DNA from: Ruminococcus sp.
Lineage (GTDB): Bacteria > Bacillota > Clostridia > Oscillospirales > Ruminococcaceae
Assembly: GCA_021203985.1 (NCBI GenBank)
Contig: JAJQAB010000021.1
Span: 1-39,918, forward strand
DNA: 39,918 nt
Direction of reading: 5' to 3'
The notes below the pieces were generated by a model. That model was not told the DNA's origin and did not search any database. It saw nothing but the letters and a program-made list of their open reading frames with translations. Below are positions 1 through 39,918 of this stretch, piece by piece (within the stretch, counting starts at the first letter, position 1; every line of letters begins with the position of its first letter). Position numbers and translations under genes: made by a program.

Positions 1-114
1 TTTGCATAAAATTCGGTTTCTAATTTTATCTAACTTTTTGGGGTCGGTTCAGTTCTTCTGTACGGGCTTATTTTTACGGGCTTATTTTTGTTTTGCCTAT
101 TTTAGAACAATTTT

Positions 115-1657
115 AAGAAAATCTGCCGGTTTCGTCCTGAATCATGCTCCAGATGTAGCGCAGCATCCAGCCGTCAAAGTCGGTGATGTAGGTGGACGAC
201 CCTGCCATCATGATGGACGTGCCAGTGTCCGGGAAGCCCCCGGCGGATAGCCATCGGATTCGCCTTCGCCGCCGTAAAAATCCGTCATGACAAAGCCGTG
301 ACCGATTTCGTGCTCCAGCACGTGGATGTTCGTGCCATCCAGCATATTGAGGTAGGCGGTGTCAGAGAGACGCTGTCCCCAGTCGCCGCCGCATCCGCCA
401 ACAGACGGCCAGCCCTGCGTTGCCCAGAGGTACATATCAAAGCGCGTCCCGGGGTAAACGTAGCTGCTGTCCGTGAAGTGCTCGAAGCACCACAGCTCGC
501 TGGGTGCGCTCGGCAGCAGGGATGGGATCTCTTCCGTTCCGTTCGAGGTGTCGCCGGAGCTGTCGTACGATTCGAGCAAATCATCGTAAACGACCTCGTC
601 ATCCTGCAGATCCTCCAGGACGCTTTCATCGAGAACCGCCCAGCCAACAATGTTGACGTCAACGTGATCGTATTCCCAGCCGTCATAGCCGACCAGCCAG
701 TCCGTCCAGTCGTTGATGGAGTGCTCGAGCAGATCCTCCAGCGCCTGTCGCTGCGTATGCATAATCAGACGGCAGATCGTCCAGCGTCAGCTGCTCCGCC
801 GTGGTGGTCATGGCTGGCGTTTCTTCTGTCGTGGTGACAGTCGTGGACGTTGTGGCACTCGTTTCCTCTGTTGTTGTGGTGGTCGTTTCTTCTGTAGTCG
901 TGACGCTCGTTTCCTCTGTAGTAGTTTCTGCGGTAGTCGTCACGGTGGTTTCGCTAGGCGCTGTCGTGACGGCAAGCTGCTCCGCTGGGACGATGGTGTA
1001 GGACGGAAGCTGAACCGCCGCAAAGAAAACGTCCATACCGAGCAATTTGCGCTGGAGCAGCGCAGCGTCCGCGGTGTCCAGAACGCCATCGCCGTTTACA
1101 TCGCCCACCGCCGTTTGCACGAAGTCGCCGCCGCACACGAGAATCTGCCACATCAAAGTCAGATCCGTTCCGTCAAGGATCAGATCCTGGTTCATATCGC
1201 CGGCATAACAGTTCGTCACGGCTTCCGGCGTCACCTGCGCAGACGCACCGCCAGACGATGCGGTAAGTGTGCCGTCCTTTGCGAGCACAAATGTGCCGGG
1301 TGTGGTGGAAAGGATCAGTGCGCCGCCGTCCGCCGCGAGGTAGTACTACCCCTCGGACAATGCGGATTTTAATGTGACGCCGCCGTCTGTTTCGGTGAAA
1401 TACTAGGTGCTATAGGGCGCAGTGCCGTCCGCTTCGGAAAAGTCGACCGCCGCCCATTCGGACTGTGTTCAACCGGAAATGCTGAGATACTGATCGTCCG
1501 CGCCGCGCAGGACGTAGCCAGTCCAGGTGTTGTACGGCGCAGACGAGACAGCGACCGTTGGTAGACACGCCGCCGCGAGCGTCACCGCTGTAACCGCCGT
1601 CGCAGTGCGCCGTGTGATGTGTTGTAGTGTGATCATAAACCCTCCTTTTGAAAGCAC
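115..1657 (-). pseudogene. Secreted dockerin protein: signal peptide, RICIN-like segment, dockerin, Thr/Glu linker, HEIGH-motif (metalloprotease-like) domain; disrupted
   Basis: Signal peptide MITLQHITRRTATAVTAVTLAAACLPTVAVS; dockerin CYAGDMNQDLILDGTDL...GDVNGDGVLDTADAALLQRKLLG; linker TTTEETSVTTTEE; HVLEHEIGHGF motif. In-frame stops (minus strand) at 1469-1471 TGA, 1403-1405 TAG, 1346-1348 TAG; frameshifts near 763 and 236-240 (G5 run). Reading continues to ...YIWSMIQDETGRFS* near 115. Confidence 0.75.
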
Positions 1658-1860
1658 ATGAAAAATGTACCATCTTTTTTATCATTATACCATAGATTTT
1701 GGTTGAATTCAACCATTTTTTTGCAGAAAATCAAATTTTTTATGTAAGGCATTTCGAACGCCGGCGGATCTTATCATTAAATTTTCACACGCCGCGCTTA
1801 CTTTCGACAAATAAATATGATACACTAGCTATATCGATCGTAGATCAAGCGATCGGCGGC

Positions 1861-1927
1861 GCCGCAGATCCAGGCTGCGGCAAGTAACGAAGATGTCAAG
1901 CTTTCTCTCAAAATAACGAGAGAAAGC
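1861..1927 (+). promoter_or_regulatory. Two hairpins in ftsH leader
   Basis: GCCGCAG(1861-1867)/CTGCGGC(1875-1881) and perfect 10-bp stem GCTTTCTCTC(1900-1909)/GAGAGAAAGC(1918-1927) just before the RBS AAGGAG. Confidence 0.5.
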
Positions 1928-1947
1928 TAAGTTTAAGGAGAAATTTT

Positions 1948-3795
1948 ATGGATGAACCAAAAAAACCGCGGAAGTCGTACATTTCGTTTTGGCTTATCGC
2001 ACTGGCTGTTTTCATCTTGCTGCAGATGTTTGTATTCCCCCGGATTTTTTCACAGCAGGTGACGCAGGTCAGCTATGATACCTTTATCAGCATGACAGAG
2101 CAGCGTCAAATTGATCAGGTCGAAATTGAGTCTGATCAAATTACGTTTACCGATACAGACGGCAATCTGTACTGTACCGGCGTGCTGGACGATCCGACAC
2201 TGATTGAGCGGCTTTACAATGCGGGCGCGGAATTTCAGTCCGAAATCGAAAGCGACAGCACAAATCCGCTGCTGTACATCCTGATCAGCTATGTTTTGCC
2301 GATCGTGCTCATGGTCTTGATTTTCCGCTTTTTCAGCAAGAAAATGGCGGAGCGCATGGGCAGCGGAAGCGGCTCGATGGCGTTTGGCATGGGCAAGTCG
2401 AACGCGAAGGTCTATGTCAAGTCGACTGTCGGGATTCGCTTTGACGATGTCGCCGGCGAAGAAGAGGCGAAGGAGCTTTTGACGGAAATCGTAGATTATT
2501 TGCATAAGCCGGAGCGCTACAAAGAAATTGGTGCTTCGGTGCCGAAGGGAGCGCTGCTGGTTGGACCGCCTGGAACTGGAAAAACGCTTCTGGCGAAGGC
2601 TGTCGCCGGCGAAGCGAACGTGCCGTTCTTCTCGATCTCGGGATCGGAGTTTGTCGAAATGTTTGTCGGCATGGGTGCGGCAAAGATGCGCGACCTGTTC
2701 AAACAGGCGAACGAAAAAGCGCCGTGTATCGTCTTTATCGATGAAATCGATACCATCGGGAAAAAGCGTGACGCCGGTCAGTTTGGCGGCGGCAACGATG
2801 AGCGTGAGCAGACTTTAAATCAGCTGCTCACGGAAATGGATGGCTTTGACGGCTCGAAGGGCGTTGTGATTCTTGCGGCGACAAACCGTCCGGAATCGCT
2901 CGATCCGGCACTGCTGCGGCCGGGACGCTTTGACCGGCGGATTCCGGTGGATCTGCCCGATTTGCAGGGGCGGATCGACATTCTGAAGGTGCACGCGAAG
3001 AAAATCAAGCTTGCTGGGAATGTGGATTTTGCCGCGGTGGCACGAACCGCATCCGGCGCGTCTGGCGCAGACCTTGCGAATATCATCAACGAGGCGGCGC
3101 TGCGTGCTGTTCGTATGGGACGCTCTACGGCAACGCAGGAGGATCTGATGGAAAGCGTGGAGACGGTCATTGCCGGCTATCAGAAGAAAAACCGCGTCCT
3201 CTCCAACAAGGAAAAATTGACGGTGTCCTATCACGAAGTTGGTCATGCGCTTGTCGCCGCACTGCAGTCGCAGTCTGCACCGGTGCAGAAAATCACGATT
3301 ATTCCGCGTACCTCCGGTGCGCTGGGCTATACGATGCAGGTGGAGGAGGACGAGCACTTCCTTCTGACAAAGACGGAGCTGGAAAACAAGATCGCAACGC
3401 TGACGGGCGGACGCGCGGCGGAGGAACTGATTTTTCACGAAATCACAACGGGCGCTTCCAACGACATCGAACAGGCGACAAAGCTGGCGCGGTCGATGGT
3501 CGGGCGCTTTGGTATGAGCGAGGAATTCGGTATGGTTGCGATGGAAAGCATGCAGAATCAGTATCTGGGCGGCGATGCGAATTTGACGTGCTCGATGGAA
3601 ACGCAGACGAAAATCGACAAGAAGGTCGCTGAGATTATTCATACGCAGTACAACCGCGCGATGGCACTGCTGAAAACGCATACGGCGAAGCTGCATGAGA
3701 TTGCGAAGTATCTCTACGAGAATGAGACGATTACCGGCGAGGAGTTTATGCAGATCCTGAATCGCCCACAAATTGCACAGCAGCCAACGGCATAA
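1948..3795 (+). CDS. ftsH: ATP-dependent zinc metalloprotease FtsH
   Basis: N-terminal TM segments, Walker [12 protein letters not shown] region, HEVGHA zinc motif; full length. Confidence 0.97.
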
Positions 3796-3828
3796 CGAAT
3801 GCTTATAGCGTACCACTAGAAATAAAAA

Positions 3829-3877
3829 AACGCACCGATCCCTGGAACACATTTCAAGGTTTCGGTGCGTTGATTTT
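3829..3877. terminator. Bidirectional rho-independent terminator between convergent ftsH and rny
   Basis: AACGCACCGA...TCGGTGCGTT with A7 on the left and a T-rich stretch on the right. Confidence 0.8.
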
Positions 3878-3905
3878 TCACTTGTTTTATACCGCGTGGT
3901 GCAGC

Positions 3906-5498
3906 TTATTTTGCATAATCCACAACGCGGCTTTCCCGAATGAGGTTGATCTTGATTTGTCCGGGATATTCCATTTCCGATTCGATCTGCTTTGCGATCT
4001 GACGTGCCACCAGAACCATCTTCTCGTCATTGATGACTTCCGGTACGACCATAACGCGAATTTCACGTCCTGCCTGCAGTGCGTAGCACTTTTCTATGCC
4101 GTCATACGAAGTGCAGATGTCCTCGAGCTTTTGCAGACGCTTGATGTAATTTTCATAGTTCTCGTTCTCACTTCTTGCCGCCGGGCGTGCCGCAGAAATT
4201 GCGTCCGCCGCCTGTACAATACAAGCGATTGCCGTGCGCGGCTCAACGTCATTGTGGTGGGCTTCGATTGCGTGAATGACCTCTTGGTTCTCGTCGTACT
4301 TCCGGCAGACATCTACGCCGATCTGTACATGAGAGCCTTCAATCTCCGCCGTCAGCGCCTTGCCGATATCGTGTAAGAGTCCTGCACGGCGCGCTAGGTT
4401 TGCATCGATCCCAAGCTCGGACGCCAGAACGCCGCAGAGCTTCGATACCTCGATCGAGTGTGCCAGGACATTTTGCCGGTAGCTCGTGCGGTAATAGAGC
4501 CGCCCTAAGAGCTTGATCAGCTCGTTGTTCAGCCCGTGTACATTCGTTTCCAATACAGCACGTTCGCCCTCCTGACGGATGCGGTGTTCGACCTCGTGGC
4601 GCGCTTTTTCGACCATTTCTTCGATCTTTGTCGGGTGAATTCTGCCGTCTGCGATCAGCTTCTCCAAAGCGATCCGCGCCACCTCGCGGCGCACATGATC
4701 AAAGCAGGAAAGCGTGATTACTTCGGGCGTATCATCAATGATGATATCCACGCCGGTGAGTATCTCGAGCGTGCGGATGTTTCTGCCCTCACGGCCAATG
4801 ATCCGACCCTTCATCTCATCATTCGGCAGCGCAACCACAGAGACTGCCGATTCGGAAACCTGATCGGCTGCGCATTTTGCGATTGCGAGTGAAATATAGC
4901 TTCTCGCCTTCTCCTCGCATTCGTCCTTGAGCTGCTGCTCATACAGAGAAATCTTCACGGCCTTGTCATGCACCAGGTCGTTTTCGAGCATACTTAAAAT
5001 ATACTCCTTCGCCTGATCCTGTGTCAGTCCGGAGATTCGTTCGAGTTCATGCATCTGCTGATCCTTGACGGATTCCACTTCTGCAAGACGCTCTTCTGCA
5101 TTGCACAGTTTGCGCTTGAGGTTCTCCTCCTTGCGCTCTAAGTTGTCGGTTTTCTTGTCCAGACTCTCTTCTTTTTGCTGTACGCGGCGCTCTTGTCTGC
5201 CGATTTCCGATCGTCTGTCCTTGATTTCTTTTTCCGCATCGGAGCGGAGCTTGTAGATTTCGTCCTTTGCTTCTACCAGCGCATTTTTCTTTCGGCTTGC
5301 CGCATCTTTTTTGGCATCCTCCAGAATCCGGCTGGCTTCCTTTTCTGCGGATCCGATTGCCGCCTCCGCCTGTTGCTTGCGCTGTTCCACGCCGGCACGC
5401 GTCCCTTTGTGATAGCAGATCCACCCTGCAATTCCGGCGCCAAGGAGCAGCGCGACAAGGCACAGCACAAGCATTAGTGCCAAACTCACTTCTTGCAT
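3906..5498 (-). CDS. rny: Ribonuclease Y
   Basis: N-terminal TM, long coiled coil, KH domain [14 protein letters not shown] domain LLHDIGKA, C-terminus [14 protein letters not shown]. Confidence 0.96.
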
Positions 5499-6011
5499 CT
5501 TTTGTGCACAACCTCCTTACGACATCATACTTCATCGATCCGGAGCCAGGAGTGTGCAGACTGCCTTGTGCGTGCCGCACGTCAAAGGTCTCTTCACAGC
5601 CAGCCCCATTCATACAACAGCGTTTTGCCATAATGGTGTGTGCGTCTCGTATTCATTTGTCTGTTTTCTCAGGAGACTTCGCTTTCAATCCTGTCATATT
5701 TCGTGCAGACCTTCAGCGCTTTGTCGCAATGCAGTATGCCCAGTCTGTTTTGCCCAAGTCAGCAGCTTTGTACAGCGCCTGACCACATCTGCCGTCAGGC
5801 TCTATATATACCGCCGCCTTTGAATCACCCATAAAACAAAGGGATATCCCACTTTTTTTGATCACATTTTTCGGAAACGCTGTCACCGCTTCCGTACGAA
5901 CCCGCGAAAAAATGCTTTCATAGCACCCGAGTCATTTTCTATAAGAAGCCGATCGTTTCAGAAATCGGCGTTCCTGAATAAAAACAAAACGTACACGATC
6001 AAACGCAGCGT

Positions 6012-6041
6012 TTCCCGGCGATGCGTATGCCGGGATTTTTA
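6012..6041 (+). terminator. Rho-independent terminator-like hairpin
   Basis: CCCGGCGATGCGTATGCCGGG followed by ATTTTTATT, immediately upstream of the MITE-like element. Confidence 0.55.
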
Positions 6042-6045
6042 TTAG

Positions 6046-6217
6046 GGCAACACCGCACAAAGACCGCCTTCGGCTTTGCACGCCATCTGCTGACATCTTT
6101 TCCTTTATCTTATCAAGTTCCTCCTTGCAATACACAAAGTATTGCTTCATCGTCACTTAATAATCTAAAGAAAAATCTGTTGGCGCATCTGACGCACAAT
6201 CTCTGTGCGGTGTCGCC
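6046..6217. mobile_element. MITE-like element copy A (172 bp) with terminal inverted repeats
   Basis: Left GGCAACACCGCACAAAGA; right end reverse complement GGCGACACCGCACAGAGA (16/18). Flanked by TTAG on both sides (6042-6045 and 6218-6221). Confidence 0.65.
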
Positions 6218-6439
6218 TTAGGCATTTTAAAAAACTCTTTGCCATACTTCCACACGAAAGTTTTTTTCGAGATGCCTACTTGTATATTTCAACAACACTA
6301 TTATTGTACACGTTTTCCGCGCGATTGTCAAGCAGTTTTTCGAAAGATTCACATTTCATTCAACTAAGGGGCTGGAATCCATGTTATAATGTTAGAAAAC
6401 TCCAGCGGCACTGCGCCGTGGGCGAAGGATGTGGATCGT

Positions 6440-6934
6440 ATGGCGGCGTTCGAGCCGGAAGAGCAGTATATGGAATATGCACTAACACTCGCGCGGCGCG
6501 CGGCGGCGATGGGGGAAGTACCCGTTGGGGCAGTGGTCGTGTATAAGCCCACCGGCAGGATCATTGGCGCGGGCTATAACCGCCGAGAATTGGTACATTC
6601 GCCGCTGGCACATGCGGAAATCCTTGCGATCGAAGAGGCGTGCCAGACACGCGGCGGCTGGCGGCTGACGGACAGCGCGCTTTACGTGACACTCGAACCG
6701 TGTCCAATGTGCGCTGGTGCAATTCTCCACGCGCGGCTCGATCAGGTCGTTTTCGGCACGCGTGACCCCAAGGGCGGAGCACTGCGGTCTGTGGAGGAAT
6801 TTTATGCGCTGCCGTATCACTGGAAGCCGGAGATTTTTGAGGGCGTGCTGCAAGAGCCGTGCGCACAGGTGCTTCAGACGTTTTTTCGGGAGCTGCGGCA
6901 AAAGAAACGCGAAGGCGGTGGCTTTTCGGTGTAA
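6440..6934 (+). CDS. tadA: tRNA-specific adenosine deaminase (TadA)
   Basis: HAEILAIEEA and PCPMCAGAILHARLDQVVFGTRDPKGGA motifs. The upstream ATG at 6389 lies next to a TATAAT (6383-6388), so the ATG at 6440 (MAAFEPEEQY) is preferred. Confidence 0.93.
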   Translation: MAAFEPEEQYMEYALTLARRAAAMGEVPVGAVVVYKPTGRIIGAGYNRRELVHSPLAHAEILAIEEACQTRGGWRLTDSALYVTLEPCPMCAGAILHARLDQVVFGTRDPKGGALRSVEEFYALPYHWKPEIFEGVLQEPCAQVLQTFFRELRQKKREGGGFSV

Positions 6935-6993
6935 AAATAAAAGCAGTACCGCACGGAGATTGTGCAGTGCTGCTGAAATGCAGGTGATTGGTT

Positions 6994-9732
6994 ATGGAGC
7001 AATTTCGAGATGTTTCTCTTCCGATGGAGATGCGCGTACGGGCGCTGCTGTCCTGCCTGACGCTTGAGGAAAAATATACATGCTTTCCACGCATCAGTAC
7101 CCCGTTCCGTGGTTGGGGATCGGGGAGTGGTTCATTGGCACGGAGGCGGCACGCGGCTATGTTTCGCGAGAACCAGGCGTGTTTTCCACCGTGTTTCCAC
7201 AGCCGATCGGTCTGGCGTCAACGTTCGATCCGCTTCTGATGCAGCAGATCGGCGAAATCACCGGAATCGAAGCACGATTTTTTCAGCGAAAAGACCCGAA
7301 AAGTCACCTGATGCTTTGGGGACCGACAGTTGATCCAGAGCGCGATCCGCGTTGGGGGCGTACCGAGGAGGGCTATGGCGAAGATCCGTTTTTGATCGGC
7401 GAAATGACGGCGGCATATATGCAGGGCATGGCAGGAGACGATCCGGTCTATCGCCGCACAATCCCGACACTCAAGCACTTTTGTGCCAACAACAACGAAG
7501 CCGGTCGCATCAACTGTTCCTCGAACGTCACACCGCGTACGCTGCACGAATATTACTACGCGTCGTTTAAGGCAGCGATTGTGCGCGGCGGCGCAGGTTC
7601 GATGATGACGGCGTATAACGAGCTGAGCGGCGTTCCGGCGTGTATGAATCCGGATCTCGAACGCGTGGCAAAGCGGCAGTGGGGGCTTGGGTTTGTCGTG
7701 ACGGATGGCGCGGATTTTTCGCAGAATGTCTTGTGCCACAAGTCCCACGCGACACACGCGGAAGCGCTGGCTGCTTGTTTGAAAAACGGCTGCGATATCA
7801 TGACGGATGATGCGGAAATGGTTGCGGCGGCGGCACGGGATGGACTTTCGCGTGGGATTCTGACCGAAGCCGAGATCGATACGGCGGTTGGAAATGCACT
7901 TTTGGGCAGATTCCGGTTAGGCGAGTTTGACGGCGACCACTGTCCGTTTGCAACAGAACTGGTGGAGACAGATTCTCCTGCGCACCGTATGGTCAACCGC
8001 ATTGCTGCACAGGAACAGATGTGCTTGCTGCACAACGAGGGGATTCTGCCGCTTTCGATGAAGCCAGGACAGACGGTTGCGGTGATCGGGACACTTGGCG
8101 CGGAAAATTATCGCGACTGGTACGCAGGAACAGCGTCCTATGCGGTGTCGATTGTGGACGCGCTGCGCGATCGCTTGGGGAGTGAGCACGTGCTCTGGGA
8201 TGACGGCTATGATATCGTGGGACTGCGCTCGGAAAAAACAAACCGTTTCTGAACAGTTGCCGCGGACGGCACGCTGACCACTTCGGCGGAGACGCTGGGC
8301 GAGCGCGAACAATTCCGTCTCCACGACTGGGACTTCGGCAGCATGAATTTGCGGTCGTGCTGGAATGGAAAATACGTGACGGAAAACGGCGTTTACCGCG
8401 CGGAAAGCGACACGCCCTATGCGTGGTTTATTCGGGAGTGGCTAAAGCCAGAGCGGTATGGTGCAGATCTTCTTCTGCGCAGCTGGCACGATAAGCCGAT
8501 GGACATTGCTGTACAGGCGGACGGCACACTGCGCGCTGTTTCCGCTGGCAGACCGGCGGCGGATCGTCTGTTTGAACTCGTCACCGCAGAGGATGGCATT
8601 CTCCGGGCGGCGGCGCTGGCAAAACAGGCGGACGTGGTGATTCTCTGTGTGGGCAATCATCCGATGCAGGCGGCGCGCGAGTGCTATGACCGACCGAATC
8701 TGGAGCTTTCTGCACATCAGAAGGCGCTGATCCGCGCTGTGCGTGAAGCGAATGCGAATACTGTTCTGACGGTGATTTCCAGCTATCCCTTTGCACTTTG
8801 CGAAGAAAAGGAGACGCTGCCGGCAATTTTGTACACCACGCACACTGAAGCGAAGTTGGGGAATGCGGTGGCGGATACGCTGCTTGGGGAAAACAACCTT
8901 GCCGCGCGTTGTCCGATCACCTGGTATCGATCGGCACAGAATCTGCCGGATCTGATGGAATATGACATCATCGAAGCCGACCGCACTTACCTCTACGATA
9001 CCGCAAAGCCGCTGTTTGCGTTTGGACATGGGCTGTCGTATGCCTCGTTTGCCTACCAAAATCTGGAAAGCGAACTTGTCTCCGAAGGCATCCTGTTCCG
9101 GCTGGAGCTGGAAAACACTTCGGCACGGGACGGCGATGAGGTCGTACAGATTTATGCGCATGCCATGCAGCCGCGCGTGAAGCGGCCGATCCATCAGCTT
9201 TGCGGCTTTCAGCGCGTGTTTGTGCCGGCGCATGCGCGCGTGCCGGTGACGATTTTTGTACCGTGGTACGCGCTGGAATATTACGATGTCACGCAGGAAC
9301 GAATGCTGGTCGAATAGGGGCAGTATTGCTTTCAGGTCGGCGCGTCCTCGGCGGATCTTCGGCTGGAAACGGTGCTGGAGATTCCAGGGGAAGAGATTCC
9401 GCCGCGCGATCCGTTTGTGCCGATTCTTGTGAAAAATTACGACAAAAAAGAAGGCATGGACACGCACCTCTGGTTCTCCAAGGCGCAGAACGACTGGTAT
9501 GGCGTGACAAACGACTGGGGTGGCTGCTTCACCTTTGCCGCTCCGTGCGGCAAAGGTGAAGCTTTTCGTGTATGATGGTGAGACGCTGCTCGGCGAGGCG
9601 GAACTTCTGTCGGCGCGGTGCGCGGATGATTTTCAGGCGAAAACGATTCCACTGCAGTCGTATACGGGTGTTGCAGATCTGCGGCTGCAGATTCAGGGGA
9701 TGGCGAGCGTTTATCAGATTCGCCTGCGTTAG
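6994..9732 (+). pseudogene. Glycoside hydrolase family 3 (beta-glucosidase/xylosidase-like), disrupted
   Basis: GH3 sequence (WGPTVDPERDPRWGRTEEGYGEDP, VVTDGADF, C-terminal fibronectin-III-like region) with a 1-nt frameshift at A5 run 7070-7074 (EEK|IYMLSTHQYPVPW), in-frame TGA 8250-8252, in-frame TAG 9315-9317, and a frameshift within 9526-9562. Confidence 0.88.
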
Positions 9733-9742
9733 TTAAGCGCAG

Positions 9743-10596
9743 TCAGCGGCTGTTATTCTGCTGCCACTTTTTCTCCTCGCTGCCCAGCGGAATGCGCACG
9801 CGGTATTCGATGTAGTTCTCGCGCTGGATTTTCTGCGAATCCGCGGCGATCCCTGCCGCCTGCATCGTTTCTACGGCTTTTGTGATGGTGTTGACAAAAA
9901 TCCGCACGTTCTGAAAGATCTTACTGCGCTTCTGATAGCTTTCCTGACTCTTCTTCTGCCCGATCATTTCTTCCACAGCCGCCTCCGTTTTTTCGACATT
10001 GAGGTTTTGCTTGACGACCTTTTCGAGAATCCCGAGACGCTCTGACGGCGCTGCGAGCCGCAGCAGTGCACGGGCGTGGCGCTCGGTGAGGTTGTACTTC
10101 ATGATGACTTCGCGTTCATCCGCAGTGAGCCGCAGCAGCCGCAGTTTGTTGGCATGTTGGCAATCGTACTCTGCGCCTTGTCGAGCTTGATTGCTGCGTC
10201 CTCCTGCGTCATGCCGTAGTATGTAATCAGCTTTTCGATTGCGCTTGCTTCGTCAAAAAAGGAGAGATCCTGCCGCTGGATATTCTCGACCAGTGCCATA
10301 ATTGCGGAATTTCTAGAGCTGATGTCCAGCATAATACACGGCACGGCGTGCATCCCTGCCAGCTTTGCGGCACGCAGCCGCTGCTCACCGGCAACAAACT
10401 CGTAGCAGTCCGTACCGCGCCGCACGGTCAGCGGCTGGAGAATGCCGTTTTGCGCGATATTCTCCGCAAGCGACTGCATGTCCGCGGCATCGAATTCAGT
10501 GCGCGGCTGATGCGGATTCGGGATGATTTCGTGAATTTCTACCTCAACGATCCGGTTGATCGGCTTTTCCTTTGTGAATGTTAAAAACCCTGCCAT
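9743..10596 (-). pseudogene. ParB/Noc-family protein, frameshifted by an 8-bp duplication
   Basis: IIPNPHQPRTEFD...QNGILQPLTVRR...YEFVAGEQRLRAAKLAG...ALVENIQRQDLSFFDEA; frame lost at GTTGGCAT|GTTGGCAA (10148-10163, + strand), C-terminal half continues as 9743..10102 (MKYNLTERHARALLRL). Confidence 0.85.
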
Positions 10597-10809
10597 TTTG
10601 TAATCCTTTCTCTGAAACGTGTGTTTTTGGTTGGTGTTATGATTATAGCAGATCCTGAAAATAATCGCCAGAGAAAAAAGAGGGCATTTCTTGGAAAAAT
10701 CGAGCGCCTTCTCCGCGGCTTTTGCAAAATCGGGTGATAGCGTGCGTTTTCGATCGGGAAAGGCGGCGATTTCTGCGATATTTTTTGCATGCGCATTTTT
10801 CTTTGACGC

Positions 10810-10846
10810 AAAAAAGACACGGTACGAAACATACCGTGTCTTTTTT
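10810..10846. terminator. Bidirectional rho-independent terminator
   Basis: AAAAAAGACACGGTACGAAACATACCGTGTCTTTTTT. Confidence 0.75.
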
Positions 10847-10865
10847 GATAAATCCCGAAGGTTTA

Positions 10866-10947
10866 GGTAACACCGCACAGAGAATCGGCGTCAGATGCAA
10901 GCAGATGGCGTGCAAAGCCGAAGGCAGTCTCGTGTAGCGGTGTTGCC
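10866..10947. mobile_element. MITE-like element copy B (82 bp, internally shorter, opposite orientation)
   Basis: Ends GGTAACACCGCACAGAGA and GGCAACACCGC (reverse complement); shares core GCCTTCGGCTTTGCACGCCATCTGCT with copy A. Confidence 0.6.
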
Positions 10948-10948
10948 T

Positions 10949-11572
10949 TCATTCCGCATCCTCAAACGGTGTCACTGGATCGGGTGCGGCTTCCATTTCA
11001 TCGTGCGTCAGCTCGAAGGAGTACGCCGTAGAGTAGTCGCCGATTCCGGCAGCAGGATAATAGATGAGCTTTGCCATCTCGAAGTCCGCTGGAACTTCCA
11101 TGTAGACATAGCCCTGCCGCATTTCACCCGGTTCGATATCATCAACGAAATATTCCGGATCATCGCCGAATTGCAGCGTCAGCATACGTCCCGAACGAAG
11201 ACCGGAGCATGCAAAGGCTTCGCCGTCCGCTACCATATAGAACGTGCCGGACAGGAAGTTCGCCGACAGGCTCTCTTCGGTGTCGTTGGAAATCGTGATC
11301 TGATAGAAAATGAAACCAACGTCCTGTTCGCCGTCATTGAATGTATAGGACGACAGATAGGCATGATCCAACGTGGCGCGGACGCCGCTCTGCGATACTT
11401 CTTCGCCAAGCTGTGCGGTAAAGCATGTGGCAACCTGTTGTGTCGCTTCTTCTGTCTCCGTCTGATCCGAAACGCTTCGCACCGTTCCCTCTGATTGGCT
11501 CCCACAGCCGACCGCCGTCAGCAAAAAGGGAATTGCCAACAGCAAACTGCATGGTTTTCGATAGAGCTTCAT
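10949..11572 (-). CDS. Secreted lipoprotein (DUF4352-like)
   Basis: Lipoprotein signal MKLYRKPCSLLLAIPFLLTAVGCGSQ; body resembles telokin-like/DUF4352 lipoproteins (ISNDTEESLSANFLSG). Confidence 0.75.
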   Translation of the reverse strand: MKLYRKPCSLLLAIPFLLTAVGCGSQSEGTVRSVSDQTETEEATQQVATCFTAQLGEEVSQSGVRATLDHAYLSSYTFNDGEQDVGFIFYQITISNDTEESLSANFLSGTFYMVADGEAFACSGLRSGRMLTLQFGDDPEYFVDDIEPGEMRQGYVYMEVPADFEMAKLIYYPAAGIGDYSTAYSFELTHDEMEAAPDPVTPFEDAE

Positions 11573-11806
11573 CATCGTTTCCTTCCACAATTCTCTCTGG
11601 TTGAAATTTTATTACAATATAATGTGTATTCTATGGCAGCCGGTTGCCGCCAATGATCTTTCCCATAAAACGGGCGCAAAAGACAGCGTCTCAAAAAGGC
11701 CGCCCCACCTGGCTTTTATCGATGCCGAAGCAGAACAGCCTCTTGGAGACGTTTTTGGAAGGCGAAAGCAATCCGCCCCAAACCGCCTTTCACATCCATA
11801 TGTGCA

Positions 11807-11977
11807 TTAGTCAGCCTCGATTGCATCTGCCGGACATGCGCCGGAGCAAGAGCCACAGGAAATGCACAGATCCTCTGCGATTTCGTATTTTGTCTCACTC
11901 TCAGAAATAGCGCCGACCGGACATTCGTCCTTGCAGTTGCCGCAGCTCAAACATGCGTCAGTGATTTTATATGCCAT
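11807..11977 (-). CDS. 2[4Fe-4S] ferredoxin, 56 aa (below the ORF-track length cutoff)
   Basis: MAYKITDACLSCGNCKDECPVGAISESETKYEIAEDLCISCGSCSGACPADAIEAD with two CxxCxxCxxxCP clusters; RBS GGAGGTG. Confidence 0.93.
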   Translation of the reverse strand: MAYKITDACLSCGNCKDECPVGAISESETKYEIAEDLCISCGSCSGACPADAIEAD

Positions 11978-12055
11978 AAGAATTCACCTCCGTGCAAATT
12001 TACGCAGACACCGCAGACATCTTTGCGTTCTGCGATCTGTTCTGCTATCATCTAT

Positions 12056-12084
12056 TATAACAGCTTTCCGCGCAAAAAGCAAGT
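12056..12084 (-). promoter_or_regulatory. Sigma-70-type promoter for ferredoxin
   Basis: Minus strand TTGCTT-17 nt-TATAAT. Confidence 0.6.
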
Positions 12085-12131
12085 GCTTTTTTACGGGAAT
12101 TGCAAAAAATTTTTTTCGCCTGTGAAAACGA

Positions 12132-12464
12132 TCACTCCTGAATGTGATCGAGTGCCTGTTTGAAAATCGAGGACACGTGGCCATCGGCAAGCGCGTAAAA
12201 AATCGTTTTCCCTTCGCGGCGGCTTGTGATGAGCCGTGATTGTTTGAGAATCCGCAGCTGATGTGAGATGGCAGACTGCGTCATGTCCAGCTTTTTCGCG
12301 ATCTCGCAAACGCACTCCTCATGCTGGAACAAAACAAAAAGAATCCGTACACGCGTCAGATCGCCAAAGATTTTAAACAGCTCCGCCACATCCGAGAGCA
12401 CGGATTCCGGCGGCGTTTCGCTTGGCAGTGCGGTTTGTTCGTTTTCTGTGTGCTCAGTTTGCAT
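12132..12464 (-). CDS. ArsR/SmtB-family metal-responsive regulator
   Basis: MQTEHTENEQ...LFKIFGDLTRVRILFVLFQHEECVCEIAKKLDMTQSAISHQLRILKQSRLITSRREGKTIFYALADGHV; ECVCE resembles the ELCVCD metal-site motif. Confidence 0.9.
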   Translation of the reverse strand: MQTEHTENEQTALPSETPPESVLSDVAELFKIFGDLTRVRILFVLFQHEECVCEIAKKLDMTQSAISHQLRILKQSRLITSRREGKTIFYALADGHVSSIFKQALDHIQE

Positions 12465-12839
12465 AGATTCTCCTTTACACATATGAAAATGAGAATGATA
12501 TTCGAATACTTTTATCATACGACATTTTTGATGATTTGTCAAGTTGTCGGCTGGCTGATTCACGGGAATTATTTTTTTAGATCAAGCATACCAAAGAGAC
12601 CCCCTCAGTCACGCCGAGATTGCTTTTTTAAAAAAGAGAGTAATCCTCTCGCCTCCCCTGAAAAGGGAGTGGGACTGCTGCATAGCGGCAGTGGAAGGGT
12701 CCTTATCCGAAGCAAATTTCAAAATTGATTTCCGTGTGGCTGATTTTCCGCACGTAAGCATACCCCTTGCATTTCTAAGCCAAATGTGCTATCATGAAAA
12801 AAACAGAAGCCCATGCGGCTTCAGAACGGAGGAACGCAG

Positions 12840-13503
12840 ATGTTGGACGAAATTTTCCGCCAGAAAAAGCCGGTGCCGGAAAAGCTCTTGGCGTATGGCT
12901 TTCAGTCAAAGGATGGACAGTACGAGTATGCTGCGTGCGTGATGGAAAACGCGTTTCTATTACAGATCGTGATCGATGCCACTGGGACAGTGGACACGAC
13001 ACTGACGGATCGGGAAAGTGGCGCGGAATATGTGCTGTACAAAACGAGTGCGCCTGGCGCTTATATCGGGGCGGTACGGATGGCAGCTGCGGCGGAATTG
13101 CAGGAGATCGCCGACCAGTACTTCAAGCCGTCGGTGTTTAGCGCACCGCAGACGCTGCGCGTGCTTGACTTCGTGTCGAAAACCTATGGTGATGCGCCGG
13201 AATTTTTATGGGAGAAGTTCGCGGACAACGCGGTCTGGTGCAGAAAGGACACGAAAAAAATGGTATTGGGTGATTTCCGCGCTGCCGAAAAGCAAGCTGG
13301 GATTCGATACACAGCAGCGTGTGGAGATTCTCGACTTGTACATCACACCCGAGCGGATGCACGAGATGATGCAGCGAGAACACTTTTACCCGGGCTGGCA
13401 TATGAACAAGAAAAGTTGGTATACGATTATACTAGACGAAAGCGTCAGCGATGCGGAGTTGTTCGAGTGTATTCGTATTAGCTACGAACGCGCCGTGCGC
13501 TAA
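12840..13503 (+). pseudogene. MmcQ/YjbR-like protein, frameshifted at an A7 run
   Basis: Frame 0 (QTLRVLDFVSKTYGDAPEFLWEKF) continues in frame 1 (KKWYWVISALPKSKLGFDTQQRVEILDLYITPERM) if one A of 13254-13260 is removed. Confidence 0.75.
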
Positions 13504-13635
13504 GTACAGCGGTGATTTTCTTCTTTTACTTTAAAGGCACGATATCTTTGCATTGCTGGGTAACTTGATTTTCTTTTTTCTGTTTGGGGTGCATATTCTT
13601 TTAAAATCAAAATTTGACAATTTTCCGCTTGACAA

Positions 13636-13664
13636 GGGAAATTGATTGTGCTATAATGAATATT
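13636..13664 (+). promoter_or_regulatory. Consensus sigma-70-type promoter of the tRNA operon (approximate coordinates)
   Basis: TTGACA-AGGGAAATTGATTGTGC(17)-TATAAT. Confidence 0.75.
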
Positions 13665-13672
13665 ATTATAGT

Positions 13673-13748
13673 GCTGGTGTAGCTCAGTTGGTAGAGCAGC
13701 TGATTTGTAATCAGCAGGTCGGGGGTTCAAGTCCGTCCACCAGCTCCA
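13673..13748 (+). tRNA. tRNA-Thr (anticodon TGT)
   Basis: Cloverleaf GCTGGTG...CACCAGC-T-CCA, anticodon arm CTGATTTGTAATCAG, T arm GGTTCAAGTCC; CCA encoded. Confidence 0.95.
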
Positions 13749-13776
13749 ATATTCTACAATTCATACATATGCATGT

Positions 13777-13861
13777 GGGGGAGTTCCCGAGTGGCCAAAG
13801 GGGGCAGACTGTAAATCTGTTGCTTCATGCTTCGATGGTTCGAATCCATCCTCCCCCACCA
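13777..13861 (+). tRNA. tRNA-Tyr (anticodon GTA)
   Basis: Acceptor GGGGGAG/CTCCCCC-A-CCA, anticodon arm CAGACTGTAAATCTG, long variable arm, T arm GATGGTTCGAATCCATC. Confidence 0.95.
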
Positions 13862-13865
13862 GGAT

Positions 13866-13899
13866 ACAGGTAGACTCTTCGGGAGTTTACCTGTTTTTT
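13866..13899 (+). terminator. Rho-independent terminator of the tRNA operon
   Basis: CAGGTAGACTC-TTCG-GGAGTTTACCTG followed by T6. Confidence 0.8.
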
Positions 13900-14041
13900 G
13901 ATTCCATGTGTATGCGATTGTAGACGGGCGACACCCAAAAAAAGACGTGCAAACGGGGAGACGGCGGCATACCGCGATTACGCTATGGGCATTCTTGCCG
14001 TCCGCCGCAGGAAATTGTACAGCACAGGAAAGAGGAAACTT

Positions 14042-15862
14042 ATGGTACGAGAGGATTTAAGAAATATCGCAATCATTGCCCATGTCGATCATGGTAAGAC
14101 TACGCTGGTAGACGAGATGCTCAAGCAGGGCGGCGTGTTCCGCGAAAACCAGGCGGTTGCAGAACGCGTGATGGACTCGAATGACCTAGAACGGGAACGC
14201 GGCATCACGATTTTGGCGAAGAATACATCGGCGTGCTATGGCGACACGAAAATCAATATCATTGACACACCAGGACACGCGGATTTCGGCGGTGAAGTCG
14301 AGCGCGTTTTGAGTATGGTAGACGGCGCGCTGCTGCTGGTGGATGCGGCGGAAGGACCGATGCCGCAGACGCGGTTCGTGCTGTCGAAGGCGCTGGAAAT
14401 GAACCTGAAAATTATCGTGGTTGTCAACAAAATCGATCGACCGGACACGCACCTGGATGAAATCGAGGACGAGGTGCTGGAACTTCTGATGGATCTCGAT
14501 GCCAGTGACGAACAGCTCGAGCAGACACCGTTCTTATACTGTTCTGGCCGTACAGGGACGGCAAGCCTTGATCCGCATACGGTGGGCACGGATTTAAAGC
14601 CGCTGTTCGATACGATCATGTCTTATGTGAATCCGCCGGAGGGCGACCCGGACGCGCCGCTGCAGATGCTGATTTCTTCGATCGATTATAATGAATATGT
14701 CGGCAGAATTGGAATCGGCAGAATTGCCCGCGGAACGATGCAAATCGGGCAACAGGTATTGCTGGGCAATTACCACAATCCGGAAGAGACGCGCAGCAAC
14801 AAAATCGTGTCACTGCTGCAAATTCAGGGACTGCAGCGCGTTCCGGCGGAAACCGCTTCGATCGGTGACATCGTCTGGATCAGCGGCATTGAGAATATTT
14901 CGATTGGCGATACGATCTGCGCGACAGACTGTTTCGAGCCGCTTCCGTTCACGAAAATCAGCGAGCCGACCATGGAAATGACGTTTAGCGTCAACGACAG
15001 CCCGTTTGCAGGACAAGAGGGCAAGTTCGTGACTTCGCATCAGCTGCGCGACCGTTTGATGCGTGAGCTGCTTCGTGACGTCTCGCTGTGCGTGACGGAA
15101 ACCGACAGCACCGATGCGTTTCGCGTGGCGGGCAGAGGTGAAATGCATCTGTCAATCCTGATCGAAAATATGCGGCGCGAGGGCTATGAACTTGGCGTTT
15201 CTACGCCTCATGTGCTGTATCACGAGGTGGACGGCAAACGCTATGAGCCGATCGAGGAACTGTCGATTGACGTTCCGGAAGAGTGCGTTGGCTCGGTGAT
15301 GGAGAAGCTTGGCGCGCGCAAGGCAGAGCTGCAGGATATGCATCCGCAGGGCAGCCGCACACGCCTGACGTTTTTGATTCCGTCACGCAGTTTGTTCGGC
15401 TATAAGAGCGAATTTTTGACCGACACAAAGGGTGAGGGCATCATGAGCAGCGTGTTCCGCGAATATGTGCCGTATAAGGGCGATATTCCGCGCCGCAGCA
15501 CAGGGTCACTCATCTCGTTCGAGAGCGGCGAAGCGGTCACCTATGGTCTGTTCAACGCCCAGGAACGCGGCACGCTGTTTATTGGCGCTGGTGTTCCGGT
15601 ATATGAGGGCATGGTTGTCGGCGTATCGTCGAAGGCGGAGGATTTAGTTGTCAACGTCTGCAAGCGCAAGCATCTGACCAACACGCGTGCCAGCGGCAGT
15701 GATGATGCGCTGCGTCTCGTTCCGCCGCGGAATTTGAGCCTGGAGGACTGCCTGGAATTCTTGGCGGATGATGAGTTACTCGAAGTCACACCGAAGTCGC
15801 TGCGAATTCGCAAGCAGATTTTGAGCAATCAGACACGCGCGAAGATGCGTGGGAAGAAATAA
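14042..15862 (+). CDS. typA: Translational GTPase TypA/BipA
   Basis: MVREDLRNIAIIAHVDHGKTTLVDEML...ERERGITILAKN...DTPGHADFGGEVERVL; C-terminal BipA signature RKHLTNTRASGSDDALRLVPP. Confidence 0.96.
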   Translation: MVREDLRNIAIIAHVDHGKTTLVDEMLKQGGVFRENQAVAERVMDSNDLERERGITILAKNTSACYGDTKINIIDTPGHADFGGEVERVLSMVDGALLLVDAAEGPMPQTRFVLSKALEMNLKIIVVVNKIDRPDTHLDEIEDEVLELLMDLDASDEQLEQTPFLYCSGRTGTASLDPHTVGTDLKPLFDTIMSYVNPPEGDPDAPLQMLISSIDYNEYVGRIGIGRIARGTMQIGQQVLLGNYHNPEETRSNKIVSLLQIQGLQRVPAETASIGDIVWISGIENISIGDTICATDCFEPLPFTKISEPTMEMTFSVNDSPFAGQEGKFVTSHQLRDRLMRELLRDVSLCVTETDSTDAFRVAGRGEMHLSILIENMRREGYELGVSTPHVLYHEVDGKRYEPIEELSIDVPEECVGSVMEKLGARKAELQDMHPQGSRTRLTFLIPSRSLFGYKSEFLTDTKGEGIMSSVFREYVPYKGDIPRRSTGSLISFESGEAVTYGLFNAQERGTLFIGAGVPVYEGMVVGVSSKAEDLVVNVCKRKHLTNTRASGSDDALRLVPPRNLSLEDCLEFLADDELLEVTPKSLRIRKQILSNQTRAKMRGKK

Positions 15863-15934
15863 TACGCCACCGTATCGCGATTGTATCGCGATTGAAGCGG
15901 CAGCCTTTGCTGCAGTTAGAGAGGAACGATCATC

Positions 15935-16606
15935 ATGAAACAAGTTTGGAAAAAAGCCCTATGGGTCGCACTTTTGACCGCTGCGTTCACATTGAGTGTT
16001 GGATGCGCTGATCAGGACAACTCTTCCGCCGATTCCAGTTCGATCAGTACCGCACAAGATGGCGCGGAATCCAGCGCGGCTTCTTCAGCAGACGGCGCAT
16101 ATCAGTATACCGTAAATGACGATGGAACAATTTCGATCACCGCCTATGCCGGCGACGACACGAGCCTCGAACTTCCGGCAACGGTGGATGGCTATGTGGT
16201 GTCCGCTTTGGCGGATCACGTGTTTGAGGCAAACTGGGATATCGTCAGCATTACGCTGCCGGCGGGTCTGACGACAATTGGCGAGAGTGCGTTTATGGAC
16301 TGCACGGCGCTGACGTCTGTGTCGATCCCGGAAACGGTTTCCGTGGTGCGGCGCGCCGCCTTTGCTGGCTGCACTTCGCTTGCAAGCGTGGAGCTTCCGG
16401 AATCTGTCACCGAGGTGCAGGAAGAAGCATTTACCGGCTGCACGAGCTTAACGCAACTGACGATTTGGAACACGTCCCTCACCTACAGCAGCTGGGGGCT
16501 TGTGGAAAATGACGCAGCGATCGGCGTCACGATTTTTGCGCCGTCCGGGTCGGAGATCTGCACCTGGGCAAACGAAAACGGCGTTGCGCTGCAGGAAATC
16601 TATTAA
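15935..16606 (+). CDS. Lipoprotein with BspA-type leucine-rich repeats
   Basis: Lipobox LSVGCAD; repeats LTTIGESAFMDCTALTSVSIPETVSVVRRAAFAGCTSLASVELPESV. Confidence 0.8.
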   Translation: MKQVWKKALWVALLTAAFTLSVGCADQDNSSADSSSISTAQDGAESSAASSADGAYQYTVNDDGTISITAYAGDDTSLELPATVDGYVVSALADHVFEANWDIVSITLPAGLTTIGESAFMDCTALTSVSIPETVSVVRRAAFAGCTSLASVELPESVTEVQEEAFTGCTSLTQLTIWNTSLTYSSWGLVENDAAIGVTIFAPSGSEICTWANENGVALQEIY

Positions 16607-16639
16607 GGCAAATTGCAATCGTACCAGAAAGGACGCATT

Positions 16640-17476
16640 ATGAAAAAATTTCAGAAAATCACCACGCTTTTGCTTGCGTGCTGCATGCTGACTGCATGCG
16701 TTGGATGCGGCAGCGATGACGATACGGATTCTGCGGCGGATTCTTCTGCGGCACAGTCTGATGTCGAGGACGATGCTTCCGAAGCAGAAGCGGAAGATTC
16801 TGCGCAGGACGAGGACACTTTCGCGGCGGACAGCAATGCAGCGGAAAATGAGTCGGAAGCGGACGCAGAGGAAGAAGCGCAGGCGGACGCAGATGTGGAT
16901 GCAGAATCGCAGGCGGACACAGAATCGGAAGCAGACGCGCAGGAGGAATCGGACACATCCGCAGAAAGCGACCTGCCCTATCAGCTGAGCTATGAAACCA
17001 ATATCCCATCGGAGCTTGCGCACACGATCGGGCAGTATTTTTACGCGATTTATACGCAGGATTATGATCTCTATTTAGCGCAGATCAACCCGACCTATCA
17101 GACGGCGATGGACGAATTGTTACAAGAAGATTACGGCTATGGTATGGAGGTTGACTTTGAACAATATCACCAGGCATTGTTGAATTATGCCGGCACGGAG
17201 GACTTCACAATCACCAGCATTAGTATGGCACTCGCAGAGGAAGCGCTCGCGGAGGACTTCGAAGAGGGAACGGACTTTGTCGGTGAATATTTGGACGCCT
17301 ATGCAGAATTTCTCGGCGATGACTTTGTGGCACAGCTCGAGGAAGAATCCACGGCGATTTATGATATCGCACTCACCATGCTCGGTGAGGATGCGGATGG
17401 CAATGCGCTGACGATTATGGATCAGCTCGAAATCCTGGTGGTCGATACGGACGGCACCTACGGCATTTTGGGCTAA
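16640..17476 (+). CDS. Lipoprotein with a very acidic Asp/Glu/Ala/Ser-rich linker
   Basis: MKKFQKITTLLLACCMLTACVGCGSDDDT; linker SEAEAEDSAQDEDTF...EADAEEEAQADADVDAESQADTESEAD. Confidence 0.7.
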   Translation: MKKFQKITTLLLACCMLTACVGCGSDDDTDSAADSSAAQSDVEDDASEAEAEDSAQDEDTFAADSNAAENESEADAEEEAQADADVDAESQADTESEADAQEESDTSAESDLPYQLSYETNIPSELAHTIGQYFYAIYTQDYDLYLAQINPTYQTAMDELLQEDYGYGMEVDFEQYHQALLNYAGTEDFTITSISMALAEEALAEDFEEGTDFVGEYLDAYAEFLGDDFVAQLEEESTAIYDIALTMLGEDADGNALTIMDQLEILVVDTDGTYGILG

Positions 17477-17576
17477 GGCAGATAATTTAAAAGAAACATA
17501 GGACACGTCACCTTGGCGTATCCTTTTTGCTTAGGCTGCGAGGGAGCGGTGATACTGTCATTTCTCACAAAACGGC

Positions 17577-17605
17577 TTGACTTTATAAGGAAACTATATT
17601 AAAAT
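17577..17605 (+). promoter_or_regulatory. Sigma-70-type promoter upstream of GH9 (approximate coordinates)
   Basis: TTGACT-17 nt-TAAAAT. Confidence 0.6.
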
Positions 17606-17671
17606 ATAAACAACACAGACGAAGGTTGCGCACATGGCTTCGGCGGCGGCTTTCGGGAAAGGAATGATTTT

Positions 17672-20125
17672 ATGAAAAAATGGCTGGCGGTAATTTCCGC
17701 AGCAATACTCGCACTTACGGGTACGTCCGCCGTTGTTCCTGCCGTGACATCAACGGCGGAAAATAACACGGATTATAATTATGGAGAGGCACTTCAAAAA
17801 TCCATGTTTTTCTATGAGGTACAGCAGAGCGGCGAGCTGCCGGACTGGAACGAGGTTTCTTGGCGTGCGGACAGCATGACGAACGACTATGTGTCGGGCG
17901 GCTGGTATGACGCTGGGGATCACCTGAAATTCACACTCACGAATGCCTATGCGGCAACGATGCTCGGCTGGGGTTTGCTGCAATATCGTGACGGCATGGA
18001 AGCAGTTGGTCAGGAGACGCTGTATGAGAACAATCTCCAGTGGGCGCTGGATTATCTGGTGGGCTGCGATCTGGGCGATGAAATTGTCTATATGATCGGC
18101 GATGGCTCATTCGACCACGTCTGGTGGGGGTCTGCCGAGGTGTATATGGCAAAGTACGAGCTGATGACCGGCGAAACGGAACGCCCGTACTACACCTGCA
18201 ATGACAGCTGTATTGAAGCGCAGATGGCGGCGGCACTCTGCACTGGTTACCTCTGCTTTAAGGATTCACAGCCCGATAAGGCGGCAGAATATCTTGAACA
18301 CGCAGTGGCTTGCTTTGAACGCGCAGATGCGAATCGCTCTATCGGCGATGATACCGAAGAGCATTCGTACTACAAGCCCTCGACTTTCTATGATGATCTG
18401 TTCTATGCGGCGAACTGGCTGTATATGGCGACTGGCGAGCAGAAATATCTCGACCTGTGCGCGAACGACTATATCGATAACCTTGGCACAGAAGAACAGT
18501 CTACAGAACTGAAATACACCTGGGGTCACTGCTGGGATGATGTAATGCAGGGCGGCATGCTGCTGTACGCGATCAACACCGGCGATTCCACCTGGAAAAC
18601 GCAGTTCCAGAAGCACCTGGAATATTGGACGACCGGTTATGGCGGAAAGCAGATCACCTATACGCCGGACGGTCTGCCGTGGCTGACGACCTGGGGCAGT
18701 CTGCGTCACGCAACTACAACGGCGTTCCTGGCATACGTTGCGGCGGATACGCTGTTCGCGGACGATGAGACGTACTGCGAGAAGTACACGGAATTTGCAG
18801 ACGGCGTGATGAATTACTGCTTCGGCGATAATTCCAGCAATTACAGCTATGTAGTCGGCATGAGCGATACGTATCCGCAGGCATGGCACCACAGAACCTC
18901 GAGTGGCGTCTGGGACGACAAGTGGACGGGTATTGGCACAACCGGAACAGACGACTCCAAGGAACACGCGCACATTCTCTACGGCGCACTAGTCGGCGGT
19001 CCGGATCAGAACGACAATTTCTCTGATAAGATCAGCGATTATCAGTACACCGAGGTCGCGATCGACTACAACGCCGGCTATACAGCGGCGCTTTGCGCAA
19101 TGGTTTCCAAATACGGTGGCAGCGCAGACCCGGATTTCCCGGAGACGGAAACGCCGAAATGGGATGAGTTCTTTATGCGCGCATCGATCAACCAGGCGTC
19201 CGGATCGTATACCGAAATTAAAGTATACGCCATGAACCATTCGGCATGGCCGGCGCGAACGATCCAGGATTTGTCGTATCGCTATTATTTCGATATCTCA
19301 GAGCTGATTGATGCGGGCTATTCGATTGATGATGTCTCCGTGAAGATTGGCTATGACCAACACGCGTCCGACAAGGGGCAGATTTCGATTTCCGATCCGA
19401 TTCTGTATGACGGCACCGTGTACTATGTCGAGCTTCGCTTTGCAGACGGCAGTGTCGTGATGCCGACCGGTCAGTCAGAGCATCGCTCCGAGTGCCAGTT
19501 CCGGATTTCGATTCCGGACAATATCCAAGGCGTGTGGGACGCGACAAACGACTACTCCTATCAGATGCTCGTACAGGACGGCGAGGATGCCATGGTCGAT
19601 ACGCCGTATATTACGATGTATGACGGCGATACGCTGATTTGGGGCATTGAGCCGGATGGTACGACACCGTCAGAAACAACGGTCACAACCACCGAGCCTG
19701 CCGAGACGACAACAGTCGAGATGACCACGACCGAGGCGACAACTGAAACCACATCGGAGACGGCGGAGCTGACGACAGAATCGACAGAAGTGACCGAAGC
19801 GACAGAAGCAACCGAAGTGACATCGGAAATCGCCAAGGAAACGGCAACCGAAGCCACGACTGCGGCGACGGAGGAAACGACTGCTGCAACGGATACGACT
19901 GGATCGAGCGGCGGCGGACTTTGCGGTGATGTCAACTTGAACGGCAAGGTGGATCTGGCGGATGTGATCTTGCTGAGCAAGGCTTCGATCCAGCTTGTGG
20001 ATCTCGAGGGCACGGCACTCTTGAACGCGGACTGCAACGCGGACAGTGCAGTGGACAGAAACGATGTGCTCATTCTGCTGGAGTTCTGTGTACAGCTTGT
20101 GGATCAGCTTCCGCACACAGAGTGA
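17672..20125 (+). CDS. Cellulosomal GH9 endoglucanase with CBM3-like module and C-terminal dockerin
   Basis: Signal peptide; GH9 YGEALQKSMFFYEVQQSGELP...GGWYDAGDHLKFTLTNAYAATMLGWGL; CBM3-like MRASINQASGSYTEIKVYAMNHSAWPARTIQDLSYRYYFD; Thr/Glu linker; dockerin LCGDVNLNGKVDLADVILLSKASIQ. Confidence 0.94.
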   Translation: MKKWLAVISAAILALTGTSAVVPAVTSTAENNTDYNYGEALQKSMFFYEVQQSGELPDWNEVSWRADSMTNDYVSGGWYDAGDHLKFTLTNAYAATMLGWGLLQYRDGMEAVGQETLYENNLQWALDYLVGCDLGDEIVYMIGDGSFDHVWWGSAEVYMAKYELMTGETERPYYTCNDSCIEAQMAAALCTGYLCFKDSQPDKAAEYLEHAVACFERADANRSIGDDTEEHSYYKPSTFYDDLFYAANWLYMATGEQKYLDLCANDYIDNLGTEEQSTELKYTWGHCWDDVMQGGMLLYAINTGDSTWKTQFQKHLEYWTTGYGGKQITYTPDGLPWLTTWGSLRHATTTAFLAYVAADTLFADDETYCEKYTEFADGVMNYCFGDNSSNYSYVVGMSDTYPQAWHHRTSSGVWDDKWTGIGTTGTDDSKEHAHILYGALVGGPDQNDNFSDKISDYQYTEVAIDYNAGYTAALCAMVSKYGGSADPDFPETETPKWDEFFMRASINQASGSYTEIKVYAMNHSAWPARTIQDLSYRYYFDISELIDAGYSIDDVSVKIGYDQHASDKGQISISDPILYDGTVYYVELRFADGSVVMPTGQSEHRSECQFRISIPDNIQGVWDATNDYSYQMLVQDGEDAMVDTPYITMYDGDTLIWGIEPDGTTPSETTVTTTEPAETTTVEMTTTEATTETTSETAELTTESTEVTEATEATEVTSEIAKETATEATTAATEETTAATDTTGSSGGGLCGDVNLNGKVDLADVILLSKASIQLVDLEGTALLNADCNADSAVDRNDVLILLEFCVQLVDQLPHTE
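19928..20037 (+). repeat. Arm 1 of a perfect 110-bp inverted repeat (dockerin coding)
   Basis: GATGTCAACTTGAACGGC...GCGGACTGCAA identical to the reverse complement of 21531-21640 by direct comparison. Confidence 0.92.
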
Positions 20126-20318
20126 TGCACAAGTGAAAAAAACGCCGAATCTGCGTGGAAAATCTGTTGAGTTTGCAGAATGCGACAAAAGAAATCCACG
20201 ATTTTTAGGCAAATTGCATATAGACAAAAGAAGGCGTTTTGTGTCATAATATTTTATGAGGGTGTGCAGACGCACGCGCCGCTAGGACTTCTATTTTATT
20301 TTTTGGGAGGAAATTCTT

Positions 20319-21263
20319 ATGAAGAAGATCACAAAATTGACCGCAGCAGTCAATGCGATGGCACTGGCTTCTGTATCTGCGGCGTCTCTTGCAACAATGC
20401 ATTTTACAGCGAATGCCGCTGATGATGTATTCAATGAAGGTCCGTACACAGCATGGTTTTGCATGAGCGCGGGTGCGACATCGGTTTGAGATGCAGACGA
20501 AGAGGGCGCAACACCTGCAACCATCGAAGAGGATGGCAGCTATACGGTATCCTACACGATCCAGGAGGGCGGCGGCTCTGCTTCGATCGAACTGCTGCTG
20601 ATTTCTACGGATATCAACGCTTATGCGTTCGTAGAAGAGGGCGGCGATCCGTGGGTTGACGGTACGGCATCGATGGCAGTAGAATCCGTTGAAATTATTC
20701 GCGTAGGCAGCGGCGAAATTACGGAGATTGAATACATCGGTCCGTCTGAAGGCGCACTTGCGAAGGAAAACAACGGTACAGATCTGCGTTTGAACCTGTT
20801 GAATACATGGGGCAATGACGTTCAGGATATCACCACTGAGCCGGAAGGCGGCTTGGCAGAAGGCGATACCATTCAGGTTAACTTCACGGTTAGCGACATC
20901 AATCAGATGGCAAGCAGCGGTGAGGGCGAAGAAACCGAAACCCCAACGACCGCAGCTGCAACCACAACGACCACTACAACCACAGTTGCTACAGATTCGG
21001 CAGATTCGACCTCGGACACGGACAGCAGCTACCTGTGCGGCGACTATGACGGCGATGGCAGCATCACGATTAACGATGCATACAACATATTGCTCGCATA
21101 CTCGAACATCTCCGCTGGTAAGGATTCCGGCATGACAGAGACACAGGAAGCGGCAGTTGACGTGGACGGAAACGGCAAGGTGGATATTCAGGACGCTTAC
21201 AAGATCCTCCTGTATTATTCGTATCAATCCGCTGGAAAGACCGTGGATTGGGATAGCCTCTAA
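20319..21263 (+). pseudogene. Secreted protein: unknown beta-rich domain, Thr linker, dockerin; one in-frame TGA
   Basis: MKKITKLTAAVNAMALASVSAASLATMHFTANAADD...AGATSV*DADEEG...ISTDINAYAFVEEGGDP...dockerin YLCGDYDGDGSITINDAYNILLAYS...DVDGNGKVDIQDAYKILLYYS. TGA at 20487-20489; frame otherwise open. Confidence 0.85.
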
Positions 21264-21302
21264 TTTACAAATGCAGCCGCATCACTTGTGATGCACGATC
21301 AT

Positions 21303-21342
21303 AAAAACGAGCACGATTGTTTACCGATCGTGCTCGTTTTTT
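21303..21342. terminator. Bidirectional rho-independent terminator
   Basis: AAAAACGAGCACGAT...ATCGTGCTCGTTTTTT. Confidence 0.85.
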
Positions 21343-21378
21343 GCGTCTTCGTGACAGTGCTATGCCGCCCTCCTCGCC

Positions 21379-21418
21379 ACGCAAAAAGGCTGCTGTACCC
21401 AGGGGGTGCAGCAGCCTT
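21379..21418 (-). terminator. Terminator of the GH74-like gene
   Basis: Minus strand GGCTGCTG...CAGCAGCC followed by T5. Confidence 0.7.
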
Positions 21419-21442
21419 TGCCATAAATATTTTAGCCTTAGC

Positions 21443-24274
21443 TTATTCGGTGTACGGCAGCGAATTAATCAGCTGTACCGTGAATTGCAGCAGAACCAGA
21501 GCATCGTTGCCATCTACGTTGTCATCCGCATTGCAGTCCGCGTTCAAGAGTGCCGTGCCCTCGAGATCCACAAGCTGGATCGAAGCCTTGCTCAGCAAGA
21601 TCACATCCGCCAGATCCACCTTGCCGTTCAAGTTGACATCGCCGCAAAGTACGCCGCCAGATTCAGACGCCGTGGTTTCGCTCGTCTCTTCGGTGACCGC
21701 GGTGGTTGTGTTTTTCACCGTTTCACTGACAGCTGCAGAAGCAGTTGTCGTGATCAAATCGGTGACAGTCGCGGAGGTTGTGATGATCGCTTCGGTGGTT
21801 GTGGTAGTCGTGGTGGTTGTGGTCGTTGTTGTAGCTTTGGTCGTAGTCGTTGTCGTGGTGCTTGATGTTTGCGACTCTTCCGCAATCTCACCGACCACAA
21901 TACCGCATCCAACGGTGGACATGTACACCTTTCCAAAGACATTCATGTCGCCGACTAAGAAGTGCCCGTTTCCTGTGCCGCCGTAGAGGTGGTTGGAATT
22001 GATCAGCACCCACGTTTCGCCGCAGTCCGTGGAACGATAGACGCCCTCCGGATCAGAAGCGTCCGGCTGACCGTACATGTACAGCGTATAGGGATCGCCC
22101 TCGTTTTCCGCCACGCCATAGCCCATCGTTTTGCAGTAATAGACGTTTTCCATCTTCGTGACAGTCTGCCCGTAATCCGATACGACATAAGCGCCATACC
22201 AACCCGCCGCTAGTGCCAGTGTGCCTTCGCTTAAATAAGAGATTCTGCCGGCGCTGTCGCACTGATCGTACATCGCGATGTCTGTAGAAGTACTGAAGGT
22301 CTTGCCATAGTCGGTGCTGACGCAGAGCGTATAGTGCGCGTCAGAAAATTCCGCTGCCGGCTTCGAATAGACCCAGGAACTATTATAATAGGTCACGTAG
22401 GCATAGACGATGTTCGGCTGATCCGGTTCTACGAACATATAGGTTGGCTTCGAGCCGTATGCCGAAGGAATGCCGCTGCACGAAGTCCAGGTCTGCCCGT
22501 AATCGTCCGAGTAGGAGACGCCAGAACTGCTGCTGCTCGAACTGTCACTCTTTAAGAAGCGGTACGAGCCGTCCTCTAGCTGCGTGATTGCCGCATAGCC
22601 GCCAACGGAATTCGCCATCGCCGTCCACGTTTTGCCACCATCGAGCGTGTAGAAGCCGGGGGCAACGTCATTTTGGTTTTCCGCGATTCGAATCATAACA
22701 TCGGGATTCTGCGGACAATAGGCAATGGCACAGGTCGAACCCATGTTCGGCTGATACTGCGTGCCGGAAACCGTTGTGTCGCTGTGCTCAAAGCCGTCAT
22801 AGTCGCCGATTGCGGAATAAACCGAACCGCCGGGTACGCTGACCATGTCGAGTGCAACGACTTCTTCAATGCCGTCCGCGTGGAAGGTGGCAATCGGATT
22901 GTCCGTGCCGTCCTCTGTCGGGAAGAGATTATCCCACTCGAAAATACCATTGCCGGAGGTGACGAAGAATTCCGTGTCACTGCGTGGATTCATCACAAGT
23001 GCCCCTGACCAGTGAATTGCTTTGCCATAAATCCAGCTGCATCCGCCGTCCTGTAAGTACCCGTACAGCGACTCCTGTTTCATTTCCTGGGCTTCCTCGT
23101 CCCAGTACCAGTTGCCGCTCATCTTGCCGGGGTAGATCGATGTCCAAGTCTCGCCGCCGTCTGTCGAACGATAGAGCCATTCGCCCCAGGCGATCGTTTC
23201 ATCGTCCCAAGATTGCGAACTCCATACCGCGCATGTGGTCGCAATCAACATGTCCGGATTATCCGGGAGACTGATGCAGGCACCGATGCTGTTGTTCGTG
23301 GGTGAGATGTTGTCGACCGTATCCGTATCGACGTTGTAGCGATAGACACCGCCGCTTCCGCTTGCAAAAGCCAGCCCTGCGATATAGGAGATCAGAAGGT
23401 TGCCGTCCGCATCGAGATTGATTCGGGAAGGATAGCAGTCCGTTGGCAGATCGGCGCTGAGTATTTCGAAGTCGTCAGAGCCAACGTCCGCCACTGCCAC
23501 ATTGCCCGTGCCAGTCATCGAAGTGCCGACATAGACCTTGCCGCCGGTGATCGCAATCGTGCCGACACCATTTTGACTTCCGTAATCATCGTCCGTGTTG
23601 CACGATACGATGTGGTTTTCCCATGTGGGCCAGTTGATGGAACACGAGAAGAAGCCGAGATCGCTGTAGCTATCGACCGAGGTCCAGGTGTCGCCGCCGT
23701 CCGTGCTCATGATCAGCCCCGAAGAATTGTATGCCACATCGCCACCGCAGTAGATGATGTTTGGATTGTCCGGATCTACGGCAATCGATTCGCCGCACTG
23801 TCTGCCATAGCCGTTGCCGTGGACTTGAATGAGATCCGTGACATCGATTTCATCAAAGGTTTCTCCGCCATCGTGTGAACGGAAGATCGCCGTGCGTGCG
23901 CCACTGAAATAGGCGCAGCCGCATAGCAGATAGATCGTCTGGTCATCCGTGGGATCGATGCACATCGCATCCACGCTCAAAAAGCCGCGATCCTCTTCGT
24001 CCAGGAACGCCAACAGCTGTACCCATTCTTCCGTTTCGTAGTCATAGCGGTACGCGCCGCCAACGTCCGTACGGGCGTACATTTCGGTTTGACCGGTGAC
24101 GATGCCAGAAACAAAACCGCCCCCGGAAATCTCCACCGTGTCCCAGCTCATGCTACTCTCCACAGACTCTGTCGCATCCGCCTGCAGTGACGGGATCGAG
24201 CCGGCGGCGCCAACGCTTGTGCAGAGCAAAACGGCAGCAGTCAGCATGGAGGTGATAGAATGCTTTCGTTTCAA
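21443..24274 (-). CDS. Cellulosomal GH74-like xyloglucanase with C-terminal dockerin, probable TTG start
   Basis: Repeated BNR-type motifs STDGGDTWTSV, RSTDGGETWTSI, LDGGKTWTAM, STDCGETWVLI; signal peptide; dockerin LCGDVNLNGKVDLADVILLSKASIQ. RBS AAGGAGGAATTCAC-TTG-AAACGAAAGC. Confidence 0.92.
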   Translation of the reverse strand: MKRKHSITSMLTAAVLLCTSVGAAGSIPSLQADATESVESSMSWDTVEISGGGFVSGIVTGQTEMYARTDVGGAYRYDYETEEWVQLLAFLDEEDRGFLSVDAMCIDPTDDQTIYLLCGCAYFSGARTAIFRSHDGGETFDEIDVTDLIQVHGNGYGRQCGESIAVDPDNPNIIYCGGDVAYNSSGLIMSTDGGDTWTSVDSYSDLGFFSCSINWPTWENHIVSCNTDDDYGSQNGVGTIAITGGKVYVGTSMTGTGNVAVADVGSDDFEILSADLPTDCYPSRINLDADGNLLISYIAGLAFASGSGGVYRYNVDTDTVDNISPTNNSIGACISLPDNPDMLIATTCAVWSSQSWDDETIAWGEWLYRSTDGGETWTSIYPGKMSGNWYWDEEAQEMKQESLYGYLQDGGCSWIYGKAIHWSGALVMNPRSDTEFFVTSGNGIFEWDNLFPTEDGTDNPIATFHADGIEEVVALDMVSVPGGSVYSAIGDYDGFEHSDTTVSGTQYQPNMGSTCAIAYCPQNPDVMIRIAENQNDVAPGFYTLDGGKTWTAMANSVGGYAAITQLEDGSYRFLKSDSSSSSSSGVSYSDDYGQTWTSCSGIPSAYGSKPTYMFVEPDQPNIVYAYVTYYNSSWVYSKPAAEFSDAHYTLCVSTDYGKTFSTSTDIAMYDQCDSAGRISYLSEGTLALAAGWYGAYVVSDYGQTVTKMENVYYCKTMGYGVAENEGDPYTLYMYGQPDASDPEGVYRSTDCGETWVLINSNHLYGGTGNGHFLVGDMNVFGKVYMSTVGCGIVVGEIAEESQTSSTTTTTTTKATTTTTTTTTTTTTEAIITTSATVTDLITTTASAAVSETVKNTTTAVTEETSETTASESGGVLCGDVNLNGKVDLADVILLSKASIQLVDLEGTALLNADCNADDNVDGNDALVLLQFTVQLINSLPYTE
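21531..21640 (-). repeat. Arm 2 of the perfect 110-bp inverted repeat (dockerin coding)
   Basis: Reverse complement identical to 19928-20037. Confidence 0.92.
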
Positions 24275-24668
24275 GTGAATTCCTCCTTCTTTGAAAAAGT
24301 GAAAAAGCATTTCGTATTTAGAGTGATATCGTGCAATTTTTTCGCCCGGTATCACTTTTGTACATTATAGCACGTTTTGTGCAGAATTGCAAGTTTAGAA
24401 TCAAAAATGTGCGCGAATTTGTGAAAGTCGATAAAACAAGCGCGCCGAATCTGCATGTCCTGCACAATTTAGACAAATGTGCATAGAAATACATCATAAT
24501 ATTTGGCTATTTTGCCACATGACAAGGATTAGAAAGTGTGGTATAATACAAAAGATGTAATCACTTTGTAAGAAATAAGTGAAATTTCGATTGGAAATAT
24601 GACAATTTGGAGAAAAAGCGAGAAGTGTGCTGGCTTGCCGGTAAAAGAAGCGGAAAGGAAATGAAAGT

Positions 24669-25724
24669 ATGGCAAAGCGATCGAAAGAGGGCATTTGGGA
24701 ACGATTTTCCCGAACAGGGGTGATCTTGATTTTACTGTATGTGATGTTTATCATCCTGGGTTTTGCGGTGCGGCTGCTGTTTTTCTCGGATCGGCAAACC
24801 ACCAGCATCGTTCCGGATCAGAACGTGGCCTCGGCGGAGGGAACGGCGGCGCAGATGAGTGCAGCGGTCGAGGAAACCGCTGCGAGCGAGGCGGCAAGTA
24901 TAACGATTCTGGAACTGCAAATCGAACAGAGCTTTTTTGCTGTGCTGGAGGACGGCACGACAATGGCGGATGTGCACATGTCCACGACAGGTGAGGCGAG
25001 CGTGGACGATCTGGTCTGGAGCAGCAGTGATGAATCGATCGCAACGGTTGACGCATCGGGAACGATCACTGGCGTGAAGGCGGGGACATGTCAGATCAGC
25101 GTTGCGGCGAAGGACAACGCGGGCGTGTCGGCAAGCGTTCCGGTGACGGTGTGCAAGCTTACCGTGAAGGATGGCTGTACGTATGTGGACGATATCCTGA
25201 TCGTGAATAAGACCTATGGTCTGCCGGAGGACTACGACCCGGGACTCGAGGACTATGTCAGCGAGGCGTTTAGCGAAATGCAGGCGGATGCCGCAGAAGA
25301 GGGATTCGATCTCTATATCGGTTCGGGCTTCCGCGATTATGCTTATCAGGTGACGATTTATCATAACTACAGCAGCATATACGGTTGGGAGATGGCGGAC
25401 ACGTTTTCGGCGCGCCCAGGTCACTCGGAGCATCAGTCGGGTCTGGTAATCGATTGCAACACCATTGACGATGCGTTCGGCGAAACGGCAGAATCGGACT
25501 GGCTTGCAGAACACTGCGCAGAATACGGCTTTATCGTTCGCTACCCAGAGGGGAAAGAGGAGATCACGGGCTATCAGTACGAGCCGTGGCATATCCGCTA
25601 TGTCGGCAAGGAAATTGCGACAGAGATCAATTCACTGGGGCTGTCGCTGGAGGAATACCTCGGTGTTGATTCCACCTATACAGAGCCTTGGAAGGAAACC
25701 GAAGAAGCCGAAGAAACGGAATAA
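24669..25724 (+). CDS. Membrane-anchored BIG2-domain plus VanY-type D-Ala-D-Ala carboxypeptidase
   Basis: N-terminal TM; BIG2 VWSSSDESIATVDASGTITGVKAGTCQISV; VanY GSGFRDYAYQ...ARPGHSEHQSGLVIDCN...YEPWHIRYVG. Confidence 0.92.
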   Translation: MAKRSKEGIWERFSRTGVILILLYVMFIILGFAVRLLFFSDRQTTSIVPDQNVASAEGTAAQMSAAVEETAASEAASITILELQIEQSFFAVLEDGTTMADVHMSTTGEASVDDLVWSSSDESIATVDASGTITGVKAGTCQISVAAKDNAGVSASVPVTVCKLTVKDGCTYVDDILIVNKTYGLPEDYDPGLEDYVSEAFSEMQADAAEEGFDLYIGSGFRDYAYQVTIYHNYSSIYGWEMADTFSARPGHSEHQSGLVIDCNTIDDAFGETAESDWLAEHCAEYGFIVRYPEGKEEITGYQYEPWHIRYVGKEIATEINSLGLSLEEYLGVDSTYTEPWKETEEAEETE

Positions 25725-25735
25725 GATTGCGAGTA

Positions 25736-25779
25736 AGTCTCCGCGTCCTGCCGAATGTGTCGGATGCGGAGACTTTTTT
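25736..25779 (+). terminator. Rho-independent terminator
   Basis: AGTCTCCGC...GCGGAGACT followed by T6. Confidence 0.8.
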
Positions 25780-25977
25780 GCGGTGCGGACTTTGCAAAGC
25801 AGTTGTGAAAAAGACAGGGGCAAAATGAGCCGAACGCGCTCAAAACGAAAAAAATATACCGAAAGCGCGAAAAAAATTTCAAAATACTATTCCAATATGC
25901 AGAAAAATGTGCTATAATAAAGGTAAAGCCGTGTTTTTCGGGTCAAAGAGATGGTGTGAATTCGGGGAATATGGCAA

Positions 25978-27072
25978 ATGAACCAAAAAGAGGGTTTTGC
26001 TATGGAAATCAAGAAACATTTGACAACGACACCGAAGGAAAAGCCACAGGACGAGAGCAAGCTGGGGTTTGGATATATCTTTACCGACCACATGCTTGTG
26101 ATGCCATATGACGAGGGGCAGGGCTGGCATGATCCGGAGATCGTACCGTATGGCAACATTTCGATCGCTCCTTCTGCGCAGTGCCTGCACTATGGTCAGA
26201 CGGTGTTCGAGGGACTGAAGGCGTATCGCCGCGCGGATGGCGGCGTACAGCTGTTCCGACCGGACGAAAATTTCAAGCGCCTGAACCGTTCGAACGAGCG
26301 CCTGGTGATTCCGGAACTGCCGGTGGAATTGGGTCTGCAGTGCCTGAAGGAACTGATCTCGGTTGAAAAGGACTGGGTGCCGCATCACGAGGGCGCTTCG
26401 CTCTATATCCGTCCGTATATTTTCGCAACGGACGCTTTTCTTGGCGTACATCCTGGACAGCACTATTTGTTCATGATCATTCTCTCGCCTTCCGGTCCGT
26501 ACTATGCTTCCGGCTTAGATCCGGTCAATATCTACGTGGAGGACAAATATGTCCGCACCGTGCGCGGTGGCACGGGCTACGCAAAGACTGGCGGCAATTA
26601 CGCGGCATCACTGCACAGCCAGGACGATGCCGATCGGCAGGGCTATTCGCAGGTGCTCTGGCTCGATGGCGTGGAACAGAAATATGTCGAAGAGGTTGGG
26701 GCGATGAACATTGCGTTTGTGATTGATGACGAAGTGGTTACGCCTTCCTTGGAAACCGGCTCGATTCTTTCCGGCATCACGAGAAAATCCGCGCTCGAAC
26801 TTTGCCGGAAGAGAGGCATTCCGGTTTCGGAACGTCGGATTACCATACAAGAGGTCGCGGATGTACATGATGCTGGAAAGCTTACCGAGGTATTCGGCAC
26901 GGGCACTGCGGCGGTAATTTCGCCGGTTGGACATCTGAAATGGGGCGATAAGGTGATGGAGATCAATCACAACAAAATCGGCCCGATCTCGCAGATGATT
27001 TATGACACGCTGACCGGCATACAGTGGGGCAAGATTCCGGATGAATTCGGCTGGATTGTACCGATTGACTAA
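25978..27072 (+). CDS. ilvE: Branched-chain-amino-acid aminotransferase
   Basis: LHYGQTVFEGLKAYRRADGGVQLFRPDEN, GGTGYAKTGGNYAASL, PLP-enzyme fold IV sequence; promoter with TATAAT just upstream; the ATG at 26002 is an alternative start. Confidence 0.94.
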   Translation: MNQKEGFAMEIKKHLTTTPKEKPQDESKLGFGYIFTDHMLVMPYDEGQGWHDPEIVPYGNISIAPSAQCLHYGQTVFEGLKAYRRADGGVQLFRPDENFKRLNRSNERLVIPELPVELGLQCLKELISVEKDWVPHHEGASLYIRPYIFATDAFLGVHPGQHYLFMIILSPSGPYYASGLDPVNIYVEDKYVRTVRGGTGYAKTGGNYAASLHSQDDADRQGYSQVLWLDGVEQKYVEEVGAMNIAFVIDDEVVTPSLETGSILSGITRKSALELCRKRGIPVSERRITIQEVADVHDAGKLTEVFGTGTAAVISPVGHLKWGDKVMEINHNKIGPISQMIYDTLTGIQWGKIPDEFGWIVPID

Positions 27073-27112
27073 AGCGAAAAATAAAGCAAAAAAATTCTTA
27101 CAGAAAAAATGA

Positions 27113-27147
27113 AAAAGGCTGGTGCATTATGCATCAGCCTTTTTTTG
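27113..27147 (+). terminator. Rho-independent terminator after ilvE
   Basis: GGCTGGTGCAT-T-ATGCATCAGCC followed by T7. Confidence 0.8.
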
Positions 27148-27170
27148 ATGGGCTATGCGCTTGCACGGCG

Positions 27171-27660
27171 TTACGGCAGTACCATACCAGCCGCCATGAG
27201 AAGCCGATTCCAGGTCGCCGGATTGACAGCACCGGAGACGGGAAGACTTGTGTGTTGCTGAAAATGTGCCACGGCGTCTTTGGTTTCCTGGTCAAAGACA
27301 CCACTTACGGCGACCTGCGGCACGCCCTCGAAACGCGCGTGTACCGCCAGAAGCAGCGCCTGAATTAGAAAAATGACAGCGCTGTCTGAGCCGGACGCGT
27401 ATGACCGAATGCCTGTCGGGAACGCTGCGGCGGCATCGGTTCACTCGGCGTCTACAATTGCTTTTCACGCCCCACTGTCCACTTCGCCAGTGGGGCGCAT
27501 GCCGTTTTGCTTCTGAAACGCCCGTACCGCTTCGGCAGTGCGCGGACCATAGATACCGTCTGGCAGAGAGGTGCGGCAGGTCGCGAACGTGGGAGAGACG
27601 GTGCAGATTGCTCTGCAGTTCCCGGATGTGATCGTTTTTTTGCTGCTCTGTATATGCCAT
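27171..27660 (-). pseudogene. Peptidoglycan-binding (PG_binding_1) protein, disrupted
   Basis: SLPDGIYGPRTAEAVRAFQKQNGMRPTGEVDSGA*KAIVDAE*TDAAAAFPTG...VSGVFDQETKDAVAHFQQHTSLPVSGAVNPATWNRLL; TGA at 27465-27467 and 27441-27443, plus a frameshift near 27570-27590. Confidence 0.8.
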
Positions 27661-27673
27661 AGAAAAACGCCTC

Positions 27674-29062
27674 CTAAAAAATGGTATACCATGGTGTCTG
27701 GTAGCGCTGCTTGTCGAAGCTGTATTTTAAGTCGGCATACAGATTGACGATCGCGTCCCACGTTGCCGCGCCAACAATGCCGCTCTCCGGGTAGCCGAAT
27801 TGCTTTTGAAACGTCAGAACCGAAGCGCATGTGATCGGGCCAAAATAGCCGGTGGCGTTAACTGCGCCGATTTCCGGATAGGTTTCGTGAATGTAGGAAA
27901 GATAGGTCTGCAGCAGACGGACATATTCGCTGGTTGTGCCTTCGCGCAGCACCACGCCAGGATAGAGTGCAATGTCGTTGACGGTTTCGTCCAGCGGCAC
28001 AGACTCCAGAATGCCGAGGTAGGCATCGTATAGAAGAAACCAGGTCGGCTGGTCGACAATGTCGGTTTCCGGCAGTCCGAACACCTGTTGAAACGACTGC
28101 ACTGATTGCTCGGTCTGTGCGCCGAAATAGCCCGTAATGCTGACCGGCTGGACTGCCAAATAATATTGAATCACCCGCACGTCCTGCCTCTGCATGCCAA
28201 TTCGCAGCGTGCTGTTGAACTGCTGCTCCGTCTCCTCCAGCGTTAGCCATTCGGAGTTTAGCTCCGCTAGACGCTTGACGCTGAGAAAGATGTACGCGAT
28301 GCGATACCACGTGGCTTCGTTGACAACGCCCGTTGCCGGCATGCTGAAGATCGATTGAAAGGCAGTCACGGCGTCCTGCGTGATCGAATCGAACGAACCG
28401 GTGACCTCGCCGATTTTCGGGATTGTGGAATAGTTGCGCGAAATGCGGTTCAACTGAATCTGGATCGTACGAACGGCATCGCCGCCGCTGTAGCCGAACA
28501 TCAAATCATAGCCCGGAAAGGACGGCGTGTTCGTTTGCACAGCCACGTTCGAGATGATGTCGATGTCATCGCCGTAGTAATATGTCAGGATTTTATAGGG
28601 CGTCATGCCTTGCTGCGCGAGCGTCACTGTGCCCCACTGGGAAAGCCCTTCGCACGTGACGGTTGTGCCGTTGCAAAACGCGCTGAAAAGTGGCTCAATG
28701 CTTCCCTGCCACCGTATGTAGGAATTGAACAACTCATCGACTAGCTGCCCGATATTTTCAAAAATTTCACGGCCGTAGATGAATTTCTGATCGAATTGCG
28801 TGGAATTTGTGATGTCAAACGCAAACCCTCTGGCGCGATATCATTCGGTGTAGATGCGGTTTAATGCGAAGCTGACAATGACATATATGTTCGCGCGAAT
28901 GGCGTTTTCTGGCCAGGTAGGGTAGATTTCGCTGGATACGACATTCTTGATGTAATCCGGAAATGTCACGGTGACATCGTCTGCGTTTTCTTCTGGTCGC
29001 CCCAAATGGACTGTAATCATTTCTGGGATAAAGGGTTCTCCAACCGGCATGATAGAATGCAC
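27674..29062 (-). pseudogene. SpoIID/LytB-like plus triple PG_binding_1 protein with one in-frame TGA
   Basis: VGEPFIPEMITVHLGRPEENADDVTVTFPDYIKNVVSSEIYPTWPENAIRANIYVIVSFALNRIYTE*YRARGFAFDITNSTQFDQ...LSQWGTVTLAQQGMTPYKILTYYYG...; TGA at 28841-28843, same frame continues to the TAA at 27674. Confidence 0.85.
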
Positions 29063-29089
29063 TCATTTCTAATAAGCCAAAAAAATCGC

Positions 29090-29506
29090 TTATCTGTCGC
29101 TGTCGCCTGGCTCGCTGTTTTGAAAGACGATCGGCTTTGGCGGCACTTGCAGGTCGCTGACCAGTGGAATCATGGAGAAAACCTGTCGGGATGTAATCCC
29201 GGTGAACACCGGGACTTGCTCGCTGACCTGCCGATAATAGTCGGCGGCGTAGATGCTGACGTCATAGGCGCTGAAGGGCGGCTGCGTGGCGTCCTTGTCG
29301 AGCGATTGCGACACCTCTGGGGCAGGGAGTGCGATTTTTTCGGTTTCGCCACTTTCATCGGTGATCGTCACGTGTATCAAGTGCATTTGCTTGCCGCGGC
29401 GGCGTCCGCTTATGCAAAAGTGGCAAAGGTTCTCCTGCTTGCCGTCCACATCAGAAAATTCGGGCGGTAATGAAGTGAAATCGACAAGATATTTGATCAT
29501 TTTCAA
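29090..29506 (-). CDS. Conserved hypothetical protein upstream of the SpoIID/PG-binding gene
   Basis: MKMIKYLVDFTSLPPEFSDVDGKQENLCHFCISG...; uninterrupted 138 aa, same direction. Confidence 0.6.
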   Translation of the reverse strand: MKMIKYLVDFTSLPPEFSDVDGKQENLCHFCISGRRRGKQMHLIHVTITDESGETEKIALPAPEVSQSLDKDATQPPFSAYDVSIYAADYYRQVSEQVPVFTGITSRQVFSMIPLVSDLQVPPKPIVFQNSEPGDSDR

Positions 29507-29576
29507 TAAAATTGCAGCATAAAATTTGTGTAACCTTACAAAGTTGTCGTTTTTTCTATTTTTTTCGATTTTTCGC

Positions 29577-29605
29577 TTGACAGATTCGATCGGATCGTGT
29601 AAAAT
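29577..29605 (+). promoter_or_regulatory. Near-consensus promoter with no downstream ORF
   Basis: TTGACA(29577-29582)-17 nt-TAAAAT(29600-29605). Confidence 0.75.
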
Positions 29606-29610
29606 AAAAA

Positions 29611-29777
29611 AAGTGATAAATGAATCGTTGTGTTTCCCAACGTTCGCAAGATAATTTTATTTTGTAAATATGGGTTTTGATTCGCATTTATCACTCGTTT
29701 TGTTGTCTCCTTTCTTTTGTTCTACGTTTTTATTTCATTTTTGACCAGGATTTTTTGGAATCCTGGTATTTTTTTGC
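29611..29777 (+). ncRNA. Candidate ~165-nt small RNA
   Basis: Promoter just upstream; closing stem AGTGATAAATG(29612-29622)/CATTTATCACT(29685-29695); CU-rich TCTCCTTTCT (29706-29715); terminator ACCAGGATT-TTTTGG-AATCCTGGT-ATTTTTTT. No convincing ORF. Confidence 0.6.
29744..29776 (+). terminator. Terminator of the candidate sRNA
   Basis: Perfect 9-bp stem, 6-nt loop, T7 tract. Confidence 0.8.
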
Positions 29778-29805
29778 CTTTTGATCGCTTACATGCGTTT
29801 GTACG

Positions 29806-29851
29806 AAAAAGCGCCCGTCTGTCCTTAGATGACAAATGGGCGCTTTTCTAT
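29806..29851 (-). terminator. Terminator downstream of ppdK
   Basis: Minus strand AAAAGCGCCC...GGGCGCTTTTT. Confidence 0.75.
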
Positions 29852-29965
29852 TTCGAGATTTTTATTCGGGTTATTGTTTTCATCTCATATGCGGCACGTG
29901 TGCGGCTGCCTGTTCGCAGCGTTTTTGCAGACGTCCCGGTCGGAAAAATGCGTTATAATTTCGGA

Positions 29966-32593
29966 TTACTTACTCTTGATCGCTGCCTGTGCCGCTGCGA
30001 GTCTTGCGATTGGTACGCGGAACGGCGAGCAGGAAACATAGTCTAGACCGATTTCGTGGCAGAACTCAATAGATGCCGGGTCGCCGCCGTGCTCACCGCA
30101 GATACCGCAGTGGAGCTTGTTGTTTGCCGTCTTGCCGAGGTCGATTGCCATCTTCATCAGCTTGCCAACACCGGTCTGATCGAGCTTTGCAAACGGATCG
30201 TTCTCGAAGATCTTTGCATCATAGTATGTGCCCAGGAACTTGTCTGCGTCATCACGAGAGAAGCCATAGGTCATCTGTGTCAGGTCGTTTGTGCCGAAGC
30301 AGAAGAAGTCTGCTTCTTTTGCGATCTCGTCTGCGGTCAGTGCAGCTCTCGGAATTTCGATCATCGTACCAACCTCGTATGCCAGGTCGCTGCCAGCTGC
30401 TGTGATTTCAGCATCTGCGGTCTCTACGACAACCTTCTTGACATACTTCAGTTCCTTAACATCGCCAACCAGCGGAATCATGATCTCCGGCTTTACGGTC
30501 CAGTCTGGGTGCTTTGCCTTGACGTTGATCGCAGCCTTGATGAGTGCCTTTGTCTGCATCTTTGCGATTTCCGGATAGGTAACAGCCAGACGGCAGCCAC
30601 GGTGACCCATCATTGGGTTGAATTCGTAGAGCGATGCGATAATTGTCTTGATTTCGTCTACAGACTTGCCCTGTGCATCAGCCAGCTTCTGGATACCGTC
30701 CTCTTCTGTCGGAACGAATTCGTTGAGTGGTGGATCCAGGAAACGAATGGTAACCGGGCTACCTTCGAGTGCTTCATACAGCGCTTCGAAGTCGCCCTGC
30801 TGCATCGGTTCGATTTTTGCGAGTGCAGCTTCTCTCTGCTTAGCAGTATTAGAGCAGATCATTTCACGGAATGCAGCGATTCTCTCCGGATCGAAAAACA
30901 TGTGCTCTGTACGGCACAGACCAATACCCTCTGCGCCCAGCTCACGTGCCTTCTTTGCATCGGTCGGGGTGTCGGCGTTGGTACGAACCTTCATGGTTCT
31001 GTACTTGTCTGCCCAGCCCATAACTCTGCCGAATTCGCCGGCAATAGATGCGTCTACAGTCGGGATGATGCCCTTGTAGATGTTACCGGTCGAGCCATCG
31101 ATCGAAATGTAGTCGCCTTCGTGGAATTCCTTGCCAGCGAGCTTGAATACCTTGTTGTCCTCGTCCATGGCGATGTCGGAGCAGCCCGATACGCAGCAAG
31201 TACCCATACCACGTGCAACAACCGCAGCGTGAGAGGTCATACCGCCGCGAACGGTCAGGATGCCCTGCGAAGCCTTCATACCGGTGATATCTTCCGGAGA
31301 AGTTTCCAGACGAACCAGAACGACCTTTTCGCCCTTGGCATTCCAAGCCTCCGCATCGTCAGCAGTGAATACAACCTTACCGCAAGCAGCGCCAGGCGAT
31401 GCGCCCAGACCCTTGCCCAGCGGTGTTGCAGCCTTCAGTGCCTTTGCATCGAACTGCGGGTGCAGCAGCGTGTCGAGGTTTCTCGGATCGATCATCAGGA
31501 CAGCTTCTTCTTCGCTTCTCATGCCTTCATCCACCAGGTCGCAAGCGATCTTTAGCGCAGCCTGTGCAGTTCTCTTACCATTTCTGGTCTGGAGCATGTA
31601 CAGCTTCCCGTGCTCTACGGTGAATTCCATGTCCTGCATGTCTCTGTAGTGATTTTCCAGAATGCTGCAAACTTCCTTGAACTGTGCGAAAGCCTCCGGG
31701 AACTTCTGTTCCATTTCGGTGATGTGCATCGGTGTACGAACACCAGCTACAACGTCTTCGCCTTGTGCATTGGTCAAGAATTCGCCGAACAGACCCTTTG
31801 CACCGGTTGCCGGGTCACGTGTGAACGCAACGCCCGTACCGCAGTCATCGCCCATGTTACCGAATGCCATAGACTGTACGTTAACAGCGGTACCCCAAGA
31901 ATACGGGATGTCGTTGTCGCGGCGGTATACGTTTGCACGCGGGTTGTCCCAGCTGCGGAATACGGCCTTGATAGCGCCCATGAGCTGTTCCTTTGGATCG
32001 GTCGGGAAATCTTCGCCGATCTTCGACTTATATTCCGCCTTGAACTGGTTCGCCAGTTCCTTCAGATCCTCAGCGGTCAGCTCTACGTCCTGTGTAACGC
32101 CGCGGTCTGCCTTCATCTTGTCGATCAGCTCTTCGAAATACTTCTTACCGACCTCCATAACAACATCGGAATACATCTGGATGAATCTTCTGTAGCAGTC
32201 CCAAGCCCATCTCATATTGCCGGACTGTGTTGCGATGGTATCAACCACCTCTTCATTCAGACCCAGGTTCAGGATTGTGTCCATCATACCCGGCATGGAT
32301 GCACGTGCACCAGAACGAACAGAAACGAGCAGCGGATTTTCCTTGTCGCCGAACTTCTTGCCAGTGATGCCTTCCATCTTTTCGATGTACTCGTTGATTT
32401 CCGCCTGGATGTCCGGATTGATCTGACGACTATCCTCGTAATACTTTGTGCAAGCTTCTGTCGTGATGGTGAAGCCCTGCGGAACCGGCAGACCGATGTT
32501 GGTCATTTCAGCCAGGTTTGCACCCTTGCCGCCGAGAAGTTCACGCATATTTGCGTTACCCTCCGTAAACAGATAACAATACTTCTTTGCCAT
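29966..32593 (-). CDS. ppdK: Pyruvate, phosphate dikinase
   Basis: MAKKYCYLFTEGNANMRELLGGKGANLAEMTNIGLPVPQGF; phosphohistidine region GGMTSHAAVVARGMGTCCVSG; C-terminal CGICGEHGGDPASIEF; full length. Confidence 0.97.
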   Translation of the reverse strand: MAKKYCYLFTEGNANMRELLGGKGANLAEMTNIGLPVPQGFTITTEACTKYYEDSRQINPDIQAEINEYIEKMEGITGKKFGDKENPLLVSVRSGARASMPGMMDTILNLGLNEEVVDTIATQSGNMRWAWDCYRRFIQMYSDVVMEVGKKYFEELIDKMKADRGVTQDVELTAEDLKELANQFKAEYKSKIGEDFPTDPKEQLMGAIKAVFRSWDNPRANVYRRDNDIPYSWGTAVNVQSMAFGNMGDDCGTGVAFTRDPATGAKGLFGEFLTNAQGEDVVAGVRTPMHITEMEQKFPEAFAQFKEVCSILENHYRDMQDMEFTVEHGKLYMLQTRNGKRTAQAALKIACDLVDEGMRSEEEAVLMIDPRNLDTLLHPQFDAKALKAATPLGKGLGASPGAACGKVVFTADDAEAWNAKGEKVVLVRLETSPEDITGMKASQGILTVRGGMTSHAAVVARGMGTCCVSGCSDIAMDEDNKVFKLAGKEFHEGDYISIDGSTGNIYKGIIPTVDASIAGEFGRVMGWADKYRTMKVRTNADTPTDAKKARELGAEGIGLCRTEHMFFDPERIAAFREMICSNTAKQREAALAKIEPMQQGDFEALYEALEGSPVTIRFLDPPLNEFVPTEEDGIQKLADAQGKSVDEIKTIIASLYEFNPMMGHRGCRLAVTYPEIAKMQTKALIKAAINVKAKHPDWTVKPEIMIPLVGDVKELKYVKKVVVETADAEITAAGSDLAYEVGTMIEIPRAALTADEIAKEADFFCFGTNDLTQMTYGFSRDDADKFLGTYYDAKIFENDPFAKLDQTGVGKLMKMAIDLGKTANNKLHCGICGEHGGDPASIEFCHEIGLDYVSCSPFRVPIARLAAAQAAIKSK

Positions 32594-32812
32594 TGGTAAC
32601 TACCTCCAATAAAAATTTCGATAATTTCTTCCGGCAGCCTAAAAAATCAGGCATGGGAAAACATGGCGATTTTCCCGATTTTAACCGGTATATTTTATTA
32701 TACCATACTTCGAAGGAAAATACTATACATTTTTTTAAAAAAATTTGCCCCTTTTTTTGTGGCAACTTATACAAAAATTACAATCCGGGGAGAATTTTTT
32801 TCGAAAAGGCTT

Positions 32813-32841
32813 GCAAAATGCCTCCAGTTTTGTCATAATAG
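32813..32841 (+). promoter_or_regulatory. Promoter and structured leader of glmU
   Basis: TTGCAA-17 nt-CATAAT; the leader to 32991 contains hairpins such as CACACGCGC...GCGCTGTGTG and GGACGCGGCGACCGCTTTGCGTCC. Confidence 0.5.
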
Positions 32842-32991
32842 AAGTAGGTGATTTTTTTCGGCGGCGGAGATGCCGCAATCAGAGATCCATACGGAATTGC
32901 TCTGCGGTCAGAAAATCACACGCGCTTTGGCGGCGCTGTGTGGACGCGGCGACCGCTTTGCGTCCGAACAAAATCAGAGGAGGATTACATT

Positions 32992-34383
32992 ATGATGAAT
33001 CAAGCCATTATTCTTGCCGGCGGTCATGGGGATCGCATGAAGGCTGCGATCCCGAAGCCGATGCTTCGCGTGCTGGATGTGCCGATGCTCGGGTGGGTGA
33101 TCCGTGCATGTGAAAAGTCCGGCCTGAGCCGCATTTGTGTTGTGACTGGCTATAAAGCGCAATATATTGAACTGTACCTGAACGATCGCTATCGCACCGC
33201 GTATCAGGCGGAGCAGCTGGGAACCGGTCATGCGGTGATGCAGGCTGAAAAGTTTCTGCGCGAGTTCGAAGAAGGCAATACCCTGGTACTCTGCGGCGAT
33301 GCGCCGTTTATGGACCAGGAGACGATCCAGCGCGCACTGCAGCAGCATCAGGCACAGGAAAACGATGTGACAGTCGTGACGGCACTGCTCGATCATCCGC
33401 AAGGCTATGGCAGAGTACTGCGCAGCGAATCGATGATTGCGGCGATTGTGGAGGAAAAGGACGCAACCGATGCACAGCGCGCGATAAAGGAAGTCAATTC
33501 CGGCGCGTATTGGTTCCGCACCAAGTCCTTGCTCGAACTGCTCGACGGTTTGTCCCAGTCGAATGTGCAGGGTGAATATTACCTGACCGATACTGTGGGA
33601 CTGGCGCTCGAACGCGGCGGACGTGCGGGGGTGTACTGCACGGAAAACGCTGATGTTGTGCTGGGCGCGAATACGCGGCAGGATCTGCTACATCTGAACG
33701 AAACGGCACGTCAGCGCGTGCTGGATTTGCACATGGACAACGGCGTGAATTTTGTCTGCACAGACGGCATTCTCATTGGAAACGATGTCGAAATCGGCGC
33801 GGAAACAACGATTTTGCCGGGTACTATATTAAAAGGAAAAACGAAAATTGGCGTAAAGTGTACCATTGGCCCGAATTGCCTGATCGAAAACTGCACGATT
33901 GGTGACCAGGTGACGCTCAATGCGGTACAGGCGTATGATTCCGTGATCGAGGACGCGGTAAAGGCTGGTCCGTTTGTACATATCCGTCCGAATTCGCACC
34001 TGAAGAACGGTGTGAAGATTGGGGACTTTGTGGAAATCAAGAATTCGACCGTTGGCGAGCAGACCGCTGTGGCGCATTTGACTTATGTGGGCGACAGCGA
34101 TGTCGGCAAGAAGGTCAACTTCGGATGCGGAACGGTCACGGTAAACTACGATGGCATGACGAAAAATCGCTGCGAAATCGGCGATAACTGCTTTATCGGC
34201 TGCAACACGAACCTGATTGCACCGGTAAAGCTCGGCAAGGGCGCATATACTGCGGCAGGTACGACCGTTACGCAGGATGTGCCAGAGTATGCGCTGGCGG
34301 TAGAGCGTGCAGATCTGAAGCTCAAAGAGGGCTATAGCAAGAAGAAACTGCGCAGTAAGCTGTTCCCGTCTGACGATAAATAA
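32992..34383 (+). CDS. glmU: Bifunctional UDP-GlcNAc pyrophosphorylase / GlcN-1-P acetyltransferase
   Basis: MMNQAIILAGGHGDRMKAAIPKPML; left-handed beta-helix hexapeptides; GNDVEIGAETTILPGTILKGKTKIG. Confidence 0.95.
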   Translation: MMNQAIILAGGHGDRMKAAIPKPMLRVLDVPMLGWVIRACEKSGLSRICVVTGYKAQYIELYLNDRYRTAYQAEQLGTGHAVMQAEKFLREFEEGNTLVLCGDAPFMDQETIQRALQQHQAQENDVTVVTALLDHPQGYGRVLRSESMIAAIVEEKDATDAQRAIKEVNSGAYWFRTKSLLELLDGLSQSNVQGEYYLTDTVGLALERGGRAGVYCTENADVVLGANTRQDLLHLNETARQRVLDLHMDNGVNFVCTDGILIGNDVEIGAETTILPGTILKGKTKIGVKCTIGPNCLIENCTIGDQVTLNAVQAYDSVIEDAVKAGPFVHIRPNSHLKNGVKIGDFVEIKNSTVGEQTAVAHLTYVGDSDVGKKVNFGCGTVTVNYDGMTKNRCEIGDNCFIGCNTNLIAPVKLGKGAYTAAGTTVTQDVPEYALAVERADLKLKEGYSKKKLRSKLFPSDDK

Positions 34384-34411
34384 GTGATCGCATCGCATCA
34401 TCATATCACAC

Positions 34412-34469
34412 GACACCGCACAGAGATTCGCAGACCGTCGTGGCACGCCAATCCGCTGTGCGGAGTTGT
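34412..34469. repeat. Degenerate relative of the MITE-like repeat (copy D)
   Basis: GACACCGCACAGAGATTCG...CCGCTGTGCGGAGTTGT; terminal similarity only. Confidence 0.35.
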
Positions 34470-34499
34470 ATCAGTTGTATCATTGGAATAGAAAGGGTT

Positions 34500-34530
34500 C
34501 ATGCGGCATCGGGCTGACCGGTGCCGCATG
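34500..34530 (+). promoter_or_regulatory. Strong hairpin without T-tract upstream of pth
   Basis: CATGCGGCATCGG-GCTGA-CCGGTGCCGCATG, 13-bp stem with one T-G wobble. Confidence 0.6.
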
Positions 34531-34548
34531 ACGTAGGTTATTCGAAAA

Positions 34549-35178
34549 ATGGGTATTATGGATATTTTTCGTCAGATTGAGTCGGGCAGTGACGGCAGGG
34601 CGCATGGAACGCTGACGTGGTTGATTGTGGGACTTGGGAACCCCGGTCTGACCTATGAATGGACACGGCACAACGCCGGTTTTCTCGCCATCGAAGCGCT
34701 CGCGCAGCAGTGCGGCGCATCGTTTCGCCAGATGCGGTTTCACGCGGATTGTTGTGAGGCAATGCTCGGGGATACGCGCGTGCTTTTGATGAAGCCGACC
34801 ACTTTCATGAACCGCAGCGGTGACGCGGTGGCGGCGGCGGCAGATCTTTATAAGCTTGCGCCGGATCATGTGCTGGTGCTCTATGACGATATTTCGCTGT
34901 CGCCGGGGAAACTGCGGATTCGCCGAAAGGGCAGCGCCGGCGGTCACAACGGCATGAAGAGCGTCATTGCGCAGCTTGGTGCGGAGGAGTTTCCGCGCAT
35001 TCGAATCGGTGTCGGCGCAAAGCCGAATCCACAGTACGACCTGGCGGATTGGGTGCTGTCGAAGTTTACGCCGGAGGAGCGCACACTGCTCGAACCGGCA
35101 TTTGCGAACGCCGCAGAGGCGACAAAGCTGATCGTACAGGGAAAAGTGGATCAGGCGATGAACCAGTTTAACGCCTGA
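34549..35178 (+). CDS. pth: Peptidyl-tRNA hydrolase
   Basis: LIVGLGNPGLTYEWTRHNAGFLAIEAL; FMNRSGDAV; VLYDDISLSPGKLRIRRKGSAGGHNGMKSVI. Confidence 0.96.
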   Translation: MGIMDIFRQIESGSDGRAHGTLTWLIVGLGNPGLTYEWTRHNAGFLAIEALAQQCGASFRQMRFHADCCEAMLGDTRVLLMKPTTFMNRSGDAVAAAADLYKLAPDHVLVLYDDISLSPGKLRIRRKGSAGGHNGMKSVIAQLGAEEFPRIRIGVGAKPNPQYDLADWVLSKFTPEERTLLEPAFANAAEATKLIVQGKVDQAMNQFNA

Positions 35179-35207
35179 CGCATCCGCAATATAAAGGGGG
35201 ATTTTAC

Positions 35208-38200
35208 ATGCAGTTGTTTTTGGAGACTTTTTCCCGGCTTGCGGTGTACGGTGAACTCTGTCAGGCGCGGCAGGGTGGGGTGAGTCCGGTTTCGCTGACC
35301 GGCGTGTCGCAGATTCACAGAGCGCACTTACTCACGGCACTCTGCAGGGAAGCTGCACCGATTCTGACTGTGACTGCCGATGAAGCCGAAGCATGGCGGC
35401 TTTGTGAGGACATCAATATGATGGTGGATCAGCGCATGGCGTGGCTGTTTCCGGCGAAGGAACTGCTGCTGACACCAGCGGAGGGCGCAACGGTTTTCTA
35501 TGAGCATACGCGAATCGCTGCCTTGACGGCGGTGCAGCAGGGGGATTGCCGCGTGATTGTGGCGAGTGCCGAATCGTTTCTGCAGCCGACCATTTCGCCC
35601 GAATCGCTGCGATCGCATACAATTGTACTGCACCAGAACGATACGGCGGATCTGATCGCACTTTCCCAGCAGCTGATCGATTGCGGCTATGTGCGCGGCG
35701 CGGCGGTTTCGGGCGCAGGACAGTTTTCGATTCGCGGCGACATTCTGGACGTTTTTCCGGTGCAGATGCAAGCACCTGTGCGTGTGGAATTCTGGGACGA
35801 TACGGTGGATACGCTGTCGCAGTTCGATCCGGAAAGCCAGCGCCGTACGGATGCAGTGGAGACGCTGGTGATTCCGCCGGCACGGGAAATGCTCTGCGCG
35901 CCATCGACTTTGGCGGAATTGATCCGCAGCCACGGGAAAACACTGCGCGGAAAAACCGCTCCAGTAGCACGGGAACATCTCTATGCCGATGCAGATCAGC
36001 TCGATGCCGGCGTGACATTGCCGCATCTGGAGAAGTACGCGCCGCTTCTCTGGGATACGCCGCCGCTGGTGACGGATTATGGCATAGAGCTTGCGTGCTT
36101 TTGCGAATACGGCGCAATTGCGGACACCCAGCGCGGTATTCTGGGGCAGTATCGGGAGGATTGTAAGCTCTTGCTGGAATCCGGCGACCTCTGCCGCGGA
36201 CTGGAGGGCTATTATCAGAATCCGGCGGAATGCATGGTGCGCCTGTCGGGGACGTTTCAAGTTTATGCCAGCAATTTTTTTCAGGGAGGCGAGCGCATTG
36301 CGTTTCAAAAGCTGCTTCGTGTCGATGCGCTGCAAAACGCACCCTGGGGTGGCGAGCTTCGCCAGCTGACTGAGGATCTGCGCGTGTACTGCGAACAGGA
36401 CTATTGCACAGTGCTGTGCGCCGGAAGCGAAAAGACACTGCCGATTTTGCAGCAGGATTTGCAGGAGAGCGGAATTCCCTGCGAGCTGGCAAAGCCGGAC
36501 AGCCCCTGGCGCGCTGGGATGGTTTATCTGCGCACAGGCTGCCTTTCCGGCGGATTTTCTTACCCGGAAATCAAAACCGCACTGATCACGCAGAACAAAA
36601 CGATCCGCACGGCGTCAAAGCGCAAAAAACACCGGCGCGGCGAGGAAATCCGTTCCCTGGCGGATATCACACAGGGCGACCTGGTCGTACATGCGCTGCA
36701 TGGGATCGGCAGATTTCTGGGGATTCGAAAGCTCGAACTAGAAGGCGTGACGAAGGATTATATCACGATCCAATACGCCGGAAAGGAAAATCTGTATGTG
36801 CCGGTCACTCAGCTGGACTTGGTTTCGAAGTATATCGGTCCGCGTGAGGACAGCCATGTGAAGCTAAGCCGTCTTTCCTCGCCAGAATGGCAAAAAACGC
36901 GAAGCCGTGTGCGCGGCGCGGTCAAGGATATGGCGGATGAGCTTCTGGCGCTGTACGCGAAGCGCGAAAAGACAAAGGGCTTTGCTTTCAAGCCGGACGA
37001 CGAGGTACAGCGCGAATTCGAAGAGCGCTTCCCCTATGTGGAAACGGAGGATCAGCTGCATTGTGTCGAGGAAATCAAGCAGGATATGGAGTGCCCCCGC
37101 CCGATGGATCGGCTGCTGTGCGGCGATGTGGGCTTTGGAAAAACCGAGGTTGCTCTGTGCGCTGCGATGAAATGCGTTCTGAGTGGCAAGCAGTGTGCCA
37201 TCTTAGTGCCGACAACGGTGCTGGCGATGCAGCATTACCAGACGGCGCTGCGGCGGTTCGAGCACTTTCCGGTGAATGTGGAAATGCTGTCGCGTTTTGT
37301 GCCGCAGAAGCGCCAGAAAGAGATCCTGAAGGATGTCGCCGCCGGAAAAACCGATCTGCTGATCGGCACGCACCGCATTGTACAGGACGATGTCAAATTC
37401 CGTTCGCTGGGACTTGCGATCATTGACGAGGAACAGCGCTTCGGCGTGGCACATAAGGAAAAGTTCAAGAAGCTGTTCGCCGGCGTGGATCTGCTCACAC
37501 TTTCTGCAACGCCGATTCCGCGAACGCTGAACATGGCGATGAGTGGAATCCGCGATATGTCCGTACTTTCACAGCCGCCGGAGAATCGCTATCCGGTGCA
37601 GACGTATGTGATGGAGTACAGCGAATCGGTGATCATCCAGGCGATTTCGCGCGAGCTGAAACGGGACGGTCAGGTCTATTATATCCACAACCGTGTGGAA
37701 ACGATCACCTATACAGCGGCGCGCCTGCAAAAACAGCTGCCGAATGCGCGGATTCTCGTGGTGCACGGTAGGATGAACGAAACCGAGATGTCCGAGATCT
37801 GGCGAAAACTCGTGGAGCACGAGGCGGACGTTCTTGTCTGCACGACAATTATCGAAACGGGCATGGATGTGCCGAATGTCAACACGCTGATTGTGGAAAA
37901 CGCCGACTGCTTCGGGCTGAGCCAAATGTACCAGCTTCGGGGCAGAGTCGGCAGATCGAACCGCCGCGCCTACACCTATTTTACGTTTCCCCGGGATAAG
38001 GCACTGCGTGAGGAGTCAACACGCCGGCTTGCGGCAATGCGCGAGTTCACACGGTTTGGCAGCGGCTTTCAGATCGCCCTGCGCGACCTCGAAATTCGCG
38101 GCGCAGGCAGCTTGCTCGGCAGCAAACAGCACGGGCATATGGAGTCGGTGGGCTATGACATGTACCTGCGGCTTTTGAACGAAGCGGTCGTACAGGCAAA

Positions 38201-38666
38201 GGGCGAACCGATCCGGCAGACGGCGGAATGTGCGGTGGATATCTGCATTGACGCGCATATTCCGGAGACGTATATCGAAAGCCTGAATCAGCGGCTGGAT
38301 ATGTACCGGAAAATCGTGGCGGTGCAGACCGAAGAGGACGAAATGGATCTGCTCGATGAACTGATCGACCGCTATGGCGAACCGCCGCAGGAGGTCATGG
38401 GATTGATCACAGTGTCGAGACAGCGCAGCATGGCGGCACAGCTCGGCATCACGGAAATCAGCCAGCGCGGCGATACGATTTTGTTTTATCTCGAACAGCC
38501 GACCGCAGAGATGATCGCGGCACTGTCGCAGCGCTACCGCGGCAGGGTGACGTTCGCGAGTGTCGGAAAGCCGTATCTCGGCGTGCGGATCGACCGCGAG
38601 AAATCACTCGACTTGATGCGCGAAGTGCTGGAGATCTTAAGCGGTGCGTGCGAGGAAACGGCATAG
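35208..38666 (+). CDS. mfd: Transcription-repair coupling factor Mfd
   Basis: UvrB-like N-terminus; CarD/RID region GDLVVHALHGIGRFLGI; helicase motifs LLCGDVGFGKTEVAL, DEEQRFGV, SATPIPRTLNMAMSGIRDMS; 1152 aa intact. Confidence 0.97.
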   Translation: MQLFLETFSRLAVYGELCQARQGGVSPVSLTGVSQIHRAHLLTALCREAAPILTVTADEAEAWRLCEDINMMVDQRMAWLFPAKELLLTPAEGATVFYEHTRIAALTAVQQGDCRVIVASAESFLQPTISPESLRSHTIVLHQNDTADLIALSQQLIDCGYVRGAAVSGAGQFSIRGDILDVFPVQMQAPVRVEFWDDTVDTLSQFDPESQRRTDAVETLVIPPAREMLCAPSTLAELIRSHGKTLRGKTAPVAREHLYADADQLDAGVTLPHLEKYAPLLWDTPPLVTDYGIELACFCEYGAIADTQRGILGQYREDCKLLLESGDLCRGLEGYYQNPAECMVRLSGTFQVYASNFFQGGERIAFQKLLRVDALQNAPWGGELRQLTEDLRVYCEQDYCTVLCAGSEKTLPILQQDLQESGIPCELAKPDSPWRAGMVYLRTGCLSGGFSYPEIKTALITQNKTIRTASKRKKHRRGEEIRSLADITQGDLVVHALHGIGRFLGIRKLELEGVTKDYITIQYAGKENLYVPVTQLDLVSKYIGPREDSHVKLSRLSSPEWQKTRSRVRGAVKDMADELLALYAKREKTKGFAFKPDDEVQREFEERFPYVETEDQLHCVEEIKQDMECPRPMDRLLCGDVGFGKTEVALCAAMKCVLSGKQCAILVPTTVLAMQHYQTALRRFEHFPVNVEMLSRFVPQKRQKEILKDVAAGKTDLLIGTHRIVQDDVKFRSLGLAIIDEEQRFGVAHKEKFKKLFAGVDLLTLSATPIPRTLNMAMSGIRDMSVLSQPPENRYPVQTYVMEYSESVIIQAISRELKRDGQVYYIHNRVETITYTAARLQKQLPNARILVVHGRMNETEMSEIWRKLVEHEADVLVCTTIIETGMDVPNVNTLIVENADCFGLSQMYQLRGRVGRSNRRAYTYFTFPRDKALREESTRRLAAMREFTRFGSGFQIALRDLEIRGAGSLLGSKQHGHMESVGYDMYLRLLNEAVVQAKGEPIRQTAECAVDICIDAHIPETYIESLNQRLDMYRKIVAVQTEEDEMDLLDELIDRYGEPPQEVMGLITVSRQRSMAAQLGITEISQRGDTILFYLEQPTAEMIAALSQRYRGRVTFASVGKPYLGVRIDREKSLDLMREVLEILSGACEETA

Positions 38667-38727
38667 CATTGTTCGAAATTCGTCAGATTGGGCGGAAAAC
38701 GAATAGGCTTTTTGGTAAATTGCACAT

Positions 38728-38756
38728 AGACAACGGTTTTGTTTTATGCTATAATA
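38728..38756 (+). promoter_or_regulatory. Promoter of the wall-anchor-like paralogue
   Basis: TAGACA-17 nt-TATAAT, preceded by GGTAAATTGCACA, matching the promoter at ~20.22 kb. Confidence 0.7.
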
Positions 38757-38827
38757 AGATCATGGATCATAGTGATACGGCATACCGTGCGGACGGTATG
38801 CATTAGGTTTTTAAGGAGGAGATCCCT

Positions 38828-39858
38828 ATGAAGATGATGAAAAAAATTGCGGCGTGCTTTGTCACTGTGGCAGTGGCTTCGGTTTCTGTGGCCGCGATGG
38901 GAATGCAGGCGAGCGCAACGGATGAACCGCCGTATACGGCATATTTGTGTGCATCGATTGGTGGCGTTGCACAGTGGTCAGCTGGCGAATGGGAAACCAA
39001 AACGGCAACCATCACTGCGGACGCAGCTACAGCACCTCGGTTGTCATTCCAGATCCTGGCTCGGAAACGATCGATTTTTTGATGCTGACGACTGATATTA
39101 ATGCGTACGCGTTTGTAGAAGAGGGCGGCGATCCGCTGACAGAAGGCACGGCGAATATCACGATCGATTCGATTGAAATTGTTCGCGTTGGTACGGAAGC
39201 AGTAGATACAATCCAGTACAATGGTCCGTCCGAACACTCGCTCTTCCTGAACGATGATGGCAGTACGTTTCATGTAAACATCCTGAATACATGGGCAGCG
39301 GCACAGGCTACGTCTGATATTGATACGACTGTCGATGGCGGTCTGGCGGTTGGCGACAAGCTTGTCGTAAACTTCACCGTAAGCGGCATCAGTGCCGGCG
39401 GCGGTATGGCGGAGACGGAAGAAGAGTCATCGAGCGACAGCTCCGAGGACAGTTCCAGCAGCGATAGCAGTGACAGCAACAGCTCCGACAGCTCCAGCGA
39501 TTCGAACAGCAGTTCGTCCAACAGCAATAGTTCTTCTTCTTCGAACAGCAACTCCACCGGTTCTGATGGCAACACAAGCAGCTCCGGCGATGATGGCGAA
39601 TCAGACGACGCGACCGGTTCGAATTCGACATCGAACAGTAACTCCACAAACTCCGGCGGCACGTCCAGCAATTCTGGCGGCAGCTCGTCTAGTAGTTCGG
39701 GCGACAGCAGCAGTTCGAATAATTCCAGCGGCTCTACCACAAACAATGCAACCACCTTGAAAACCGGGGACTTTGGCATTGCGGCAGTTGTACTGGGTGC
39801 AGTAGCAGCAGCGGCGCTTGGCGTTGGCGCGTTCACTGCAACACGGAAGAAGAAGTAA
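38828..39858 (+). pseudogene. Secreted paralogue of 20319..21263: unknown domain, Ser/Asp/Asn-rich linker, C-terminal wall-anchor-like tail; single 1-nt frameshift
   Basis: MKMMKKIAACFVTVAVASVSVAAMGMQASATDEPPYTAYLCASIGGVAQW...; frame lost at GCGGAC|GCAGCTACAG (~39029; expected GACGGCAGCTAC = DGSY), resumes as STSVVIPDPGSETIDFLMLTTDINAYAFVEEGG; tail TLKTGDFGIAAVVLGAVAAAALGVGAFTATRKKK. Confidence 0.82.
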
Positions 39859-39863
39859 TAATA

Positions 39864-39918
39864 GGCAACCCCGCGCAAAGACCGCCTGCGGCTTTGCGCG
39901 CCATCTGCTGCGACCGAA
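39864..39918. mobile_element. MITE-like element copy C, cut by the window end
   Basis: GGCAACCCCGCGCAAAGACCGCCTGCGGCTTTGCGCGCCATCTGCT closely matches the left end of copy A; starts a few nt after the stop codon at 39858. Confidence 0.6.

Follow-up and report, generated by a model that had tools for sequence, protein, structure and literature searches.

An orphan transcription unit with an anti-Shine-Dalgarno stretch

What is the role of a transcription unit that has its own promoter and terminator and no evident gene between them? This question is raised by a 201-bp unit at positions 29577-29777 of a 39,918-nt stretch of Ruminococcus sp. DNA, referred to here as the window. A preliminary description had read the unit as an orphan, non-coding regulatory RNA built from a promoter, a perfectly paired 5′ stem, a linker complementary to Shine-Dalgarno (SD) sites and a perfect terminator. 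Direct reading of the plus strand confirmed each of these elements. The sigma-70-type promoter, TTGACA-17-TAAAAT, occupies 29577-29605, with the -35 box at 29577-29582, a 17-nt spacer and the -10 box at 29600-29605, and it matched 11 of 12 consensus positions in a promoter scan. Downstream, the arm AGTGATAAATG (29612-29622) pairs perfectly over 11 bp with CATTTATCACT (29685-29695), closing a 5′ domain whose internal region is assigned by folding to 29623-29684. The stem is followed by CGTTTTGTTGTCTCCTTTCTTTTGTTCTAC (29696-29725), which a 20-mer survey marks as a conserved core and which is predicted to be single-stranded. Within it lies the SD-complementary stretch TCTCCTTTCT (that is, UCUCCUUUCU) at 29706-29715. 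The unit closes with an intrinsic terminator at 29744-29775, comprising a 9-bp stem (29744-29752/29759-29767) and a T7 tract (29769-29775), which was also recovered by a scan as the strongest of four terminator-like sites. The earlier impression that the unit lacks an ORF also held, as no plausible ORF was found in any frame of the transcript.

The predicted transcript is ~165 nt long in the window, compared with ~95-125 nt in most relatives. The window RNA folds with an energy of -38.1 kcal/mol (z = -4.2), and none of 200 shuffles was equally stable. The promoter-like match by itself is not above chance in the sRNA stretch (shuffles average 1.2), and so the case for an sRNA gene rests on its relatives. 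Between the sRNA terminator and ppdK, at 29805-29850, the window contains a further G+C-rich hairpin (aaaagcgcccg...cgggcgctttt type) that is probably the minus-strand terminator of ppdK.

The RNA gene is conserved between genera of the Ruminococcaceae

A BLAST search with the 201-bp unit recovered the core region in 15/15 genus mates and in several further genera. From 13 of the relatives found in this way we built a covariance model, which gave a single match in each of 95 family genomes out of 299, representing 33/126 sampled genera. Order and class scans with this model found no homolog outside the Ruminococcaceae. With one mismatch tolerated, the core 20-mer (29702-29721) was found in 136/398 family genomes, compared with 1 when it was reversed as a control, nearly all sRNA copies being exact; R. 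flavefaciens and R. albus 8 are among the carriers in the matches listed. It is this conservation, seen by BLAST, by the covariance model and by the core 20-mer set against its reversed control, that takes the evidence for the sRNA beyond chance. At one locus (L208:1247-1520), two near-identical copies of the core and its hairpins lie in tandem, 247 nt apart, where a single copy is usual elsewhere.

The relatives share a constant order of elements: TTGAC-17/18-TATAAT, 6-7 nt, a stem, the unpaired conserved stretch, a linker and a terminator. Between genera, the promoter interior, the stem, its insert, the terminator sequence and the adjoining genes all vary. An own promoter and an intrinsic terminator are conserved throughout these relatives, as is typical of an independently transcribed, rho-independent sRNA gene, and the terminator keeps its position in homologs while its stem sequence differs. 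The -10 box mostly lies 35-60 nt from the core across at least 155 loci, listed matches that were chosen by exact core match; since this set was selected in that way, core conservation is to be judged from the covariance-model and 20-mer surveys. The 84-nt stem-loop of the window is long, as it is in a few genus mates, and is far shorter in most relatives. Compared across these sequences, the 84-nt 5′ domain reads as a local elaboration, with its internal region the least conserved part of the RNA and the core the most. In three genus mates (L005, L009 and L013), the 5′-stem insert includes an additional C-rich stretch (CCTCCTT or CCCTCCT) that likewise resembles the 16S anti-SD.

Covariance of the stem spanning 29612-29695 had been singled out in the preliminary description as a check on the RNA, and compensatory changes are indeed present among relatives. 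Four of nine pairs of the closing stem are altered on both sides, its covariation score is reached by 0/500 shuffles, and shifting the pairing partners along the stem abolishes pairing. Among 122 type-1 members, arms pair with their own partners at 7.5 of 8 positions, compared with 6.5 when arms are swapped. In these 122 members, pairs 1, 2, 5 and 6 swap among A-U, G-C and U-A; pair 1 is A-U in 63 and G-C in 43, and pair 2 is G-C in 74 and A-U in 37.

The genes flanking the RNA vary by genus and include metG, an M16 peptidase gene and, in the window's genus, convergent ppdK (ppdK was assigned by Pfam, the other neighbours were recognised from sequence). A divergent pyruvate:ferredoxin oxidoreductase gene is found at ~50 of 216 sRNA loci, a set that includes places fetched more than once. 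Retention of the RNA while its neighbours change is as expected for a stand-alone, trans-acting sRNA gene. A structured RNA with a terminator could instead be a 5′ leader, attenuator or riboswitch controlling a downstream gene, and metG or the M16 peptidase gene does follow on the same strand in some relatives. We consider this very improbable, given that ppdK, the next gene in the window, is convergent, that the core stays constant while downstream genes and their orientations change by genus, and that no alternative anti-terminator pairing was seen. It is scarcely credible that the transcript codes for a short hydrophobic peptide: start codons and frame vary among relatives, many of the short members lack a start codon altogether, and no synonymous drift is seen in the core at the nucleotide level, even though the core of the window RNA is free of stops in all three frames and a few relatives have an in-frame ATG upstream of it.

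We also compared the RNA with known families. Rfam 15, with 4227 families including 6S, SRP RNA, tmRNA and RsaE, gave no match to the sRNA at the gathering cut-off, and its only matches in the window were two tRNAs, both away from the sRNA. At E values up to 10, nothing in the sRNA region came near the cut-off and 6S, SRP, tmRNA and RsaE were absent, in agreement with the earlier failure to match 6S, SRP or tmRNA by eye. The 19 homolog loci that were scanned likewise matched no Rfam family. Stem covariation, a near-invariant unpaired core, changing neighbours and the lack of an Rfam family all support the initial reading of an orphan, non-coding regulatory RNA. We are nearly certain that this is a conserved RNA gene, widespread in the Ruminococcaceae and absent from Rfam.

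The core contains the anti-SD tail of 16S rRNA

The core, GUUGUCUCCUUUCUUUUGUUCUAC, spans ~24 nt and is near-invariant between genera. It is predicted to be unpaired, with a mean probability of 0.75 compared with 0.45 for the remaining RNA over 151 members, and with probabilities of 0.75-1.0 in the window RNA. Nine core bases, CUCCUUUCU, are identical to the 3′ tail of the hosts' own 16S rRNA, the anti-SD; in the window they are CTCCTTTCT at 29707-29715. The 16S 3′ ends used for this comparison, from two sRNA-bearing relatives, read GGATCACCTCCTTTCTA (3′ tail GGAUCACCUCCUUUCUA). Because CUCCUUUCU is common to the core and the 16S tail, the core can be described as an anti-SD with an extension on both sides. 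A genus mate, L019 (G015:C5), encodes a truncated member in which CTTTCTTT runs directly into the terminator and the core has lost its 3′ half (TGTTCTA), an indication that the anti-SD half is needed most.

In most members among the matches listed, the core ends in ACACAU, which is on the wrong side for a downstream AUG and is absent from the window member. An upstream CGU could pair with AUG only via wobble. The invariance of 24 nt raises the question of why an anti-SD sRNA would keep so many bases fixed.

Hfq co-occurrence and candidate targets

We think it probable that the RNA is an Hfq-assisted, trans-acting sRNA of the Ruminococcaceae that blocks SD sites. In this mechanism, the 5′ hairpin and the terminator would protect the ends of the RNA and keep the 24-30-nt core open between them. 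As a copy of the 16S anti-SD extended both ways, the core would pair with the SD regions of selected mRNAs, Hfq would help this pairing, and a core lying on an SD region would block ribosome loading. Transcription, Hfq binding, pairing with mRNAs, repression and the target list given below are all what we infer from the sequences.

Hfq was identified by Pfam in 32/32 sRNA-positive genomes compared with 17/44 sRNA-negative genomes, a co-occurrence with a Fisher p of ~3e-9, a statistic that ignores phylogeny. The protein is patchy in the family: 27/44 sRNA-negative genomes have no Pfam Hfq match though they are 95-100% complete, and many Hfq-positive genera have no sRNA. Dependence of the sRNA on Hfq is supported, without being proven, by this co-occurrence.

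Complementarity to the core was then assessed at several lengths. In 19 genomes, matches to AAAGAAAGGAGACAAC, a 16-nt complement of the core, with at most two mismatches did not clearly exceed those of the reversed control, and on these grounds we rejected a single long conserved target. Duplex energies across 1208 start regions, compared with 60 decoys in which the anti-SD was kept and the flanks scrambled, showed no tail excess for the real core, and the top match was the sRNA's own antisense (the genome sample from a closed relative amounted to 0.8 Mb, in stretches). The extended ribosome binding site (RBS) pattern AAAGGAGACAAC-n-ATG had 13 matches outside the sRNA locus versus 14 for a scrambled decoy in 80 genomes.

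Near-perfect matches to the core 20-mer outside the sRNA locus numbered nine in 398 genomes. Five of the nine, in five genomes, are opposite-strand RBSs 3-4 nt ahead of an ATG, and an SD-preserving scrambled 20-mer decoy had one match of any kind in 396 genomes. Five or nine matches versus one, for a single 20-mer decoy, is suggestive and not decisive. The genes behind the five RBS matches encode a GntR regulator, a resolvase, a DegV protein, an ABC ATPase and one protein that was not run against Pfam. These are five unrelated genes and none recurs, so they remain candidates only. The best single candidate is the GntR-type regulator at L292 (G287:C15): its RBS, AACAAAAGAAAGGAGACAACAGCTATG, complements the core at 20/20 bases.

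These results also bear on a different reading, in which the main role of the core is to bind a protein or the ribosome: the RNA would titrate or guide an RNA-binding protein, or mimic the 16S tail, and pairing with particular mRNAs would be secondary. An invariant core of ~24 nt exceeds what an anti-SD seed needs and so leaves room for a protein ligand. That ~24 contiguous bases are conserved though the RNAs otherwise diverge fits such a site, as do the lack of a genome-wide excess of extended core complementarity in start regions and the occurrence of this core in phages, where the 5′ domains before it are unrelated and tRNA genes are often adjacent (see below). We nevertheless regard this reading as unlikely, if a serious contender, as the core fits an idealised RBS complement and shares with known anti-SD seeds its C/U-richness and lack of pairing, the few near-perfect RBS complements outnumber the decoy, and no protein ligand of the core is known.

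Phage contigs carry the core behind other 5′ domains

Exact core matches in viral contigs led us to twelve phage contigs in which the core follows structured 5′ domains of other kinds, in most cases next to tRNA genes. In ten contigs (L230, L231, L233-L237, L283, L336 and L337, with L231 and L233 apparently one phage), we observed a common, strongly folded 5′ domain that starts with GAAAGCAGGCGGA and in most ends with CUCCCUUGCCUCCGCC (pattern gaaagcaggcgga...tgcctccgcc). A -10-like box lies 6-7 nt upstream of this domain, and the domain is followed by UGUCUCCUUUCUUUUGUU(C/U)UAC and a G+C-rich hairpin. In most of these contigs a tRNA or a tRNA-like sequence comes next, the tRNA-like ones being identified by eye. 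The phage hairpins have no clear T tract. In L234, terminase, portal and replication genes surround the core. L229 (1-240) and L232 (2600-3020) carry a third, unrelated structured 5′ domain before the same core, in phage tRNA arrays; in L232, a MazF-like protein is encoded near the core. A further viral match, L282, was rejected as an sRNA, as its other strand reads as an RBS, GAAAGGAGACAACATG.

No second exact core of the phage type was found among 398 family genomes, and the core-bearing phages may therefore be lytic or have hosts in other lineages. Neither INPHARED phages nor PLSDB plasmids contained a homolog of the phage-type RNA, and their matches to the core were at chance level only; the PLSDB plasmids also contained no relative of the window region.

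We tentatively suggest, as one possibility, that the core is a portable regulatory module common to host sRNAs and phages, and that phages, next to tRNA genes, join structured 5′ domains of their own to this 22-24-nt core so as to take over, imitate or blunt the translation control exerted by the host sRNA. Small-RNA genes can serve as attB sites, and the 23 nt that phage and host share exactly could represent an att core, in which case the phage copies would be attachment sites and the sRNA gene an integration target rather than a phage-captured regulator. There is little likelihood of this, since a conserved, structured 5′ domain in the phage loci is preceded at the same distance by a -10-like box of their own, the two phage loci examined in detail adjoin terminase or tRNA genes, and host genomes have one core instead of a prophage-type flanking pair. 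The phage versions of the core suggest that phage and host compete over the control of translation.

Comparison with known systems

Ruminococcaceae play a major part in fibre degradation in the rumen and gut, and their small RNAs are apparently almost unstudied in the open literature that we searched. In that literature, we found no relevant sRNA paper on Ruminococcus and no paper that prints the core sequence. The presence of the sRNA in R. flavefaciens and R. albus, with a precise core and a fixed architecture, could provide a direct handle on Hfq-type regulation.

RsaE/RoxS-type sRNAs of Firmicutes use a C/U-rich unpaired seed against SD sites. The likeness to RsaE drawn in the preliminary description stands for this logic and falls for membership, as Rfam gave no RsaE match at E values up to 10; the Ruminococcaceae sRNA differs from RsaE/RoxS in core, structure and host range. 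The best-known Hfq-dependent sRNAs with rho-independent terminators are mostly proteobacterial, and the Ruminococcaceae sRNA resembles them in its U-rich single-stranded stretches and T-tract terminator, with all 32 of the carriers assessed encoding Hfq.

The cia-dependent csRNAs of streptococci consist of two stem-loops with an unpaired SD-complementary stretch between them and have independent promoters and terminators; several are encoded per genome, under CiaR control, mostly with an anti-start CAU (PMC3091779). By folds and pairing probabilities, the Ruminococcaceae sRNA likewise has two stem-loops flanking an unpaired anti-SD stretch. In contrast to the csRNAs, it is single copy, has another core and is limited to the Ruminococcaceae and some phages. 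Promoters of csRNAs are CiaR-dependent and have a TTTAAG-type direct repeat, and TTAAG is absent from bases 29500-29577 upstream of the sRNA. The sRNA described here most likely acts as an Hfq-assisted anti-SD regulator that resembles the streptococcal csRNAs without being one of them.
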